DNA from: an uncultured Planctomycetota bacterium | Lineage (GTDB): Bacteria > Planctomycetota > Phycisphaerae > SM23-33 | NCBI GenBank assembly: GCA_903892515.1 | Contig: CAITIS010000057.1 | Span: forward strand, 175,627-239,626 | DNA: 64,000 nt | Direction of reading: 5' to 3' | In this document: positions 1-64,000 of the stretch, in pieces | Layout: each line of letters opens with the position of its first letter | Position numbering within the stretch: position 1 is the stretch's first letter | Translations under genes and position numbers: made by a program | Notes under the pieces: model-generated | The model's database searches: none | The model's input: the letters and a program-made list of their open reading frames with translations, nothing else | Told to the model about the DNA's origin: nothing

Positions 1-1
1 G

Positions 2-784
2 ACCAGCGGCTTGCTGCAGGGCGACTCCGTCACTAACAACATGCTCTTCCAGTTGCGGGCTCCGCTGACGGCGATGGCCAGCGGCTTTGTGCAGGGAACG
101 GATTCTTTCCTCGGGCCGGCCGACATCGGCATGAGCGTGGACAAGAACGGGCAGCTTGCCATTGACCAGGACAAACTCAGCGCGGCGCTGACCAAGAACT
201 ACGACGGCGTGCTGAACCTGGTGGGCGCCCAGTGCAGGGGCATGTCCAGTGATTCGCACATCCAGTTCAACTCCGCGGCGTTAGTGACGACCAGCGGGGC
301 GTACCAGGTGGAGATCGACTTTACCGATGGCGTGCCATCGGCCGCTCGGATTCGCAAGGCCGGCGAGACGGAGTGGCGAACGGCCGAGATCTCAGGCACC
401 ACCATCACCGGCAAGACGGGCAGCCCGGAACAGGGGCTGTCGCTGACGGCGGTGTGGGATGGCACTAGCACGACGCAGACCGCCACGGTCAACGTGCAAA
501 AAGGCTTTGCCGGCGCGGTATACGACAATGCAAACCTCATTCTTGACCCTGTCTCGGGCACGATGACCAGCAAGAAGAAGCAGTATGACGACGCGCTGGC
601 GCAGGTCGGCAAGCAGATCGACAGCGAACAGGCCAGACTCGATCAGCTCCAAGTGACGCTAAAGGCTAAGTATGCCCGCATGGAAACGACGTTGACGCAG
701 TTGGATTCCTTCCGGGCGGCGTATGCCTCGCTGACGGGCACGACCTCGAGTTCCTCCAGTTCATCAAGCTCTTCCAGCTCCTAA
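2..784 (+). CDS. fliD: Flagellar filament cap FliD, C-terminal part (5' end outside window)
   Basis: This open frame enters from the left edge, so only the last 260 or so residues are visible. It matches the C-terminal region of FliD, the filament-capping protein (HAP2) that sits at the tip of the filament and helps flagellin fold into it. The last third is a heptad-rich helix (about 190-240 of the visible part) with the DxxxAxxxxxID...L pattern of FliD tails, which forms the coiled-coil leg domain. The protein ends in a run of about a dozen serines, an unusual low-complexity tail. The fliS gene follows 14 bases downstream, the normal fliD-fliS order. The upstream promoter is not visible. Confidence 0.85.
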   Translation, partial: TSGLLQGDSVTNNMLFQLRAPLTAMASGFVQGTDSFLGPADIGMSVDKNGQLAIDQDKLSAALTKNYDGVLNLVGAQCRGMSSDSHIQFNSAALVTTSGAYQVEIDFTDGVPSAARIRKAGETEWRTAEISGTTITGKTGSPEQGLSLTAVWDGTSTTQTATVNVQKGFAGAVYDNANLILDPVSGTMTSKKKQYDDALAQVGKQIDSEQARLDQLQVTLKAKYARMETTLTQLDSFRAAYASLTGTTSSSSSSSSSSSS

Positions 785-798
785 TAGGACGCAATACC

Positions 799-1158
799 AT
801 GGATGGCATCGCAGCTTACCAGGAAATAGGGATTCTGACGCAGACGCCGGGCCGGCTGGTCGTGATGTTGTACGACGGCGCGCTCAAGGCCTTGCGGCAG
901 GGGATTATCGCGATCGAAGAAAAGGACTTCGAGCGCAAGGCCAAGTGCTTTGGCAAGGCCATTGCGATCATTCACGAACTCAACGGCGCGCTGGACATGC
1001 AGGTCGGCGGCGAGCTCGCTGACAACCTCCGGCGGCTGTACCTGTTCATGATCGACCGGCTCAACGACGCCAGTGTCACCCTGGACACCAGGTCTATTGA
1101 ACGCGTCATTACGCTGTTGGACGAGTTGAACGGCGCCTGGAAGGAAATCGCTTCGTAA
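799..1158 (+). CDS. fliS: Flagellin export chaperone FliS
   Basis: This 119-residue all-helical protein has the normal FliS length. The N-terminus contains the family pattern in which YQE is followed by a TQTPGRLVVMLYDGA segment, the conserved first helix. FliS is a cytoplasmic chaperone that binds the C-terminus of flagellin, prevents premature polymerisation and delivers it to the export gate. It lies immediately downstream of fliD and is probably co-transcribed with it. The start is the ATG at 799, with an AGGA element about ten bases upstream. No flagellin gene is present in this window; it may lie further left. Confidence 0.93.
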   Translation: MDGIAAYQEIGILTQTPGRLVVMLYDGALKALRQGIIAIEEKDFERKAKCFGKAIAIIHELNGALDMQVGGELADNLRRLYLFMIDRLNDASVTLDTRSIERVITLLDELNGAWKEIAS

Positions 1159-1351
1159 AGCAGGCCGGAGGTCGGAGGCCTGAGGCCTGAGGCCGGAGGG
1201 GTGCCACACCTGCGGAGTATGCAGGTGTGCGGGCTGATCTCACGGCAAACGTCGCAGCCGTGGCACCTGGCCGGAGAGACTCCCCCCGCACGCGTGCAAC
1301 CAGTTGCACGCCCTACGCCCTACAGCCTACCCCCTATGCCCTGCCTCTATC
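1159..1351. other. Intergenic region between convergent fliS and CBS gene
   Basis: This stretch begins with short direct repeats of a GAGGCCTGAGGCC type at about 1167-1200. It also contains a perfect palindrome at 1292-1311, described separately, and a run of pyrimidine-rich CCTACGCCC-like repeats at about 1311-1345. No gene is supported here. Reading frames crossing it have no homology that I recognise. The two flanking genes converge, so a bidirectional terminator is expected, but I see no classic hairpin plus T-run. Confidence 0.5.
1292..1311. repeat. Dispersed palindrome, GTGCAAC-NN-GTTGCAC family
   Basis: Perfect inverted repeat with 9-base arms GCGTGCAAC and GTTGCACGC separated by two bases. 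The same element occurs at 29076-29095, 55961-55976 and 57814-57833, always between genes. Confidence 0.8.
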
Positions 1352-1852
1352 TCACATGATGATTCGCCCGGCGGAATCCGTCTCCAGCCGGGTGATGCCG
1401 GGGTGCTGAAACTCCAGATCTTGCAGAATGTGGCTTTGCCGCCTGACGGCCGACTGGGCCATGGCCAGCTTGTGCGCCATTACGTCCCTGCTGGAGACCA
1501 TTCCCGCCACCGCGTTGTTGTCCACGATGGGCAGGTGCCGAATGTGGTGCTGGGCCATCATGCGTTCGGCCTGATCCAGGTCGGTCTGCGGCGTGCAGGT
1601 ATGCACGTTCTTGACCATGATGTCGGCCACGGGGGTCTTGGCGGGGTTGAGGTTCGCGGCCACCACTTTGCCCAGGACGTCGCGTTCGGTCACGATGCCT
1701 AGCAGGTGGTTGTCGCTTCCCAGCACGACCAGGCTGCCGATTCCATGCTTGGACATGAGTTGGGCCGCGGCCACAACGGTGTCGGTGAGAGTAATGGAGA
1801 CAAGCGTTGCATCGCGTTTGACCAGTCGTTCGATACGGCTAACGGCTGCCAT
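1352..1852 (-). CDS. CBS-domain pair protein
   Basis: The product is about 166 residues and consists almost only of two CBS motifs in tandem (a Bateman module). Each repeat shows the family pattern: a hydrophobic stretch, GIGSLVVL and a GIVTERDVLGKVVA segment in the first, and HIRHLPIVDNNAVAGMVSSRDVMAH in the second. CBS modules bind adenosyl ligands such as AMP, ATP or SAM and act as energy sensors. Nothing here shows which ligand or partner is used. The ATG at 1852 has GAGAAG just upstream and fits the domain start; the open frame continues 19 codons further upstream. It converges on fliS and is not part of the flagellar units. Confidence 0.8.
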   Translation of the reverse strand: MAAVSRIERLVKRDATLVSITLTDTVVAAAQLMSKHGIGSLVVLGSDNHLLGIVTERDVLGKVVAANLNPAKTPVADIMVKNVHTCTPQTDLDQAERMMAQHHIRHLPIVDNNAVAGMVSSRDVMAHKLAMAQSAVRRQSHILQDLEFQHPGITRLETDSAGRIIM

Positions 1853-2189
1853 GATCTTCTCGCATTCACGGATTGCACCCGGGACCCAAGGTGAACATCG
1901 GCCCGCCAAGGCAGGCGGTTGAGTTGCGCCGGTAGTGGTCGGCCTGATTTTCCGAGTGCGGGGATTTCCGAGGGCTGCTTAAGGGGCGTCGCGCACTGGT
2001 CGATAGCTAGCACGTCGGAATTAGGGTTGCGAGCCAAGGCGGTGCGCCGATGGTTCGCGGTTGTGCATGGTATTATCTGGGCGTGTCGGGCAAGGCCAGC
2101 ACTGGCCTTGGCGGCGCGCGTCGTTTCTGCCTGCAGGGCCGTCCCGGCCCATGTCTGGGCCTGTACTTTCCCTCCAATCGAGGAACACG
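1853..2189. other. Divergent intergenic region with inverted repeat before the chemotaxis operon
   Basis: This is the shared upstream region of the CBS gene (leftward) and the chemotaxis operon (rightward). A TATTAT hexamer at 2071-2076 could be a -10 element, but I see no convincing -35 partner. A perfect inverted repeat follows at 2091-2110. No coding potential is evident; the frames that cross it look like chance readings. Confidence 0.45.
2091..2110. promoter_or_regulatory. Inverted repeat upstream of the chemotaxis operon
   Basis: The arms CAAGGCCAG and CTGGCCTTG are perfectly complementary and separated by two bases, about 80 bases before the first chemotaxis gene. It could be an operator or a transcript hairpin. 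It does not match the dispersed palindrome families found elsewhere in the window. Confidence 0.4.
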
Positions 2190-2630
2190 ATGATGGAAAT
2201 CCGCGCATTGGTCGTAGACGACTCCGCCATCATGCGAAAGCTGGTGATGCGGTCGCTGGTGGAGAGCAAGATGGCGCTGTTCCTGTTCACCGAGGCCAAG
2301 GACGGGCAAGACGCGGTGTCCCAGTTCGACGTCGAGAACACGGACATGATCTTCGTGGACTGGAACATGCCCAACATGACGGGCATCGAGATGGTGCATG
2401 AGATCCGCGCCCGCCAGAAGCGGCACGTGCCGATCGTGATGATCACCACCGAAAGCACCATGGCCAGGGTTGAAGAGGCGCTGGCCGCCGGCGGTGTCGA
2501 TTCGTATGTCATCAAACCTTTTACCCCCGACGTGGTGCGGCAGAAGGTCGAGCCGCTGCTGGACAAGATGGCCGAGGCCAAGAAGGCCGGCGGAAGCTTC
2601 TTCAGCAAGCTGGCGGGAAAGTTGTCTTAA
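2190..2630 (+). CDS. CheY-like single-domain response regulator
   Basis: This 146-residue protein is a stand-alone receiver domain. The acidic pair is D10-D11, the phosphoacceptor is D57 in a VDWNMP loop, and the conserved lysine sits in a IKPF segment, so it looks phosphorylatable. A short Lys/Gly/Phe-rich tail of about 20 residues follows the receiver. It heads the chemotaxis operon and is therefore a candidate CheY that carries the CheA signal to the flagellar switch. A second CheY-like protein is encoded at 7440, so the division of labour is unknown. The start is the first of two adjacent ATGs with AGGA five bases upstream; the frame is open for 43 more codons upstream without a good start site. 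Confidence 0.9.
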   Translation: MMEIRALVVDDSAIMRKLVMRSLVESKMALFLFTEAKDGQDAVSQFDVENTDMIFVDWNMPNMTGIEMVHEIRARQKRHVPIVMITTESTMARVEEALAAGGVDSYVIKPFTPDVVRQKVEPLLDKMAEAKKAGGSFFSKLAGKLS

Positions 2631-2665
2631 CCCGACCCAACGTTCTCCAACAAGGAATTGCGAGT

Positions 2666-3175
2666 ATGGAAACGGCGGTACAAACAGAAAAGGGGAGTCT
2701 CTTAATGCATAGCGATTGCGTTCCAGAGGCGGTCATTTCGGTCTTTGCGGCCACATGTGGCACGGCGGTAGCTCCCGACCCGTCATCGGCGGATGAAGCG
2801 TTCGCCGACAGCACCGTCATGGCCGTCATCTCGCTGGTTGGCGAAGTGGAGTGGACGTTGTTCCTGGACTTGCCCGCCCCCAGCGCCTGCCTGCTGGCGG
2901 CCAAATTTGCCGGCTTTGAGATTCCCTTCGACAGCGCCGACATGGGCGACGCCATTGGCGAACTGGCCAACATCCTGGCCGGTGACATCAAGGCCCGCCT
3001 GGATAGCCGCGGCGTTCGCGCCGACCTGTCCCTGCCCAGCGTGCTGCGCGGCGAACACGTGAACCTTGTGCTGCAAAAGGGCCTGCCACGCAATAAATGG
3101 CTGTTCGCCTGCCCGGCCGGCAAGATCCGCGCCGGCATCGTGGCCGGCCGACAGGTGCTCGGCGCAAAGGGCTAG
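2666..3175 (+). CDS. cheX: CheX/CheC-family chemotaxis phosphatase candidate (first copy)
   Basis: The protein of 169 residues resembles CheX, the family that dephosphorylates CheY-P. The diagnostic helix with the E-x-x-N catalytic pair is visible as GDAIGELANILAGDI in the middle of the protein. Two small hydrophobic beta segments flank it, as expected for the CheC/FliY/CheX fold. It lies between a CheY-like gene and cheA. An alternative ATG at 2705 has GGGGAG seven bases upstream and may be the real start; the ATG at 2666 has a weaker AGGA at longer spacing. A second CheX-like gene is at 7816. Since cheZ is absent, these are the best phosphatase candidates. Confidence 0.75.
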   Translation: METAVQTEKGSLLMHSDCVPEAVISVFAATCGTAVAPDPSSADEAFADSTVMAVISLVGEVEWTLFLDLPAPSACLLAAKFAGFEIPFDSADMGDAIGELANILAGDIKARLDSRGVRADLSLPSVLRGEHVNLVLQKGLPRNKWLFACPAGKIRAGIVAGRQVLGAKG

Positions 3176-3211
3176 CAGCAATACCGCTGCCTGGCCACGG
3201 AGTCAGAGTCT

Positions 3212-5860
3212 ATGAGCGACATGCAGAAGAATCTCGACCTGCTGGCGGACCTCAGTTCGCGGCTGATCGGCCTGGACGTGGCCGACAAGCCGGCGATCAT
3301 TGCCGCCGGCGCCGATCTGGAGGCACTGAAAGCCTCTTGCGCAACCGTCGCGCCGGCCTGTGCGTACCTGAAGCTGGCCTTGGACACTCTTCAGGCGGCG
3401 TATCAGGAGGAACTGGCCCATCCGCATCCGGCCATGCTGGTGGCGGCCCGGGCGATGACGCTGGCTCTTGGCCATGTCCGCGCCGGCACCGAGCGAATTC
3501 CCGCCCCGGACCACGCCGAACTCGACGCCTTGGCCACGGCGGCCAGGCAATGCCGGGTCGATGCCAAACCAGCCAAGTCGCTGGACCTGCGAACGATCCT
3601 GAATGGCTTGGCGGCGCGATTCATGATTATCAGCTCCGATGACGCCCAGGGCCTGTCGGGCTTTCACGGCGAACTGGTGAAGTTGTGCTGCCAGGCCACA
3701 GGCGACGCGCAGGTGGCCGCGGCTTTGGCCCAGGCTGCGGGGGCGTTGGTCGGCGTTGTGACTCAGACGGCCACCTCGGCCGATGACGCGATCGCCTCGG
3801 CATCGGCCCACCTCGAATCGGCCATGCAGGCTGCGGAATCCGAGCCGGTGCAAGAGGCCGGCGAGGCGGAGTCTGCGGAGGCTTCGCCACTCAACGATGC
3901 AGAGATCGAGCCGCCGCTGGCATCGGCCGAACCACTTGCGGCCGCCCCTTGCGAACCGGCGGCCCCAAAGGTTGATGCGGCCAGCGTTGTCGCCTCCAGC
4001 CAGCCCGCGGAACCGCCGGCAAACAGCGCTGGCAAAGCGATTGCCGCCGTGGTCAGCACCCAAGCCAGGATTCTGCCCGCCGACGCGGACACGGAGTTGA
4101 TCAAGGAATACATGACCGAGTCGTTGGAGCACATCGCCGCCGGCGAGGTCGCGCTGCTGTCGCTGGAGAAAGACCCTGCCCAGGCCGAGCCGATCAACGT
4201 CATCTTCCGCGCATTCCACACTATCAAGGGCACCAGCGGTTTCATGGGGCTGGAGGACATCCAGCGGCTGGCCCACGTGGCCGAGAGCCTGCTCGATCGC
4301 GCCCGCACGGGCGAGATTCAGGTGGTGGGCGTCCACGCCGACCTGTCGCTGCGGGCCTGCGACATGCTGCGAAGCATGATCCAGGGGCTTGAAGGCTTGA
4401 AGCCCGGCGACCCGATCACGATTCCCGAGGGCCTGGCTGAGTTGACGGGGCAGTTGAAAGACCCCACAACCGCTGCACCGCAAGCGCCTGACCGGCTGAG
4501 ACTGGGCGACATCCTGGTGGCCCAGGGCAAGGTCGAGCGGACCGCGGTAGAAGAGACGGTGCAGCAGCAGGGCTCGGCGCTGCTGGGCGAGGCCCTGGTC
4601 CGCGACGGCAAGGCCGGGGCTGCCGACGTGGTCAAGGCGCTGCGGACGCAGAAAGAGGCCTCCGGCCAGCCGGCGGGCGAATCGGCCATCCGCGTGAACA
4701 CCCAGCGGCTTGACCAGGTCATAGACACCATGGGCGAGTTAGTGATCGCGCACGCCATGGTCGCGCAAGACCCGATGTTGCGCAGCCGCAGCCAGGAATA
4801 TGCCCAACTGGCGCGGAACATCGCCCATGCCAGCAAGATCATTCGCGAGTTGCAGGACCTGAGCATGTCGCTGCGGATGGTGCCGCTCAAGGCCACCTTC
4901 CAGAAAATGGCCCGGTTGGTGCGCGACGTGGCACGCAAGTCCGGCAAGCAGGTCGAACTTGTCACCGAGGGCGAGGACACCGAGATCGACCGCAACATGG
5001 TGGACATGCTCAACGACCCTCTCGTCCACATGATTCGCAACGCCGTCGATCACGGCGTTGAGGCGCCCGAGGTCCGCCAGCAGGGCGGCAAGAACCCCAC
5101 CGGCACCGTTACGATCCGGGCCTACCACTCGGCCGGCAGCGTCGTCATCGAGCTGCGCGACGACGGCAAGGGACTCGACCGCGAGAAGCTGCTGAAGAAG
5201 GCGCGCGAGCGCGGCCTGGTGGCCGACGGCTCGGAACTTAGCGATCGCGAGGTCTTTGAACTGATCTTCGCGCCGGGCTTTTCGACGGCAGAGGTGGTCA
5301 GTGACGTCTCAGGCCGGGGCGTGGGCATGGACGTGGTGCGGAAGAATGTGCAGGCCCTGCGCGGGCAGGTGGACATTGCCTCGACGCTGGGGGCCGGTTC
5401 GCTGTTCACGGTGCGGCTGCCGCTGACGATGGCGATCATCGACGCGATGGTCGTGCACGTTTCCCGCGAGCGATACCTGCTGCCCATCGTCTCGGTGGAG
5501 CAGAGTTTCCGCCCCAAGGCCGGGGCCATGTCCACGGTGGTGGGCAAGGGCGAGATGGTGAGGTTGCGCAACGAACTGCTGCCGGTCCTGCGGCTGCACA
5601 AGCTCTTTGGGCTTACCGGCGCGGTGGAAGACGCTTCGGCGGGGCTCATGATCGTCGTGCAGGCGTCCGGCGGCCGGTGCGCCATACTGGTCGATGAACT
5701 GCTGGGCCAACAGCAGGTGGTGATCAAGTCGCTGGGGCGTTCGTTGGCCAACGTGCCGGGCGTGGCCGGAGCGGCCATCCTGGGCGACGGCAGGGTGGGA
5801 TTGATTCTCGAACCGGCGGCGTTGACATCCGCCGGCCGGTCGGATGTACAGGCGGCGTAG
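3212..5860 (+). CDS. cheA: Chemotaxis histidine kinase CheA with long N-terminal extension
   Basis: This 882-residue kinase is longer than the usual 650-750. Residues 1-190 form a helical region I do not recognise, followed by an Ala/Pro/Glu-rich linker to about 290. The HPt domain follows, with phospho-accepting H336 in AFHTIKGTSGFMGL. Residues 430-480 carry two repeats beginning RLGDILVAQGK and LLGEALVRDGK, resembling the MshEN/GspE N-terminal module. They sit where the CheY-binding P2 domain normally lies. The dimerisation helices (from about 495), the HATPase domain with N-box NAVDHG at N610 and the GVGMDVV G-box, and a C-terminal CheW-like domain (about 745-870) complete the kinase. No cheW gene is in the window. 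Confidence 0.95.
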   Translation: MSDMQKNLDLLADLSSRLIGLDVADKPAIIAAGADLEALKASCATVAPACAYLKLALDTLQAAYQEELAHPHPAMLVAARAMTLALGHVRAGTERIPAPDHAELDALATAARQCRVDAKPAKSLDLRTILNGLAARFMIISSDDAQGLSGFHGELVKLCCQATGDAQVAAALAQAAGALVGVVTQTATSADDAIASASAHLESAMQAAESEPVQEAGEAESAEASPLNDAEIEPPLASAEPLAAAPCEPAAPKVDAASVVASSQPAEPPANSAGKAIAAVVSTQARILPADADTELIKEYMTESLEHIAAGEVALLSLEKDPAQAEPINVIFRAFHTIKGTSGFMGLEDIQRLAHVAESLLDRARTGEIQVVGVHADLSLRACDMLRSMIQGLEGLKPGDPITIPEGLAELTGQLKDPTTAAPQAPDRLRLGDILVAQGKVERTAVEETVQQQGSALLGEALVRDGKAGAADVVKALRTQKEASGQPAGESAIRVNTQRLDQVIDTMGELVIAHAMVAQDPMLRSRSQEYAQLARNIAHASKIIRELQDLSMSLRMVPLKATFQKMARLVRDVARKSGKQVELVTEGEDTEIDRNMVDMLNDPLVHMIRNAVDHGVEAPEVRQQGGKNPTGTVTIRAYHSAGSVVIELRDDGKGLDREKLLKKARERGLVADGSELSDREVFELIFAPGFSTAEVVSDVSGRGVGMDVVRKNVQALRGQVDIASTLGAGSLFTVRLPLTMAIIDAMVVHVSRERYLLPIVSVEQSFRPKAGAMSTVVGKGEMVRLRNELLPVLRLHKLFGLTGAVEDASAGLMIVVQASGGRCAILVDELLGQQQVVIKSLGRSLANVPGVAGAAILGDGRVGLILEPAALTSAGRSDVQAA

Positions 5861-5971
5861 CGGCTCTGTGTGCGAACGTAGTTGGGCATTGATGGGGCAG
5901 GCTTCGTGCCTGGGCTGCACAGTCTGAAAGGCTGTGCCACCTGACGCCCATGCCACGAGATGGAGGAACGC

Positions 5972-6874
5972 GTGTTCCGTTCAACGCGATCGAGTGAAGA
6001 AAACGTCGCACTGCTGGCCAAGTCGCCGTCGCAACGCATCGACGAGAGCGACGTTCTCGGCCCGCAGCTCAGCGACGCGATGTTTGAAGAGATCAGCACG
6101 CTGGTCAAGAGCATCTGCGGCATCAACCTGCACGAGGGCAAGAAGCAACTGGTCAAAGCCCGGCTCAACAAGCGGCTGCGGGCCACCAACCTGCCCACGT
6201 ACGAGGCCTATCTGGACCATGTTCGCTCTGACGTCAACGGCGACGAGTTGACGGTCATGCTGGACTCGCTCTCGACCAACCTGACGCAGTTCTTCCGCGA
6301 GCCCAAGCACTTTGAGCACCTTCGCGGCACCGTGCTGCCCGAGGTCGTGCGCCGGAGGAGCCAGGAGCGGCAGATCCGCATCTGGTCGGCAGGTTGTTCG
6401 TCGGGCGAAGAGCCATATTCCATCGCAATCGTGTTGCGCGAGCACCTGGGCAAGAGCGACTGGAACGCGGCCGTGCTGGCGACGGACCTGTCCACGCGCA
6501 TGCTGCACCGGGCCAAGCAGGGCGTGTACGAGTCAATGCGTCTGCGCGACGTGCCCGCCGGGCTGCTGTCCAAGCACTTCCAGCTCATCGAGGCCCGGCC
6601 CGCGCGGCGGTACCAGGTGGCGCCGGAGGTGCGGCAGATGGTGCACTTTGCGCGGCTCAACCTGATGGAGCGTTGGCCGATGCACGGGCCGTTTGACGCC
6701 ATCTTCTGCCGCAACGTGATGATCTACTTCGACAAGCCCACGCAGGAGCGGCTGGTGCAGCGGTTCTGGGAGATTCTGGCCCCGGGCGGCACGCTGTTTT
6801 TGGGGCATTCGGAGAGCCTGGCCGGCGTGAAGCATCGTTTTCACTACATTCAACCGACGGTGTACAACAAATGA
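5972..6874 (+). CDS. cheR: Chemotaxis receptor methyltransferase CheR
   Basis: CheR uses S-adenosylmethionine to methylate glutamates on chemoreceptors during adaptation. The 300-residue product has the N-terminal helical domain (about 40-100) and the Rossmann methyltransferase domain. Its motifs include NLTQFFREPKHFEHL, SAGCSSGEEPYSIA (SAM site) and IFCRNVMIYFD, all typical of CheR. The GTG at 5972 has GGAGG five bases upstream and is preferred; an in-frame ATG at 5960 lies inside that ribosome-binding segment. It overlaps cheD by four bases. The region 5861-5959 before it is mostly palindromic repeat remnant, so it may rely on transcription from cheA. Confidence 0.95.
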   Translation: MFRSTRSSEENVALLAKSPSQRIDESDVLGPQLSDAMFEEISTLVKSICGINLHEGKKQLVKARLNKRLRATNLPTYEAYLDHVRSDVNGDELTVMLDSLSTNLTQFFREPKHFEHLRGTVLPEVVRRRSQERQIRIWSAGCSSGEEPYSIAIVLREHLGKSDWNAAVLATDLSTRMLHRAKQGVYESMRLRDVPAGLLSKHFQLIEARPARRYQVAPEVRQMVHFARLNLMERWPMHGPFDAIFCRNVMIYFDKPTQERLVQRFWEILAPGGTLFLGHSESLAGVKHRFHYIQPTVYNK

Positions 6875-7398
6875 GTGTACTGTGCCAACATTCCGATCAG
6901 GCGGGCGCCAAGGTGGTCGTCGGCGTGGCGGACATGAAAGTGTCGGATCGCCGCGGCGACGTGCTGGTCACGCACGCACTGGGCAGTTGCCTGGGCGTGG
7001 CGGTGTATGACCCCACGGCGCAGGTCGGCGGGCTGCTGCACGTCATGATGCCATCCTCCGAAGCCAATCCGGAGAAGGCCGCCGCCAATCCGTACATGTT
7101 TGTGGATACCGGCGTGCCCGCGTTCTTCCGCGCCCTCTATGCAGCCGGCGGCATGAAGGGACGCCTGCAGGTCCGGGTGGCCGGCGGGGCGGCCTCGCAC
7201 AGCGGCAGCGCGGGTGGGGGCGAGGACTACTTCGCCATCGGCAAACGCAACTTCGTGATGCTGCGGAAGATCTTCTGGAAAAACGGCATCTTGATCCGCG
7301 GCGAGGACGTCGGAGGCAGCCAGCCCAGAACGATGTACCTGGAAATCGGCACCGGGCGGGTGTGGCTGCATAGTGGCGGGATCGAAAAAGAACTTTAG
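6871..7398 (+). CDS. cheD: Chemoreceptor glutamine deamidase CheD
   Basis: CheD deamidates selected receptor glutamines and in several bacteria also stimulates CheC-type phosphatases. This 175-residue protein shows the catalytic cysteine in THALGSCLGVAVYDP, the histidine in GGLLHVMMP, and the SHSGS/IGKRN region of the family. It overlaps the end of cheR by ATGA, indicating translational coupling. Its presence beside two CheX-like genes is consistent with a CheC/CheD-type adaptation branch. Confidence 0.95.
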   Translation: MSVLCQHSDQAGAKVVVGVADMKVSDRRGDVLVTHALGSCLGVAVYDPTAQVGGLLHVMMPSSEANPEKAAANPYMFVDTGVPAFFRALYAAGGMKGRLQVRVAGGAASHSGSAGGGEDYFAIGKRNFVMLRKIFWKNGILIRGEDVGGSQPRTMYLEIGTGRVWLHSGGIEKEL

Positions 7399-7439
7399 AC
7401 GCTGCCGGGCCCGAGCCTGAGCGAGCGAGAGGTGAGAAA

Positions 7440-7815
7440 ATGGCCCTGAACGTATTGGTTGTGGATGATTCGGCGGTGGCGCGAAGCATGATGATCCGGA
7501 CGCTGCGGATGTCAGGCCTGCCGCTGGGCGAGGTTTTCCAGGCTGGCAACGGCCAGGAAGGCCTGGCGGCGCTGGAACAAAACTGGGTCGATCTGGTGCT
7601 GGTGGATATCAACATGCCCATCATGGACGGCGAACAGATGCTCAGCGCCGTCCGCAACAATCCGCTCTGGAAGGATCTGCCCGTGATCGTGGTCTCCACC
7701 GAGGGCAGCCAGACTCGCATCGAGCGGCTGCGATCCGAAGGCGCCAGCTTCGTGCATAAGCCGTTTACGCCCGAAATCGTTAGTTCCATTGTGCTTGAAC
7801 TGACAGGAGTGGCCC

Positions 7816-7826
<11 letters not shown>
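7440..7826 (+). CDS. CheY-like single-domain response regulator (second copy)
   Basis: A 128-residue stand-alone receiver with acidic pair D9-D10, phosphoacceptor D56 in VDINMP and the lysine in VHKPFTP. All residues for phosphorylation are present. Its last eleven bases overlap the start of the following CheX-like gene, so the two are likely translationally coupled. That pairing suggests the regulator may be the substrate of the phosphatase. Either this protein or the one at 2190 is the main switch-binding CheY; sequence alone does not decide. Confidence 0.9.
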
Positions 7827-9410
<1,584 letters not shown>

Positions 9411-9541
9411 CGCTGGCCGCGCCGGAGGAACGGGCCGCCGATAGCGACGCTAACCACAAAGGCACAAAGAAGCGCCGCCACAAAGGGCACAAAGAACAGG
9501 CGAAGACTTCGAACCGGTTTCATACCCGGTTTGCCTCGTGG

Positions 9542-9561
9542 CACAGCCGCCCTCGGCTGTG
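9542..9561. repeat. Dispersed palindrome, CACAGCCG-N4-CGGCTGTG family
   Basis: Perfect 8-base arms around CCCT. This is the most frequent repeat of the window, with at least ten further full or near-full copies in either orientation: 9772-9791, 17959-17978, 38549-38568, 54607-54626, 54641-54660, 55929-55948, 60362-60381, 60397-60416, a degenerate copy at 60434-60451, and 62448-62467. Outside the arms a GTGCCACGAAG or CGTGGCA flank is usually conserved. Confidence 0.85.
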
Positions 9562-9573
9562 GTCTTTGGTCGC

Positions 9574-9588
9574 CGGGCGTCTCGCCCG
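9574..9588. repeat. Dispersed palindrome, GGGCG-AGA-CGCCC family
   Basis: Arms CGGGCG and CGCCCG around TCT. Members with this core and variable outer bases recur at 12019-12037, 20704-20774, 38478-38630, 40560-40640, 49880-49964, 51168-51252 and 54571-54700, mostly just upstream of flagellar genes. Confidence 0.75.
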
Positions 9589-9686
9589 CGCGGGCAGTCT
9601 TGCCCACCTTACCTCGCCGACGCTGGCATAGGTAGAGCCGCAGGACAACGCGGCTCAACCTATGGCACCCATAGCCGGATGGGTGG

Positions 9687-9713
9687 CATGGTCACGCTGT
9701 TCGCGTGACCATG
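9687..9713. repeat. Dispersed palindrome, CATGGTCACGC family
   Basis: Perfect 11-base arms CATGGTCACGC and GCGTGACCATG with a 5-base loop. A related element lies at 56007-56042 and a larger one at 32677-32765. Confidence 0.8.
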
Positions 9714-9771
9714 TGAGGATCTTCCACGCGGAGGACCTTCCACGCGGCGCTGCGTCTCCCCGTCTTCGTGG

Positions 9772-9791
9772 CACAGCCGCCCTCGGCTGTG
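9772..9791. repeat. Dispersed palindrome, CACAGCCG-N4-CGGCTGTG family
   Basis: Perfect copy, same orientation as 9542-9561, with the conserved CTTCGTGG flank. Confidence 0.85.
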
Positions 9792-10041
9792 GCTGTTGCG
9801 GCCAGATCAATGTCTTCTCGCGCGGTTTCACGCCCGAGGGCGGGCGTGCCACGGGTATGAAATCAGTTCTCACATTGGCTTCATGTCCTTCGTGGCTTTT
9901 CGCATTCTCGGCCTTTCTCTGTGCCTCCGTGGCAAAAGCTGTTGCCTTGTTCCGCGCCCCCGTTTTGTTTTGGCGTTTTCGTCATTGCGTGCCACAATGT
10001 CGCCTGGAGTGACGGCTGACAGATCGGCCAGGAGGCGCCTC

Positions 10042-11841
10042 ATGACGGAGCGGCTGTACACAATACATCAGGTGGCACGGATGCTCGGCGCCGACACCCG
10101 CGAAGTGGCCCAGTGGATGCAGAAATCCTGGCTGCCGTTTCGCCGGCTGCCGGAAGGCACGCTGAGAATTTCCGAGACCAACCTCATCGAATTCCTCAAA
10201 GGCCAGGGCATCGACATCCGCGATGTGCTGGGCCCCAATGCGCCGCAAACCGGCGATCTTGTGGACACCCCCGCGCCAACCACGCCGGAGCGCCCATCCG
10301 AGCGGCCGATGGCGCCGGCCCGGCCGGAGTTGGTGGCACAGGCGGGAATCGGGAATCGGGAATCGGGAAGCCGGAATCCGGAAGTCGGAATCGGGAGTCG
10401 GGAATCGGGAAGCTGGAAATCGGAAGCCGGAAGCCGGAATCTGGAATCCGGGGTGCAGGGTCGGGCAACGACCGTGACACCGTCTGAGGCCGCGGCGCCC
10501 GTCTTGGCCATCGAAGCGAAAGATACGATCGAGGATTTGGAGGCGGCGGAACTCCGCGCCGAGGACGAGCTGGCCGAGTTGAAGAATGAATCCCGAGTGA
10601 CGGAAGAATCCCCAGCGCCGGCCGGCGAAATCCAGGCCGCACGCGTCGGGTCGGAAACATCTGGGCAGACCGCCCCGACGCCCGGCGACGCCGCGGCGCA
10701 ACTGGCCCAGGCCATCTTCCGTGAAGCCCTGGCGCGAAACGCTGAAGAGATCCACCTCGATGCCGACGGATCGGGGCTGAATCTGCGCATGCGCATTGAC
10801 GGCGTGCTGCAAGGCCGCGGCGCGCTTCAGGGCCGACTGGATGCTGCCGTGGCTCCGCAGCTTTTGGCACACCTGAAGTTTCTGGCCGGAGTGGACGTTT
10901 CATCCCGTGGCTTGCAGCGGGGGCGATTCTCCAGCCTGCTGGATGGCTCGGCCCAGGAGTTCGAACTCATCGCTTGCCCGGTCCGTCACGGCGAACGGCT
11001 GACGCTGCACGTGCTGGACAGCCAACGTGGCCTGATGAGCTTGGCCGACCTTGGCTTGGAGAGCGCCGACGAGCGACGGCTTCGCGGCCTGCTGCGGACG
11101 GCGGGGGCGATGATCCTGCTGGTCGGGCCGCCGCGGAGCGGCAAGAGCACGACGCTGCGGGCGATGGTGGCCGACCGGGCCGATCCGTCGCGCCTGGTGG
11201 CGCTGCTGGAGGCGGGCCCAAGTGCATTCGTGCCCGATGTTGCCCAGGCCACGGTCGATGCGGCGGCGGGTTTTGGCATGGCTTCGGCCGTGCAAGCCTT
11301 CGCCGCCCAGGACGCGGACATGATCGCTGCTTGCGACGTGCCCGATGCCGCCACTTGCGCCGAACTGCTCAGGAGCGCCCAGGCCGGTGCGACGGTGCTG
11401 GCAGCGCTGAATGCCCCCGACTGCGTGGCGGGCCTGGGGCGGTTGTGGGAAGTCGGTCTGGAGCGCTGGGCGACGGCGGCGAGCCTCTCGGCCATCATCA
11501 CGCAGCGGACGCTCCGGCGGCTTTGTCCGGAGTGCCGGCGGCCGGTCGTGGCGGCAGAGATCCCGCCGCGCTGGGAGGCGATGCTCGAAGGCCGCGGCCC
11601 GATCTTCACGGCCTTAGGGTGCGAGCGGTGCGGCAAGAGCGGCTACTCTGGCCGGACGGGCGTATTCTCGATCCTCCATGTAGATTCTGCGTTGGGGGCG
11701 ATGATCCGCCACGGCGCCGACGCGCAGGCCCTGGCGGACGCCGCGACGAGCTTTGAGTCGCTCGTCCAGGCCGGCCTAAAGAAGGTGCTGGCCGGCGAGA
11801 CCTCGCTGGAGGAGTTGGATCGCGTGCTGCCGATGGCGTAG
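10042..11841 (+). CDS. HTH-fused, catalytically degenerate PilB/GspE-type ATPase
   Basis: The 599-residue product begins with a MerR/excisionase-like helix-turn-helix (about 4-58). A low-complexity linker follows, of which about 101-138 are encoded by a tandem DNA repeat. From about 225 it follows the type II/IV secretion ATPase fold. Walker A is intact (GPPRSGKST, K368). The Walker B/GEIRD region is altered to DADMIAACDVPD (424-435), and the Asp and His boxes are not recognisable. The zinc-binding CxxC pairs remain (C495/C498, C527/C530). It is probably a structural or regulatory relative rather than an active motor. AGGAGG lies just upstream of the ATG; the frame is open 82 codons further upstream through repeats. 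It stands between cheB and the hook operon. Confidence 0.8.
   Translation: MTERLYTIHQVARMLGADTREVAQWMQKSWLPFRRLPEGTLRISETNLIEFLKGQGIDIRDVLGPNAPQTGDLVDTPAPTTPERPSERPMAPARPELVAQAGIGNRESGSRNPEVGIGSRESGSWKSEAGSRNLESGVQGRATTVTPSEAAAPVLAIEAKDTIEDLEAAELRAEDELAELKNESRVTEESPAPAGEIQAARVGSETSGQTAPTPGDAAAQLAQAIFREALARNAEEIHLDADGSGLNLRMRIDGVLQGRGALQGRLDAAVAPQLLAHLKFLAGVDVSSRGLQRGRFSSLLDGSAQEFELIACPVRHGERLTLHVLDSQRGLMSLADLGLESADERRLRGLLRTAGAMILLVGPPRSGKSTTLRAMVADRADPSRLVALLEAGPSAFVPDVAQATVDAAAGFGMASAVQAFAAQDADMIAACDVPDAATCAELLRSAQAGATVLAALNAPDCVAGLGRLWEVGLERWATAASLSAIITQRTLRRLCPECRRPVVAAEIPPRWEAMLEGRGPIFTALGCERCGKSGYSGRTGVFSILHVDSALGAMIRHGADAQALADAATSFESLVQAGLKKVLAGETSLEELDRVLPMA
10343..10455. repeat. Tandem GGGAATC-type repeat inside a coding sequence
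   Basis: About ten degenerate copies of a unit of roughly 10 bases (CGGGAATCGG and variants) lie inside the HTH/PilB-like gene and encode a Gly/Ser/Arg/Glu-rich linker. The same repeat type occurs between genes at 26278-26410. Confidence 0.85.
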
Positions 11842-11872
11842 CGGTTCGCCAGCTTCCGGTGGTGTGGGTGCG

Positions 11873-11896
11873 GTGGTCGCGGCGTCCAGCTGCCAC
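11873..11896. repeat. Dispersed palindrome, GTGGCCGC-N8-GCGGCCAC family (degenerate copy)
   Basis: The spacer GGCGTCCA is conserved while the arms carry changes. Better copies are at 51038-51061 and 54520-54543, and a reverse one at 29035-29058. Confidence 0.65.
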
Positions 11897-11933
11897 GCGG
11901 GAGAGACCGCAACTGTCGGGTCGTCCGGCTTCC

Positions 11934-11973
11934 GTCCGCAGAACCCGCTCGCGTACTCGCGGAACCTGCGGAC
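11934..11973. repeat. Dispersed inverted pair GTCCGCA ... TGCGGAC
   Basis: Arms GTCCGCA (11934-11940) and TGCGGAC (11967-11973) enclose a CGCGAGTACGCGAG-like core when read in reverse. A related double element lies at about 57708-57790. Confidence 0.6.
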
Positions 11974-12018
11974 CCTACTTGGCTGCTTGACTGCGCGTCA
12001 TCAAGACGGCCGAGAACT

Positions 12019-12037
12019 CATGGGCGAGACGCCCATG
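12019..12037. repeat. Dispersed palindrome CATGGGCG-AGA-CGCCCATG
   Basis: Perfect 8-base arms around AGA, followed by the usual CCACG flank. Confidence 0.8.
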
Positions 12038-12226
12038 CCACGCTGATCAAATCTGCTGATGGAATCGCGTTCGATGCGGAAGAATCTTCCGCTTGAGCAG
12101 GAAACTCCTTCCGGTTTGCCACCGCCTCGCAAGCTGCACGGTGCGGGCGACGTCCACACTTCTGCTGCATGCAACACGCTGGCCGGCATGACGTTGCCGC
12201 TGCGGGCGCGTCGTTCATTCCGCCTT

Positions 12227-12242
12227 TGGCACGATCATTGCA
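12227..12242 (+). promoter_or_regulatory. Sigma-54 (-24/-12) promoter for the fliK hook operon
   Basis: TGGCACG (12227-12233), four bases, then TTGCA (12238-12242). Every position of the TGGCACG-N4-TTGCA consensus matches and the GG-to-GC spacing is ten bases. The predicted start of transcription is about 12252, only some six bases before the fliK ATG. Two sigma-54 activators are encoded in the window. Confidence 0.85.
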
Positions 12243-12257
12243 TTAAGACATGCCGGA

Positions 12258-13988
12258 ATGATGCCGACATGCGTCAGTTCGACGACCCTGCCCAAGGCGG
12301 CCGGAGCTGCGCCGACTTCGACCTCGCTGGTCGATGCGGTCGCGCCCCAAGCCAACGCTGGCGCGGGTGGCGACTTCCAGGCCGTGCTGAACGCGCTGGC
12401 CGGCGGGGCGAAGGCTGCGACAACTCCCGCTGACACAGCCGCTGAATCGGCAGGCAACGCGGCGACCCCGGCAACCGCGACCGGCGAAACCGTCGCCCCA
12501 GCAACCTCGGCGGCACTGGCTGCGGCAGTGGCCGCGTATGCAACCGGCGCTTCGGAAGCCCAGGACGCCGCCGCGGAAAAGCCCGCCGACGTGGCCCATC
12601 TGGCGGCCCTTGCGTCCGCCCGCCAGCCGGAAGACGCAACACCGGACGCGCCGGCGACGAGCAAGCCTGACAAGAACGCCCCTCCAGCCAAGCCGACGAA
12701 CGGCCGAGCTGCCGCACGCCGCGCGGCGAAAGCTTCGAACCCTGAGGCTCAAGCCCAAGCCCAAACGAACGAAATGCCGGACGATGCCCGCGTCGTCATG
12801 GCCGCTGGCACGCCTGCGTCCGTGGTTGTGGAAGTGGCCACGACCGCCTCAAGCGACGCGAGCACAGCCCCGGCCTCGGGCCAGTCAAACAGCAAACAGA
12901 CGCAGACCGTTTCGCCGCTCTCCGGCGGATCGCTTCACCTGCCAGCCGTGCCGACCGCAAAGGCCGACGTGTCGCAGCGAGCAGGATCAACGCAATCGCA
13001 GCCCGCGCAAAGTGACGCCACTGTCGCGCCCGCTTCGGCGGCCGTCAGCGCAGCGGGGCAGAACTCCGCCGCGCCAGTCGAGCCGGAAAACAAACAACAG
13101 ACTGCCGCGCGAAGCGATGCCGCAACCGCCCGCACTGAGCAGCCCTCGGCCGCTGCGGCGACTGAGCAGCGTCCACCTACAAGTACGCAGCCATCGGTCA
13201 CCGCCTCGGGCGCGCAGCCATTCGCTGCCGCGGTTGCCAATAGCGTCCGGCCCGAAGCCTCAGCGCAGCCGGTTGACGCCGACGCGCAGGCGATGAATAC
13301 CGAAACCCCAGCCGTGATGGGCGCAGTCAAGAGTGGCCACGCCACCAATCCTGATGCAGTTCAAGGGACGCGTGGGGCATCGAGCGAGCGTCGCAGCGGC
13401 CGGGCGACCGCGATTGACGCGCTACTGGCCGATGGCCGCGGGCGTCTCGCCGAAGATGCCGGGCCGGCCGAAAAGCTGGCCGCCGCCGATGCGCCGCAAA
13501 CGCCGGCTCGAACCGACCGCCAAGCCTTGGTGGACCAGATCGTCACCGGCCTGCGGGCCAGCGCCATCCAGCGAGACAAGTCCATCACCGTGCAGTTGCA
13601 TCCGGTGGAACTGGGCTCGGTTCGCCTGACGGTGCGGGACGACGGCGGCGTGCTGCGAGGCCACCTGGAAGTGGCCAACCGCTCCACGCTGGACGACGTG
13701 CGAGCCGAGACCCCGGCGCTGCTGAACCGGCTTAACGAGAGCGGCGTTCCGCTGCACCGGATCGACGTGGTGGTGAGTGCGGGCCAGTCTTCCAGCACGG
13801 CCAGCCATACCCCCAATGACTCGCGCGGCGCCTTGTCTCAGCAGCCACAGGAACAGGGCCAGCGTCAGGCCATGAACCAGAGCGCCTCCGGCGCGCTGGG
13901 CCTGCGGGCCGCCGAGCCGGTCTCGGTTCCAAGTGCCAGTGAAACCAGCGTCGCCGGTCCAGCCGGCGGCCTTAACGTGTGGATGTAA
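12258..13988 (+). CDS. fliK: Flagellar hook-length control protein FliK
   Basis: FliK is a secreted molecular ruler that stops hook growth at the right length and switches the export gate through FlhB. The 576-residue product has the usual two-part design. An Ala/Thr/Pro/Gln-rich disordered N-terminal region runs to about 420. A folded C-terminal domain (about 430-510) carries the conserved ITVQLHPVELGSVRLTVR segment and a HLEVANRSTLDDVRAETPALLNRL helix. It opens the hook operon and lies directly behind a sigma-54 promoter. The start is one of two adjacent ATGs (12258 or 12261); neither has a convincing Shine-Dalgarno element, so the mRNA may be nearly leaderless. Confidence 0.88.
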   Translation: MMPTCVSSTTLPKAAGAAPTSTSLVDAVAPQANAGAGGDFQAVLNALAGGAKAATTPADTAAESAGNAATPATATGETVAPATSAALAAAVAAYATGASEAQDAAAEKPADVAHLAALASARQPEDATPDAPATSKPDKNAPPAKPTNGRAAARRAAKASNPEAQAQAQTNEMPDDARVVMAAGTPASVVVEVATTASSDASTAPASGQSNSKQTQTVSPLSGGSLHLPAVPTAKADVSQRAGSTQSQPAQSDATVAPASAAVSAAGQNSAAPVEPENKQQTAARSDAATARTEQPSAAAATEQRPPTSTQPSVTASGAQPFAAAVANSVRPEASAQPVDADAQAMNTETPAVMGAVKSGHATNPDAVQGTRGASSERRSGRATAIDALLADGRGRLAEDAGPAEKLAAADAPQTPARTDRQALVDQIVTGLRASAIQRDKSITVQLHPVELGSVRLTVRDDGGVLRGHLEVANRSTLDDVRAETPALLNRLNESGVPLHRIDVVVSAGQSSSTASHTPNDSRGALSQQPQEQGQRQAMNQSASGALGLRAAEPVSVPSASETSVAGPAGGLNVWM

Positions 13989-13997
13989 GGAGCGAAT

Positions 13998-14393
13998 ATG
14001 GCCAGTGCACCTGTGGGCAGCGTCGAGTCCGCCAGTAAGCTTCAGATCGACTATCTGAACTTGTTGGTGACCCAGCTGAAGAACCAGGATCCGACCAATC
14101 CGGTGGACAACAGCCAGATGACCAGCCAGCTGGCGCAGATTTCGCAACTCCAGCAGATGGAGAATCTGAACAGCAACTTTTCCCAGGTTCTGGAATCGAC
14201 CCAGATCATGCAGGCCAATGAGTTGATCGGGCGTCAGGTCAGCTACATGCCCTCGGGCAGCAGCACCGCGACATCGGGGCTGGTCAGCGCAGTCACCATC
14301 GACAACAACGGCGTGAGCGTCCACATCGGGAAGGATAGCGTCCCCGTGAGCAGCCTTACGTCCATTCAAGCGTATCAAAGCAACGCGCATTAG
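13998..14393 (+). CDS. flgD: Hook-capping protein FlgD (short form)
   Basis: FlgD forms the scaffold cap under which hook subunits assemble. The N-terminal signature is clear: DYLNLLVTQLKNQDPTNPVDNSQMTSQLAQISQLQQM. At 131 residues it is shorter than the enterobacterial protein (about 230), lacking most of the Ig-like/Tudor insert. Short FlgD proteins are known in other bacteria, so truncation is not implied. AAGGAG precedes the ATG at five bases. It follows fliK by nine bases and precedes flgE by fourteen. Confidence 0.93.
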   Translation: MASAPVGSVESASKLQIDYLNLLVTQLKNQDPTNPVDNSQMTSQLAQISQLQQMENLNSNFSQVLESTQIMQANELIGRQVSYMPSGSSTATSGLVSAVTIDNNGVSVHIGKDSVPVSSLTSIQAYQSNAH

Positions 14394-14407
14394 CGGAAAG
14401 GATAGTC

Positions 14408-16057
14408 ATGAATAGTGCACTACTAGCCGGCGTTTCGGGTTTGCAGGCATGTCAGAAGATGCTGGACGTGGCGGGCAACAACCTGGCCAACGTGAACACC
14501 AACTCGTTCAAGTCCAGCCGCGTGGTTTTCTCCGACGTGCTGGGCGAGACCCTGCGCGAGGCATCGGCCCCCACGGCCACCAGCGGCGGCACCAACCCGG
14601 TGCAGACGGGCGCCGGCGTACGCGTGGCCGGCGTGGACCGCAACATGCAGCAGGGCACCATCGTTGACACCGGCCAGCCGCTGGACATGGCCATCGACGG
14701 CAACGGGTATTTCGTGCTGAACGATGGCCGGGAGAGCGTGTACACGCGCGTGGGTTCGTTCGCCGTGGACTCGCAGAACTACCTGGTCGATCCCAGCACG
14801 GGCTTTAGGGTGCAGCGGACGGGTTCTGAGGGCGTGGCCGACGGCTTCCAGTCCGGCACCAGCACCGACATCCAGATTCCCTACGGCAAGGCCCTGCCGG
14901 CCCAGGCCACCAGCAGCGTTACGCTGGCGGGCAACCTCAGCGGCGATGCCGTGGAGGAGACCACCGCCGTCCTGACGGGCGGCACGCAGTACAAGGCCGG
15001 TGGCGTGGTGGCCTCCGGCGCCACGCTGCTGAAAGACCTCGACGGCGTCGCCACGCTGACCGCCGGCGACAAGATCAACATCACGGGCTCTGCCGCCGAC
15101 GGCACGGCCGTCAACGTCAGCTACACGATTGCCGACCCGACCATCGCCACAGTCGGCGACCTGCTGGCCGCCATCAACGGCGCCTTTACCGGTTCGACCG
15201 CGACCATGAGCAACGGCGAATTGACGCTGACCGACAATGCGGCCGGTTACAGCCAGACGGATATCTCCCTGAGCTACACCGGCGCGGGCAGCTTCACCAT
15301 GCCGCCGTACTTCAAGATGACCTCGGTGGGCGGCGAGGCCAACAAGAACGTGGACATCGGCGTGTATGACTCGCAGGGCACGCTGCACACCGCGTCGGCC
15401 TCGTTCGTCAAGACCAAGACGCCCAACGAGTGGGACCTGGTGCTGACCTCGGTGACGGGCGACGTGGCCAATATCGTCGACCGGCGGATTAAGGGCCTGA
15501 CCTTCCTGACCAATGGAGCCTTTGGCGGCATTGGCGGGGCCTCGCCGGACAAGAGCTCGCTGACCATCACCTTCGGCAACGAGCCGACCACGCCGCGCGA
15601 GGTCCAGTTCAAACTCGGCACGGTGGGCGAGTCCGACGGCTTGAGCCAGTTTGGCGGCGGCTTCACCGTCGCTCCCAACGGCCAGGACGGGTATGCGGCC
15701 GGCTGGCTGTCGGACGTGTCGGTGAACCAGAACGGCGTGCTGACGGGCGTGTTCACCAACGGCGTCCGCCGCGACCTGGCGGCCCTGCAAATCGCCACCT
15801 TCCAGAACCCCGCCGGCCTGAGCAGCACTGGCAACAACTATTTCACGACCTCCACCAACTCGGGCGACCCGACGATCAGCAAGGCCCAGGCCGGTTCGGC
15901 AGGCTCCTTGCGTGGCGGCGCCCTGGAGAAGAGCAACGTCGAAATGGCCATCGAGTTTGTGAACCTGATCGAGGCCCAGAGCGGTTTCCAGGCCAACGCC
16001 ACGACCATCCGCACGACCTCGGAGATGTTGCAGCAACTGTCCAACCTGATCCGGTAA
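14408..16057 (+). CDS. flgE: Flagellar hook protein FlgE
   Basis: FlgE polymerises into the hook, the flexible joint between rod and filament. The 549-residue product has the N-terminal rod/hook signature (GVSGLQACQKMLDVAGNNLANVNTNSFKSSR in pattern). It has an internal FlgE D2 region (about 180-430) and the C-terminal helix ending in SNVEMAIEFVNLIEAQSGFQANATTIRTTSEMLQQL in outline. It is somewhat longer than the roughly 400-residue enterobacterial FlgE because of extra material in the middle. The preceding GGAAAGGA gives a ribosome-binding site. Confidence 0.95.
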   Translation: MNSALLAGVSGLQACQKMLDVAGNNLANVNTNSFKSSRVVFSDVLGETLREASAPTATSGGTNPVQTGAGVRVAGVDRNMQQGTIVDTGQPLDMAIDGNGYFVLNDGRESVYTRVGSFAVDSQNYLVDPSTGFRVQRTGSEGVADGFQSGTSTDIQIPYGKALPAQATSSVTLAGNLSGDAVEETTAVLTGGTQYKAGGVVASGATLLKDLDGVATLTAGDKINITGSAADGTAVNVSYTIADPTIATVGDLLAAINGAFTGSTATMSNGELTLTDNAAGYSQTDISLSYTGAGSFTMPPYFKMTSVGGEANKNVDIGVYDSQGTLHTASASFVKTKTPNEWDLVLTSVTGDVANIVDRRIKGLTFLTNGAFGGIGGASPDKSSLTITFGNEPTTPREVQFKLGTVGESDGLSQFGGGFTVAPNGQDGYAAGWLSDVSVNQNGVLTGVFTNGVRRDLAALQIATFQNPAGLSSTGNNYFTTSTNSGDPTISKAQAGSAGSLRGGALEKSNVEMAIEFVNLIEAQSGFQANATTIRTTSEMLQQLSNLIR

Positions 16058-16073
16058 CACAAGGGTTAACGCG

Positions 16074-17204
16074 ATGTATGGCGTTGTGAACATACTGGCG
16101 ACTTGGCCGCTGGCTTCCTCGGTGAAAGCCCGCTGGCAAGGCATGAAGACATGGGCGCCCGATTCGAGCGTGCCGGACTGGCTGATCGTGCTGGGCGTGG
16201 CCGTGGTAGGTATCGGGGCCGCCAGCCTGGGTTGGTTCTGGATCTCCCGGCTGCGGCGCGCGCGGGCGGAGTTCCGCGACAGCGCCGGTAAGATCGGCCT
16301 GACCGAGACCGAATGCAAAGCACTGCTGAACCTCGTTCGCCTGGCCAAGCTGAAGGACCCGCTGGCGATCTTCACCTCCGCCGAGGCGTTTCGCGTCGGC
16401 CAGGAAGCGTTCCTCAACAGCCCGTCCATGCAGACGGCCCCGTCCAACGTCATCGAGGGCACGGGGCGGTTCCTGTCCGGGCTGCGCGAGAAGATGAAGT
16501 ACGTCCTGTCCGAAGAGGACAGTCGCAGGAGCATCGGCGACACGCGGCGGATTCAGCCAGGGGCGACACTGTCGATCCAGACGCCCAAAGGCGCCATGCT
16601 GGGCGCCACGTTGCGAATCAACCAGCTTAACGGCCTGGAGGTCGAGACGGAATCCGCCGGCCCGCTGGCGGTGCGCCAGAACGTAACGGTTCGTTTCGCG
16701 GATCCCCTCAGCACGTGGGAGTTCACCAGCGTCGTCACCATGGTCAGCGGCACGACGGTGAGGTTGACGCATTCGACTAACTTGCACTTCCTGAGTCGGC
16801 GGCGCTACCCGCGCGTGCAGATTCAGCGGCCGGCCAGTGCGGCCGAGCTTCCGTTTGTAGGCGAGTCGCATCAGCGGCCGGAGTTCGTGCCGGCCGAACT
16901 GACGGAAATCGCCGGGCCGGGAATGCGGCTCAAGGCCCCGCTGCACCCAGCCGTGGGAGACCGGCTGATGGTCGTGGTGAATTTCGATGAAACCAGGAAT
17001 GTCTCCTCCGTCGGCACCGTTCGGCGGATCGTGTCGGACGAGCCTGCGGTATGCGAATTCGCTGTCGAACTCAGCGGGCTTAGCCGAGAGGAACTGACCG
17101 AACTGGTGCGCGAGACGAATCAGGCGGCGTGCGAGGCGGCCGGCAAGTCCGGCGCGCCCAAGGTGGAACTTCGACCCAGCCAGGCCGAAGCGGTGAGGAG
17201 TTAG
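16074..17204 (+). CDS. Membrane-anchored PilZ/YcgR-like protein
   Basis: This 376-residue protein has a transmembrane segment at about 35-56 (WLIVLGVAVVGIGAASLGWFWI), then a cytoplasmic helical part. A YcgR-type N-terminal barrel follows (about 155-250) and a PilZ domain from about 252. The PilZ RxxxR element is present as RRYPR. The second motif, normally [D/N]xSxxG, appears as ExAxxG in TEIAGPGM, so c-di-GMP binding may be weak or lost. YcgR proteins act as a c-di-GMP-dependent brake on the flagellar motor. Its place inside the hook operon between flgE and flgF supports a flagellar role. Confidence 0.72.
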   Translation: MYGVVNILATWPLASSVKARWQGMKTWAPDSSVPDWLIVLGVAVVGIGAASLGWFWISRLRRARAEFRDSAGKIGLTETECKALLNLVRLAKLKDPLAIFTSAEAFRVGQEAFLNSPSMQTAPSNVIEGTGRFLSGLREKMKYVLSEEDSRRSIGDTRRIQPGATLSIQTPKGAMLGATLRINQLNGLEVETESAGPLAVRQNVTVRFADPLSTWEFTSVVTMVSGTTVRLTHSTNLHFLSRRRYPRVQIQRPASAAELPFVGESHQRPEFVPAELTEIAGPGMRLKAPLHPAVGDRLMVVVNFDETRNVSSVGTVRRIVSDEPAVCEFAVELSGLSREELTELVRETNQAACEAAGKSGAPKVELRPSQAEAVRS

Positions 17205-17205
17205 C

Positions 17206-17925
17206 ATGGCCGACATGATCCAGTCCGTCGGGCCGGCGCTGCAGGCGTTGAGCCAGCAGTTTGACACCATCACCCAGAACTTGGCCAACACCAGCACCAT
17301 CGGCTACAAGCGGGCCCGCACCTCCTTGGTGCAGAGCCTCACCGACGACATGGCGGCGGGCGCGCCCGCCGGCAGCGTGACGGGGCTGGGCGGCATCGAC
17401 TTTTCTCCGGGCAGTCTGGCCCAGACCGGCGCCCCGCTGGACCTGGCCATCGAAGGCAAGGGCTTCTTCGTCATCGAGACGCCGCAGGGCAAGCGGTACA
17501 CCCGCAACGGCAGCTTTCGCCTGGGCCCCACCGGGCAGCTCGTGGATTCACTGGGCGAGATGGTCGGCGGCGAGGACGGAGCTTTGACCATCCCCCCTGG
17601 CACGCCGGTTTCGAAGATCAGCGTCTCGCGCGACGGCGTGATCATGGCCGACAAGGCCAAGGTGGGCAAGCTGTCGATCGTGGACTTTACCGATCCCAAG
17701 GTGCTGCAAAACGTGGGCGGCGGCTTCTTCACTGCCCCCAGCTCCGCCGACCCGATCACGACAAAAGCCGTGCTTCATCAGGGCTACCAGGAGTCATCCA
17801 ACGTCAACGGCGTGGAGGAACTGGTGGGGCTCATCACGGTTTCGCGGATGTACGAAGCGAACATTCACATGTTGCAGACCAATGACGACGGCAGCAAGAA
17901 CCTGCTGAAGTTGGCCATGGAGTAG
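17206..17925 (+). CDS. flgF: Flagellar proximal rod protein FlgF
   Basis: The 239-residue product belongs to the FlgE/F/G rod-hook family, with the N-terminal ITQNLANTSTIGYKRAR and a central LDLAIEGKGFFVIETPQGKRYTRNGSF signature. The C-terminal helix contains VLHQGYQESSNVNGVEELVGLITVSRMYEAN in outline. Length and position directly before flgG make FlgF, a rod component, the best call. The ATG follows the PilZ gene by one base with GAGGAG upstream. Confidence 0.9.
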   Translation: MADMIQSVGPALQALSQQFDTITQNLANTSTIGYKRARTSLVQSLTDDMAAGAPAGSVTGLGGIDFSPGSLAQTGAPLDLAIEGKGFFVIETPQGKRYTRNGSFRLGPTGQLVDSLGEMVGGEDGALTIPPGTPVSKISVSRDGVIMADKAKVGKLSIVDFTDPKVLQNVGGGFFTAPSSADPITTKAVLHQGYQESSNVNGVEELVGLITVSRMYEANIHMLQTNDDGSKNLLKLAME

Positions 17926-17958
17926 CTGCGTGACGCGGGTTCTTGCCCGCGCGTGGTC

Positions 17959-17978
17959 CACAGCTGAGGGCGGCTGTG
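17959..17978. repeat. Dispersed palindrome, CACAGCCG family (one mismatch)
   Basis: CACAGCTG-AGGG-CGGCTGTG between flgF and flgG, with the conserved CCACGAA flank. One arm base has changed. Confidence 0.75.
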
Positions 17979-18023
17979 CCACGAAACACAGTCGAGCGTG
18001 GCTGTGCTACCAAGGAGATTGCG

Positions 18024-18812
18024 ATGTTGAGAGCGTTTTCGACGGCCGCTACGGGCATGACCGCCCAGCAGATGATCGTGGACACGATCGCCAACAACCT
18101 GGCGAACATGAACACGGTGGGCTTCAAACGCAGCCAGGTCGATTTTCAGGACCTTATGTATCTCAAGCTGCAGGAGGCCGGGCGCGAGGTGGCGTCGGGC
18201 GTGACCGCCCCGACTGGCTTTGAGGTCGGCAGCGGCGTCCGTCCGGCCTCGACCTTGAAGGTGTACACGCAGGGCGAGATGGACAACACCGGGCGAGACT
18301 TGGACATCGCCATCGAGGGCGACGGGTTCATCCAGGTGAGCAATCCCGGCGGCGGCACGCGGTACACGCGCGACGGCAGCCTGCGGATCAATGCCACCGG
18401 CAACCTGGTGACCAGTTCGGGCTATATCGTCGAACCGGCTATCACCATTCCGGTCAATGCCCGCTCGATTAGCATCGGCAAGGACGGCACCATTTCGGTC
18501 TTCACTGACCAGAACACTACGGCCACCACGGTTGGCACGTTGACGCTGGCGCGTTTTCCCAATCCATCGGGCCTGTCCAATGAGGGTGGAAACTTGCTGG
18601 TTGAGACGCCGGCCAGCGGCACGCCGACCATGGGCACGGCTGGGCAAACCGGTATCGGCACCATCCAGCAAGGGTTCCTGGAGCGGTCCAACGTCCAGAT
18701 GGTGACCGAGCTGGTGAACATGATTACGGCCCAGCGGGCGTACGAGATCAACTCGCGGGCCATCACCGCCGGCGATCAGATGCTCCAGACGGCCAATCGG
18801 CTGGGAATGTGA
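18024..18812 (+). CDS. flgG: Flagellar distal rod protein FlgG
   Basis: FlgG forms the distal rod that crosses the periplasm. The 262-residue protein is of standard length. It shows the signature GMTAQQMIVDTIANNLANMNTVGFKRSQ in pattern, GRDLDIAIEGDGFIQV and the C-terminal RSNVQMVTELVNMITAQRAYEINSRAI. The ATG has AAGGAG seven bases upstream; the frame is open for 27 more codons through the palindrome-bearing spacer. It is the last gene of the hook operon before a 267-base gap. Confidence 0.95.
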   Translation: MLRAFSTAATGMTAQQMIVDTIANNLANMNTVGFKRSQVDFQDLMYLKLQEAGREVASGVTAPTGFEVGSGVRPASTLKVYTQGEMDNTGRDLDIAIEGDGFIQVSNPGGGTRYTRDGSLRINATGNLVTSSGYIVEPAITIPVNARSISIGKDGTISVFTDQNTTATTVGTLTLARFPNPSGLSNEGGNLLVETPASGTPTMGTAGQTGIGTIQQGFLERSNVQMVTELVNMITAQRAYEINSRAITAGDQMLQTANRLGM

Positions 18813-19079
18813 TGTAGTGTCAGACAGGAATCTTAGAACGGTGAATTGCAGAACAGCGCTGCTGCTGCCGTGTAACAGGCCGGCCCTTCAGGGCCGGTAC
18901 CAAAGACGCCCCCACCCCCTGCCCCTCCCCCGCGGGGGCGAGGCTCGACGGGCGAGGTGGTCGTGTTGCCGCGGGGGAGGGGTGAAGAAGGACGCTGGCA
19001 ATGAACCCCGGCTAAAGCCGGGGCCTGTTACACGACGGCGGAAGGTTGAGACGCTGGGGTGCTGCACAAGGACATGATT
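18813..19079. other. Intergenic region between flgG and flgA with GC-rich hairpins
   Basis: Three inverted repeats lie here. CCGGCCCT/AGGGCCGG is at 18880-18897. A larger pair is CCCCTCCCCCGC (18922-18933) with GCGGGGGAGGGG (18971-18982). CCCCGGC-TAAA-GCCGGGG is at 19006-19023. Each outer element borders a GTAACAGG or CCTGTTAC sequence, so the whole block is bounded by inverted GTAACAGGCC ends. No gene is supported. Confidence 0.65.
18871..19030. repeat. Composite element bounded by inverted TGTAACAGGCC ends
   Basis: The left end TGTAACAGGCC and right end GGCCTGTTACA are inverted copies of each other and enclose the three hairpins described for this gap. A comparable block lies at 48113-48300 between the nucleotidyltransferase gene and fliO. 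Confidence 0.6.
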
Positions 19080-20075
19080 ATGAAACGAAACATCACAGGG
19101 ATCGTGCTGGTGCTGGCGGGCTTGGCGGCGATGGCCGGGGCTGCCGATCAGCCGACCGTAAAGATTTACGTGCCGCGCAACGTCACCGTCAACGGCGGGG
19201 CCATGTCGCTGGGCACGCTGGTCATGGTCGAGTGCGAGGACCCGGCCTTGGCGGCCAAGGCGTCGGCGGTGGAGATGGGTCGGCTGCCCCAGCCGGGCGA
19301 GACGATCCCGATCAACCGCACCACGATTCTGTCGCGCCTGGCCTCCTGCGGCATCGAGACCGCACACGTCACGATCAGCGGGGCCGACGCCGTCAGCGTC
19401 GGCATTCAGCAGGCCACCATCACGCCCGAGCAGTTTATGCACTCCGCCGATGCCTACCTGGCCGTCAACGCCCCCAACAAGGACAGCATTCACTGGCGTT
19501 GCACCCAGCCGCCCGGCGAGCTGGTGCTGGGCCTGCCGCAGGACGTCCAGCTCGAGGCGAAGATCCTCACCGATGCGTCCTTGGTCTCAGCTTTGAAGGT
19601 CCAGGTCCGCGTGCTGAGCGGCGGCAAGGAAGTGGCGACGCGCGAGTTCTATTACAAGCCCATGTACCTGAGCCGCCGGGCCGTGGCCAAGGAGACGCTT
19701 ACCGCCGGCAGCATCCTGTGCGACGCCAACATCACGATGGAAACGGCAGAGGCCGAAACTAAGGCCGCCGAGGATGACGTGCCGGTGCTGGGCTCAGCGG
19801 CGGTGCGGACGATCCAGGCTGGCGAAGTCATCCACACCAGCATGACGACAACCAAGCGGCCCAATCCCAAGGAACTGCTGGTGCGCTGCAATCAGCCGGT
19901 TTCGATCCGGCTGGCGGGGGCGGGCTTTGCCCTGTCGGCGCTGGGCACGGCCTTGCAGGATGGCCGGGTCGGCGACCTGGTAAAAGTCCGCAACTCAGAC
20001 ACGCAGCGAATCATTACGGCCCGCGTGACGCCCCAGGGCAACGTGGAACCGATTATCGAGGAGGCATGCAAATGA
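19080..20075 (+). CDS. flgA: Flagellar P-ring assembly chaperone FlgA
   Basis: FlgA is a periplasmic chaperone that helps FlgI polymerise into the P-ring. The 331-residue protein has an N-terminal signal peptide (KRN, then a hydrophobic core to MAGAADQ). The C-terminal SAF/ChapFlgA domain (about 210-330) contains SRRAVAKETLTAGSIL, VLGSAAVRTIQAGEVI and a final DLVKVRNSDTQRIITARV. It is longer than the E. coli protein (about 220), which is common in diderms outside the enterics. The ATG at 19080 has AAGGA seven bases upstream; in-frame starts at 19059 and 19074 are less good. Its stop overlaps the flgH start. Confidence 0.88.
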   Translation: MKRNITGIVLVLAGLAAMAGAADQPTVKIYVPRNVTVNGGAMSLGTLVMVECEDPALAAKASAVEMGRLPQPGETIPINRTTILSRLASCGIETAHVTISGADAVSVGIQQATITPEQFMHSADAYLAVNAPNKDSIHWRCTQPPGELVLGLPQDVQLEAKILTDASLVSALKVQVRVLSGGKEVATREFYYKPMYLSRRAVAKETLTAGSILCDANITMETAEAETKAAEDDVPVLGSAAVRTIQAGEVIHTSMTTTKRPNPKELLVRCNQPVSIRLAGAGFALSALGTALQDGRVGDLVKVRNSDTQRIITARVTPQGNVEPIIEEACK

Positions 20076-20686
20076 AGATCATTCTGGCATTGACGATGGC
20101 AGCGGCATTGGCGGTGGGTCAGACGGCGCGGGCGGATTCTATCTGGCTGAGGGCGACGGCCGCGGCCGTGAGCCCGACCTCCGACAACACGGCCCGGCGC
20201 GTCGGCGACACCATCAGCATCGTGGTCAACGAGCGCAGCGTCATCAACAACAACGCCGAGCGGAACATGGAGAAGAAGTCCGACCGCTCGCTCAAGACCG
20301 CCGGCAACGTGCAGTGGAGCGGATCCAACACCCAGGCAGTGGGCTATAGCGCCGACATGAGCAGCTCGGGCGACACGAAATTCGACGGCACGGCCAAGTA
20401 TCAGAATGACCGGCAGGTGACGGACACCGTTACGGTCACCGTCGAAGATGTGCTGCCCAACGGCAACTTAGTGGTGCTGGGCTGGCGGCAACGCGACATC
20501 GACGGCGACAAGGAACTCATCCAGATCAGCGGCATCGTCCGGCCCATCGACGTGAGCTTTGAAAACATGGTCCGCAGCGATCAGGTGGCCGACTTCCGCA
20601 TGGTCTACCACTACAAGGGCAGGGATTCCAACTTCACCAAACCCAACTGGCTGGACTCGATCTTGAACGTAATCAGCCCGTTCTAG
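20072..20686 (+). CDS. flgH: Flagellar L-ring protein FlgH
   Basis: FlgH builds the L-ring in the outer membrane, which implies a diderm envelope. The 204-residue protein has a signal peptide (to about residue 23) and the family motifs RRVGDTISIVVNERS and VTVEDVLPNGNLVVLGWRQRDIDGDKELIQISGIVRP in outline. I see no lipobox cysteine after the signal peptide, whereas enterobacterial FlgH is a lipoprotein. The ATG at 20072 overlaps the flgA stop and has GAGGAG at good spacing; the ATG at 20066 is too close to that element. Confidence 0.92.
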   Translation: MKIILALTMAAALAVGQTARADSIWLRATAAAVSPTSDNTARRVGDTISIVVNERSVINNNAERNMEKKSDRSLKTAGNVQWSGSNTQAVGYSADMSSSGDTKFDGTAKYQNDRQVTDTVTVTVEDVLPNGNLVVLGWRQRDIDGDKELIQISGIVRPIDVSFENMVRSDQVADFRMVYHYKGRDSNFTKPNWLDSILNVISPF

Positions 20687-20703
20687 AGTTGGTTTCATAA
20701 CTG

Positions 20704-20774
20704 TGGCACGGGCGTCCCGCCCGTGAGTAAGCATCGTCAAGGAAGCGGAACAACTCATGGGCGAGACGCCCATG
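20704..20774. repeat. Two dispersed GGGCG/CGCCC palindromes before flgI
   Basis: A first element, CACGGGCG-TCC-CGCCCGTG, is followed about 30 bases later by CATGGGCG-AGA-CGCCCATG (20756-20774). Confidence 0.75.
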
Positions 20775-20869
20775 TCACATGATCAGCCCGTTCTAACGGC
20801 GGTTGCAGCAGGCTTTGAGGCCTGGCACGGGCACGGCATGGAAGGCTGTGCCAAGGAAGGCAGGACGTG

Positions 20870-21964
20870 ATGCGACGGATCGCAGTACTGACGATGCTGG
20901 TGGCCGCGATGTTGAGCGGGCAGGCCCGCGGCGAGCGGATCAAGGACATCGTGGACATTCTGGGCATCCGGTCCAACCCGCTGTGGGGGTATGGCCTGGT
21001 GATCGGGCTCAACGCCACGGGCGACAACTCCAAGGCCAGCCAGCGCGCCTTGGCCAATACTTTGCGGCGGACAGGCCTGATCCTGACACCTGACGATGTG
21101 AGCAGTAAGAATATCGCCAGCGTGCTGGTCATGGCCGATCTGCCGCCCTTTGCCCGCGTCGGCGGCACCATCGACGTGAATGTCTCGACCGTGGGCAACT
21201 GCTCGGGCTTGCAGGGCGGCACGCTGCTGATGACGCCCCTGATGGGCGCCGACGGCCAAGTGTACGCCGTGGCCCAGGGGCCCGTGAGCGTGGGCGGGGC
21301 CTTCTCGGTGACGGGCCAGTCCGCCACGGTGACGAAGAATCACACCACGGCCGGCACGATTCCCGGCGGGGCCACCGTCGAACGCGAAGAAATCGCCACC
21401 TTCATCAAGAATGGCCAGCTCGCCCTGCAGCTGCGCAACGCCGACTTCAGCACCTCCGAGCGCATCGCCCAGGAGATCAACAAGGAAATCCCCAACGCGG
21501 CCTATCCGGTCGATTCAGCCTCGATCAAAGTCGATCTGCCCAAGGGCATGACGCCGGCGCAGGTGCCCGGCTTCATCGACCGCATCACCAACCTCAGCGT
21601 GCAGGTCGATTACGTGGCCACGGTGGTCGTCAACGAGCGGACGGGCACGGTCGTGGTCGGCGAGAACGTGGGTATTTCGACGGTGGCGATCTCGCACGGC
21701 AATCTCTCGATCATTACTCAGGAAAAGGACATGGTCAGCCAGGCCAACCCGTTCTCTGAGCGGGGCAAGACCGAGAAGGTCCACCGCACGGACATTTCGG
21801 CCAATGAGCAAGGCGGCTCGATGCACGTGATGCAGCGGCAGGTGTCGGTGGCGGAGTTGGCGCGAGCCCTGAACGCGATGGGCCTGAGCCCGCGCGACAT
21901 CGTGGCGATTTTCGAGGCGCTGCGTCAGGCCGGGGCGCTGCAGGCACAGCTCAAGGTCATCTAG
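20870..21964 (+). CDS. flgI: Flagellar P-ring protein FlgI
   Basis: FlgI forms the periplasmic P-ring around the rod. The 364-residue product is of normal length, with a signal peptide (RRIAVLTMLVAAMLSGQARG) and strongly conserved body: RIKDIVDILGIRSNPLWGYGLVIGL in pattern, LNATGDNS, ASVLVMADLPPFARVGGTIDV and the C-terminal LARALNAMGLSPRDIVAIFEALRQAGALQAQL. The ATG at 20870 is preceded by AGGA; an overlapping GTG three bases upstream is the alternative. Confidence 0.96.
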   Translation: MRRIAVLTMLVAAMLSGQARGERIKDIVDILGIRSNPLWGYGLVIGLNATGDNSKASQRALANTLRRTGLILTPDDVSSKNIASVLVMADLPPFARVGGTIDVNVSTVGNCSGLQGGTLLMTPLMGADGQVYAVAQGPVSVGGAFSVTGQSATVTKNHTTAGTIPGGATVEREEIATFIKNGQLALQLRNADFSTSERIAQEINKEIPNAAYPVDSASIKVDLPKGMTPAQVPGFIDRITNLSVQVDYVATVVVNERTGTVVVGENVGISTVAISHGNLSIITQEKDMVSQANPFSERGKTEKVHRTDISANEQGGSMHVMQRQVSVAELARALNAMGLSPRDIVAIFEALRQAGALQAQLKVI

Positions 21965-21972
21965 GAGATCTC

Positions 21973-22350
21973 ATGAGCGGACTATCCATCGGTGCTCTAA
22001 ATCCTGTCTCGCCGGCGACGGACCTGCCAAACCTGGCGGCGCCTCAACCCTCGGCCCCCAGCAAGATGCCGCTGGACGCCAAGGCCATGGACGCGGCCAA
22101 GAAGTTCGAGTCGGTCCTCGTCAACCGCCTGGCCCAGGAAATGAAACGCACCATTCCCCAGTCCGGGCTGTTGAACACTTCGGCCACCGACCAGTACCAG
22201 GACATGTTCTGGAGCCAGTTGGCTGACGAGATCGGCAAGAAGGGCGGCCTGGGCCTGGCCAAGCAGATCTACAAGCAGATCGCCAAGACTGACGCTTCAG
22301 CCGGAGCGGACGGGACCTCGGCCACAGAGATGCTGGGAACGCTGAAATGA
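21973..22350 (+). CDS. flgJ: Rod-binding protein FlgJ, N-terminal domain only
   Basis: The 125-residue protein corresponds to the rod-binding (rod cap) half of FlgJ, with the signature AAKKFESVLVNRLAQEMKRT, a DMFWSQLADEI segment and a GLAKQIYKQI helix. The C-terminal muramidase domain found in enterobacterial FlgJ is missing, as in many bacteria where a separate lytic enzyme cuts the wall. No muramidase gene is evident in this window. AGGAG precedes the ATG at five bases. Confidence 0.88.
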   Translation: MSGLSIGALNPVSPATDLPNLAAPQPSAPSKMPLDAKAMDAAKKFESVLVNRLAQEMKRTIPQSGLLNTSATDQYQDMFWSQLADEIGKKGGLGLAKQIYKQIAKTDASAGADGTSATEMLGTLK

Positions 22351-22865
22351 TTATGCCGCGCACCATATCGCCCCAGGCGGTCGATGACCTGCTGCGGGCG
22401 CTGGATGACGAGATCGCATTGCTGCGGGAGCGGCGCGGGCTGCTGGTGCAGCTGTACGATGCCACCATTGGCCGCAATGACCGCGTGATGGAGTCGCTGC
22501 TGCTCGCGATGGAGCAGGTCGAGAAGCGGCAGCTGCAGACGGATCGAATTCTGCAACTCTTGCGGCGGCGATTGGCTGCGGAGATGCCCTGCGCCCAGGA
22601 GGAGTTTGGGCTGTCAAAGCTGGCCAAGGCGCTGAGCGACGAGCAGGCGGCGTCGGTGCGGGACAAGCGCGAGCAGATCATAGCCCTGGTAGGCCACGTG
22701 CGCCAGGAGCATCTTCGGACGAGTCTGTTGGTGGCGGAGTGCGCCCGCATCAATCGCACGTTGCTGGGGGCGTTGTTCCCCGGCGACCAATCCTGTGTCA
22801 CGTATGGCGCGGGCGGCACGAGCGTCTGGAAGGGCTCGGCCACCCTCTTGGATACGGAACGCTAA
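22347..22865 (+). CDS. flgN: Hook-filament junction chaperone FlgN
   Basis: A 172-residue mainly helical protein between flgJ and flgK, exactly where FlgN is found. FlgN chaperones FlgK and FlgL to the export gate. The helical hairpin with a leucine-rich N-terminal part (LLRALDDEIALLRERRGLLVQLYDA) and the C-terminal LVAECARINRTLLGALFP segment fit the family. The ATG overlaps the flgJ stop (ATGA) and its own stop directly abuts the flgK start. Confidence 0.82.
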   Translation: MIMPRTISPQAVDDLLRALDDEIALLRERRGLLVQLYDATIGRNDRVMESLLLAMEQVEKRQLQTDRILQLLRRRLAAEMPCAQEEFGLSKLAKALSDEQAASVRDKREQIIALVGHVRQEHLRTSLLVAECARINRTLLGALFPGDQSCVTYGAGGTSVWKGSATLLDTER

Positions 22866-24824
22866 ATGAGCGGTTTTTCCATCGGCATTTCGGGTTTGTC
22901 CGTCGCCCAGGGCGCTATCGACCTGATCGGCACGAACATGGCCAACGCCACCACCGAAGGCTACCACCGGCAGGACCCGGTAATCTCGTCGCTGGACTTT
23001 GCCACTGGCAAGGTGGTTTCCGGCGGCGGCGCCGAGATCACGGCCGTGACGCGTTCGGTGGACAAACTGCTGGAACTGGAGATCACGCGCCAGCAGACCT
23101 CGCAGGCGCAGACGAGCGAGGAACTCGAGAGTCTCCAGACCATCGAGTCTGCCTTTGGCGACATGCAGACCAATAAGCTTGATGCCGCCATCGGCACGTT
23201 CTTCGAGGCCCTGCGGCAGTTGGCGGCCCAGCCCGACAGCCAGCCCTTGCAGCAGCAGGCGGTATGGGACGCCGACGCGGTGACGCAGCAGTTCCACACC
23301 ATGTCGACGTTTCTGTCCGACCTTGCCGCCAGCACCAGCGCCAAGCTGCCCGACCTGGTTACGCAGGTCAACGACCTGGCCAATCGCGTGGCCAGTTTGA
23401 ATCAGCAGCTCAACAGCATGGGCATAAAGGGCGCTTCGGCCAATCTGCTGCGCGACCAGCGTGACCAGGCGGTGCAGGATCTTGGCAAGCTGTGCGAGAT
23501 CCAGACGGTGGTCCGGCCCGGCGAAGAGGCCGTTGACGTGATCGCCTGGGGCGTGCCGCTGGTTTCGGGAGCCATCGCCTGGAATCTGTCGGCCGGCGTG
23601 GACCGCCAGACCGGCGAAATGAACGTGCAAATCAAGAGCAGCGCCAGCATCATCAATAATCCGGTCGGCGGCCAGATCGGCGGGCTGTTGACCGTACACA
23701 ACAAGGATCTGGTGGATCTGCAGAGCCAGCTGGACAAGGCCTGCCAGGCCATCATGGACGGCGTGAACGAGCAGCACGCCCAGGGCACCAGCGCCGATGG
23801 TCCTTTCACCGACCTGCTGGGCGTTGCCCGACTGCCGGGTGCGATTGGCTCGTGGGCCGACGATGTCCAGGCTGGTACGCTGTACGTTCGCGTGGTGGAC
23901 AAGACCACCGGCGGGTCTGCGCGCACCGCCATTGCGATCGACCCGGCCACTGACACCATGGCGAGCGTGGCGGCCAAGATCGACGCCCTGGACCACGTGC
24001 AGGCGTCGGTCAGCGGCGGGGCGTTGCACATCCAGGCCGACCTGGGGTATGGCTTTGACTTCATGCCCGCGCTGGACGGCGGGCCTTACCACGACAACCT
24101 CTCGGGCACGTCCAAGGCCACGGTCAGCGGCCAGTACGCCGGCCAGAGCAACGAGTTGTTCAGCTGCACCGTCAAGGGCTCGGGAGATGCGAGCGTGACG
24201 GGCGGCCTGAGCTTGGAGGTCAAGAACCAGGCTGGCGACATCATCAAGACCTTCGTTGTCGGCCAAGGGTATGCCGCGGGCGATCCGCTGGACCTTGCCA
24301 ACGGCGTGGTGCTGTCGCTGTCGAGCGGCACGCTGAACAATGGCGACACGTTCACGGTTCAGGCCCTGGCCACGTCGGACGAGGCGGGCTTTCTGGCGGC
24401 GGCCGGGCTGAACGCATTCTTCGTGGGCAACTCGGCCGCGTCGGTGGCGGTGCGGCCTGACCTGCTGCGCGATCCGAGCCAATTGGCCGTGAACATGCAG
24501 TCAAACACGGACGGCGGCAATGCCGCCGCGCTGGCGGCTGTGGGCGACAAGGCCATGGACAGCCTGGGCGGATTGGACTGTCGCGAGTACGTGCGGCAGT
24601 TCATTACGGGCATCGGCCAGAAGATCTCCGGGCTGCTGAGCCGCCAGACCGGCACCGAGGCCGTGCTGAATATGCTGGCCTCCCAGAGGGAAGGCGTCAG
24701 CGTCGTGGATGTCAACGAAGAGGCCGCCAAGCTGATGGCCTTCCAGCGCATGTACCAGGCGATGGCCAAGCTGATCGGCGCCCAGGACAACATGCTGCAG
24801 GTGCTGGTCGAGACGGTCCGGTAG
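22866..24824 (+). CDS. flgK: Hook-filament junction protein FlgK
   Basis: FlgK (HAP1) is the first junction protein between hook and filament. The 652-residue product has the N-terminal signature SIGISGLSVAQGAIDLIGTNMANATTEGYHRQ in pattern and a coiled-coil region (about 80-180). It has an expanded central domain and the C-terminal VNEEAAKLMAFQRMYQAMAKLI helix typical of HAP1. The ATG immediately follows the flgN stop with no spacer, so translation is probably coupled. Confidence 0.94.
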   Translation: MSGFSIGISGLSVAQGAIDLIGTNMANATTEGYHRQDPVISSLDFATGKVVSGGGAEITAVTRSVDKLLELEITRQQTSQAQTSEELESLQTIESAFGDMQTNKLDAAIGTFFEALRQLAAQPDSQPLQQQAVWDADAVTQQFHTMSTFLSDLAASTSAKLPDLVTQVNDLANRVASLNQQLNSMGIKGASANLLRDQRDQAVQDLGKLCEIQTVVRPGEEAVDVIAWGVPLVSGAIAWNLSAGVDRQTGEMNVQIKSSASIINNPVGGQIGGLLTVHNKDLVDLQSQLDKACQAIMDGVNEQHAQGTSADGPFTDLLGVARLPGAIGSWADDVQAGTLYVRVVDKTTGGSARTAIAIDPATDTMASVAAKIDALDHVQASVSGGALHIQADLGYGFDFMPALDGGPYHDNLSGTSKATVSGQYAGQSNELFSCTVKGSGDASVTGGLSLEVKNQAGDIIKTFVVGQGYAAGDPLDLANGVVLSLSSGTLNNGDTFTVQALATSDEAGFLAAAGLNAFFVGNSAASVAVRPDLLRDPSQLAVNMQSNTDGGNAAALAAVGDKAMDSLGGLDCREYVRQFITGIGQKISGLLSRQTGTEAVLNMLASQREGVSVVDVNEEAAKLMAFQRMYQAMAKLIGAQDNMLQVLVETVR

Positions 24825-24839
24825 CACCAGGAGAAGCCG

Positions 24840-26279
24840 ATGAGCGGTTGGATGTCCGTTTACCGAAACATGATCACTGCCCTGCAGACGCACACCGCCG
24901 CGATCTCGCGTTTTCAGGAGGAGGTCTCCAGCGGTTCGCGGATCAACCGGCCCTCGGACGACCCCAACGCGGCTTGGCGGGTGATGAACCTGCAGGACCA
25001 GGTTCGCTCGCTCGACGCCTTCAATACCAACCTTCAGACGGTGACGGGCAACCTGGAACAATCCTCCAGCATCCTGCAGGAAATATCTGACCAACTGATT
25101 TCGGCCAAGCAGTTGATGACGCAGGCCGCCAGCGGCACGGGCGGGCAAACCGCCCAGGCGCCGATCGCCGAGGAGATCAACTCGATCCTGGAACAGGTCG
25201 TCAGCCTGGCCAATACCAAGTCCACCTCGGGATACCTCTTTGGCGGCGACAAAGGCGAGGTCGCGCCATACGCCATCGAGCGTACCGGCGGAAGCATCAG
25301 CAGGATCACCTACCAGGGCAGCAGCCTGGCCGGAGCCGTGCCGGTCGCCCCCGGCGTCTCGGACATGGCCTCGCTGGTGGGCTCGGACATCTTCAGCAGC
25401 AGCGAACGGAAGACGCCGGTGTTCCTGGGCCAAACCGGCGCCGCCGCCGGCAGCGGCACCTCCAATATCATCGGCAGCGTGTGGCTGAGCGTGCAGCACG
25501 TGCAGACGCAGTACCTCGACACCAGCGCCACCGGCGTATTGGCCGGCAATAGCTCCGCCAGCGGCGACACCATTGTCGGCAAGGGCCATTCCGTCACGAT
25601 CGACGGCGTAGCCAAGACCATTAAGCTCGATGACGGCCCAGCCGTTTCGTACACCGTCGGCGGCGCCGATTTACAGCTCCACAACGCCGCGGGCGACAAA
25701 GCCTACGTCAACGTTTCAGGCATCAACCCCGCCCTGGCCGGCCAGGTCAAGGTCGCCATCACCGCCTCAGCCAAGCTGTCCATCGGCAGCTCGGCCAACT
25801 CGGTCACCGTTACGAATTTCCCGACCAACATGGCCGTAACCGACAGCCAGACCGGAAAGGTGCTGTACGTCAATGCGCAGGGCCTGACCCGCATCGGCGC
25901 CGAGCCGGTCACGGCCACAGGAACGTTCGACATGTTTCAAAGCCTCATCGACGAACGCGACCTGCTCAAAAACACCCGAAACATCGACGCGACTACGCAG
26001 AGCGACCTGCTGACAAAGGCCGCCGATGCGATGGACGTGGTCATTCATGGCACCACCGAGCACCTAGCGGCCGTGGGCAGCCGGCTGCAGGCCATGGACA
26101 GCCTCAAAACCAGCCTGAGCAACCTCAAGAGCGGCGCTACGGACCAGATCAACACCGTGGAAGAGGCCGACGTGGCCCAACTGGCCGCCGACCTGGCGCG
26201 CGAGCAGACCCTGTACCAAATGGCGCTCCAGACCTCGGCCCGGATGCTCAACCTGTCGCTGCTGGATTACATCAAGTAA
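24840..26279 (+). CDS. flgL: Hook-filament junction protein FlgL
   Basis: FlgL (HAP3) is the second junction protein and is flagellin-like at both ends. The 479-residue product shows the N-terminal flagellin-type motif EEVSSGSRINRPSDDPNAAWRVM and the C-terminal ANLA-type helix (EEADVAQLAADLAREQTLYQMALQTSARM). It is longer than the E. coli protein (about 317), with an enlarged central domain. The preceding CAGGAG gives a ribosome-binding site. The last codons run into a large inverted repeat that covers the stop codon. Confidence 0.94.
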   Translation: MSGWMSVYRNMITALQTHTAAISRFQEEVSSGSRINRPSDDPNAAWRVMNLQDQVRSLDAFNTNLQTVTGNLEQSSSILQEISDQLISAKQLMTQAASGTGGQTAQAPIAEEINSILEQVVSLANTKSTSGYLFGGDKGEVAPYAIERTGGSISRITYQGSSLAGAVPVAPGVSDMASLVGSDIFSSSERKTPVFLGQTGAAAGSGTSNIIGSVWLSVQHVQTQYLDTSATGVLAGNSSASGDTIVGKGHSVTIDGVAKTIKLDDGPAVSYTVGGADLQLHNAAGDKAYVNVSGINPALAGQVKVAITASAKLSIGSSANSVTVTNFPTNMAVTDSQTGKVLYVNAQGLTRIGAEPVTATGTFDMFQSLIDERDLLKNTRNIDATTQSDLLTKAADAMDVVIHGTTEHLAAVGSRLQAMDSLKTSLSNLKSGATDQINTVEEADVAQLAADLAREQTLYQMALQTSARMLNLSLLDYIK

Positions 26280-26410
26280 GCGGGAATCTGGAATCGGGAG
26301 TCGGGAATCCGGAATCCGGAGAACCGGAATCCGGAATCGGGAAACCGGAATCGGGACTCCAGCTTTGTCTTTGTTCCCGATTCCCGCCTCCCGATTCCCG
26401 CTTCCCGCTT
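26278..26410. repeat. Large inverted repeat of GGGAATC units after flgL
   Basis: Two 37-base arms, 26278-26314 and 26374-26410, are reverse complements at 33 of 37 positions and are separated by 59 bases that contain more of the same repeat. The left arm starts inside the flgL stop codon. The structure could form a strong hairpin at the end of the flgA-flgL unit and may act as a transcription terminator or mRNA stabiliser. Confidence 0.8.
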
Positions 26411-26604
26411 GTTGACCCCGTACGATTCCTGGCTGCTACCGCGTCTGAATCCTCGACGCAGATGCGTCAAAACCTGACGCTGCTGCTAGAACGTGGGTGC
26501 AAAGACGTCTCCGGCGCTGCCTCACTGGGTGTTTCTCACATGGAGATGCATTCGGCACGGGGTTTGCTCTGGACGTAATCGGACAAGTACGAGGAGCGAT
26601 CTGA
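26280..26604. other. Intergenic region after flgL: repeat block and sigma-54 promoter
   Basis: The first 130 bases are the GGGAATC repeat block. The remainder contains a sigma-54 promoter at 26553-26568 and a GAGGAG ribosome-binding site at 26591-26596. No gene is supported in between. Confidence 0.6.
26553..26568 (+). promoter_or_regulatory. Sigma-54 promoter for the TPR gene
   Basis: CGGCACG (26553-26559), four bases, TTGCT (26564-26568). The invariant GG and GC are ten bases apart as required; only the first T of the -24 box differs from consensus. Predicted transcription starts near 26578, giving a leader of about 27 bases. Confidence 0.75.
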
Positions 26605-27312
26605 GTGAAGCATTGGGCCGTCAAAACGAACAAGCTCGAAAGCGAGTTGGAGCAGCAGCACGCGGCGCTGGAGGAACTGGGCGACCGCTGTTTGCAGGAT
26701 GATAAGCACGCGCTGGCGCGCAATTGCTTTGAGGCCGCTCGGAAGCTTTCGCCGCAACGTCCGATTCCGTATCTGCGGCTTGGCACGCTGGCGGCGCGCG
26801 ACGGCGACCTGGCCGAGGCGCAGCATTGCTTTGAAACCGCCAGGCGGCTCGATGCCGATTGTGCCGAGGCCTATGGCGGCTTGGCGATGATTCACCAGCA
26901 GCGGCGCGAATACTCAGCCGCTTTCGAGATGTACCTGAAATGCCTCGAACGCGACGTGGACAACCTGGTGGCGTTGCTGGGGCTATTCCAGACATCCTGC
27001 CAGATGGGCACGTTCGGAAAGATCATCCACTTTCTGGAGATCTACCTGGCCAAGCACGCCGACGACGTGTCGGTGATCTTCTGCCTGGCCTCGCTGTACG
27101 TTAAGGAAGGGGACCTGCCGCGAGCCCAGGCGTTTCTCCGCCGCGTCGTGGCCCGCGAGCCGGACAAGATCGAGGCCCGGGAACTTCTCGACGAGGTTGA
27201 ATCCGAGCTGGCGCTGGCCCGCCCGGCGTACGCACCACGCAATCAGGAGTTGGCCACGTGCCGACAGGAAGTCATACCACTGACGATCAGGGCAAGCTTC
27301 TCACAGGCATAG
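26605..27312 (+). CDS. Tetratricopeptide-repeat protein
   Basis: The 235-residue protein has no signal peptide and is made of about five TPR units between residues 20 and 205 (for example ARNCFEAARKLSPQRPIPYLRLG and AEAQHCFETARRLDADCAEAYGGLA). TPR proteins are protein-interaction scaffolds. The sigma-54 promoter just upstream and the flanking flagellar genes suggest a role in flagellar assembly or its regulation, but no partner is identified. The start is a GTG with GAGGAG eight bases upstream. The next small gene starts inside its end. Confidence 0.75.
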   Translation: MKHWAVKTNKLESELEQQHAALEELGDRCLQDDKHALARNCFEAARKLSPQRPIPYLRLGTLAARDGDLAEAQHCFETARRLDADCAEAYGGLAMIHQQRREYSAAFEMYLKCLERDVDNLVALLGLFQTSCQMGTFGKIIHFLEIYLAKHADDVSVIFCLASLYVKEGDLPRAQAFLRRVVAREPDKIEARELLDEVESELALARPAYAPRNQELATCRQEVIPLTIRASFSQA

Positions 27313-27587
27313 AAGAAACCTTGAGCGAACAATTAAAGCTTATCGCCGCGGGCGATACTCCAGGCGCCCAGCAACTCATGCCAAAGCTGTCTGGCCTGCT
27401 GGCGAGCTACGATCATGCGAACGCGCAAGTGCATGCCGCCCAGTGGAAACGGGTGAGGAAGCTGTACAGGACGGTCGTGGCCACGATGGCGTGCGAATTC
27501 GAGAACACGAAAAAGGAACTGTCCCGCCTTACGCAGCGGCGAGGAAAAGTTGCTATGTATTATCGGGGGCAACGGAACTTTCTTTAA
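27258..27587 (+). CDS. Small helical protein, possible flagellar chaperone
   Basis: A 109-residue product predicted to be helical and charged (TLSEQLKLIAAGDTPGAQQL, KRVRKLYRTVVATMACEFENTKKELSRL). The start GTG lies 55 bases inside the preceding TPR gene with CAGGAG eight bases upstream. I do not recognise the family. Size and helical character resemble FliT/FlgN-type export chaperones, but that is only analogy. It would be expressed from the sigma-54 promoter at 26553. Confidence 0.55.
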   Translation: MPTGSHTTDDQGKLLTGIEETLSEQLKLIAAGDTPGAQQLMPKLSGLLASYDHANAQVHAAQWKRVRKLYRTVVATMACEFENTKKELSRLTQRRGKVAMYYRGQRNFL

Positions 27588-27823
27588 GGAAATCCACTAG
27601 GTCTTGCCGAAATTCTGCGTACGGCCATTGCTAAATTGGCCTGTCGTCGAGCTTTGTGCTTGGCGCGAGAAACGCGGAGTGCGGTAGCGACTATCGATTC
27701 GGTAGTGGAGATGGCCCCTGTCCCAGCAGCAAGGATGCTGCCGGGGCGGCGGGTGAGTAGCCAGTAGCTTGGCTAGCCGAATTGAGGTGTTGCTTCCGTC
27801 CAGTCTGAATGCTGGAGGCAAGG

Positions 27824-28921
27824 ATGCCTGTTACGTTATCTGCTGCCACGTCTGTCGATACCGACGCACCGCCAACGCAATCCTATTCACCAGATGCGCA
27901 GGCCAACCCTGCCCGGTTTTTTGCCGGCGCGGCGGAACTGTCGGCCGGTCTGGTAGGGCAGAGCCCTGCCATGCGGCAGACCCTCGATCTTATTCGCGTG
28001 CTGGCGCAAAACCAGTGCAGCTCAGTGCTGATCCTGGGCGAGACGGGCACGGGCAAGGAATTGGCGGCCCGGGCCGTTCATGCCTGGCAGGGCAAGCCTG
28101 CGGAAAGCTTCGTCGCCATCAATTGCGCGACCATGACCGCCGGCCTGTTTGAGAGCGAACTGTTTGGCCACGTGAAGGGCGCCTTCACCGGCGCCGATCG
28201 CGACAAAGTGGGCTTGCTGGAATTGGCCCAGGGCGGCAGCATCCTGCTGGATGAGATCAGCGAAATGTCCGTGGAGTTGCAGGCCAAACTGCTGCGGGTC
28301 TTGCAGGAGCGGGAATTCCGGCGCGTGGGCGGGACTAAGAGCGTGCGTTTCGACGCCACGGTCATCGCTTCGAGCAATCGCGACCTGGAGACCGAAGTGG
28401 CGCAAGGCCGCTTCCGCCGCGACTTGTATTATCGCCTGACTGTGCTGCCCATCCAGATGCCGCCGCTGCGTCACCCCGACCGTAGTTCAGACATTCCGCT
28501 GCTGGCGGAGTACTTCCTGGCCACCTCGCCGCTGCCCAAACGCGTCGGCATCACCGGCCTGTGCGAATCGGCCATGGAAAAGCTGCTCGACCACGACTGG
28601 CCGGGCAATGTGCGCGAGCTCAAGAACGTCATCGAGCGGGCCATCCTGCTGGAGAGCGGCCCGGAGATCTCCGAACGCAGTGTCGTCCTGTGCCAGTGCG
28701 AAGAAATCAGTCACGACCTCCCGGGCAAACCCGCCTCCGAAGGCAAGCGGGAGTTTTCGCTGGAAGCGGCTGAACGCGAGTTCATCCTGCGGGCCCTGAA
28801 CGAGACGGGCTGGCAGCGGACGCACGCCGCCACCTTGCTGGGCATCAGCCGGGCGACCCTGCACGCCAAGCTCAAGCGCTACGAGATGGCCTCTCCCCTC
28901 AGCCAGGCGCAGGCGTCGTAG
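27824..28921 (+). CDS. Sigma-54-dependent activator without receiver domain
   Basis: The 365-residue protein consists of a short N-terminal part (about 45 residues), an AAA+ domain and a Fis-type helix-turn-helix. Walker A is GETGTGKE (72-79), the sigma-54 contact loop GAFTGA is at 119-124 and Walker B is GGSILLDEIS. The C-terminal HTH reads HAATLLGISRATLHAKLKRYEM. It has no receiver or sensory domain, like FlrA/FlgR-type flagellar activators in some species. It is a candidate master regulator for the sigma-54 promoters at 12227, 26553 and 29271. The ATG at 27824 has GGAGG upstream and is preferred over the ATG at 27809. Confidence 0.9.
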   Translation: MPVTLSAATSVDTDAPPTQSYSPDAQANPARFFAGAAELSAGLVGQSPAMRQTLDLIRVLAQNQCSSVLILGETGTGKELAARAVHAWQGKPAESFVAINCATMTAGLFESELFGHVKGAFTGADRDKVGLLELAQGGSILLDEISEMSVELQAKLLRVLQEREFRRVGGTKSVRFDATVIASSNRDLETEVAQGRFRRDLYYRLTVLPIQMPPLRHPDRSSDIPLLAEYFLATSPLPKRVGITGLCESAMEKLLDHDWPGNVRELKNVIERAILLESGPEISERSVVLCQCEEISHDLPGKPASEGKREFSLEAAEREFILRALNETGWQRTHAATLLGISRATLHAKLKRYEMASPLSQAQAS

Positions 28922-29034
28922 AAAGCAGGGCCAATATCGCTCTGCCGCAAGTCATGCGATGCCATCCATCATCCGCATTCGGCCGCACTCGCGGCTCACA
29001 CTCTCTCAATGTAACTGAGCTGCGTTCAAGGCAC

Positions 29035-29058
29035 ATGGCCGCTGGACTCCGCAGCCAT
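29035..29058. repeat. Dispersed palindrome, GTGGCCGC family, reverse orientation
   Basis: ATGGCCGC-TGGACTCC-GCAGCCAT: the spacer is the reverse complement of the GGAGTCCA spacer of the copy at 51038-51061. Confidence 0.7.
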
Positions 29059-29075
29059 GGCACCCAATGCGTAGG

Positions 29076-29095
29076 GCGTGCAACTCGTTGCACGC
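29076..29095. repeat. Dispersed palindrome, GTGCAAC family
   Basis: GCGTGCAAC-TC-GTTGCACGC, identical to 1292-1311 except for the two centre bases. Confidence 0.85.
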
Positions 29096-29270
29096 GGCCT
29101 GCGGACGAGCCCGGCCACCCACCAAGCGTGTCTGAAAATCATCCCGCCCCTGACTAACTTTCGTACACACCTCGATTTCTCCCTGCGCCTGAGCCTTTCG
29201 TTGACGCGATGAAAGCCCCGATCCCGCCTGCTTTGGCGGCTGATTTGTGGCCGCAGGTGGTTTTCCGATC

Positions 29271-29286
29271 TGGCACGGTGCTTGCA
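29271..29286 (+). promoter_or_regulatory. Consensus sigma-54 promoter for the STN/TPR gene
   Basis: TGGCACG (29271-29277), GTGC, TTGCA (29282-29286): a perfect match to the -24/-12 consensus. The predicted start of transcription is near 29296, about 50 bases before the start codon at 29346. Confidence 0.88.
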
Positions 29287-29345
29287 AAGCGTTTCGTCGA
29301 GAGTGCGCAGGCGCGGTCCGCGCCCTCGTTGAAGACCAGATCGTT

Positions 29346-31874
29346 ATGGCAGAAACAGAAGGACAACCTCGACCCGAGCCAGCTCCCGCCAGCCAGGCCA
29401 ACGCTGCGCCAGCCGGGGCCGCGGCGCCGACCCCGGCCATGGGCGATCAAGCTGCCTCGACGCCCGCGCCGGCACAACAGGCTGCCGCGCCGGTGAGCGA
29501 GGTTGAGAGCATTCCGGGCGTTTCGGCTGAGGATTTGGCGGCCTTGTCCGCCTGGCAGCCGCCGACCGAGGCGTCACAAGCCCAGGCCGCCGCCGATCAA
29601 GCCGCTGCCGATAAGGCACTCAGCGCCGCCACCCCGGCGGCCAAGAAACGCTTTTCGACCGTTCACATCCTGCTGGCGGCAAACACCGTCGTGCTGGTGA
29701 TTCTGGCCTTGTCCAGTGCCGGTGTGCTGCCCAAGCATGCCCACGAGCCGGCCAGAGCGTTGGCCGGGCCGACCATTGTGTATGTGAGCAGCGCCCCGGC
29801 CTCGGCGCCGTCGGCGACTTCCGCCCCGGCCCCGGCCTCCGCCCCGGCCGCTGCGACCATCGCCGGCACGTGGAAACAGGCCGAAGACGCCTTCACCGCC
29901 AATGATCCCGTTCGGGCCAGCGGCATCTATCGCCACATTCTTGAAACCTCCCAGCAAGTGCCTGACCCCGTCGTGGCCGAACTGCTTCACCTGCGGATCG
30001 GCCAGTGTGCCGAGCGAAACGGCGCCGCCGCCGAGGCCATGCGGGAACTCACCCCTCTGACGCATAGCGCGTATCCGCTGATCCGCGTGCTGGCGAATTC
30101 CCATTTGGCTGAGCTGCTGTGCGAGCAGTCCCAGCCACACCAGGCTCGCATGCATGCGTATGCGGCCTTGTCGCACCTGGCCCTGCTGGATCACCCCACG
30201 CTGCTGGAGGCCGACTGCGATTTCGTGCTGGCCAAGGCCCTGACACAGGAGGTGCTGGCCTGCTTCGACGAAAGTCCGACGCTGCTGTGGCCCGGCCGGA
30301 GCAAGTCCGACCCGCTGGCAGGGCTCAGCGAAGAGCAGTTGCGGCATACCGTGCAACAGGGCGCCGATGCCCTGAGTTCGGCCGTGCTGGGCATTAAGAT
30401 GGACCGTTCCACCGGCCAGAGCAGCGCCAAGGCCTGGACGATCCAGTGCGCCCAGTCGAGCCTGGAAGACCTTCTTTCGCAACTCTCGATGTCAGCCGAT
30501 ATGCCGCTGGAATGGTGCGGCGTGGCCCCGGCGGCCCGGCAGCGGACCGTCTCACTCTTTTGCCGCGACGCATCTGCCCAGCGAATCGTCGAGGCCGCCT
30601 GCGGCTCAGCGGGCCTGGTGGCCAGGTTCCTGGGAGACAGCATCGTTGTCTCAGATCCGCAGACTTGCCTGACAGCCGCCGAACGCCGCGAGTTACTGCA
30701 CAAGGAAGCGACGGCCGCATGGTGGCGATTCGCCCTGCGGCACCCCGAAGATCGCCGCAACGTGCAGGCCCATACCTGCCTGGGCGCGTTGATGGAATGT
30801 GCCGGCGACGCCAACGGCGCCGTGGGCGAGTATCAATTCGTTGCCAAGACGTACTCGCGTGAGAGCGAGGCCGCTGCCGCCCTGATGGCGTGCGTGCGGC
30901 TGAAGGTCAAGATGAAGGACTTCGCCGGCGCGCAGCAGGATCTGATGTCCATTCTGGACAGCTACCCCGACTGCCCGCACCTCGACGAGGTGTACTCGAC
31001 GCTGGGCCAGGCCCGGCTGGCGGAAAACCAAGTCGACGAAGCCATGATGGTCTTCCACAAGCTGTACTTCCTGGACCTTTCGCCCGAGAGCAAGGCTGTA
31101 GCCTGTCTGGGCTTGGCCAAGGCGTGCTTCCTCAAACAGAACGATGACGAGGCCTGCCAGTGGCTGTCGCGATACCTTCCGGGCGCGCGGACGCGCAAGG
31201 ATGTCCACCTGGTCGAAGGCTATCTGCTGCTGGGCCAAGCCGAGGGCCGGCGCGGGCATGCCGCCGCCGCGGTCAAAGCCTACACCGAAGCGCTGGCGCT
31301 GGACCCGCCCAAGGCCCAGCGGATCGAGGCTCAGTTCGAAATTGCCCGCGTTCAGATGGGGCAGGGCAATTACGTTCCGGCCATCGGGGCGGCCTCGGGC
31401 ATCGACCCGGCCGACCTGACGCTGGCCCAGACTCGCGACCTGCTGCTGTTGAAGAGCCGCATCTATCGCGACATGGGGCTGCCCGAGCGAGCCGAGACGA
31501 CGTTGCGGGCGGGCCTGGACAGCATGAAGGACGTGGAGACGGCCGCGGTGATCCGCCTGGAGATCGCGCGCTGTCACATCGAGAGAGGCTGCGATGAAGA
31601 CGCCATAGAAATCCTGCAAGAAGCGGTGCCGCATCTGCCGGCCGGACCCTTGGCTCACCAGGCCGTGTGCGACATGGCCGAGGCGGCGCTGCGTTTGGGC
31701 CGGCCTGAACATGCCATCGCCATGCTGGACGAAGTGATGCAGCTTCACCTCGACGCCGACACGCGTGCTCGGGCCAGCGTGGCCCTGGGCAAAGCGTACC
31801 TGGCGCGCCAGGATCACGAGCGAGCGGCCACGGCCTTTGTCGCCGCCCACGCACCCGATGGAGGCCAGCCATGA
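29346..31874 (+). CDS. Membrane-anchored TPR protein with STN-like domain
   Basis: The 842-residue protein begins with a Pro/Ala/Gln-rich cytoplasmic tail, followed by one transmembrane helix (about 107-128, HILLAANTVVLVILALSSAG). The rest should be periplasmic. Residues 368-440 resemble an STN domain, the short module at the N-terminus of secretins and TonB receptors (SLEDLLSQLSMSADMPLEWC, then a beta-rich part ending FLGDSIVVSDP). The remaining C-terminal half is a TPR superhelix. It has a perfect sigma-54 promoter and sits next to two activators, so I infer an envelope function tied to the flagellum. No matching named family comes to mind. Confidence 0.72.
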   Translation: MAETEGQPRPEPAPASQANAAPAGAAAPTPAMGDQAASTPAPAQQAAAPVSEVESIPGVSAEDLAALSAWQPPTEASQAQAAADQAAADKALSAATPAAKKRFSTVHILLAANTVVLVILALSSAGVLPKHAHEPARALAGPTIVYVSSAPASAPSATSAPAPASAPAAATIAGTWKQAEDAFTANDPVRASGIYRHILETSQQVPDPVVAELLHLRIGQCAERNGAAAEAMRELTPLTHSAYPLIRVLANSHLAELLCEQSQPHQARMHAYAALSHLALLDHPTLLEADCDFVLAKALTQEVLACFDESPTLLWPGRSKSDPLAGLSEEQLRHTVQQGADALSSAVLGIKMDRSTGQSSAKAWTIQCAQSSLEDLLSQLSMSADMPLEWCGVAPAARQRTVSLFCRDASAQRIVEAACGSAGLVARFLGDSIVVSDPQTCLTAAERRELLHKEATAAWWRFALRHPEDRRNVQAHTCLGALMECAGDANGAVGEYQFVAKTYSRESEAAAALMACVRLKVKMKDFAGAQQDLMSILDSYPDCPHLDEVYSTLGQARLAENQVDEAMMVFHKLYFLDLSPESKAVACLGLAKACFLKQNDDEACQWLSRYLPGARTRKDVHLVEGYLLLGQAEGRRGHAAAAVKAYTEALALDPPKAQRIEAQFEIARVQMGQGNYVPAIGAASGIDPADLTLAQTRDLLLLKSRIYRDMGLPERAETTLRAGLDSMKDVETAAVIRLEIARCHIERGCDEDAIEILQEAVPHLPAGPLAHQAVCDMAEAALRLGRPEHAIAMLDEVMQLHLDADTRARASVALGKAYLARQDHERAATAFVAAHAPDGGQP

Positions 31875-32665
31875 TTTCCGGCCTGGCGAGAACATCCCGG
31901 TGCGCAGCGGCCTTGGTGCTGCTGACGGGCCTGTCCGCCCAGGCGGCCACTGGGCCTCAGGCCGCCAGCGCGCCCTCGCCGGTGCGGCAGACGATGCGCG
32001 AGTTGTGGAAGGCGCACATTACTCCGATCGAGGAACAGCAAGACCCGGCCATGCAAAAGGCCATCAGCGAGGTCCGCTCTATCGACGGCCTGCACAAGGA
32101 GCCGGCGTCCAAGCCCTCTGAAGCAGCCAGCAAGCCCTACCACGAGGAATCAACCGACGGCCTGACCGTTCGGCGGACGATCAGCCAGCCCAAACTGGAA
32201 GAACTTCGCAAGCAGGTCGCGCGGAATCCGCAGGCCAGCTTGTTGATGGCCGACAGCCTCTTTGAGGCCGCCCAGTGGGAATCGGCCGAGGTCGTGTATC
32301 AGGAACTGCTCGCGGGCAAGCCCGAGGAAGGCAACAAGGACTGGTTCCTGCTGCAAATGGCCAACTGCCGCCGACCGCGCGACCCCGCCGGGGCGAGAGC
32401 GGCGTATGCACAGCTGCTGACCGAATGCCCCGACAGCCGCTGGGCCTCGGTGGCACAGCAGGAAATCCACCTGATCGACTGGACGGCGGTGAACAATCCT
32501 CAGGGCGTAATGGACGCCGCCGAGGGCAGGACCAATACGAGCCGAAACGCCGCCAGCAGCATGTCAGCCAGCGGATCGGCTAGCAGCGTGCCGGCGACGA
32601 CAACACCGGCCAGCCGGCCAGCCGTGGCGGCTACGGCAGCGAGTGCTTCTTCACAAACGAGATGA
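31871..32665 (+). CDS. Secreted TPR-like protein
   Basis: The 264-residue product starts with a signal peptide (hydrophobic CAAALVLLTGLSAQA, cleavage likely after AQA). A central region (about 110-210) resembles a pair of tetratricopeptide repeats, and the tail is Ser/Ala/Thr-rich. The start codon overlaps the end of the preceding STN/TPR gene (ATGA), so the two are made together and may act together in the periplasm. Function unknown. Confidence 0.65.
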   Translation: MISGLARTSRCAAALVLLTGLSAQAATGPQAASAPSPVRQTMRELWKAHITPIEEQQDPAMQKAISEVRSIDGLHKEPASKPSEAASKPYHEESTDGLTVRRTISQPKLEELRKQVARNPQASLLMADSLFEAAQWESAEVVYQELLAGKPEEGNKDWFLLQMANCRRPRDPAGARAAYAQLLTECPDSRWASVAQQEIHLIDWTAVNNPQGVMDAAEGRTNTSRNAASSMSASGSASSVPATTTPASRPAVAATAASASSQTR

Positions 32666-32676
32666 CGCGTATTTGT

Positions 32677-32765
32677 GGGTGGCATGGCCATCCGCACGTT
32701 GTCGGTGCGGTGACCATGCCGGTGGCAGCATGGTCATCCCAACGGCGGGATTGACCATGCCACCC
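32677..32765. repeat. Large palindrome with GGGTGGCATGG arms
   Basis: Perfect 11-base arms GGGTGGCATGG (32677-32687) and CCATGCCACCC (32755-32765) enclose further internal inverted copies of GGCATGGTCA type. Related to 9687-9713. It lies between a TPR gene and the second sigma-54 activator. Confidence 0.75.
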
Positions 32766-32812
32766 GAAACAGCCACCCAGGATCGAGCGACTCGGTCAGA
32801 CATGGACGTCAG

Positions 32813-34210
32813 ATGAGTCAAGAGAGCTGCAAAGATGTTCTGGTGATTACGGCCCAGGCCGATACGGCCCGCGTGGCGCTTGAAGCGCTGGCGGCGCGAA
32901 CGCTGCGCGGCGTGATGAGCCGCGACGTCGCCTCGGCTACCAAGATGATCACCCAGCGGGCCTGGGACCTGGTCCTGTTGGACCTGGACTTGCCAGGCGA
33001 GAGTTCCGTCGCTGCTGGCGAGACGTCGTTTGGCCTGCTCAGCCGAATCAAGGAATCGCTGCCCGAGACGCCGGTGATCGCCCTGAGCAGCCAAGCGCAG
33101 GTGAGCCTGGCCGTGCGGGCCGTCCGCGAGGGCTGCGAGAACTTTCTGGCCAAGCCGCTCTCTCTCCAGGCCATCGGCGACGTGCTGGACATTTGCCTGC
33201 CCAATCACTCCGACGCCACCTCGGCCGCTCCGGCCACCGCCGCCACCGGAAAAATGACCGGCACCAGCCCCAAGCTGCTGCAGATCATTCGCCTGGCGCG
33301 GAAGGTCGCCCCGACATCGGCCGCGGCGCTCATCACCGGCGAGAGCGGCATCGGCAAGGAATTGCTCGCCCACTTCATCCACCGCAACAGCAGCCGGCGG
33401 AACGGGCCGTACATCCGCGTGAACTGCGCAGCCCTGAGCGAGTCGCTGCTGGAAAGCGAACTATTTGGCCACGAGCGCGGGGCCTTCACCGGCGCCCACG
33501 CCCAGCGCAAGGGCCGCTTCGAGCGGGCCCACGGCGGTACGCTGCTGCTGGACGAAATCTCCGAAACGAGCAACCGCCTCCAGGCCGAACTGCTCCGCGT
33601 GCTGGAGAGCCAGGAAATCGAGCGCCTGGGCGGGCACGAGAGCGTGCCGCTGAACGTGCGGGTCATCTGCACTTCCAATCGCGACCTGGCCACCGAGGCC
33701 CGCGAAGGCCGGTTCCGTCCCGACCTGTTCTTTCGCATCAGTGCCGTGCATCTGCGCATGCCGCCGCTGCGGGAGCGGCGCGAGGATCTGCCGGTGCTGG
33801 TCTGGCACTTCATCAACGAGTTCGCGCCGGAGGTCGGAAGACGAATCACCTCGCTCGACCAGGCCATGATGGACCGTCTGCATCGCTACCACTGGCCGGG
33901 CAATATCCGCGAGCTGCGCAACGTCGTCCGCACCGCCTTGATCCTGGGCGAGGGCCCGACGCTGGCGATGGACCCTTCGCAGGTGCTGCTTGGCCCCTCC
34001 GGCCCTGAGCCAGTGACCGACGGCAATCGGGAACTGAGCCTGCAAGAACTGGAGCGGCAGGCGATTCTAGAGGCCCTGCGCCGCACCAGTCGCAACCAGG
34101 CCAAGGCCGCCACGCTGCTGGGCATCACCGACCGCACGCTGCGTGAAAAGATTCGCAAGTACCGCCAGGACGGCTGCTACGAAGCCGTCGGCGAGCGAAC
34201 AGGAGACTGA
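32813..34210 (+). CDS. Sigma-54-dependent regulator with degenerate receiver
   Basis: The 465-residue protein has a receiver-like domain (1-125), an AAA+ domain (about 145-385) and a Fis-type HTH at the C-terminus. Walker A is GESGIGKE (176-183) and GAFTGA is at 223-228. In the receiver, the phosphoacceptor-like D57 (LLDLDLPG) and a KP lysine are present. The acidic pair that binds magnesium is replaced by T13-A14, so normal phosphorylation is doubtful. NtrC/FlrC-type regulators of this build control middle and late flagellar genes. flgB starts two bases after its stop, so it heads or belongs to the flgBC-fliE operon. Confidence 0.88.
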   Translation: MSQESCKDVLVITAQADTARVALEALAARTLRGVMSRDVASATKMITQRAWDLVLLDLDLPGESSVAAGETSFGLLSRIKESLPETPVIALSSQAQVSLAVRAVREGCENFLAKPLSLQAIGDVLDICLPNHSDATSAAPATAATGKMTGTSPKLLQIIRLARKVAPTSAAALITGESGIGKELLAHFIHRNSSRRNGPYIRVNCAALSESLLESELFGHERGAFTGAHAQRKGRFERAHGGTLLLDEISETSNRLQAELLRVLESQEIERLGGHESVPLNVRVICTSNRDLATEAREGRFRPDLFFRISAVHLRMPPLRERREDLPVLVWHFINEFAPEVGRRITSLDQAMMDRLHRYHWPGNIRELRNVVRTALILGEGPTLAMDPSQVLLGPSGPEPVTDGNRELSLQELERQAILEALRRTSRNQAKAATLLGITDRTLREKIRKYRQDGCYEAVGERTGD

Positions 34211-34212
34211 AC

Positions 34213-34566
34213 ATGGCTAACAACATCGAAATGGTTTCGCTGCTGGAATCGGGCCTAAAGCTTGCGGACCTGCGGCAGTCGGCCATCGCCAACAACCTGG
34301 CGAATCTTGAGACGCCAGGGTTCAAGCGCAGCCAAGTGAGCTTTGAAGCTCGCCTCGCCGATGCGCTGGCCGGGGAAGCGGGCCACGTTAGCGACATTCA
34401 GGCCGAGGTGACCCAGCCGCTGGAAACCGAGGCCAACGCCCAGGGCAACGACGTGAACCTCGACATGGAACTGACCGGCCTGATCAAGAACACCGGCCGG
34501 TACCGGCTGTACATGCGGATGCTGAGCAAGACCTATCAGCAAATGGGCCAGGCCATCGCCGAATAG
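34213..34566 (+). CDS. flgB: Flagellar proximal rod protein FlgB
   Basis: FlgB is a rod subunit close to the MS-ring. The 117-residue product shows LADLRQSAIANNLANLETPGFKRS, the rod-family N-terminal motif, and a C-terminal helix (NTGRYRLYMRMLSKTYQQMGQAI). It begins two bases after the upstream regulator gene and is followed by flgC and fliE in the usual order. An AGGAG element precedes the ATG. Confidence 0.94.
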   Translation: MANNIEMVSLLESGLKLADLRQSAIANNLANLETPGFKRSQVSFEARLADALAGEAGHVSDIQAEVTQPLETEANAQGNDVNLDMELTGLIKNTGRYRLYMRMLSKTYQQMGQAIAE

Positions 34567-34584
34567 GCCTAGCAGGAGAACGAC

Positions 34585-34992
34585 ATGAACGTAGGCAAAG
34601 TCAGGACGGCCGGCGACATCGCGATGACGGGCCTTCAGGCCGAGAGCAAGCGGCTCAGCGTGATCGCCAACAACATCGCCAACTCCGGCACGACGCGAAC
34701 GGCCGAGGGTGGGGCGTATCGGCGGAAGGACGTGGTGCTGAGCACCGGCGGCGACGGGCTGGGCGGCGTGAGCATCGGGCCGGTGGTGGCGGACGTGCAG
34801 AGCCCGCTGCAGAGCATCTTCAGCCCGGGCAACCCCGACGCCGACGCCACCGGTTTTGTGGAGAGTTCAAACGTCGAGCTGCCCATCGAAATGATGCACA
34901 TGATGACCGCCAGCCGGGCCTACCAGGCCAACGTGGCGGTGCTCAAGCGGCACAACGATATGCAAGACGCCACCATGGAATTGCTGCGGTAA
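34585..34992 (+). CDS. flgC: Flagellar proximal rod protein FlgC
   Basis: The 135-residue rod protein has the family motifs GLQAESKRLSVIANNIANSGTTRT in pattern near the N-terminus and VELPIEMMHMMTASRAYQANVAVL at the C-terminus. Length is normal. CAGGAG precedes the ATG at six bases. It lies between flgB and fliE. Confidence 0.95.
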   Translation: MNVGKVRTAGDIAMTGLQAESKRLSVIANNIANSGTTRTAEGGAYRRKDVVLSTGGDGLGGVSIGPVVADVQSPLQSIFSPGNPDADATGFVESSNVELPIEMMHMMTASRAYQANVAVLKRHNDMQDATMELLR

Positions 34993-35003
34993 GGAGTCGA
35001 GTC

Positions 35004-35336
35004 ATGGCAGGAATCGTACCGGTATCGGGAATCACGACGCAGATCGCCTCGGGCGCCGCAAGCGCGGTTCGCCAGGGCGAATCCTCCGGCGTGGCCAAGG
35101 CCGGCGAGTCGGCCCAGGGCGCCTTCGGCAGCGTGCTCAAGAGCGCCGTGGAAAACGTCAGCGACGCGCAGCAGCAGGCCGTGCAGAGCGTGGGCGACTT
35201 GATGGCCGGGCGGGAGGATAACTTCCTGCCGGCGGTCTCGGCCATGGCCAAGGCCGACCTGAGCTTCAAGCTCCTGCTGGGCGTCCGCAACAAGGTCATC
35301 GACGCCTACAAACAGACCATGAACATGCAGGTTTAG
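35004..35336 (+). CDS. fliE: MS-ring/rod adaptor FliE
   Basis: FliE joins the rod to the MS-ring. The 110-residue protein has the C-terminal FliE signature, AMAKADLSFKLLLGVRNKVIDAYKQTMNMQV in outline, and a helical N-terminal half (GSVLKSAVENVSDAQQQA). AAGGAG lies upstream of the ATG. Gene order flgB-flgC-fliE-fliF is canonical. Confidence 0.94.
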   Translation: MAGIVPVSGITTQIASGAASAVRQGESSGVAKAGESAQGAFGSVLKSAVENVSDAQQQAVQSVGDLMAGREDNFLPAVSAMAKADLSFKLLLGVRNKVIDAYKQTMNMQV

Positions 35337-35354
35337 GCATAAACCGGGAGTCTT

Positions 35355-36863
35355 GTGCAGCCAATTGCGAACATAATCGAAGTCTGGCGAAGGGCGAGCC
35401 TGCTGTACAAGGCCCTGCTGGCGGGCGTGCTGCTGGCCTGCCTGGGCGGGGCGGCGCTGCTGATCACCTGGACAAGCAAGCCCGACATGGTGGCCTTGTA
35501 TACCAGCCTGGCCCCCGACGAGGCGGGCAAGATCGTCGAGAAACTCCACGACGAGAAAGTCCCCTACGAGCTGCGCAGCGGCGGCACGGCCATCTACGTC
35601 CCGCAGGCCAACGTGTACGCGCTGCGGTTGACGCTGGCCGGCGCGGGCCTGCCCAACGGCGGCGAGCAGGGCTATCGCATCCTGGACGACGAGAAGATCG
35701 GCGCCAGCCCCTTTACGCAGCGGGTGAACTACATCCGCGCCGTCAGCGGCGAATTGGCCAAGACCATCCAATTGCTCGAAGGCGTGGCCTCGGCCCGCGT
35801 GCACCTGGCAAAGCCCGAAAGCTCCATGTTCATGGGCCAGGAGAAAGAGGCCTCCGCCACCGTCGTACTGCGCATGCGGCCAGGGTGGAAACTTTCCCGT
35901 GCCAACGTTTCGGCCGTGGTGCACTTGGTCTCCGGCAGCGTGGAAGGCCTCAAGCCCGAGAAGGTCGTGGTGGTTGACGACAAGGGTACGCTGCTGTCGA
36001 GCGAGGAAGAGACCGACTCGGCCAAGAAGGCCGGCAGCTACCTGGAATACAAAACGCAGGTCGAGGAATACCTTGGCCGCAAGGCCGAGGACATGCTTAC
36101 GCGTGTGTTGGGTCCCAACCGGGCCACGGTCCGCGTGCACGCCGTCATCGACACCAGCAGCCAGACCTCCACCGTCGAGACGTACGACCCGCAGGCCCGC
36201 GTGGTGACCAAGGAAGAAATGAACACCAAGTCGACGCCCACCGGCGCCGACCCCAAGACCGGCGCCAGCGGCACCCCGGCCAAGGAAGAAGTAACCAAGA
36301 ACGAGTACGCCGTGGGCAAGACCATCCAGCAGAAGTCGGAAATGATGGGCAAGGTCGAGTCGCTGACCGTGGCGGCCTTTGTGGACCTGACCCCAGCCGA
36401 GGTCAAGCCCGGCGAAACCGCCAAGGAAGTCTTGTCCGTCAAGGACGCCGAAGAAATCATCCGCAACGCCATCGGCCTAAAGGCGACCGACACGCTGAAG
36501 GTCGTGAACGCCCCGTTCCATCACGGTGAAGCTCCCGCGGCCGCCGATGCCCAGGAAACCGACGCCTCCAAGCGCGAGTTCCTGCTGGAGATCGCCCAGC
36601 GCTCGTCGCTGGGACTGCTGGTGGTGGGGGCGCTGCTGGCGCTGTTCCTGTTCCGCAAGATCGGCAAGGGCAAAGGCGCGGTAGGTGGCGTGCCCGTGTT
36701 GGCCGCACCGGGCGGCGCCGCCGGCCAGTTGTCAGCGGCCGGGGCCGAGACCGACCCGGAAATGATGCGGGCGCGAATCACCGCGGCCTTGCAGCAGAAT
36801 CCTGACGCCGTCCGCCGGCTATTCCTGCGCTGGGTGGAGTCGGGCGATGGAGGAGGAGTGTAG
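35355..36863 (+). CDS. fliF: Flagellar MS-ring protein FliF
   Basis: FliF forms the MS-ring in the inner membrane, the base on which motor and export gate assemble. The 502-residue product has an N-terminal transmembrane helix (about 17-37, ALLAGVLLACLGGAALLITW), ring-building motifs and a second membrane helix near 415-440 (SLGLLVVGALLALFLF). The FliG-binding C-terminal tail ends in LFLRWVESGDGGG. It uses a GTG start with GGGAG upstream. The last base of its stop codon is the first base of the fliG start. Confidence 0.95.
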   Translation: MQPIANIIEVWRRASLLYKALLAGVLLACLGGAALLITWTSKPDMVALYTSLAPDEAGKIVEKLHDEKVPYELRSGGTAIYVPQANVYALRLTLAGAGLPNGGEQGYRILDDEKIGASPFTQRVNYIRAVSGELAKTIQLLEGVASARVHLAKPESSMFMGQEKEASATVVLRMRPGWKLSRANVSAVVHLVSGSVEGLKPEKVVVVDDKGTLLSSEEETDSAKKAGSYLEYKTQVEEYLGRKAEDMLTRVLGPNRATVRVHAVIDTSSQTSTVETYDPQARVVTKEEMNTKSTPTGADPKTGASGTPAKEEVTKNEYAVGKTIQQKSEMMGKVESLTVAAFVDLTPAEVKPGETAKEVLSVKDAEEIIRNAIGLKATDTLKVVNAPFHHGEAPAAADAQETDASKREFLLEIAQRSSLGLLVVGALLALFLFRKIGKGKGAVGGVPVLAAPGGAAGQLSAAGAETDPEMMRARITAALQQNPDAVRRLFLRWVESGDGGGV

Positions 36864-37864
36864 TGGCGTTTCGTAATGTGAAAAAAGCGGCCTTGCTGCT
36901 ATCGAGCCTGGACGCGGCCTCGGCCGCCGAGCTGCTGCGCGGCGCCCGGCCGGACATGATCACCGCCTTGGCCACCGAGGTAGCCACGGTGCGGCAATCC
37001 GGCCAGCCAGTGAGCGGCAGCGAGCAGGTGCGCGAGTTCGCCAGCATGCTTGGCGGCAACGCCGATCAGCAGGAAAGCAGTTTCCTGAGCAACATGCTGG
37101 ACAGCGCCGTGGGCAAGACCCAGTCGCTGGAAATGATGCGGCAGGTCAAGCGGGTCATCTTGGCCCGCGATCCGTTCAGCCAGATTCGCAATGGCGAGGT
37201 CAAAGAGATCGCCGCGGCCCTGCGGGGCGAGTCGGCCCAGGTTGTCGCCATCGTGCTTTCGGAATTGCCGTCCAAAAAAAGCCCGGCATTGCTGCTGCTG
37301 TTGGATGAGAAGATTCGTCGCGAGGCCGTCCGCGAGATGACCAGCGGCGAGGACGCCCCGCCGGAAATTCGGCTGCGAGTGGCTGAAGCCATTCGTGCCC
37401 GGCTCGATGGCCAGGCGGGTCCCGGCGCGCAGGCGGCCGAAGCGGGCGACGACCGCCGCGAGGCCCAGTATCGCAAGGTGGCGCTGCTGCTGCGCGGGCT
37501 GGAAAAGGCCCTGCGCGACATCCTCATGCAGAGCATCGCCGAGAAGGACAAGGACGGCTCGGAGCGGATCGCCAAGTTGATGGTGATCTGGGAAGACATT
37601 CCCGCCGTGGCCGACCGCACCATGCAGGAGATCCTGCGAACCATCGACTCACGCAAGCTGGCCCTGGCACTGGTGGACGCCCCCGAGGACGTCAAGAAGA
37701 AGATCCGCACCAACATGTCCGAGCGTGCCAGCTTGATGCTCGACGAAGAAGCGTCCTTGCTGTCGTCGCCCAAGCCCGATGACATCCGCGCAGCCCGCGA
37801 GGCGGTGCTGGAAACGCTGCGGAGTCTCAACGCCAAGGGCGAACTGGCCTTTGAAGAAAAGTAG
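36863..37864 (+). CDS. fliG: Motor switch protein FliG
   Basis: FliG is the rotor protein that contacts the stator. The 333-residue product has the usual length, with armadillo-type helical domains and a C-terminal domain that includes EDIPAVADRTMQEILRTIDSRKLALAL and KKIRTNMSERASLMLDEE, holding the charged residues typical of the torque helix. The N-terminal FliF-binding part reads KKAALLLSSLDAASAAELL. Translation starts at a GTG that overlaps the fliF stop. Confidence 0.93.
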   Translation: MAFRNVKKAALLLSSLDAASAAELLRGARPDMITALATEVATVRQSGQPVSGSEQVREFASMLGGNADQQESSFLSNMLDSAVGKTQSLEMMRQVKRVILARDPFSQIRNGEVKEIAAALRGESAQVVAIVLSELPSKKSPALLLLLDEKIRREAVREMTSGEDAPPEIRLRVAEAIRARLDGQAGPGAQAAEAGDDRREAQYRKVALLLRGLEKALRDILMQSIAEKDKDGSERIAKLMVIWEDIPAVADRTMQEILRTIDSRKLALALVDAPEDVKKKIRTNMSERASLMLDEEASLLSSPKPDDIRAAREAVLETLRSLNAKGELAFEEK

Positions 37865-37870
37865 CCGCTG

Positions 37871-38467
37871 ATGGTCGAACCAATTGTTATCCGGCTGAAC
37901 CGACGCATCGCTTCCGTGGCGACGTCGCGCGTCATGCCCGAGCCGCCGGCGAACCCGGTCAATCATGCCGAGCTTCAGCGGATGGCCACGTTGGATCAGC
38001 GTGAGGCCGCCGTGGAGCAGCAGCGTGTGGAACTCCAGGCCGAGCGTGAGGGAATGCTCCAGGCCAATGCCGCCATGCTGGCGGTGGCCCAGAAGCTCAG
38101 CCAGTATCAGCAGCGCCTGGCGGATGAGGCGGAAGAGAACCTGTTGGAACTGTCGCTCCAGATGGCCCGCAAGGTGCTGATGCAGGAAATTCAGGCCGGG
38201 CGATATGAGATAGACCCGATTCTCGCCGAGGCGATTTCCAAGCTGCCGCCGCGGCAGGACGCAACGGTCCGGCTGAACCCGCAGGACCTGGCCCGCAGCG
38301 GCCTGGCCAAGAGCCCGCCGAGCGGCGAGACCGGGACGTTGACGTACGTGGCCGACCCGACGATCGCCCCGGGCGAGTGCGTGCTGGAATCTTCCGACGG
38401 CGTGCTGGAATCGCGGATCGATACGCACATGGATGAAATTGCCCGTGCCTTAAGAGGGCACGAGTAA
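37871..38467 (+). CDS. fliH: Export ATPase regulator FliH
   Basis: FliH holds the export ATPase FliI and links it to the C-ring. The 198-residue protein has a Glu/Gln-rich coiled coil (about 50-95, EAAVEQQRVELQAEREGM) and a C-terminal domain with LEDLARSGL- and PGECVLESSDGVLESRIDTHMDEI-like segments typical of FliH/SctL. It is six bases after fliG and precedes fliI after a 178-base gap filled by palindromes. Confidence 0.88.
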   Translation: MVEPIVIRLNRRIASVATSRVMPEPPANPVNHAELQRMATLDQREAAVEQQRVELQAEREGMLQANAAMLAVAQKLSQYQQRLADEAEENLLELSLQMARKVLMQEIQAGRYEIDPILAEAISKLPPRQDATVRLNPQDLARSGLAKSPPSGETGTLTYVADPTIAPGECVLESSDGVLESRIDTHMDEIARALRGHE

Positions 38468-38645
38468 AGATCAGGTGCCATGGCCGTCTCGGCCATGTGT
38501 GTCATGGGCGTCTCGCCCATGGAGCTTGCCGAGCACGGCCAAGACACCCACAGCCGAGGGCGGCTGTGCCACGAAGACGCACGGCCGGGACGGCCGTGAC
38601 ACGCACGGGCGAGACGCCCGTGTCACGAGTAGAAGCAGAATTGCC
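38468..38645. repeat. Block of dispersed palindromes between fliH and fliI
   Basis: At least four elements follow one another: CATGGCCG-TCT-CGGCCATG at about 38479, CATGGGCG-TCT-CGCCCATG at about 38503, CACAGCCG-AGGG-CGGCTGTG at 38549-38568, and further ACGGGCGAGACGCCCGT-type units to about 38625. Reading frames crossing it are artefacts of these repeats. Confidence 0.75.
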
Positions 38646-40004
38646 ATGAACCTGGACAAGTATCAAAGCAGGCTGGATCGCGTTTCACTGATGCCGCTGT
38701 GCGGCAAGGTGGTGCGCGTCACGGGCCTGACGTTGGAGTCCAAGGGCCCCAGCGTGGGCGTGGGGCAACTCTGCGAAATCCGGCTATCAAACGGACGGCG
38801 GATCCTGGCCGAGGTCGTGGGCTTCCAGAACGAAAATCGCGTGCTGTTGCCGCTGGAGGGCGTCGACGGCATCGCGCTGAACGACCCGGTGATCGCCCAC
38901 TCGGGCTCGCGGCAGATCGCTCTGTCGCCGGATCTGCTGGGTCGGGTTCTGGACGGTCTGGGCCGGCCCATGGATGAGCGCGGACCCATCCGCGCCCTGG
39001 AGATGCGGTCCCTGGACCGCGCCAGCCCGCCGCCGCTGAGCCGCAAACCCATCACCGAACCGCTGTCGTTGGGCGTTCGCGCCATCGACGGCCTGCTGAC
39101 CTGCGGCAAGGGCCAGCGCGTCGGCATCTTCGCCGGCAGCGGCGTGGGCAAGAGCACGCTGCTGGGCGAGATCGCCCGCGCCAGTTCGGCTGAGGTGAAC
39201 GTGCTGGCGCTGGTGGGCGAACGCGGGCGCGAGGTGCGGGCCTTCATGGAAGAATCGCTGGGCCCCAAAGGCCTGGCCAAGAGCGTAGTGGTGGTTGCCA
39301 CGGCCGATGCCTCGCCGCTGCAGCGCGTCAAGGCCGCCTTCACCGCCATCACCATCGCCGAATACTTCCGCGACCAGGGCAAGGACGTGCTGTTCATGAT
39401 GGACTCGCTGACGCGCTTCGCCCACGCCCAGCGCGAGATCGGCCTGGCCAGCGGCGAGCCGCCCACCACCAAGGGGTATTGCCCCAGCGTCTTTAGCCTG
39501 CTGCCCAAGCTGACCGAGCGGCTGGGCTGTGCCGAGCATGGCAGCATCACCGGCATGCTGAGCATTCTGGTCGACAACGACGACATGAACGACCCGCTGG
39601 CCGACAGCGCCCGTTCGCTGCTGGACGGCCACTTCGTGCTCTCGCGCCGGCTGGCCGAGCAGGGGCATTACCCCGCCATCGACATTCTCCAGAGCGTCAG
39701 CCGGTTGATGCCGTCGGTGACCAGCAAGGCCCACCGGCGGGCCGCCCAGAACTTCCGGGCCATCTATTCGACGTACCTGGGCGCCGAGGATCTGATCCAC
39801 ATCGGCGCTTTTCAGTCCGGCAGCAGTCCGCGAATCGACCGGGCCATTACGCTGATCGATCGGCTCAAGGAGTTTCTCATCCAGGCGGTGAACAACAGCA
39901 CGCCCTTTGAGCAGACCGTGGCCCAGTTGCAAGAGGTCACGCGGACGTGGGATGCGCTGATGCCCGATGACGGGCCGACTTCCCGGCCCGCTGAGGTGGC
40001 GTGA
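38646..40004 (+). CDS. fliI: Flagellar export ATPase FliI
   Basis: FliI is the hexameric ATPase of the flagellar type III export apparatus, related to the F1 beta subunit. The 452-residue protein has Walker A GSGVGKST (K169), the VLALVGERGREVRAFMEE segment and MDSLTRFAHAQREIGLASGEPPTTKGY, all diagnostic. The ATG at 38646 fits the family N-terminus; the frame is open upstream only through repeats. There is no strong Shine-Dalgarno. The stop overlaps the fliJ start (TGATG). Confidence 0.96.
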   Translation: MNLDKYQSRLDRVSLMPLCGKVVRVTGLTLESKGPSVGVGQLCEIRLSNGRRILAEVVGFQNENRVLLPLEGVDGIALNDPVIAHSGSRQIALSPDLLGRVLDGLGRPMDERGPIRALEMRSLDRASPPPLSRKPITEPLSLGVRAIDGLLTCGKGQRVGIFAGSGVGKSTLLGEIARASSAEVNVLALVGERGREVRAFMEESLGPKGLAKSVVVVATADASPLQRVKAAFTAITIAEYFRDQGKDVLFMMDSLTRFAHAQREIGLASGEPPTTKGYCPSVFSLLPKLTERLGCAEHGSITGMLSILVDNDDMNDPLADSARSLLDGHFVLSRRLAEQGHYPAIDILQSVSRLMPSVTSKAHRRAAQNFRAIYSTYLGAEDLIHIGAFQSGSSPRIDRAITLIDRLKEFLIQAVNNSTPFEQTVAQLQEVTRTWDALMPDDGPTSRPAEVA

Positions 40005-40459
40005 TGAAGCGGTTCCGTTGGCGACTTCAGGCCGTGCTGGACGTGGCGGCGATGCGTGAGCAGTCGGCCCGGCTGGAGATGTTTCGCCTGGCCGCGCAGG
40101 CCACGTCGCTGCGGCAGGGCATTCTGGCGGTTCAGCAGGAAGTGCGCGACGCCTTTGCGGAGCTGGCCAAACGGGAACTGCCCGAGCGGCTCAGCAACCA
40201 CCAGGTGATGCTGACTTGTGCCGAGACGGCGCGGCAAGAGATTCAGAAGCTGGAGCGAAACCTTGCCCAGGTGCGGAAGCAGCGGGACGAGACGCTGGCC
40301 AAGGTAGTGGCGCTGCGGTCGCGGCGAAAGACGCTCGAACAGCTCAGGGAAGAGGCCCAGCGCAAGTACATCCAGGAATACGAGGCCTTGGAGCAGAAGC
40401 AGATGGACGACCTCGCCAATGTGCGGTCGGCCCGGCAAAGCATGGGCGCCAGGGCCTGA
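40004..40459 (+). CDS. fliJ: Flagellar export coiled-coil protein FliJ
   Basis: FliJ is the stalk of the export ATPase complex, resembling the gamma subunit of F1. The 151-residue product is an antiparallel coiled coil with FRWRLQAVLDVAAMREQSARLEM at the start and a long Glu/Arg/Gln-rich body. Position directly after fliI with overlapping stop and start supports the call. A GTG three bases earlier is an alternative start. Confidence 0.88.
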   Translation: MKRFRWRLQAVLDVAAMREQSARLEMFRLAAQATSLRQGILAVQQEVRDAFAELAKRELPERLSNHQVMLTCAETARQEIQKLERNLAQVRKQRDETLAKVVALRSRRKTLEQLREEAQRKYIQEYEALEQKQMDDLANVRSARQSMGARA

Positions 40460-40559
40460 TGTGGATCAGTCCGCAGGCAAGGTGAGACTGGCCATGTGGA
40501 GCGTCGGGCATAGCTAGAGCCGCCAGACGGCGCGGCTCAAGCTATGGCACCCGGCCTGA

Positions 40560-40640
40560 GACGGCACGGCCGAGACGGCTGCGACGCGTACGGGCGAGAT
40601 GGCCGCGACACGCACGGGCGAGACGCCCGTGTCACGAGAA
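40560..40640. repeat. Dispersed GGGCG/CGCCC palindromes before the MotE-like gene
   Basis: Three tandem units of the ACGGGCGAGACGCCCGTGTCACGAG kind, abbreviated, with decreasing similarity toward the left. Confidence 0.7.
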
Positions 40641-40653
40641 CGGAGTTGAAGGA

Positions 40654-41316
40654 ATGAATATCAAGAAGATCGTCATCATCGGCGTCGTGACGGCGGCCAG
40701 TTTCGGCGTGATGTTCGGGCTGTCCAAACGCAAGGCGCACGAGCGGCAGCAACAGGAAGCCGCCGCGGCCGCGAGCAAGCCGGCGGCGTCGGAACCTGCC
40801 CACGCTGAAGCTGAGCAAGCCCGGGCGGCGGCCGAGGTGGCGGCGCTCCGGCCCCAGGAAAAGGCGCTGGAAGAAATGCAGCGCGAGTACCGCCAGAAGC
40901 TCGACGCCTGCCGCAAGAAGGAAGAGGAACTGGCGACGCTGGCCAAGCGTGTGCAACTGGAGCAGGACCTGCTCAAGAAGCAGGCCCAGGATCTCGAGAC
41001 GCTGCAGATGCAGTTGGTGGCGCCGCTGACGAGGCTGAAGGAAGCCCAGGCCGAGCTGCAGAAGTCGCGTGTCACCATCGCGGCCTCGGAGAAGGCGAAC
41101 CTCAAGCGCACCGCCACCATTTACGCCAGCATGGACGCCGCTGCCGGCGGGCGCATCCTGGCCGACATGGTGGCCAACAACAAGGAAGATGATGCCGCCC
41201 GCATTCTGTTCTACATGCAGGAGCGGCCCGCTGCCAAGCTGCTGGCGGAGATCCCCGATCGTGGAACGGCGGCCAAGCTGTTCGACAGACTCAAGGTTAT
41301 CAAGGAAGAGAGCTGA
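40654..41316 (+). CDS. MotE-like coiled-coil membrane protein
   Basis: The 220-residue product has an N-terminal membrane helix (about 4-21), an Ala/Glu-rich coiled coil (about 35-150) and a C-terminal domain. That domain contains ATIYASMDAAAGGRILADM and AARILFYMQERPAAKLLAEI, resembling the MgtE N-terminal fold found in MotE/YlxF-type proteins. In Rhizobium MotE is a periplasmic chaperone for MotC, and related proteins lie between fliJ and stator genes in many species. Here it sits between fliJ and motA, consistent with a stator-assembly role. GAAGGA precedes the ATG. Confidence 0.7.
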   Translation: MNIKKIVIIGVVTAASFGVMFGLSKRKAHERQQQEAAAAASKPAASEPAHAEAEQARAAAEVAALRPQEKALEEMQREYRQKLDACRKKEEELATLAKRVQLEQDLLKKQAQDLETLQMQLVAPLTRLKEAQAELQKSRVTIAASEKANLKRTATIYASMDAAAGGRILADMVANNKEDDAARILFYMQERPAAKLLAEIPDRGTAAKLFDRLKVIKEES

Positions 41317-41319
41317 GCC

Positions 41320-42093
41320 GTGGATATCGCAACTGTAATTGGAGTGTTCGTGGGGCTGGGTTGCATGGCCGTGGCGGTGCTCGCCGACGGCGGCGACTTC
41401 ATGCTGTTCTTTCATATCCCGGCCGTCGTGGTGGTGCTGGGCGGCACGCTGGCGGCCACCTGCGTACACTTCTCGCTGCCACAGGTGCTCAAGCTCCTTC
41501 CGGTGCTGAAAAAAACGCTCTTCTACCCCATGCCCAATGAGCAGGACCTGATCCAGAAGATGGTGAACTATTCCGCCATCAACCGCCGCGACGGGGCATT
41601 GGCGCTGGAGAAGGAACTGCCCAAGGCCGGCGACGCGTTCCTGGTCAAGGCCGTGCAGATGGTCATCGACGGCCAGAGTGCCGAGGCGATTCACAAGCAG
41701 CTCTCCATGGAGATTCAGTACCTCGCCGAACGTCACCACGAAGGCAAAAAGATGCTGGAGTTCATGGGCTCGGGCTGCCCGGCCTTTGGCATGGTCGGCA
41801 CCCTCATCGGCCTGGTGCAGATGTTCAGCCACATGGACAACCCCAGCAGTATCGGCAAGGGCATGGCCGTGGCGTTGGTGTGCACGTTCTACGGCGCGTT
41901 CCTGGCCAACCTGTTTTTCCTGCCGCTGGCGGGCAAGTTGACCCTGCGTACGAAGCGCGAAGGGCTGCTGCGGGAAATGATCTTGGAAGGCGTGCTGGTC
42001 ATCGTGAAGGGCGAAAGCCCCACGGCCGTGCGCGAGACCATGCAGGCGTTCGTCTCGGCCAGTCACCGCGAAGATTTTAAGCCGAAGGTATAG
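41320..42093 (+). CDS. motA: Flagellar stator protein MotA
   Basis: MotA forms the pentameric ring of the ion-driven stator. The 257-residue protein has four membrane helices; conserved features are VVVLGGTLAATCVHF, the cytoplasmic loop, GMVGTLIGLVQMF and AVALVCTFYGAFLANLFFLPLAGKL. It is closer to the PomA/MotA-PomA group in length. The start is a GTG three bases after the preceding gene. It is followed by two motB-like genes, an unusual arrangement. Confidence 0.94.
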   Translation: MDIATVIGVFVGLGCMAVAVLADGGDFMLFFHIPAVVVVLGGTLAATCVHFSLPQVLKLLPVLKKTLFYPMPNEQDLIQKMVNYSAINRRDGALALEKELPKAGDAFLVKAVQMVIDGQSAEAIHKQLSMEIQYLAERHHEGKKMLEFMGSGCPAFGMVGTLIGLVQMFSHMDNPSSIGKGMAVALVCTFYGAFLANLFFLPLAGKLTLRTKREGLLREMILEGVLVIVKGESPTAVRETMQAFVSASHREDFKPKV

Positions 42094-42098
42094 CGTCC

Positions 42099-42770
42099 AT
42101 GGGCAAAAAAGGCGAAGAAGAGAGCAGCGGCGAGAGCGTAGGGCTGTGGTACGTCTCGTTTAGCGACATGATCACGCTGTTGCTGTCGTTCTTCGTCATG
42201 CTTTCGACCTTCTCGACGTACGACAAGGGCTCGTTGGAGAAGATCCATAACGCCTGGGCCCAGGTCGCCAACTATTCGATCTTTCCCGGCAAGGAAGACA
42301 AGGGCGGCGTGACCGCCACGGGCAAGATGAGCTCGGAATTCACCCGCGACGGGGCGGAGCGGCAGCCGGCGGAAGAGCCTGTCCACGCCGGCGTGCCGCA
42401 ATCCATGGGGCAGAGCATTACCAACGACGCCTACAGCGACCGCCGGGTGTTCTACATTCCCTCCAGCCGGCTGTTCTTCGGCAATGGCTGTAGCCTGATG
42501 CCGGCGGGCAAGACGCACTTGAAGTTGCTGGCGTCGTTCTTAAAGGCCATGCCCTGCCAAGTCGTCATCATGGAAAGCGCGCCCAATGCCGACGCCGATG
42601 CCATGATGCAGCGCGGGCTGGAGCGGTCGTGGGTGATCATCGACTACTTCGTCCGGGAAGGCGCGATTTCCGCCGGCCGGTTCCGGGTCAAGACGCCCAC
42701 CAGCGAGATCGCCCAGCGCACGGGCGGCCGGGCGGTCATGGAAATCACGCTGCTGGCGCGAGGCCTGTGA
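42099..42770 (+). CDS. motB: Stator protein MotB-like, first copy
   Basis: The 223-residue product has the single MotB transmembrane helix with the ion-binding aspartate D23 (YVSFSDMITLLLSFFVML). The periplasmic region ends in an OmpA/MotB-like peptidoglycan-binding domain (about 110-222), but the canonical GHTD...RA motif is altered (ESAPNADADA). It follows motA by five bases, and the second copy follows it by one base. It could pair with MotA alone or in a mixed B1/B2 dimer. Confidence 0.85.
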   Translation: MGKKGEEESSGESVGLWYVSFSDMITLLLSFFVMLSTFSTYDKGSLEKIHNAWAQVANYSIFPGKEDKGGVTATGKMSSEFTRDGAERQPAEEPVHAGVPQSMGQSITNDAYSDRRVFYIPSSRLFFGNGCSLMPAGKTHLKLLASFLKAMPCQVVIMESAPNADADAMMQRGLERSWVIIDYFVREGAISAGRFRVKTPTSEIAQRTGGRAVMEITLLARGL

Positions 42771-42771
42771 C

Positions 42772-43539
42772 ATGAAACAAAAAGCCGAAGAGCAAGGCGA
42801 AAAGGTGCCGCTGTGGATCATCTCCTTTGCGGACATGATCACGCTGCTGCTGTCCTTCTTCGTCATGTTGCAGACGATGGCCAAGAGCCAGGACGGCACG
42901 CTTTTTGGCGAGAGCCAGGAGTCCTTCCGCCGGGCGATCAACGGCATGGGCTTGCCCGAGATTCTGTTGGGTCGGCGCGAAGTCGTGGAGTTGGATTACC
43001 ACAAGCTGCAATATCCGACCGAGGAGGCGCCCGAGCCAGGTCCCTCCGAGCCGCATCCGCGCGTCATCGACGCCGACGACGAAACGATTCGCCGGCTGTT
43101 TGACGATCTCAAGCAGCAGATGGACGTGCAGGCGGACAATGAGCCTGAGGCCACCTTGGCGCGGATGGTGACGCCGATCGTATTTGAGCCCGGCAAGGCC
43201 GCGCTGAGCCAGAAGAACCAGGATTATCTCCTGGGCCTGGCCACGACCATTCAGCACGACTTGGGCAGCCGGCGCGTGAGTGTGCGCGTTATGGGCATGG
43301 CACCGGACGTGCCCGACGCCCACGCGGCCTTTCTGGTGTCGGCCCAGCGGGCATCGGCCGTGCTGAAGGTGTTGCAGGAAAAGCTGGGAGTGGATCAAAC
43401 TCAGGCGGCCGGCTGGACGATGAATGCTGAGGGCGCCGGAGTCGGTACGGACTTGTGCCGCCAGCTTGGCCTAGAAGGCAAAGGCGCCCAGGTCGTAATT
43501 GTGATTACAGAAAGCGGGTCCAGCAGCCATGGCGGATAA
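42772..43539 (+). CDS. motB2: Stator protein MotB-like, second copy
   Basis: The 255-residue product has a transmembrane helix very similar to the first copy (WIISFADMITLLLSFFVML, D21) but a different periplasmic part. That part has a longer acidic linker (about 75-130) and an OmpA-like domain with PIVFEPGKAALSQKN and SVRVMGMAPD in place of the usual GHTD motif. The membrane helices are close relatives while the periplasmic domains have diverged, which points to an old duplication. The last eleven bases overlap fliL. Confidence 0.85.
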   Translation: MKQKAEEQGEKVPLWIISFADMITLLLSFFVMLQTMAKSQDGTLFGESQESFRRAINGMGLPEILLGRREVVELDYHKLQYPTEEAPEPGPSEPHPRVIDADDETIRRLFDDLKQQMDVQADNEPEATLARMVTPIVFEPGKAALSQKNQDYLLGLATTIQHDLGSRRVSVRVMGMAPDVPDAHAAFLVSAQRASAVLKVLQEKLGVDQTQAAGWTMNAEGAGVGTDLCRQLGLEGKGAQVVIVITESGSSSHGG

Positions 43540-44104
43540 TGACAAAACAGCAGCCGACGAAGTGGCCAGCAAGGTCGCCGGCGGCGGCACGGGCAAGATC
43601 ATCAAGCTCGCGGGCATATGCGTCGGGGCGATGCTCGTGGCGGGCATTGCCGGGTACTTCTCGGGCGGGCTGTCTCCCAACAAGGCCGAGGCCGGCCCCG
43701 CCGAGGGCCACGCCGCAGCCAGCAGTTCTGAGGAAGGGTCTTCCCATGGCTCGGCCAAGAAGGACGCCGACAAGAACGACGGCGACTTCGCCTACATCGA
43801 TTTCGAGCCTATCGTGGTCAACCTTGACGAGGCGCGACTGGCCCGGTACATCCGAACGGCCATCACCCTGGCCGTCGTCCAGGCCGACCACAAGGAGGCG
43901 GACAGAGTCATTCAACGCAGCATGCCCGAGGTGCGAAGCTGGCTGACGATCAAGCTGGCCGGCTGTTCGCTGGAGAACGTTCGCGGCGAGAAAAACCTTA
44001 CTCGCCTGTGCCGCGAGATCGCCGACGCCCTGAACGCCCGGCTGTGGCCTAACGAACGCCCGCTCATCCACCACGTGCTGCTCAAGGAGGTCGCCGTTCA
44101 GTGA
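43529..44104 (+). CDS. fliL: Flagellar basal-body protein FliL
   Basis: FliL is a single-pass protein that forms rings around the stators. The 191-residue product has one N-terminal membrane helix (about 24-48, IIKLAGICVGAMLVAGIAGYF), a Ser/Ala/Glu/Lys-rich linker and a periplasmic domain. That domain starts YIDFEPIVVNLDEARLARYIRTAITLAV, with the family C-terminus LIHHVLLKEVAVQ. It overlaps motB2 upstream and fliM downstream, indicating tight coupling. Confidence 0.9.
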   Translation: MADNDKTAADEVASKVAGGGTGKIIKLAGICVGAMLVAGIAGYFSGGLSPNKAEAGPAEGHAAASSSEEGSSHGSAKKDADKNDGDFAYIDFEPIVVNLDEARLARYIRTAITLAVVQADHKEADRVIQRSMPEVRSWLTIKLAGCSLENVRGEKNLTRLCREIADALNARLWPNERPLIHHVLLKEVAVQ

Positions 44105-45057
44105 TCCACGCCGGCCACCATTCCGATCGCGGGCTATTGCGGACGATCCTCCAGGCCGGCGGGCAGCAGCCCCGGCCCGTCGCGCCCGCCGTCGAGGCTC
44201 TCGACTTCGACTTCGCCGTGCCGCATCGTTTCAGCCGGGCGGAACTGGCCACCCTCGCGAGCTTCCACGCCGAAATAGCAGAAAAAATGTCCGCTACCAT
44301 GTCGGCGCTGCTGGGCGGGCGCGCCATCACCCTCACTCACGAGGGCAGAACCGAGTGCTACGCGTCGGCCCTGGCCAAAGCCGATGGCGAAAGTTACGTC
44401 ATCAACCTGCTCGACGATGCGCAGAAGCTCTGCGGGTACATGTCCATCACCCTTATCTCCGCCGCCGGTTGGGTGGCCAGGCTGCTGGGGCGAGTCATGG
44501 CCCCCAGCGACGCCGGTCGCGACCTCTCGCAATTGGAGATGGTCTTGCTGATGGACGTGATCACATCAGCCGTGACGGCTGCGTCGCTCGTCTTTGAGAA
44601 GAATCGGCTGCGGCCGCTGCGCCGATCCGACCAGGCGCGGAAGGGCCGGATTCAGCACGCAACCGGCTCGGATGAATTCGTGGCGATGAGTTTCGGCTGT
44701 CCGCAGTCGCCGACGCTGGGCTTCGACCTGTGCATATCCTCGGCCTTGCTGGCGGCGGTGGCCGGCGAGAATCGCGGCGCCGCCCGCTCGCCGGAGCAGC
44801 TTCGGCAGGAACTGTTGGCGCACCTCGAAAATCTGCCCGTAAAAGGCGATGTTATCCTGGGCACATCGGCCGTGGCGATGAGCGACATGCTCTCGCTTCA
44901 GCCCGGCGACGTGCTGCTCGTCGATAAGAAGGCGCACGAGCCGCTGGAATTTGTGGTGAACGGCCAGACGCTGTTGCAGGGGCACCTGTGCAGTTGTCAG
45001 GGCCGCTACGCCCTCGAAATCTGTGAGAAGACCAAGGCGAAAGGTAGTGCGATATGA
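44101..45057 (+). CDS. fliM: Motor switch protein FliM, diverged
   Basis: The 318-residue product has the FliM architecture: a CheC-like middle domain (about 55-235) and a C-terminal SpoA domain (about 240-315, LGTSAVAMSDMLSLQPGDVLLVDKKAHEPLEFVVNGQ in outline). The N-terminus reads LLRTILQAG and lacks the usual EIDALL peptide that binds CheY-P. The GGxG turn of the middle domain is replaced by GRVMAPSD. It is still in the standard place between fliL and fliN. The start is a GTG overlapping the fliL stop. How CheY reaches the switch here is an open question. Confidence 0.82.
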   Translation: MIHAGHHSDRGLLRTILQAGGQQPRPVAPAVEALDFDFAVPHRFSRAELATLASFHAEIAEKMSATMSALLGGRAITLTHEGRTECYASALAKADGESYVINLLDDAQKLCGYMSITLISAAGWVARLLGRVMAPSDAGRDLSQLEMVLLMDVITSAVTAASLVFEKNRLRPLRRSDQARKGRIQHATGSDEFVAMSFGCPQSPTLGFDLCISSALLAAVAGENRGAARSPEQLRQELLAHLENLPVKGDVILGTSAVAMSDMLSLQPGDVLLVDKKAHEPLEFVVNGQTLLQGHLCSCQGRYALEICEKTKAKGSAI

Positions 45058-45491
45058 CACCGGTGGAAACCGTCAGCGATACAATCCAGACGCAGCCTCA
45101 AGTCCAGCCCCAGGCCCAGTCGTCAAGCGAGCCGCCCCAGAGCCCAGCGACGCCAGAACCAACGGCCGACCCGACCGTCGAGGTGCATGAGGCGGAGTTG
45201 AGGGAAGTGGCGCCTCAGGCCGTCAAAGCGCCGGCCGGGCAGATTGACATTCTACTGGATACGGCCGTGCCGGTGTCGGCCACGCTGGGCTCGGCCGAAG
45301 TGCTGGTGCGTGATGTGCTGCAATGGGGCCCCGGCTCGGTGCTCAAGCTCGACCGGCACACCGGCGAGCCCGTGGATCTATACTTGCGCGGCGTGAAGTT
45401 CGCTACCGGCCACATCGTGGTGGTGGGCGACCAACTGGGCGTGCGGATCAAGGAAGTCCTTTCCGGCGGCCCGGCCACCGGGGAAGCTTAA
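45054..45491 (+). CDS. fliN: Motor switch protein FliN
   Basis: FliN forms the lower rim of the C-ring and binds FliH. The 145-residue protein has a Pro/Gln/Glu-rich N-terminal tail (1-60) and a SpoA domain (about 65-140) with ILLDTAVPVSATLGSAEVLVRDVLQWGPGSVLKLDR in pattern and a GVRIKEVL end. It overlaps the fliM stop by four bases. Confidence 0.93.
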   Translation: MTPVETVSDTIQTQPQVQPQAQSSSEPPQSPATPEPTADPTVEVHEAELREVAPQAVKAPAGQIDILLDTAVPVSATLGSAEVLVRDVLQWGPGSVLKLDRHTGEPVDLYLRGVKFATGHIVVVGDQLGVRIKEVLSGGPATGEA

Positions 45492-45507
45492 CGAAAGGAC
45501 GCAGACG

Positions 45508-45696
45508 ATGCTGGCGGAAACGTACTACGTGCCGGCGTATGGAATCGGCTGGGGCACGCTGGCGTTGCTGAACGCGGGACTGGCCCAGAGCAAAGGTTCC
45601 AGCGGGCTGCTGTGGTTCCTGTTTTCCCTGTTCTTAGGGCCGATCGCGACCTTCATCCTGGTTGTCTTTATGAATTCCACCAAGCCCAAAGCGTAG
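45508..45696 (+). CDS. Small membrane protein downstream of fliN
   Basis: A 62-residue protein with two likely membrane segments (WGTLALLNAGLAQ and LLWFLFSLFLGPIATFILVVFM) and a Lys-rich tail. AAGGA stands nine bases before the ATG and it follows fliN by 16 bases, so it is probably a real gene of the same unit. I do not recognise the family. It could be an accessory to the motor or export gate, or unrelated. Confidence 0.5.
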   Translation: MLAETYYVPAYGIGWGTLALLNAGLAQSKGSSGLLWFLFSLFLGPIATFILVVFMNSTKPKA

Positions 45697-45762
45697 GGCG
45701 GCTCGGCCAGAAATGCAGCAGGGCTTGGCCGTCACGCCTGGCTGGTGGGGCCGCCGAGCCGG

Positions 45763-46164
45763 TCAGATTGGCCTGCGGCCAATGGCTGTGGCGCATTGTC
45801 CGAAGTGGCAGCTTGGGCACAGTTGCGCGAGCAAATCCCGGCCCAAACGCTCATATACCAGTGCCATCGCCTGGCGAAAGCTGAGTTCCTGGCCGTCCTC
45901 CAGAGCCAAGATCGTCAGGAAGCGTTCATCCTTGGCGCGGTTTCGCTCTTCGCGTCCTGGCCGCTGGGTGCATTGGCCGTCATTCCAGAATGGGCAGGGC
46001 AGGCACGCGTCATCCTGGCCGACGACGACGCGAACGATCTGGTCAGGATTCTCCCGCAGGCGCGCCAGCAGGGCGGGCAATGTTGGGTGACTACCGCCAA
46101 AGGCGGCAAAATCCACCAGGCAGCCCAGGTGGTGGCAGCGGATGACCGGCGGCCGGCTGTTCAT
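45763..46164 (-). CDS. DUF1284-like cysteine-rich protein
   Basis: The product of about 133 residues starts RPPVIRCHHLGCLVDFAAF and contains cysteines in CLPCPFWNDGQC and CPSCHFGQC. This is the pattern of DUF1284, small proteins thought to be iron-sulfur or metal binding. Function is unknown. The ATG at 46164 fits the family start; a TTG at 46200 would add twelve residues. It is on the opposite strand to the flagellar genes and marks an interruption of the cluster. Confidence 0.6.
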   Translation of the reverse strand: MNSRPPVIRCHHLGCLVDFAAFGGSHPTLPALLARLRENPDQIVRVVVGQDDACLPCPFWNDGQCTQRPGREERNRAKDERFLTILALEDGQELSFRQAMALVYERLGRDLLAQLCPSCHFGQCATAIGRRPI

Positions 46165-46247
46165 GCTGTCGAGAATATGATCCAGCCGCCACGAAACCAA
46201 GGAGTTTCAGGTGCGCTGGGCCCTTGGTCAGGAGATAATGCCCTGCT

Positions 46248-47045
46248 ATGAAACCCGAGTTCTCCATCACGACAGACTTGGCCGGCCAGACCAGGCTTCC
46301 GGGCCCGCTATTTGCGGCCTTTCGGGCGGCGTCGTTCACGGCTGTTCATTGGTGCCAGCATTGGATTGGCGAGCCCGTCTTCTACAGCGCCGAGTATGCC
46401 CAGCAAGTCCGCCAGCTGGCGGATCACCACGGCCTGCACGTGGCCGACGTGCACGGCTACGGCGGGACGGACGGGGGCATTACGTATACGGATGAACTGT
46501 TTGCGGCCATGAATATCAACCGCGCCGAGTTTGCCGCACGCGTGGGGGCCAGTGTGGTCGTGCTGCACCTGCCGGTGCAGCGGGTCGAGAGCGTGGCCGA
46601 TGCCATCGATTCGTCGCGGGCGCGGCTTGCGGCGATCCAACCGGCCTTTGAAAAGCTGGGCGTGCGTGCCGCCATTGAGAATCTTCCCTGGCCGACGCAC
46701 GCCGACGCCTTCTTCGACGCCCTGCTGGGTGAGTTTGGGCCGGACTTTCTGGGCTTTTGCTATGACAGCGGCCATGCGGTCATTGGTAACCAGGCGCATC
46801 TGCTTAGCCGGCACATCGACCGGCTGGTCGTGACGCACTTGCACGACAACGACGGTTCATCCGACCAGCATCGCCTGCCCGGCGAAGGCAAGGCCAACTG
46901 GCCCGAGATCATCCGCACCGTGAAGCAGTCCAGATATCAGGGCACGCTGAATCTGGAGTTGAAGCTGCCGGCCACGGCCGAACTGGAAGCCTTCTGCCGC
47001 CAAGCCTACGCGACGCTGGCTGGGTCGTGGGGGGAGAATTGCTGA
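46248..47045 (+). CDS. Sugar phosphate isomerase/epimerase-family TIM-barrel protein
   Basis: The 265-residue protein resembles the xylose-isomerase-like/AP endonuclease 2 TIM-barrel family. Metal-site features are visible: AIENLPWP (glutamate after strand 5), GFCYDSGHAV (Asp and His) and THLHDNDGSSDQHRLPGEGKANWPEII (His/Asp pair and the HxxPGEG motif). The C-terminal LNLELKL supplies the last glutamate. The substrate cannot be deduced. It has no obvious link to motility. Confidence 0.82.
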   Translation: MKPEFSITTDLAGQTRLPGPLFAAFRAASFTAVHWCQHWIGEPVFYSAEYAQQVRQLADHHGLHVADVHGYGGTDGGITYTDELFAAMNINRAEFAARVGASVVVLHLPVQRVESVADAIDSSRARLAAIQPAFEKLGVRAAIENLPWPTHADAFFDALLGEFGPDFLGFCYDSGHAVIGNQAHLLSRHIDRLVVTHLHDNDGSSDQHRLPGEGKANWPEIIRTVKQSRYQGTLNLELKLPATAELEAFCRQAYATLAGSWGENC

Positions 47046-47206
47046 GGGAGGGCGGGCGAGTTGCGGGCAACTCCACCTAACAGTTGTCCTGGACGAGGGC
47101 AAGAGCTACCATCCAATCCAGCGTTGCCGACGCCAGTGCTATGCCCGTCTGGGCTTGCACAAACGGTTGTCGCGGGCGTTGTATAATGGGGCCGGAAGGA
47201 TTTACT

Positions 47207-47428
47207 GTGAAATGGCGGTTGGACCCAGGGCAGATTGAGGTAGTCGACGAGGCGGTGGCCGAGGTGCTTCGGCGCAAGAGCCCGCTGCAACGTCTGGCAA
47301 TTGCCTTGGAGGCTAACCGCCTGGTGCGGCTGAGAATCGAGGGGCATCTTCGCACGCGTCACCCAGGCTGGGATGTCAGCCAAATCCAAGCGGAGATAGC
47401 CAGGAGAATGCTCCGTGGAGCAGATTGA
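47207..47428 (+). CDS. Small protein paired with the nucleotidyltransferase
   Basis: A 73-residue basic helical protein. The C-terminal part SPLQRLAIALEANRLVRLRI followed by HLRTRHPGWDVSQIQAEIARRML matches a small family I associate with planctomycete genomes, usually located just before a nucleotidyltransferase gene. The GTG at 47207 has GGAAGGA at six bases and is preferred to the ATG at 47186. Its end overlaps the next gene by 14 bases, so the pair is translated together. Function unknown; an antitoxin-like or partner role is possible. Confidence 0.62.
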   Translation: MKWRLDPGQIEVVDEAVAEVLRRKSPLQRLAIALEANRLVRLRIEGHLRTRHPGWDVSQIQAEIARRMLRGAD

Positions 47429-47981
47429 CCTCCTGCGGCACCTGGTCAGCACGTTGGACCGCCTGGGCGTGGGATACATGGTCGTTGGCTCGCTGGCTAG
47501 TGCAGCCTACGGCGAGCCTCGGATGACGCAGGACATTGACGTGGTCGTTGATCTTAAGGAGCAGGAAGTCGCGGCCTTTTCCCACGCGTTCGCCTCAAGC
47601 GAGTTCTATTTGAGCGAAGAGGCAGCCAAGCTGGCCATACGGCAGAATTCCCAATTCAACATCATCGATTCGGCCTCAGGCAACAAGATCGACCTGCTGC
47701 TCGTTCCCGCCAGTGCCTGGGGGCGTTCCGAGTTTTCTCGACGCGAACGAATGCTCATCCTGCCAGACCTGGAGGGTTACTGTGCCCGCCCTGAGGATGT
47801 GATACTTGCCAAGATGGAGTACTACCGCCAGGGGGGATCGGAAAAGCATCTGCGGGACATCGCTGGAATTCTGAGGGTCAGTTCAGAAGCCGTAGATCGG
47901 GATTATGTGTCTCGGTGGGCCCAGCAGCTGGGCTTGACGGAGGTATGGGGGGCGATCCTCGCGAGATTGGGGCTTCACTAG
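47415..47981 (+). CDS. Nucleotidyltransferase-fold protein (AbiEii/DUF6036-like)
   Basis: The 188-residue product has a minimal nucleotidyltransferase core: VVGSLASAAYGEPRMTQDIDVVVD gives the GS...DxD motif (G25-S26, D40, D42) and KIDLLLV a third acidic residue. A helical C-terminal part follows (PEDVILAKMEYYRQGGSEKHLRDI). This resembles AbiEii-type toxins and related proteins of unknown substrate. It overlaps the small gene at 47207. The pair may be a toxin-antitoxin or defence unit inserted in the flagellar island; this is inference. Confidence 0.72.
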   Translation: MEQIDLLRHLVSTLDRLGVGYMVVGSLASAAYGEPRMTQDIDVVVDLKEQEVAAFSHAFASSEFYLSEEAAKLAIRQNSQFNIIDSASGNKIDLLLVPASAWGRSEFSRRERMLILPDLEGYCARPEDVILAKMEYYRQGGSEKHLRDIAGILRVSSEAVDRDYVSRWAQQLGLTEVWGAILARLGLH

Positions 47982-48112
47982 GCGCGTACAGTTTTTGGAC
48001 GCCTTGGTCGGTAATTGGTCGCGCGGAGCGGGTGGGGAGCCGGAGGACGCCTGGAAGCCGTGTGCGACTTGTGTTCTTGGCGACGCAAGCTTTTCCGCCG
48101 ACCGCGGCGGAG

Positions 48113-48300
48113 CCGTGTAGCAGGCCCCCGCTTTAGCGGGGGTACAGCTGAGCCCACACCGTGTTTTCAGCCCGTTTCAACGGGCTTACGTGAACCGGCT
48201 TTAGCCGCTTTGCCTCAAGGCGCAGCCTCAAGCCCGCTGAAGCGGGCTGATTGCACGCGTTTGTTCCCTTTTACCCCCGCTAAAGCGGGGGCCTGTTACA
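48113..48300. repeat. Composite hairpin block with GTAGCAGGCC and GGCCTGTTAC ends
   Basis: Four hairpins in a row: CCCCCGC-TTTA-GCGGGGG (48125-48142), GCCCGTT-TC-AACGGGC (48170-48185), AGCCCGCT-GA-AGCGGGCT (48231-48248) and CCCCCGC-TAAA-GCGGGGG (48274-48291). The first and last are inverted copies of each other and the block is framed like that at 18871-19030. Confidence 0.75.
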
Positions 48301-48379
48301 CGGCAAGACAGAGCGCCGTGGCGCATCGCGGTCTCTCGGGACGAGCGCCGGCTATCACAGAAAATCGCCTTTGCGGGCC

Positions 48380-48395
48380 TGGCACGGCATATGCA
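48380..48395 (+). promoter_or_regulatory. Possible sigma-54 promoter upstream of fliO
   Basis: TGGCACG (48380-48386), four bases, ATGCA (48391-48395): the -24 box is perfect and the -12 box has one mismatch, with correct GG-to-GC spacing. The predicted start would lie at the fliO ATG or one or two bases before it, giving a leaderless message. That geometry makes this less certain than the other sites. Confidence 0.45.
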
Positions 48396-48407
48396 TCGCA
48401 ACAGGGC

Positions 48408-49046
48408 ATGCATGTTCCGCGCACATTTCCGGCCGGTCAGTCGAGACAGCTGATCTTCGCCGCTGCGCTGCTCGTCGTGGCCATCGGTTTGTCGCTGCTG
48501 AGCCGGTACGGTGCGAACAAACAACCCGCCGAGGCCGCCTCCAGAGGCGCAAATGGCCGCATCGGCGCGGTGACGCCGTCGGGTGAGGGACTTCCGCAGC
48601 CCGGAGCGGTTGGGCCACGAACGCAAGAACTGGGCCTGGCCGCCAGCCAAGCTTCGACCACCGAACCTGCCGACGCCTCCTCGCCGGCCTTGGTCTTCCG
48701 CGACTCCCAGGACACGCTGGGGCTGCTGGGCAAGCCCGCCTCCGACGCCAGCAAGATGTTGTGGCAGTCGCTGGCCACGGTCATCGTCATCGGCGTGCTG
48801 CTGTGGGCGGGGCTCAAGCTCTTCAAGAAGCTTGCCCCCGGCGTGGCTGCTGCCCGCGGCAAGAACATCAGCGTACAAGAGACGCTCTTCCTGGCCCCCG
48901 GCAAGTCGGTGCATTTGCTGAAGGTCGGCAAGCGCTTGCTGCTCCTGGCCGGCTCGCGCGATCGACTGAGCTTGCTGGCCGACGTGACCGGCGCGCTGCC
49001 GTCTGAGGAATCGCCCGCCCCGGCCGCTAAGGAGCAGGCGTCATGA
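48408..49046 (+). CDS. fliO: Flagellar export protein FliO
   Basis: FliO helps assemble the FliP pore of the export gate. The 212-residue product has a first hydrophobic stretch (about 14-32) and a transmembrane helix at about 120-140 (LWQSLATVIVIGVLLWAGLKLF). The FliO beta domain follows, with KNISVQETLFLAPGKSVHLLKVGKRLLLLA, which is diagnostic. The ATG at 48408 is the only reasonable start before the first hydrophobic segment and lacks a clear Shine-Dalgarno. It overlaps fliP by four bases. Confidence 0.82.
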   Translation: MHVPRTFPAGQSRQLIFAAALLVVAIGLSLLSRYGANKQPAEAASRGANGRIGAVTPSGEGLPQPGAVGPRTQELGLAASQASTTEPADASSPALVFRDSQDTLGLLGKPASDASKMLWQSLATVIVIGVLLWAGLKLFKKLAPGVAAARGKNISVQETLFLAPGKSVHLLKVGKRLLLLAGSRDRLSLLADVTGALPSEESPAPAAKEQAS

Positions 49047-49867
49047 CCCGGCCAGCCGCCATCATAATAATGACGTTGCTGCTGGCAGCATCGGGCCAGG
49101 TCTGGGCGCAGGCGGCCGATGCCCCGCCCCCCGCGCCATCGACGCCACCCACGCCCACCTCGCTGCCGAGCATCTCCGACGTGGTGAACGTGGTCGATCA
49201 AGTTTCCTCCGGCGGCAAGGGTGGTCAGGACAAGGCCACTGGCTGGAGCGAACCGGTTCGCCTGGCCGTAGCCTTTGCGGGCTTGGCCCTGCTGCCGGCG
49301 GCGCTGGTCATGATGACCTCGTTCACCCGCATCGTGATCGTGCTGGGCTTCGTCCGCCGGGCGTTGACGACGCAGAATATCCCGCCGACCATCGCGATCA
49401 TCGGCCTGGCGCTCTTCCTGACGCTCTTCACCATGGCCGCCACGCTGACGCGGATCAATCACGACGCCGTCCAGCCGTACCTCACCGGCAAGATGGGCTT
49501 TGAAAAGGCCGCCCTGGTCGGCAACACGGCGCTGAAGGAGTTCATGGTCCGCCAGACGCGCAAGAGCGACCTGGAATTCTTCGTGAACATGGCCAATGCT
49601 CCCGCCCCGGCCACCGTGGCCGAGGTGCCCATCCACATCGCCGTGCCGGCCTTTGCCATCAGCGAGTTCCGCACCTCCTTTGAGATGGGCTGCCTGTTGT
49701 TCATTCCGTTCCTGCTGGTGGACCTGGTGGTATCGGCCGTTCTGCTGAGCGCGGGCATGATGATGCTGCCGCCCTCGATCATCTCGCTACCGTTCAAGAT
49801 CATCCTGTTCGTGCTGGTGGACGGCTGGCGGCTGCTGACGGAAACCCTGGTGCGGAGCTTTAACTGA
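49043..49867 (+). CDS. fliP: Flagellar export gate protein FliP
   Basis: FliP forms the core of the export pore together with FliQ and FliR. The 274-residue protein begins with a signal peptide, followed by a Pro/Thr-rich linker. The strongly conserved body includes MTSFTRIVIVLGFVRRALTTQNIPP, the VPAFAISEFRTSFEMGCLLFIPFLLVDLVVSAVL helices and MMMLPPSIISLPFKIILFVLVDGW, abbreviated here. It overlaps fliO (ATGA). Confidence 0.96.
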   Translation: MTRPAAIIIMTLLLAASGQVWAQAADAPPPAPSTPPTPTSLPSISDVVNVVDQVSSGGKGGQDKATGWSEPVRLAVAFAGLALLPAALVMMTSFTRIVIVLGFVRRALTTQNIPPTIAIIGLALFLTLFTMAATLTRINHDAVQPYLTGKMGFEKAALVGNTALKEFMVRQTRKSDLEFFVNMANAPAPATVAEVPIHIAVPAFAISEFRTSFEMGCLLFIPFLLVDLVVSAVLLSAGMMMLPPSIISLPFKIILFVLVDGWRLLTETLVRSFN

Positions 49868-49879
49868 GAGAGCAAAATG

Positions 49880-49964
49880 TAGCACGGGCGTCTCGCCCGT
49901 GAGCTGTGGTGTTAAGTGACGTGCAGGCTTGAAGAAGAGACCATGGCCGAGACGGCCATGTTAC
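49880..49964. repeat. Two dispersed palindromes between fliP and fliQ
   Basis: CACGGGCG-TCT-CGCCCGTG followed by CATGGCCG-AGA-CGGCCATG, the second ending ten bases before the fliQ start codon. Confidence 0.75.
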
Positions 49965-49973
49965 GAATGCACC

Positions 49974-50243
49974 ATGAATCAAGAATTTGTCGTCCATCTC
50001 GCTCGGCAAGGTCTGGAAGTGGCGCTGCTGGTCAGCATGCCGGTGCTGCTGGTGACCATCATGCTGGGCGTGCTGACGGGCATGGCCCAGGCCGTTACCA
50101 GCGTGCGCGACCAGACCATCGGCATGGTAATCAAGCTGCTGGGCGTGGGCGTGACGCTGCTGCTGGCAGGCCACTGGGTGTTGCAGTTGTCCATGGAGTT
50201 TACGACCAAGGTCTTTAACAGCATGCAGGCCGTGGGACACTGA
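49974..50243 (+). CDS. fliQ: Flagellar export gate protein FliQ
   Basis: The 89-residue protein is of exact FliQ length and has two membrane helices (ALLVSMPVLLVTIMLGVLTGM and VIKLLGVGVTLLLAGHWVLQ) joined by the conserved loop AVTSVRDQTIGMV. It is part of the export pore. The ATG at 49974 has no Shine-Dalgarno and is closely preceded by a palindrome. fliR begins two bases after the stop. Confidence 0.94.
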   Translation: MNQEFVVHLARQGLEVALLVSMPVLLVTIMLGVLTGMAQAVTSVRDQTIGMVIKLLGVGVTLLLAGHWVLQLSMEFTTKVFNSMQAVGH

Positions 50244-50245
50244 CG

Positions 50246-50998
50246 ATGGAAGCGCTGCTGATGCTACTGCTGCCGCACCTCCTGCTGCTGGCGCGGGTGA
50301 CCGCGTTCTTCGCGGTGTTGCCCTTGTTTGGCTGGGCGTACGCGCCGAACATCGTCCGGCTGGGCCTGGCGCTGGTGATGACGTTCTTCCTGGCCAAGCA
50401 ATTCCCCGCCGTGCTGCCGCATCTGCCCGCAGGCCTGCTCTCGCCGGCGATCCTGCTGGTCTGCGAGATTTTATGCGGGCTGGCGCTGGGGCTGGCGGTT
50501 CGGCTGGTCTTCCAGGCCGTGCAGCAGGGCGGCTTCATCATTGCCCAGCAGATGGGCATGACTGACGCGGGCGTGGTCGATCCCATCTCCGGCGAAGATG
50601 CCGTGTCCGTGGCGATGTTCTTTGAAATCGTCTTTGCGGTCATGTTCCTGGCCGCCCAGGGGCATCACCTCTTGCTGGGCTTTATCGGCGGCAGCTTTCG
50701 CAAATTCCCGGTCGGCACGTACCCGTCGCCGGCGGCCATGGCCGGGGCGCTTATGACGGCCGGCTCGACCATGCTGCTGTTTGCCTTGAAGCTGGCAGCG
50801 CCGGCCGTGGCGGCGTTCCTGGTGCTGTCGTTCCTGCTGGGCATGCTGGCGCGGGCACTGCCGGACTTGAACATCTTTTTCGACAGCTTCCCCCTGCGCG
50901 TGGGCCTGGGGCTGTTCCTGTGTGCGGCCATGATGCCGCTGCTGAATACCTTTACCGCCGACATGGCTGAATGGATGCGGCGATTCTTCGAGAGCTGA
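50246..50998 (+). CDS. fliR: Flagellar export gate protein FliR
   Basis: FliR completes the FliPQR pore. The 250-residue protein has several membrane segments and the family features ARVTAFFAVLPLFGW at the start, GLALGLAVRLVFQAVQQGGFIIAQQMGM in the centre and APAVAAFLVLSFLLGMLARALPDLNIFF near the end. Length is typical. It is two bases downstream of fliQ. Confidence 0.94.
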   Translation: MEALLMLLLPHLLLLARVTAFFAVLPLFGWAYAPNIVRLGLALVMTFFLAKQFPAVLPHLPAGLLSPAILLVCEILCGLALGLAVRLVFQAVQQGGFIIAQQMGMTDAGVVDPISGEDAVSVAMFFEIVFAVMFLAAQGHHLLLGFIGGSFRKFPVGTYPSPAAMAGALMTAGSTMLLFALKLAAPAVAAFLVLSFLLGMLARALPDLNIFFDSFPLRVGLGLFLCAAMMPLLNTFTADMAEWMRRFFES

Positions 50999-51037
50999 CC
51001 ATTTAGCGACCATGCAGGCGCCGCGAGATAGGGTGCC

Positions 51038-51061
51038 GTGGCCGCGGAGTCCAGCGGCCAC
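51038..51061. repeat. Dispersed palindrome GTGGCCGC-GGAGTCCA-GCGGCCAC
   Basis: Perfect 8-base arms with 8-base spacer, between fliR and flhB. Confidence 0.8.
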
Positions 51062-51089
51062 GCGGGCGATGCCGGATGCCGTCCTGTAG

Positions 51090-51122
51090 GGTGGGCCGAG
51101 GAGCGAAGCGACGAGTCCCACC
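51090..51122. repeat. Dispersed element GGTGGG ... CCCACC
   Basis: The arms enclose CCGAGGAGCGAAGCGACGAGT; nearly the same 33-base element is at 56322-56354. Confidence 0.8.
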
Positions 51123-51167
51123 GGTAATGGGATGGCGGGACTCGCGAACGACGCTCGGTCCACCAGG

Positions 51168-51252
51168 ACACGGCCGAGACGGCCGTGACACACATGGGCG
51201 AGACGCCCATGCCACGAAGACAAAGACGCGGGCGAGACGCCCGCGACACGAG
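51168..51252. repeat. Three dispersed palindromes directly before flhB
   Basis: ACGGCCG-AGA-CGGCCGT, CATGGGCG-AGA-CGCCCATG and GCGGGCG-AGA-CGCCCGC follow one another and end a few bases before the flhB start codon. Confidence 0.75.
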
Positions 51253-51255
51253 AAT

Positions 51256-52337
<1,082 letters not shown>

Positions 52338-52341
<4 letters not shown>

Positions 52342-54467
52342 GCCCCCAGGGCGGCCGAAATGTGTTTAACTCGACTTCGCCGACGCTGAACCGGCTGTTG
52401 GCGCAGAACGACATCCTGTTCGCCTGCGGCGTGGCCGTGGTGCTGACGACGCTGCTCATTCCGCTGCCGACGTTCCTGCTGGACATGCTGCTGACGTGCT
52501 CGATCGCCATCAGCATCGCCACCATGGTCATCGTGCTGAGCACGCGCGAACCCATAGAGTTTTCCACCTTCCCGTCCCTGCTGCTGTTCGTGACGTTGTT
52601 CCGGCTGTCGCTAAACGTGGCTTCGACGCGGCTGATCCTTATCCAAGGCGACGCCGGCCAGATCATCAACACCTTCGGCAACGTCGTCATCGGCGGCAAC
52701 CTGGTCATCGGCCTGGTCGTGTTCTTGATCCTGGTGGTCATCCAGTTCGTGGTTATCACCAAGGGTGCCGAGCGCATCAGCGAAGTGGCCGCCCGCTTCA
52801 ACTTGGACGCCATGCCGGGCAAGCAGATGGCCATCGACGCCGACCTGAACGCCGGCGTGATCGGCCAGGAGGACGCCCGGGCCCGCCGCGAAAAGATCGT
52901 GCGCGAGAGCGAGTTTTACGGAGCCATGGACGGTTCGAGTAAGTTCATCCGCGGCGACGCCATCGCCGGTCTGATTATTGTGGCCGTCAACCTCGTCGGC
53001 GGCATCATCCTGGGCATGACCAACGGCATGACCGCCCAGGCGGCCGTGAAGATGTATTCGCGGCTGGCAGTGGGCGACGGCCTGGTCAGCCAGATTCCAG
53101 CCCTGATTATCTCCACGGCATCGGGCTTCCTGACCAGCAAGACCTCCAGTCACAACAACCTCTCGCAGGACCTGCTCAAGCAGATGCTGCTGCGCAGCCG
53201 GCCGCTGATGATCGTGTCCTTCTTGCTGGGCGCGATGGTCTTTGTGCCGGGCTTCCCCAAGCTGCCCTTTGTGCTGCTGGCGCTGGGCATGGGGACGCTG
53301 GCCCGGGTGCTGGGCGCCTCGGAGCGCAAGGCCGCCATCAAGCCCGAAAAGCCCAAGACCGAAGCCGACGGGCCGCCGGTGGAAGAGTTGCTCGACGTTG
53401 ATCGCATCTGCGTGCTGGTGGGGCCGCGGCTGATAAAGACCGTCGATCCGCAGCGCAAGAGCAGCCTGTCGAACCGCATCGGGCCGCTGCGGCGGAAGTT
53501 CGCCCAGCAATTCGGCATCGTGCTGCCGCTGATCCGGCTGCGCGACAATCTGACGCTTGACGCCAACACGTACGAGATTCGCCTGTTCAACCACGTGATC
53601 GGCACCGGCACGCTGCAACCTGAGAAGTTCCTGGCCATGGACCCGGGCACCGTGACCAAGCCCATCGAAGGCCAGGCGGGCAAGGAGCCGGTGTTCAACT
53701 TGCCGGCCCTGTGGATCGATGCCGACCAGAAGGACGCCGCCGAAGTGGCCGGCTACACGGTCGTCGATCCCGAAACGGTGCTCGTGACGCACCTGTCGGA
53801 AGTTCTGCGGCGACACGCGTACGAACTGCTCTCGCGCGACGACGTGCAGCTGCTCGTCGACCGGCTGAAGGAAAAGCAGCCCTCGCTGGTCAGCGGCGTG
53901 GTGGGCGACCTGGTGCCGATGGGCCTGCTGCATCGCGTGCTGCAACTGCTGCTCAAGGAAGGCATTCCCGTGCGCGACCTGACGCAGGTGCTCGAGGCAC
54001 TGGGCGAGTTCGCCACCAAGACCAAGGACGCCGCCCTGCTGACGGAGTACGTCAGAAAATCGCTCGCCCGTGCCATCACCGAGCAGCACACCGACTCCAC
54101 GGGGGCTATTCAGGCCATCGTGCTAGAGCCGATGCGCGAGTACGAGCTGCGCGGCCTGCTGTCCGTCGAGGGCGGCACCGAGCACCTGGCGGTCAAGCCC
54201 GACAAGGCCATGGAGCTGATCCGCCAGATCACGGAAGCGTGGCGTTCGGCCATGGATCACGGGCATGACAAGGCGGTGCTTTTGTGCGATTCTCGGCTGA
54301 GGCATCATTTGACGGCATTGCTGGCACGCCAATTGCCGCAGTTGCCCATTGTGGCGTATGACGAGATCGTCCAGGGCACGCGAATCGACTCGGTAAGCCG
54401 GGCCGGAGCGGAAGAACCGCCGCCGCGGCAAGGCGTCCCGCCGGCGCTGGCCGGAGCGGTGACGTAG
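52338..54467 (+). CDS. flhA: Flagellar export gate protein FlhA
   Basis: FlhA is the large membrane protein that forms the nonameric export ring. The 709-residue product is of normal length, with about eight membrane helices in the first 330 residues. It has the FHIPEP-type loop (ARFNLDAMPGKQMAIDADLNAGVIGQEDARARR, abbreviated) and a cytoplasmic domain ending near an IVAYDEIVQGTRIDSVSRAG segment. The start overlaps flhB. The flhF and flhG genes that often follow flhA are absent here. Confidence 0.97.
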
Positions 54468-54519
54468 AAGCAGGTCGTAGGTCGTAGGGCTGGCCGAGTA
54501 GCGGGCTTGTGTGGGTGCC

Positions 54520-54543
54520 GTGGCCGCGGCGTCCAGCGGCCAC
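54520..54543. repeat. Dispersed palindrome GTGGCCGC-GGCGTCCA-GCGGCCAC
   Basis: Perfect arms; differs from 51038-51061 only in one spacer base. Confidence 0.8.
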
Positions 54544-54606
54544 GTTGAACGTTTGCTAGAGGTAGCGATGGTCATGGGCGAGACGCCCATGCTACGAAAG
54601 CAAAGA

Positions 54607-54660
54607 CACAGCCGAGGGCGGCTGTGCCACGAAGAAAAGACACAGCCGAGGGCGGCTGTG
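54607..54660. repeat. Tandem pair of CACAGCCG-AGGG-CGGCTGTG palindromes
   Basis: Two perfect copies at 54607-54626 and 54641-54660, both followed by CCACGAAGA. Confidence 0.85.
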
Positions 54661-54715
54661 CCACGAAGACGAAAACGCGGGCGAGACGCCCGCGACACGG
54701 TACTGAGGCAGTGCG

Positions 54716-54940
54716 TTGAAAGTGGCGGTAATGACATTCTTTGTCCTCTCGGCCGTGGGTATGCTCTGCGGCGTGGAGGTCATTGTGTGTGCCGAGCGGG
54801 CCCTGATCGGCGCGGCCGCCACATTCGTGGCGTACGTGCTGGTGGGCCGAGTCATCAACTGGATCACCGTCGAGACCATCGTGAGCACCATGCAGCGGAC
54901 CACCAAGACAGGCGAGGCCAAGAGTGAGCCAAGGAAGTGA
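54716..54940 (+). CDS. Small membrane protein before fliA
   Basis: A 74-residue protein with two hydrophobic segments (VMTFFVLSAVGMLCGVEVIV and ALIGAAATFVAYVLVGRVI) and a hydrophilic tail. It starts at TTG 54716 with GAGG seven bases upstream, or alternatively at GTG 54722 or ATG 54731. The last 17 bases overlap fliA, so it is likely expressed with the sigma factor. It takes the place where flhF and flhG are found in many polar flagellates. Family not recognised. Confidence 0.55.
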   Translation: MKVAVMTFFVLSAVGMLCGVEVIVCAERALIGAAATFVAYVLVGRVINWITVETIVSTMQRTTKTGEAKSEPRK

Positions 54941-55709
54941 CATAGCTCCCAGCGGCCATGAAGCCCTGGGTGTGCTCCGAAGCCGTGCCTGCGACGCCTA
55001 TGCCCGCCAGGGCCGGGAGGCGCAGGAGGAGCAATGGATCCTCCAGAACATCCCGCTGGTGCGGCACATCGTCAACAAGGTGGCCGCCCACGTCAGCGAC
55101 AAGCTGGACAAGGAGGAGCTGATTTCCTCCGGCACGCTGGGGCTGGTCAAGGCGGCCAAGGACTACGATTCGTCGCGCGACGTGGAGTTTCGCACCTACG
55201 CGTACATTCGCATCAAGGGCGCGATCCTGGACGACCTGCGTGGCCGCTCGCTGGCGCCGCCGGCCCGCGTGACGCAGATCAAGAAGGTCAAGCGTGCGTA
55301 CGACCGCTACTACGCCGAAAACGGCGTGCCGCCCGAGGATGAGGAACTGGCCGAACTCTGCGAGATGCCGCTGGAGGATCTGCGCGAGACGCTGTGCGAT
55401 GGCCGGCGGCAGCACTTCCTGTCCATTCACGGGCTGAGCGAGGACGAACCGGTTCTGAACTTCTGCCTGCCAAAGGACAGCGCGCCCGGCCCGCACGAGC
55501 AGGCCGAAAAGTCCGAGATGGCCGAACGGCTGGCCCAGGCGATCACGGAATTGCCTCAGCGAGATCGAACCGTCCTGCTGCTGTACTACGAGCGGGATCT
55601 GACCATGAAGGAAGCGGCCTCGGTGCTGGGTATTACCGAGTCGCGCGTGAGTCAGTTGCACGCCGCCGCCCTGTTCAAGCTGTCGGCCAAACTAAGGAGC
55701 ACCGAATGA
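54924..55709 (+). CDS. fliA: Flagellar sigma factor FliA (sigma-28)
   Basis: FliA directs transcription of late flagellar genes. The 261-residue protein has the sigma-70 family regions. Region 2 runs from NIPLVRHIVNKVAAHVSDKLDKEELISSGTLGLVKAAKDYD (abbreviated) to FRTYAYIRIKGAILDDLRG. Region 4 reads ELPQRDRTVLLLYYERDLTMKEAASVLGITESRVSQLHAAAL. It matches the FliA/WhiG subgroup in size. It starts at a GTG inside the preceding small gene, and its stop overlaps the next small gene. The anti-sigma factor FlgM-like protein is encoded at 57981. Confidence 0.95.
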   Translation: MSQGSDIAPSGHEALGVLRSRACDAYARQGREAQEEQWILQNIPLVRHIVNKVAAHVSDKLDKEELISSGTLGLVKAAKDYDSSRDVEFRTYAYIRIKGAILDDLRGRSLAPPARVTQIKKVKRAYDRYYAENGVPPEDEELAELCEMPLEDLRETLCDGRRQHFLSIHGLSEDEPVLNFCLPKDSAPGPHEQAEKSEMAERLAQAITELPQRDRTVLLLYYERDLTMKEAASVLGITESRVSQLHAAALFKLSAKLRSTE

Positions 55710-55918
55710 GCGCTTCACTGGACGGCGTACGCGGGCCGGTGGAAATACCCAGGCTGCCCGGCACAATGCGGGTGGCGCGCAAGGACGAGCGGCCTGACGA
55801 AGAGGCGCGAAAGCGCAAGCAGCCCCCGCCCAAGCCGGCAGTTTCGGCCCAAGCTGCGGATGAATCCTCGCCGGATGAATCCAACCAGGGCGAAGGCCAC
55901 ATGGACTGCCTGGTGTAG
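55706..55918 (+). CDS. Small hydrophilic protein coupled to fliA
   Basis: A 70-residue charged, Pro-rich protein ending GHMDCLV. The ATG overlaps the fliA stop and AAGGAG lies upstream, so it is very likely translated. A small gene with a comparable C-terminal hydrophobic tip is often found after fliA in other bacteria, but I cannot name a family. It appears disordered. Confidence 0.55.
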   Translation: MSASLDGVRGPVEIPRLPGTMRVARKDERPDEEARKRKQPPPKPAVSAQAADESSPDESNQGEGHMDCLV

Positions 55919-55928
55919 GAACCCGTGG

Positions 55929-55976
55929 CACAGCCGCCCTCGGCTGTGAGATGGTAGGGAGTGCAACTTGTTGCAC
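55929..55976. repeat. CACAGCCG palindrome followed by GTGCAAC palindrome
   Basis: CACAGCCG-CCCT-CGGCTGTG at 55929-55948 and GTGCAAC-TT-GTTGCAC at 55961-55976. Confidence 0.8.
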
Positions 55977-56006
55977 GCGAATACGAGCGTGGCACGGTTA
56001 CGAGGG

Positions 56007-56042
56007 TGGCATGGTTCACGCTTTCGTTGGCGTGACCATGTG
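56007..56042. repeat. Dispersed palindrome, CATGGTCACGC family (diverged)
   Basis: GGCATGGTTCACGC ... GCGTGACCATG; one arm has gained a base compared with 9687-9713. Confidence 0.65.
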
Positions 56043-56074
56043 CGGACGTCACAGTGGTGCCACAAGGAGTTGAA

Positions 56075-56278
56075 ATGTCGCAGGTAGTGCGAGGCGTAAC
56101 CAAGAACGATCAGATCAAGCTCGTCCAGCCATACCGATTGGGCGACCGGACGGCCTCGGCCAGCGCCATCGGCGAGCCGGTGGCGCGGGTGCTGCGCCAG
56201 GACAATGAATCGGCTGTAATCGAAGTGACCTGCGAATGCGGCAAGAAGGTGTACTTGACTTGTCAATTCGCTTCATGA
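56075..56278 (+). CDS. Small protein with CxC motif
   Basis: A 67-residue protein with a beta-rich character and a CECGKK segment near the C-terminus that might bind metal. AAGGAG is five bases before the ATG, which supports translation. It lies between fliA and two lipoprotein genes. No known family is recognised. Confidence 0.5.
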   Translation: MSQVVRGVTKNDQIKLVQPYRLGDRTASASAIGEPVARVLRQDNESAVIEVTCECGKKVYLTCQFAS

Positions 56279-56321
56279 GCAGCAGTACCGCCGCCCTCGG
56301 CAGTGATGAGAGCCCATGTAG

Positions 56322-56354
56322 GGTGGGCCGGGGAGCGAAGCGACGAGTCCCACC
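56322..56354. repeat. Dispersed element GGTGGG ... CCCACC
   Basis: Second copy of the element at 51090-51122, with the same GGAGCGAAGCGACGAGT core. Confidence 0.8.
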
Positions 56355-56446
56355 AAGTGTCCGGAAAGGGATTCGCAAAACGACGCTCGGCCCAGAATGC
56401 ACGGCTCGCGTCGTCGGTCCGTGTGAAACACCGAAAGGAAGCACCA

Positions 56447-57025
56447 ATGATGAGATTGCATGGATGCATAGTGGCGTGTGCGTTGGCTGTGATGGCGACA
56501 GGATGCGACCTGCTGGGCGGGGCGTCATCGCCGCCGCCTCCAGCCAAGCAGGAAGCGCCACCCGTCAAGGTGACCGAAAACGCTCCGGCGGCCAAGCCCG
56601 CAGCGTCTCCATCGGCCGCTCCGGCAGAGGCCGAGGGCGAGACGGCCGTCGACAAGGCCCTGATGTGGGCCCAGCGCTGCCAAGCCGCCAACGAGCAGGT
56701 GTCGCACCTTCAGCAGGAAAACCAGGCGTTGGCCCAGAAGAACCAGACCTTGCAGGAGCAAGTCAACAAGGCTCGGCAGGAACTGGACCAGCTCAACCGC
56801 GAACTGGCCGACGCCAACACCATGATGGTGGATGTGCGCAAGGAACTTGACCGCTGGCGGGCCAGCGTGCTTGGCTTCCGGCAGGAGATTCGCGAGGCCC
56901 AGCAGACCCAACTGGAAGCCTTGGCCAAGATCATGAAGATGCTGGGCGGCGAGATGAACGTGCAGCCCACCACCACCAGCGCCCCAGCCAGCCGGCCCGC
57001 GGATGCCGGGATGGCCCGCCCATGA
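56447..57025 (+). CDS. Coiled-coil lipoprotein
   Basis: The 192-residue product has a lipoprotein signal (hydrophobic CIVACALAVMATGC, lipobox VMATGC with cysteine at about 20), a Pro/Ala-rich linker and a long coiled coil at about 75-165 (HLQQENQALAQKNQTLQEQV). It should be anchored in the envelope. AAAGGAA precedes two adjacent ATGs. The next lipoprotein gene overlaps its stop, suggesting a two-component envelope unit. Function unknown. Confidence 0.72.
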   Translation: MMRLHGCIVACALAVMATGCDLLGGASSPPPPAKQEAPPVKVTENAPAAKPAASPSAAPAEAEGETAVDKALMWAQRCQAANEQVSHLQQENQALAQKNQTLQEQVNKARQELDQLNRELADANTMMVDVRKELDRWRASVLGFRQEIREAQQTQLEALAKIMKMLGGEMNVQPTTTSAPASRPADAGMARP

Positions 57026-57681
57026 CCATTGGCCGAACGATCATCCTGGCGGTGGGGCTGACGCTGCTGGCGGGCTGCGAGCATGTGTTCGAGCCGCCCA
57101 AGCCCTTCCACATCGACAGCTATCTGTCCTCTCCGGGCGAACTGGACAAGATCAACCAGGTCGCGTTCGTCGAGTTGCAGTTCAACGAGCAGGTGACGCC
57201 GACCGTGAGCGCCTACAGCCTGGCGATCTCGCGGGCGGTGCAGGACCGCCGGTTTACTCACATGCGCATGCTGGAGCAAAGCCCCGAACTGAGCGACGCG
57301 CTGAACATGTCGGGCCAGGCCCTGAGCTTGGAGCAGCTGGCGACGGCCCGGAAGCTGACGGGCGCCGACGCGATCATGTACGGTTCGATCACGCGGATGG
57401 AGCAATACCCGCGGATGCAGGTGGGGCTCAAGCTCAGGATGCTGGACTTGCGCAAGGGCAGGTTGATCTGGGCCATCGACCACGTGTGGGACACGACCGA
57501 CAAGGCCGTCGAGCAGCGGATCGAGACGTACTTCAAGGCCAACGTCCGGGCCGGCTATGAGCCGCTTAACAGCCAGTTGGTGCTGGTGAGCCCGAAGGTC
57601 TTCGCGGGCTTTGTCGCCCAGGAAGTGGCCGACACGATCCCGCCCAAGCCCGCGCCCGTCGAGGCCAACAGCGGGAAGTAG
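57022..57681 (+). CDS. Lipoprotein of LpoB/GNA1162-like fold
   Basis: The 219-residue protein has a signal with lipobox LLAGC (cysteine at about 19). It contains a segment AFVELQFNEQVTPTVSAYSLAISRAVQ in pattern and ATARKLTGADAIMYGSITRMEQYPRMQVGLKLRMLDLRKGRLIWAIDHVWDTTDKAV, abbreviated. This resembles the envelope lipoproteins of the LpoB/GNA1162/CsgG-related group, where a GADAIMYGSI-like turn is typical. It is coupled by ATGA overlap to the coiled-coil lipoprotein. A role in the flagellar outer-membrane collar (FlgT/FlgP-like) is possible but not shown. Confidence 0.62.
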   Translation: MTIGRTIILAVGLTLLAGCEHVFEPPKPFHIDSYLSSPGELDKINQVAFVELQFNEQVTPTVSAYSLAISRAVQDRRFTHMRMLEQSPELSDALNMSGQALSLEQLATARKLTGADAIMYGSITRMEQYPRMQVGLKLRMLDLRKGRLIWAIDHVWDTTDKAVEQRIETYFKANVRAGYEPLNSQLVLVSPKVFAGFVAQEVADTIPPKPAPVEANSGK

Positions 57682-57707
57682 GCAGGGTCCGCCGCAGGTA
57701 GGGCAGC

Positions 57708-57833
57708 AGGTAGGGTCCGCAGGTTCCTCGCCAGCAGGCGAGGGTTCTGCGGACGGAAGGCAGGGCGAGGCTCGTCCCGAGGGTTCTGCGGACGGAAAGT
57801 CGGCGGAGGTAGGGCGTGCAAGTTGTTGCACGC
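57708..57833. repeat. Double GTCCGCA/TGCGGAC element and GTGCAAC palindrome
   Basis: Related to 11934-11973; the AGGGTTCTGCGGACGG unit occurs twice. The last twenty bases (57814-57833) are GCGTGCAA-GTTG-TTGCACGC. Confidence 0.65.
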
Positions 57834-57914
57834 GTGCCGGTTACAACGGATATTGAGGCGTTGTCGCCGTCAGGAAAGACCGTGCTGCGAGCTGTGAAAC
57901 CGAAATCGTCGAAA

Positions 57915-57928
57915 TTCCTGTACAGGAA
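57915..57928. promoter_or_regulatory. Perfect palindrome TTCCTGTACAGGAA upstream of flgM
   Basis: A 14-base perfect palindrome 52 bases before the flgM start codon. It occurs once in the window as far as I can see and is unrelated to the dispersed repeats. It could be an operator for a dimeric regulator. Confidence 0.45.
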
Positions 57929-57980
57929 ATGGCCAAAGCCTCGACAATAACGGTAACGAGACGTGTGATGGGAGCTGCCA

Positions 57981-58262
57981 GTGCGAATTGATAAGACGCA
58001 AAACCTTGGGCCTCAGGAACTGCCGGACCCGACGCGTTCGACCCAGGCCGCCAAGCCGGTTCAAGTGGCCGCCGCGGCGGGCGACGTGGACGGAGCCAAC
58101 CTGGACCTCCAGATGGCCGCACTGCAGCGCCAAGCCGCCCAAACTCCCGACATCGATACCGACGCCGTCGAACAGGCCCGCCAGCTGCTCAAGTCCGGCC
58201 AACTCGACACCCCCGACGCCATCCTCCGCGCCGCCCGCAATATGCTCAATCGCGGAATCTAG
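57981..58262 (+). CDS. flgM: FlgM-like anti-sigma-28 factor
   Basis: The 93-residue product has the layout of FlgM: a disordered Gln/Ala/Pro-rich first half and a helical C-terminal half (DIDTDAVEQARQLLKSGQL then DTPDAILRAARNML) matching the sigma-binding region. FlgM holds FliA inactive until the hook is complete and is then exported. Starting at GTG 57981, it follows the fliA unit by more than 2 kb but is on the same strand. The N-terminal KTQNLGPQEL part is variable in the family. Confidence 0.75.
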   Translation: MRIDKTQNLGPQELPDPTRSTQAAKPVQVAAAAGDVDGANLDLQMAALQRQAAQTPDIDTDAVEQARQLLKSGQLDTPDAILRAARNMLNRGI

Positions 58263-58320
58263 CGGTAGGTATTGAACAGCACCTTCTTCAGAAGCGTCTT
58301 CCTGGAATAGCAAGCGGTTG

Positions 58321-59049
58321 CTATCGGGCAAGCCGCAAAGCTGATTGCGGCATTTCGTCCCAAGTCCTGCCGGAAAGAGACCTGCCGGCCTTCTTCTTGT
58401 TCACGCCACCCCACTGCTTAAAGAAGAACGGTACCCCGGCGAAACGGCACTGATCTCGCAGGTCGATTGCCCATGCTTCTGCCATTGGTCGGGCACCAGG
58501 CCCGGACTCGCCGCCGACTATCACCCAGTCTATGTCCGTAAGGTCGAGGTCGGGCAGAGGGCCCAGCAGCGGCTCCAGCGATAGAAACCTTGCCGCCGCC
58601 GGTACCGCTCGCAGGTCATCGATTCGCGTGACATGGTCAGCGTTCTCGACCGTTACGCCAACCCAGACATTCTCCGGCCAAGGCAGCGTCGGGGCCAGAA
58701 CCCTCAGCCGGTCCGCCCGCTTCGTGAGCACTTGGAACAGGTGCCAACTGGCCTGCTGCATTACGTCGAATACTCGGCGGATGAAATCCACCGGAACGTC
58801 TTCGTGGAACAGGTCACTCATCGAGTTTACGAAGATGGTCTGTGGCTTTTTCCACCCAAGGGGAAGGCCCAGGGCGTGCTCATGCACCGTAACGCGAAAC
58901 CCGTTACGGTAATTGGGCTGGCCCATAGCCTTGAGCCTCCGGGTCATTCGTTCCGCGTAGCAGTGGGCGCAGCCAGGGCTGATCTTCGTGCAGCCCGTAA
59001 CCGGGTTCCACGTCGATTCGGTCCATTCAATCTGCGAGTTTGTGCCCAT
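58321..59049 (-). CDS. DUF5131-family protein (phage Gp37/Gp68-like)
   Basis: The 242-residue product starts [16 protein letters not shown] and has three cysteines C20, C27 and C30 in [13 protein letters not shown], the three-Cys motif of DUF5131. Other conserved stretches are [43 protein letters not shown] and [15 protein letters not shown]. The cysteine pattern recalls iron-sulfur or radical-SAM-like proteins but no activity is established. It begins just after the TcmP gene on the same strand (the ATG is three bases beyond that gene's stop; a TTG six bases earlier overlaps it). TcmP is the known genomic partner of this family. Confidence 0.85.
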
Positions 59050-59051
59050 CG

Positions 59052-59936
59052 TCAATCTTGATCCAGTATATGGTGAGCGATCCTTCGTGCTGCCGCGATT
59101 GCCTTAGGACTCGGATTACCTACAGCAAAGCATAGCAGAAACAAGGGCGTTCCGTGATGGTTAGATAGTACCTTCGGATTGGATGCCACATCGGCGAAGA
59201 TCGTCCCGAGCCGTTCCTGGTAGTATTCCCCGATGGTATTGAACGTGGCGGTCTTAACGAGCCGGGAGTCATGTTCGAAGAGGGTCTTGATGTGGGACTT
59301 GCGGTAGAAACGCTCCTGCCAGTCTTCCGTCCCAAATACACGATCAAGCCGCCCGCGCCAACTGTCGGGAATCTTACCGCTTCGGAGCAACATTCGGTTG
59401 ACGCCCATGCCAGTCGGAAACAGAATCCACACGTCGATAGCCTTGGTTGCGGCCACGGCTTCCAGAGTCGTCCAATCCACCTGCATGCCAAACGGATCGA
59501 GGAACAGCACGCCTCGTTGGTTCCGGCTCCATCGTTGGCAAAGGTTTTGAAGAACCAAGTTGCTGTCATCTCGGTGGAACAGGATGTGATCGGCCAAAGC
59601 GGGAAACTTGTCTTTGAGGGTCAGCAGTTCTGCGAACCGCTTGGCTGTCTTCTCGATGAAGACATATTGGTGAAAGCTTGGTTCGACACGAAGGGCGATT
59701 TGAGCAGATCCCTCGAAGAACCCCTGAGGTTCTGCTTCGGCCAATTCTGGAGCGAAGAACCCAGAATCCGCGGTGGTCGCTTCTGCCTCGCGATAACCCG
59801 TACCTGCGAAGGCGTCGATGTAGACGCGTTCAAACGGCTGGTTCTTCATAACCTGTGCCCATGCACGCAGGTACTTGCCGAGCATGTCGAGCTTCTGTTG
59901 AGTCCAGTCACCGCCGAAGAATTGCAGTTGCCCCAT
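59052..59936 (-). CDS. tcmP: Three-Cys-motif partner protein TcmP
   Basis: The 294-residue protein has a Rossmann-type nucleotide/SAM-binding motif, [11 protein letters not shown] (D41-G47), and a [13 protein letters not shown] motif typical of TcmP proteins. It is probably a methyltransferase-fold enzyme with unknown target. TcmP is defined by its association with DUF5131, encoded directly downstream here. The ATG at 59936 has GGGGAAG upstream; the frame is open 80 codons further without a better start. The base composition is visibly less GC-rich than the flagellar genes, suggesting acquisition by transfer. Confidence 0.82.
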
Positions 59937-59983
59937 TACACACTTCCCCTTCTCTAAAACCGTGCATTGACGATAGGAAACGC

Positions 59984-60172
59984 CTAGCTTGTCTTGCGTT
60001 GAATAACTCGAACAACTCTTTGAAGTCGCGGGAGATCTCCATGGAATTCCCTTCGCATAATATCCACGGCTTCGATTCGTTCCCCGCATGGGCGGCTGAG
60101 CCAGTATTCGATGTCCTCGCGCTCGGCTGAGCGGTCGTGAAGGGAACGCTTGGTTACCACCTTCTGGATCAT
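59984..60172 (-). CDS. Small protein upstream of tcmP (antitoxin-like)
   Basis: A 62-residue product. The core SAEREDIEYWLSRPCGERIE followed by AVDIMRREFHGDLPRLQRVVRVIQRK resembles a family of small proteins that I know mostly as partners located before nucleotidyltransferase-type toxin genes in planctomycetes and cyanobacteria. Here the expected partner is missing and tcmP follows after 47 bases on the same strand. It could be the first gene of the cassette or an orphan. Confidence 0.6.
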   Translation of the reverse strand: MIQKVVTKRSLHDRSAEREDIEYWLSRPCGERIEAVDIMRREFHGDLPRLQRVVRVIQRKTS

Positions 60173-60503
60173 GCACCCATTATCGCCCGTCAACGCCTGA
60201 CTGTAAAGCCGGCCGATTCGACATCGACTCCGCCGGCGCGTGGCGATATGCTGCGAAACCGCCACGTGCTGGAAAGTCGGTCTCTGGCGGTCAGTGGGCT
60301 CGGGGCGCAGCCGCTCTCGGGCGTGAGCCGCGCGAGAAGGCGTCGGCCGGGCCGCAAAGACCACAGCCGAGGGCGGCTGTGCTACCAAGAGAAGGCCACA
60401 GCCGAGGGCGGCTGTGCCACGAAGAGAAGGCGACACCCGAAGGCGGCTGTGCCACGGGTCGAATCCGGTTATGAAACCGGTTTGGGAAACTGGCGCTAAT
60501 CCA
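60173..60503. other. Repeat-bearing intergenic region before the PfkB-HAD gene
   Basis: The right part contains three CACAGCCG palindromes (60362-60381, 60397-60416 and a degenerate one at 60434-60451). The region is the upstream side of two divergent genes, so promoters are expected, but I do not recognise any. No gene is supported. Confidence 0.6.
60362..60451. repeat. Three CACAGCCG palindromes in a row
   Basis: Two perfect copies and one degenerate copy, each separated by about 15 bases of AGAGAAGGC-like sequence. Confidence 0.8.
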
Positions 60504-62417
60504 ATGGACATCTACCAGCTTGATTCCGGTTGGCTCGACGAGTGCCTCTCACAGATACCCCGGGCGCGGGTCGCCGTGTTTGGCGATTTCTGCCTGGACG
60601 CGTACTGGCTCATCCCCGCTGACGACCGCGAGGTCTCGATCGAGACCGGCTTGCCTGTCCATCGCGTCAAGGCTCAGCGCTACAGTTTGGGCGGGGCCGG
60701 CAACATTGTGGCGAATCTCTCGGCCCTGAGCGTAGCGGCATTTCGCGCGGTCGGCCTGATAGGTAATGACCTCTTCGGCCGGCAGATGCTCGAGCTGCTC
60801 CAGCACAGCGGCGCCGACTGTACCGGCATGCTCGCCTGCCAGGACGATTGGCAGACGCTGGTGTACTGCAAGCCCTGCATCGGTGATGAAGAGAGCAGCC
60901 GCATCGATTTCGGGGCCTTCAACACGCTCGCGCAAGAAGCGGCGGAGAAGCTGATTCTCGCGCTGGACCAGGCCGCCAGCCAAAGCGACATCGTGATTCT
61001 GAACCAGCAGGTGCCCGGCGGCATCTCCACGCCCGAGATGATCGGCCGGATCAACGCCATCATCCGGCATCACAGCGATTGCCGATTCATCGTCGATTCG
61101 CGCCATCGCCCGGGCCTGTACACCGGCTGCATGCTCAAAATCAACGCCCACGAAGCCAGCCGATTGCTGGGCCAGGACGTTCCGCTGGACCAGCCCATCG
61201 GCCCTGCTGCTGCCAGCGAACTGGCGCAGCAGCTCCTGGCGCGAACGGGCCAGGCGGTGTTCATCACGCGTAGCGAAAACGGCATGGTCGCCGCCGATCG
61301 CGCCGGCATGACCGACGTTCCCGGCATTCAGATCGTCTCGTCAATCGACACGGTGGGGGCGGGCGACACCGCCCTGTCAGCCATCGCGGCCGTGCTGGGC
61401 TCGGGCGGCAGCATCCTGTCGGCCGCCTGCCTGGCCAACATCGCCGCGTCGATTACGGTGCAGAAGTTGCAGACCACTGGCACGGCCAGTCCGGCGGAAC
61501 TTCGCGCCGTGGGGCCGTCGCCTGACTACGTCTTCCTGCCGGAGTTGGCGGATGACCCGCGGGCGGCGCGGTATCTCGACGGCACGGAAATCGAAGTCGT
61601 CCGGGCATATCGGGCCGGGGTGCGGATCCAGCACGCCGTCTTCGACCATGACGGCACGCTCTCGACCTTGCGCCAGGGCTGGGAAGGCGTCATGGAACCG
61701 ATGATGGTCAAGGCCATCCTGGGGCCCTCGTACGGCACGGTCGACGCTGGCCTGTACCAGAAGGTGCTGGCGACCGTCCGGCGGTACATCGACAAGACCA
61801 CCGGCATCCAGACGCTATCGCAGATGCAGGGGCTCATCGAACTGGTGCGGCAATTCAAGTGCGTTCCGGCGGCGGACATCCTCGACATGCACCAGTACAA
61901 GCGGCTGTACGACCGCGAGTTGCTGGCGATGGTGCGTGGCCGGATGGCCAAGCTTGGCCGCGGCGAGTTGGATGTTCAGGACTTCCAGATGAAGAACGCC
62001 CACTGGCTGCTGGCGGCGCTGCACGAGCGCGGCGTGAAGTTGTACCTGGCCAGCGGCACGGATCAGCAGGACGTGCTGGCTGAAGCCGAGTCGCTGGGGT
62101 ACGCCCGCTACTTTGAAGGGCGCATCTTCGGCGCGGTCGGCGACATTCGCGTCGAGGCCAAGGCCGTAGTGCTGAAGAAGATCTTCGAGGAGCATCATCT
62201 CAGCGGACCCGAGGTGGTCACCTTCGGCGACGGGCCGGTGGAGATTCGCCAGACGCGCAAACGCGGCGGTTTCGCGGTGGGCGTGGCCAGCGACGAGATC
62301 CGCCGCTTCGGCATGAACTCATCCAAGCGAACCCGACTCATCCGCGCCGGGGCCGATCTGGTCGTGCCCGACTTCAGCCAGCTGGATCAACTTCTAGGGG
62401 CCTTGAGACTGGAGTAG
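60504..62417 (+). CDS. Fusion of a PfkB/RfaE-like sugar kinase and a HAD hydrolase
   Basis: The 637-residue product has a PfkB-type kinase (about 1-340). It starts VAVFGDFCLDAYW with the GGAGNIVANLSAL motif and carries the anion-hole/catalytic motif DTVGAGDT (D288). This is the RfaE/ribokinase pattern. From about 375 it is a HAD-superfamily hydrolase with motif I FDHDGT (D381, D383) and the acidic loop TFGDGPVEI (D576). Kinase and phosphatase in one chain suggest a sugar-phosphate modification step such as in nucleotide-heptose biosynthesis, where kinase and phosphatase are separate steps. Substrate unknown. No adenylyltransferase domain is present. Confidence 0.83.
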   Translation: MDIYQLDSGWLDECLSQIPRARVAVFGDFCLDAYWLIPADDREVSIETGLPVHRVKAQRYSLGGAGNIVANLSALSVAAFRAVGLIGNDLFGRQMLELLQHSGADCTGMLACQDDWQTLVYCKPCIGDEESSRIDFGAFNTLAQEAAEKLILALDQAASQSDIVILNQQVPGGISTPEMIGRINAIIRHHSDCRFIVDSRHRPGLYTGCMLKINAHEASRLLGQDVPLDQPIGPAAASELAQQLLARTGQAVFITRSENGMVAADRAGMTDVPGIQIVSSIDTVGAGDTALSAIAAVLGSGGSILSAACLANIAASITVQKLQTTGTASPAELRAVGPSPDYVFLPELADDPRAARYLDGTEIEVVRAYRAGVRIQHAVFDHDGTLSTLRQGWEGVMEPMMVKAILGPSYGTVDAGLYQKVLATVRRYIDKTTGIQTLSQMQGLIELVRQFKCVPAADILDMHQYKRLYDRELLAMVRGRMAKLGRGELDVQDFQMKNAHWLLAALHERGVKLYLASGTDQQDVLAEAESLGYARYFEGRIFGAVGDIRVEAKAVVLKKIFEEHHLSGPEVVTFGDGPVEIRQTRKRGGFAVGVASDEIRRFGMNSSKRTRLIRAGADLVVPDFSQLDQLLGALRLE

Positions 62418-62447
62418 AACCGGTTTCACAAGCGGTTTGACCCGTGG

Positions 62448-62467
62448 CACAGCCGCCCTCGGCTGTG
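62448..62467. repeat. Dispersed palindrome, CACAGCCG family
   Basis: Perfect copy (CCCT centre) between the convergent PfkB-HAD gene and the next gene. Confidence 0.85.
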
Positions 62468-62568
62468 GTCTTTGCGGCCCGATCGACGTCTTCTGGCGCG
62501 GCTCACGCCCGACTGCAAGCCGTGAGACGGTGATGAACCAGTTCTGGGCAACCTCGTTCGGTGCAGCC

Positions 62569-63543
62569 TCACATGTCGGCTGCTTGCTTCACCAACTCGG
62601 CGTACAGCGCCGGCAGGGTTTGGCGATGTTCGCCGCGGACGTAGAAGCTCCGGCCGCCATCGGCGACGGTGCGGACGAGGATCGTCTTGAATGGCCGGTA
62701 ATAATACGCCGGCTCGCTCATGGGCGGGGTGTGGCTCAGGTCATCAGGCAGGCCCACGATGTCGAAAACGGCCGTCGTGAAGTCAGTGATCGACCGGCCC
62801 GCCCGCGCCGCAACGTTGCGCGACATTGACAAGGCCTTGAGATACACTTCGGGGCCCATGATGGCCGAGCCGAAGCACAGCAGCGCCCCGCCTTGCAGCC
62901 TTTCTACGAGCTGGGCGAAGATCAGGAAGTCGCGGTAGCTGCATGCGCCGGCGGCAGCGGCGTCGAAGTTTGGATGTTCGTGGATAATGTCATAGCCGAT
63001 GCCCACGTGCACCGTGACGGGCACATTGGTTGCATACGCCGCCGCCAGCACGCTCAGGTCGCGATGCGGGTACTGCCCGCCGGCGATTTCCCGGCCCATC
63101 GCTTCGCCATAGCCCAGCCCCTCGCCCGCGGCCTGATGAATGACGTCATTGATGCGTCCAGTCTCGCGCCACAGCCCGAACTGGCCTTGGCGAATGTACT
63201 TGGCGACGCTCTCGCTGGTAGCGCCCTGCAGGGCCAGCTCGAAGTCGTGAATGACCCCCGCGCCGTTCAGGGCGATGCCATCCACCCAGCCCCGGCGGAT
63301 CAGCTCGATGACGTAGCGGCTGAGCCCTTCTTTGATGACGTGCGCGCCCATCATCAAGATGACGCTGGCCCGGCCGCGGCTGGCGAGGATCTGCCGCGAC
63401 AACTCCGGCAGGGCCTGGTGCGCGAATTTGGACGCCGGCGCATCGGGCGGCAGGATGTCATCCAGATGGACGATGTTCTCCCGCTGGGCCAGGGGCTTTA
63501 GCGACAGTCGCGAGACGTCGAAGGTCGGGTATTTCGATGGCAT
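62569..63543 (-). CDS. Deoxyhypusine-synthase-like conserved protein
   Basis: The 324-residue product contains SVILMMGAHVIKEGLSRYVIELIRRGWVDGIALNGAGVIHDFELAL (abbreviated), which resembles the NAD-binding core of the deoxyhypusine synthase fold, and a REIAGG and VTVHVGIGYDIIHEHP segment. Bacterial members of this superfamily mostly have unknown or homospermidine-type roles. I am moderately sure of the fold and unsure of the function. It converges on the PfkB-HAD gene and is divergent from the ABC-F gene. Confidence 0.45.
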   Translation of the reverse strand: MPSKYPTFDVSRLSLKPLAQRENIVHLDDILPPDAPASKFAHQALPELSRQILASRGRASVILMMGAHVIKEGLSRYVIELIRRGWVDGIALNGAGVIHDFELALQGATSESVAKYIRQGQFGLWRETGRINDVIHQAAGEGLGYGEAMGREIAGGQYPHRDLSVLAAAYATNVPVTVHVGIGYDIIHEHPNFDAAAAGACSYRDFLIFAQLVERLQGGALLCFGSAIMGPEVYLKALSMSRNVAARAGRSITDFTTAVFDIVGLPDDLSHTPPMSEPAYYYRPFKTILVRTVADGGRSFYVRGEHRQTLPALYAELVKQAADM

Positions 63544-63711
63544 CGGGATTCACCTTTCACGCAGCGATCACACCGAAACAGGTTACAGCGGCCGAGGGCG
63601 AAACGACAGGGAGAATCGCGCCGGCCGTTCGCGCGGGGACCGTTCTGTGATATTGTTACTGGTTTGTACCTGGCCTGGCCGGGGCAAGTAGGAATCAATG
63701 AGCTGTAAGAC

Positions 63712-64000
63712 ATGGCTTTAATCAATTTACGCAACGTCAACGGCGGCTATGGTGGCGAGCCGGTGCTGGAAGGCATTGACCTTCAGATCGAACTGGGCGA
63801 GCGGATCGCGCTGGTCGGCCGGAACGGCTCGGGCAAGAGCACGCTGCTCAAGCTCCTCACCGCCCAGATGGCGCCCGAGACCGGCGAGATCACTCGCCAG
63901 ATCGGCCTGCGCGTCACCAACCTGAGCCAGGAAGTCCCTCAGGGCTTGCAGGGCAGCGTGTACGACGCGGTGGCCAGCGGCCTGGGCGAGGTGGGCTCAT
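63712..64000 (+). CDS. ABC-F-type ATPase, N-terminal part (3' end outside window)
   Basis: Only the first 96 codons are visible. The start reads ALINLRNVNGGYGGEPVLEGIDLQIELGERIALVGRNGSGKSTLLKLL (abbreviated), with a canonical Walker A GRNGSGKST, and the spacing and INLRNV opening suggest the Uup/EttA-type ABC-F proteins that act on the ribosome. An exporter ATPase cannot be excluded from this fragment alone. The ATG at 63712 is the only good start. Confidence 0.8.
   Translation, partial: MALINLRNVNGGYGGEPVLEGIDLQIELGERIALVGRNGSGKSTLLKLLTAQMAPETGEITRQIGLRVTNLSQEVPQGLQGSVYDAVASGLGEVGS

Follow-up and report, generated by a model that had tools for sequence, protein, structure and literature searches.

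Between its chemotaxis genes and its hook genes, an uncultured Planctomycetota bacterium codes for what appears to be a pilus or secretion motor ATPase with degraded catalytic boxes, fused to a helix-turn-helix (HTH) domain. What is such a protein, and what might it do? The first-pass annotation of the window (the whole stretch of 64,000 nucleotides analysed here) had proposed a DNA-binding protein built from a PilB/GspE fold with lost catalysis, reused as a regulator or scaffold. Our analysis yields a family of proteins that indeed give the impression of a motor put to new use in regulation or as a scaffold, and below we lay out its architecture, residue losses, distribution and genomic contexts.

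Domain architecture of the protein

The gene and the recognizable elements of its product are as follows (window coordinates):

10030..10035, forward strand: Shine-Dalgarno AGGAGG, 6 bases before the ATG at 10042 (sequence)
10042..11841, forward strand: HTH_17-T2SSE pseudo-ATPase gene, 599 amino acids (open reading frame and translation, Pfam, 18 other carrier genomes)
10042..10221, forward strand: winged-helix HTH_17/BldC-like domain, residues 1-60 (AlphaFold pLDDT ~83-93, Foldseek, invariant W25)
10222..10689, forward strand: linker of low confidence, residues 61-216 (pLDDT <50 for 66-166 and 182-214)
10343..10448: (CGGGAAT)n microsatellite, in frame in the linker (tandem repeat)
10690..11838, forward strand: degenerate PilB/GspE (T2SSE) core, residues 217-599 (Pfam, Foldseek)
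11125..11151, forward strand: Walker A GPPRSGKST, residues 362-370, K368 retained (sequence, alignment)
11203..11229, forward strand: degenerate Asp-box region LLEAGPSAF, residues 388-396 (sequence, alignment)
11329..11346, forward strand: degenerate Walker B ACDVPD (canonical GEIRD), residues 430-435 (sequence, alignment)
11401..11421, forward strand: degenerate His-box region AALNAPD, residues 454-460 (sequence, alignment)
11524..11535, forward strand: zinc pair 1 CPEC, C495/C498 (sequence, alignment)
11620..11631, forward strand: zinc pair 2 CERC, C527/C530 (sequence, alignment)

Pfam assigns residues 220-594 to T2SSE (E 1.1e-54) and residues 5-55 to HTH_17 (E 4.9e-4). The latter match, at 20.7 bits, lies below the Pfam cut-off of 27 bits; the orthologues from G022, G012, G009 and G027 exceed it with 29.9-33.5 bits and, together with the winged-helix model described below, bear out the N-terminal HTH of the first-pass annotation. 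The window protein has no Pfam match to PF00158, the sigma-54 interaction AAA domain. The earlier readings of an intact Walker A with K368, two intact CxxC zinc pairs, a Walker B degraded from GEIRD, and Asp and His boxes beyond recognition all hold for the residues listed above.

Stretches resembling the translated (CGGGAAT)n linker repeat are also present elsewhere in the window genome. Separately, copies of GTGGCACAGCCGCCCTCGGCTGTGG are dispersed at window positions 9538, 9768 and 62444, of which two closely precede the pseudo-ATPase gene.

Family-wide loss of catalytic residues

We aligned 15 copies of the protein with 35 canonical T2SSE paralogues drawn from their own and from related genomes; each of the catalytic residues is kept in 32-35 of these 35. 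In the window copy, the Asp box is missing its Asp and second Glu, Walker B its Gly and Arg, and the His box its His, Thr and Asn; both Arg ahead of QDPD and one Arg finger are also gone, and the catalytic Glu is now Asp. These losses extend across the family: the His-box His, the Asp-box Asp, the Arg before QDxD (LRQ Arg) and the GH His are each found in 0/14 copies, the Walker B Gly in 1/14, and the catalytic Glu of Walker B, where the window has CDVPD, in 6/14. In PilB, the Asp-box Glu coordinates magnesium and the His-box His touches the gamma-phosphate (PMC5424180). The Walker A Lys survives in 2/15 copies, namely that of the window and that of G032, where it derives from a shifted PSGSPKAT motif; the complete GxxxxGK[ST] is found in the window copy only and not in its orthologues. 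The alignment to PilB/GspE thus confirmed the missing residues. As these boxes are also gone from 14 further copies that share the N-terminus, misalignment or chance is rejected as the source of the losses, and close homologues with canonical boxes were looked for and not found.

Other positions have persisted or have been newly fixed. First, the zinc cysteines are present in 12/12 copies with a complete domain. Second, both Asp of QDxD are retained in 14/14 copies, and the His of the N2 domain and the Arg of RxRxDG in 15/15. Third, there are family-specific gains, W476 (13/14) and R556 (13/13), at positions that are Tyr/Phe or variable in canonical proteins. The cores of the G002 and G029 copies are eroded, with the zinc domain gone; stages of erosion are preserved within a single bacterial family, from the complete P-loop of the window copy to the zinc-domain loss of G002. 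Taken together, the family-wide residue loss and the persisting zinc and fold positions mark the window protein, judged by its sequence, as a conserved pseudo-ATPase with a PilB/GspE fold. An ATPase fold without catalytic residues joined to a DNA-binding-type domain, as originally proposed, is strongly supported across the whole orthologue family.

A functional ATPase with its catalytic residues shifted elsewhere might be read from the GxxxxGKST of the window copy and the Asp at its catalytic Glu position; however, the P-loop Lys has given way to Arg, Ala, Pro or Thr in relatives, and the family-specific residues offer no conserved substitute for the His or Asp box, making this reading extremely improbable. 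Nucleotide binding by the window copy may persist, since it has kept a complete P-loop unlike nearly all its relatives, while hydrolysis is unlikely.

Phyletic distribution

We sampled the family-level clade that includes the window genome (G000) with 35 genomes, all Planctomycetota MAGs. Profile searches found the HTH_17-T2SSE pseudo-ATPase architecture in 19 of them: G000, G022, G012, G027, G011, G028, G008, G034, G032, G009, G025, G016, G005, G002, G029, G010, G033 (with two copies), G018 and G020. Carriers were sought with profile A1, built from the nine initial copies, and then with A4, which covers only the HTH; at E 1e-70 the profile search undercounts them, and the HTH-only search added G025, G016, G005 and G002. 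The G005 copy has an N run in its frame, and the genes of G034 and G032 are cut by contig ends. In a 392-genome sample of the phylum (391 other genomes), the HTH subfamily was not found outside the clade at E 1e-14, nor did any A1 match outside it extend into the HTH at E 1e-100. A contig scan returned no matches with the single window protein as query; with profile A3 it returned five family copies, all from Planctomycetota/Planctomycetales MAGs, and one HTH-only match from a Chloroflexi MAG. As far as sampled, the HTH_17 pseudo-ATPase appears restricted to one Planctomycetota clade, and we found no description of such an HTH-pilus-motor fusion in the open-access literature searched.

In a tree with the 35 canonical T2SSE proteins, the 15 pseudo-ATPase copies form one clade with a branch support of 100/100. 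A quick tree of 19 copies and the catalytic HTH fusions discussed below again placed the pseudo-ATPases on one side (SH-aLRT 100). The branches within the clade are long, with an identity of 30-40% between genera.

Predicted structure and potential for DNA binding

Structure prediction, which had been suggested as a check on the annotation, recovers a PilB/GspE core fold with a BldC-like winged helix. The AlphaFold model, with nine sequences, has a mean pLDDT of 72 and a pTM of 0.48, the HTH and core being confident and the linker low. In Foldseek searches, the core matched Thermus PilF (5oiu; E 1e-35, TM-score 0.88 by target length) as well as other PilB/GspE structures, and the HTH model found DNA-bound BldC as its best match (6ama; E 5e-3, probability 1.00), followed by MerR-type and excisionase proteins.

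BldC forms head-to-tail multimers on direct repeats, contacting DNA through Trp31 and Arg48, reading bases with Arg30 and docking its wing with His46 and Arg47 (PMC5859096). In our alignment, the equivalents of Trp31 and Arg48 are conserved in the family, as an invariant W25 and as R42 in most copies. Besides the pTM of the full-length model, three observations on the HTH are counted against a regulator: G010 and G029 have Gln in place of the wing Arg R42; Arg30, His46 and Arg47 of BldC have no conserved counterpart; and the net charge of the HTH ranges from -2 to +6 across copies. DNA binding by the HTH is plausible, as its model resembles DNA-bound BldC and the W25/R42 pair is kept, albeit not the other contacts.

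Selection on the HTH, linker and core

Comparison of the G008 and G028 genes gave a dN/dS of ~0.17 in the HTH, rising to 0.40 in the core and 0.57 in the linker; in the same two genomes, catalytic T2SSE pairs have values of 0.12-0.17, FlgE 0.18 and FliK 0.41. By these ratios, the core is relaxed yet constrained, and constraint is strongest on the HTH. The frames are open in every copy free of contig-end cuts and N runs. Since the frames are open and dN/dS is well below 1, the interpretation of the gene as a pseudogene fails.

A milder version of this idea, namely a decaying duplicate without an important role that is kept by weak selection, would account for the long branches, the low identity between genera and the erosion of the core up to the zinc-domain loss in G002 and G029. 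Nevertheless, the open frames, dN/dS values that stay well under 1 throughout the protein (most markedly in the HTH), and residues that were gained and then fixed in the clade all speak against it, and we consider it improbable.

Gene neighborhoods and the link to flagella

In the window, the pseudo-ATPase gene is flanked by the following:

2067..9410, forward strand: chemotaxis genes for a receiver protein, cheX, cheA, cheR, cheD, cheY and cheB (Pfam)
12258..13988, forward strand: fliK, which opens the hook/rod run (Pfam)

The order after fliK is flgD, flgE, a gene for a PilZ-domain protein, flgF/G-like, flgA, flgH, flgI and flgK (Pfam). In seven genomes (G000, G022, G028, G008, G034, G025 and G027) the pseudo-ATPase gene adjoins the che/fliK-flg region or lies inside it, and in an eighth, G032, it is near this region by contig ends. 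The details vary: fliK is directly downstream in G022, G028 and G034 (in the last, the 3' half of the gene is on the fliK contig); two ORFs intervene before fliK in G008, an arrangement with which the contig ends of G032 are consistent; in G025 the gene sits between cheRDYB and flgL/flgK; and in G027 it is a few kb past the flgL end of the flg cluster. Elsewhere it adjoins a transketolase gene (G012 and G011) or is divergent to comEC (G010 and G033, contig 61), and these unrelated neighbors are counted against a regulator. Flagellar genes were detected in 15/19 carriers as opposed to 7/16 non-carriers (Fisher p 0.04, uncorrected for relatedness), a weak association; in the remaining four of the 19 carriers none were detected. 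Thus, the annotated placement between chemotaxis and hook genes stands for the window, and proximity to flagellar genes for a subset of the family, but it is not universal.

The comEC-divergent copies are at L081:2-2023 and L080:10572-13049. In the genus of G008, a divergent ORF of ~169 codons starts ~47 bp from the pseudo-ATPase gene (L026, L027, L022, L083 and L084); its product is TM_HPP by Pfam in both copies checked (L027 and L022).

The main rival to a multimerizing core bearing DNA-binding domains is a motor accessory: the degenerate core would join or dock onto catalytic PilB/GspE rings and modulate or inhibit pilus or secretion motors, with the HTH as a docking module or a leftover. 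The overall fold and zinc site kept in the core would suit this role, as would the position of two copies next to comEC, a DNA-uptake gene, the loss of the HTH wing Arg in G010 and G029, and the several catalytic T2SSE genes per genome (the window genome has ~10 T2SSE paralogues). We consider it rather unlikely, given that no pilus assembly genes adjoin among the neighbors checked, that the HTH is the most conserved part, and that the Arg fingers and Asp-box residues of PilB subunit interfaces (PMC5424180) are mostly lost.

The fliK promoter and its palindromes

The recurrent position of the gene ahead of fliK directs attention to three elements:

12078..12112, no strand: pair of GGAA-N5-TTCC palindromes at 12078-12090 and at 12100-12112 (conservation ahead of fliK)
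12227..12241, forward strand: perfect sigma-54 promoter, TGGCACGATCATTGC, upstream of fliK (sequence)
27809..28921, forward strand: sigma-54 activator (AAA and Fis-type HTH), candidate user of the palindromes (Pfam)

A sigma-54-type site, defined by at most one mismatch to TGGCAC-N5-TTGC, is present at 18/18 fliK loci with readable upstream DNA (the window and 17 relatives), and 16/18 have a perfect GGAA-N5-TTCC palindrome 124-137 bases upstream. A dedicated hook-operon regulator binding these palindromes might be suspected from the genomes in which the pseudo-ATPase gene is directly upstream of fliK with the palindromes in between. However, palindromes near -125 also occur in the non-carriers G017, G006, G030, G021 and G015, and the divergent neighbor of fliK in G009, G011, G012 and G027 is an orthologue of the sigma-54 activator. 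On both counts, the palindromes are most likely sites of that activator and not of the pseudo-ATPase, and we regard a dedicated hook-operon regulator as very improbable. As flagellated non-carriers have the palindromes too, their candidacy as an operator of the pseudo-ATPase is unsupported, and they offer no support for it as a regulator of fliK.

Functional implications

The reading that we favor, with moderate confidence, is that of a non-catalytic motor core that multimerizes a winged helix, acting as a regulator or scaffold. The PilB/GspE core would be kept as a folded, zinc-stapled and probably self-associating module that does no ATP-driven work, with a winged helix of the BldC/excisionase type attached to it through a flexible linker. 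By gathering several HTHs, the core could confer avid DNA binding and thereby regulate or organize genes; in flagellated lineages, motility and chemotaxis genes would be natural candidate targets. In the window copy, nucleotide binding without efficient hydrolysis could act as an input signal. A precedent is found in Myxococcus xanthus PilB, which signals as an ATPase-deficient variant (PMC5544727): there a motor fold signals without hydrolysis, yet that protein is a working pilus motor with no HTH reported.

If the protein binds DNA, it would represent a secretion or pilus motor turned gene regulator, that is, the conversion of a nanomachine part into a transcription factor, and a concrete candidate for a link through which pili and flagella of uncultured Planctomycetota could communicate. 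More speculatively, and in our estimation unlikely, it could define a class of transcription factors in which the retired core both multimerizes and senses, through pairing with live PilB/GspE proteins or nucleotide binding, and so relays pilus or secretion activity to the genes of motility and chemotaxis.

Relationship to known systems

The PilB/GspE ATPases (PilF 5oiu, EpsE 1p9r and PilB 5tsg) share with the pseudo-ATPase the N2 and core fold and the tetra-cysteine zinc site, at ~24-29% identity in the structural matches. The pseudo-ATPase differs from them in lacking the Asp box, the His box, the Arg preceding QDxD and, in most copies, the P-loop Lys, in having an HTH and no other N-terminal domain by Pfam, and in having no identified pilus neighbors. 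With BldC/MerR-like and excisionase winged helices it shares the topology, the recognition-helix Trp and, in most copies, the wing Arg; whereas BldC is a protein of 68 residues, the HTH here is fused to a large core, and Arg30 and His46/Arg47 are not conserved. By profile score, the closest other HTHs are those of HTH_17-receiver response regulators from genomes of the same family, which have a C-terminal CheY-like receiver and no T2SSE core.

A catalytically intact HTH_17-T2SSE fusion from five genomes combines these two Pfam families in an identical order and forms a separate clade; its window-genome copy has a full Walker A and GEIRD, and its HTH is only 18% identical to that of the window protein. 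With separate clades and dissimilar HTHs, descent of the pseudo-ATPase from this catalytic fusion of the window genome is unsupported. The intact fusion of the window genome is encoded at G000:C57:169882-171519 (L021:4883-6520), beside a gene for a BMC shell protein, and its homologues with the same architecture are found in G034, G015, G006 and G030.
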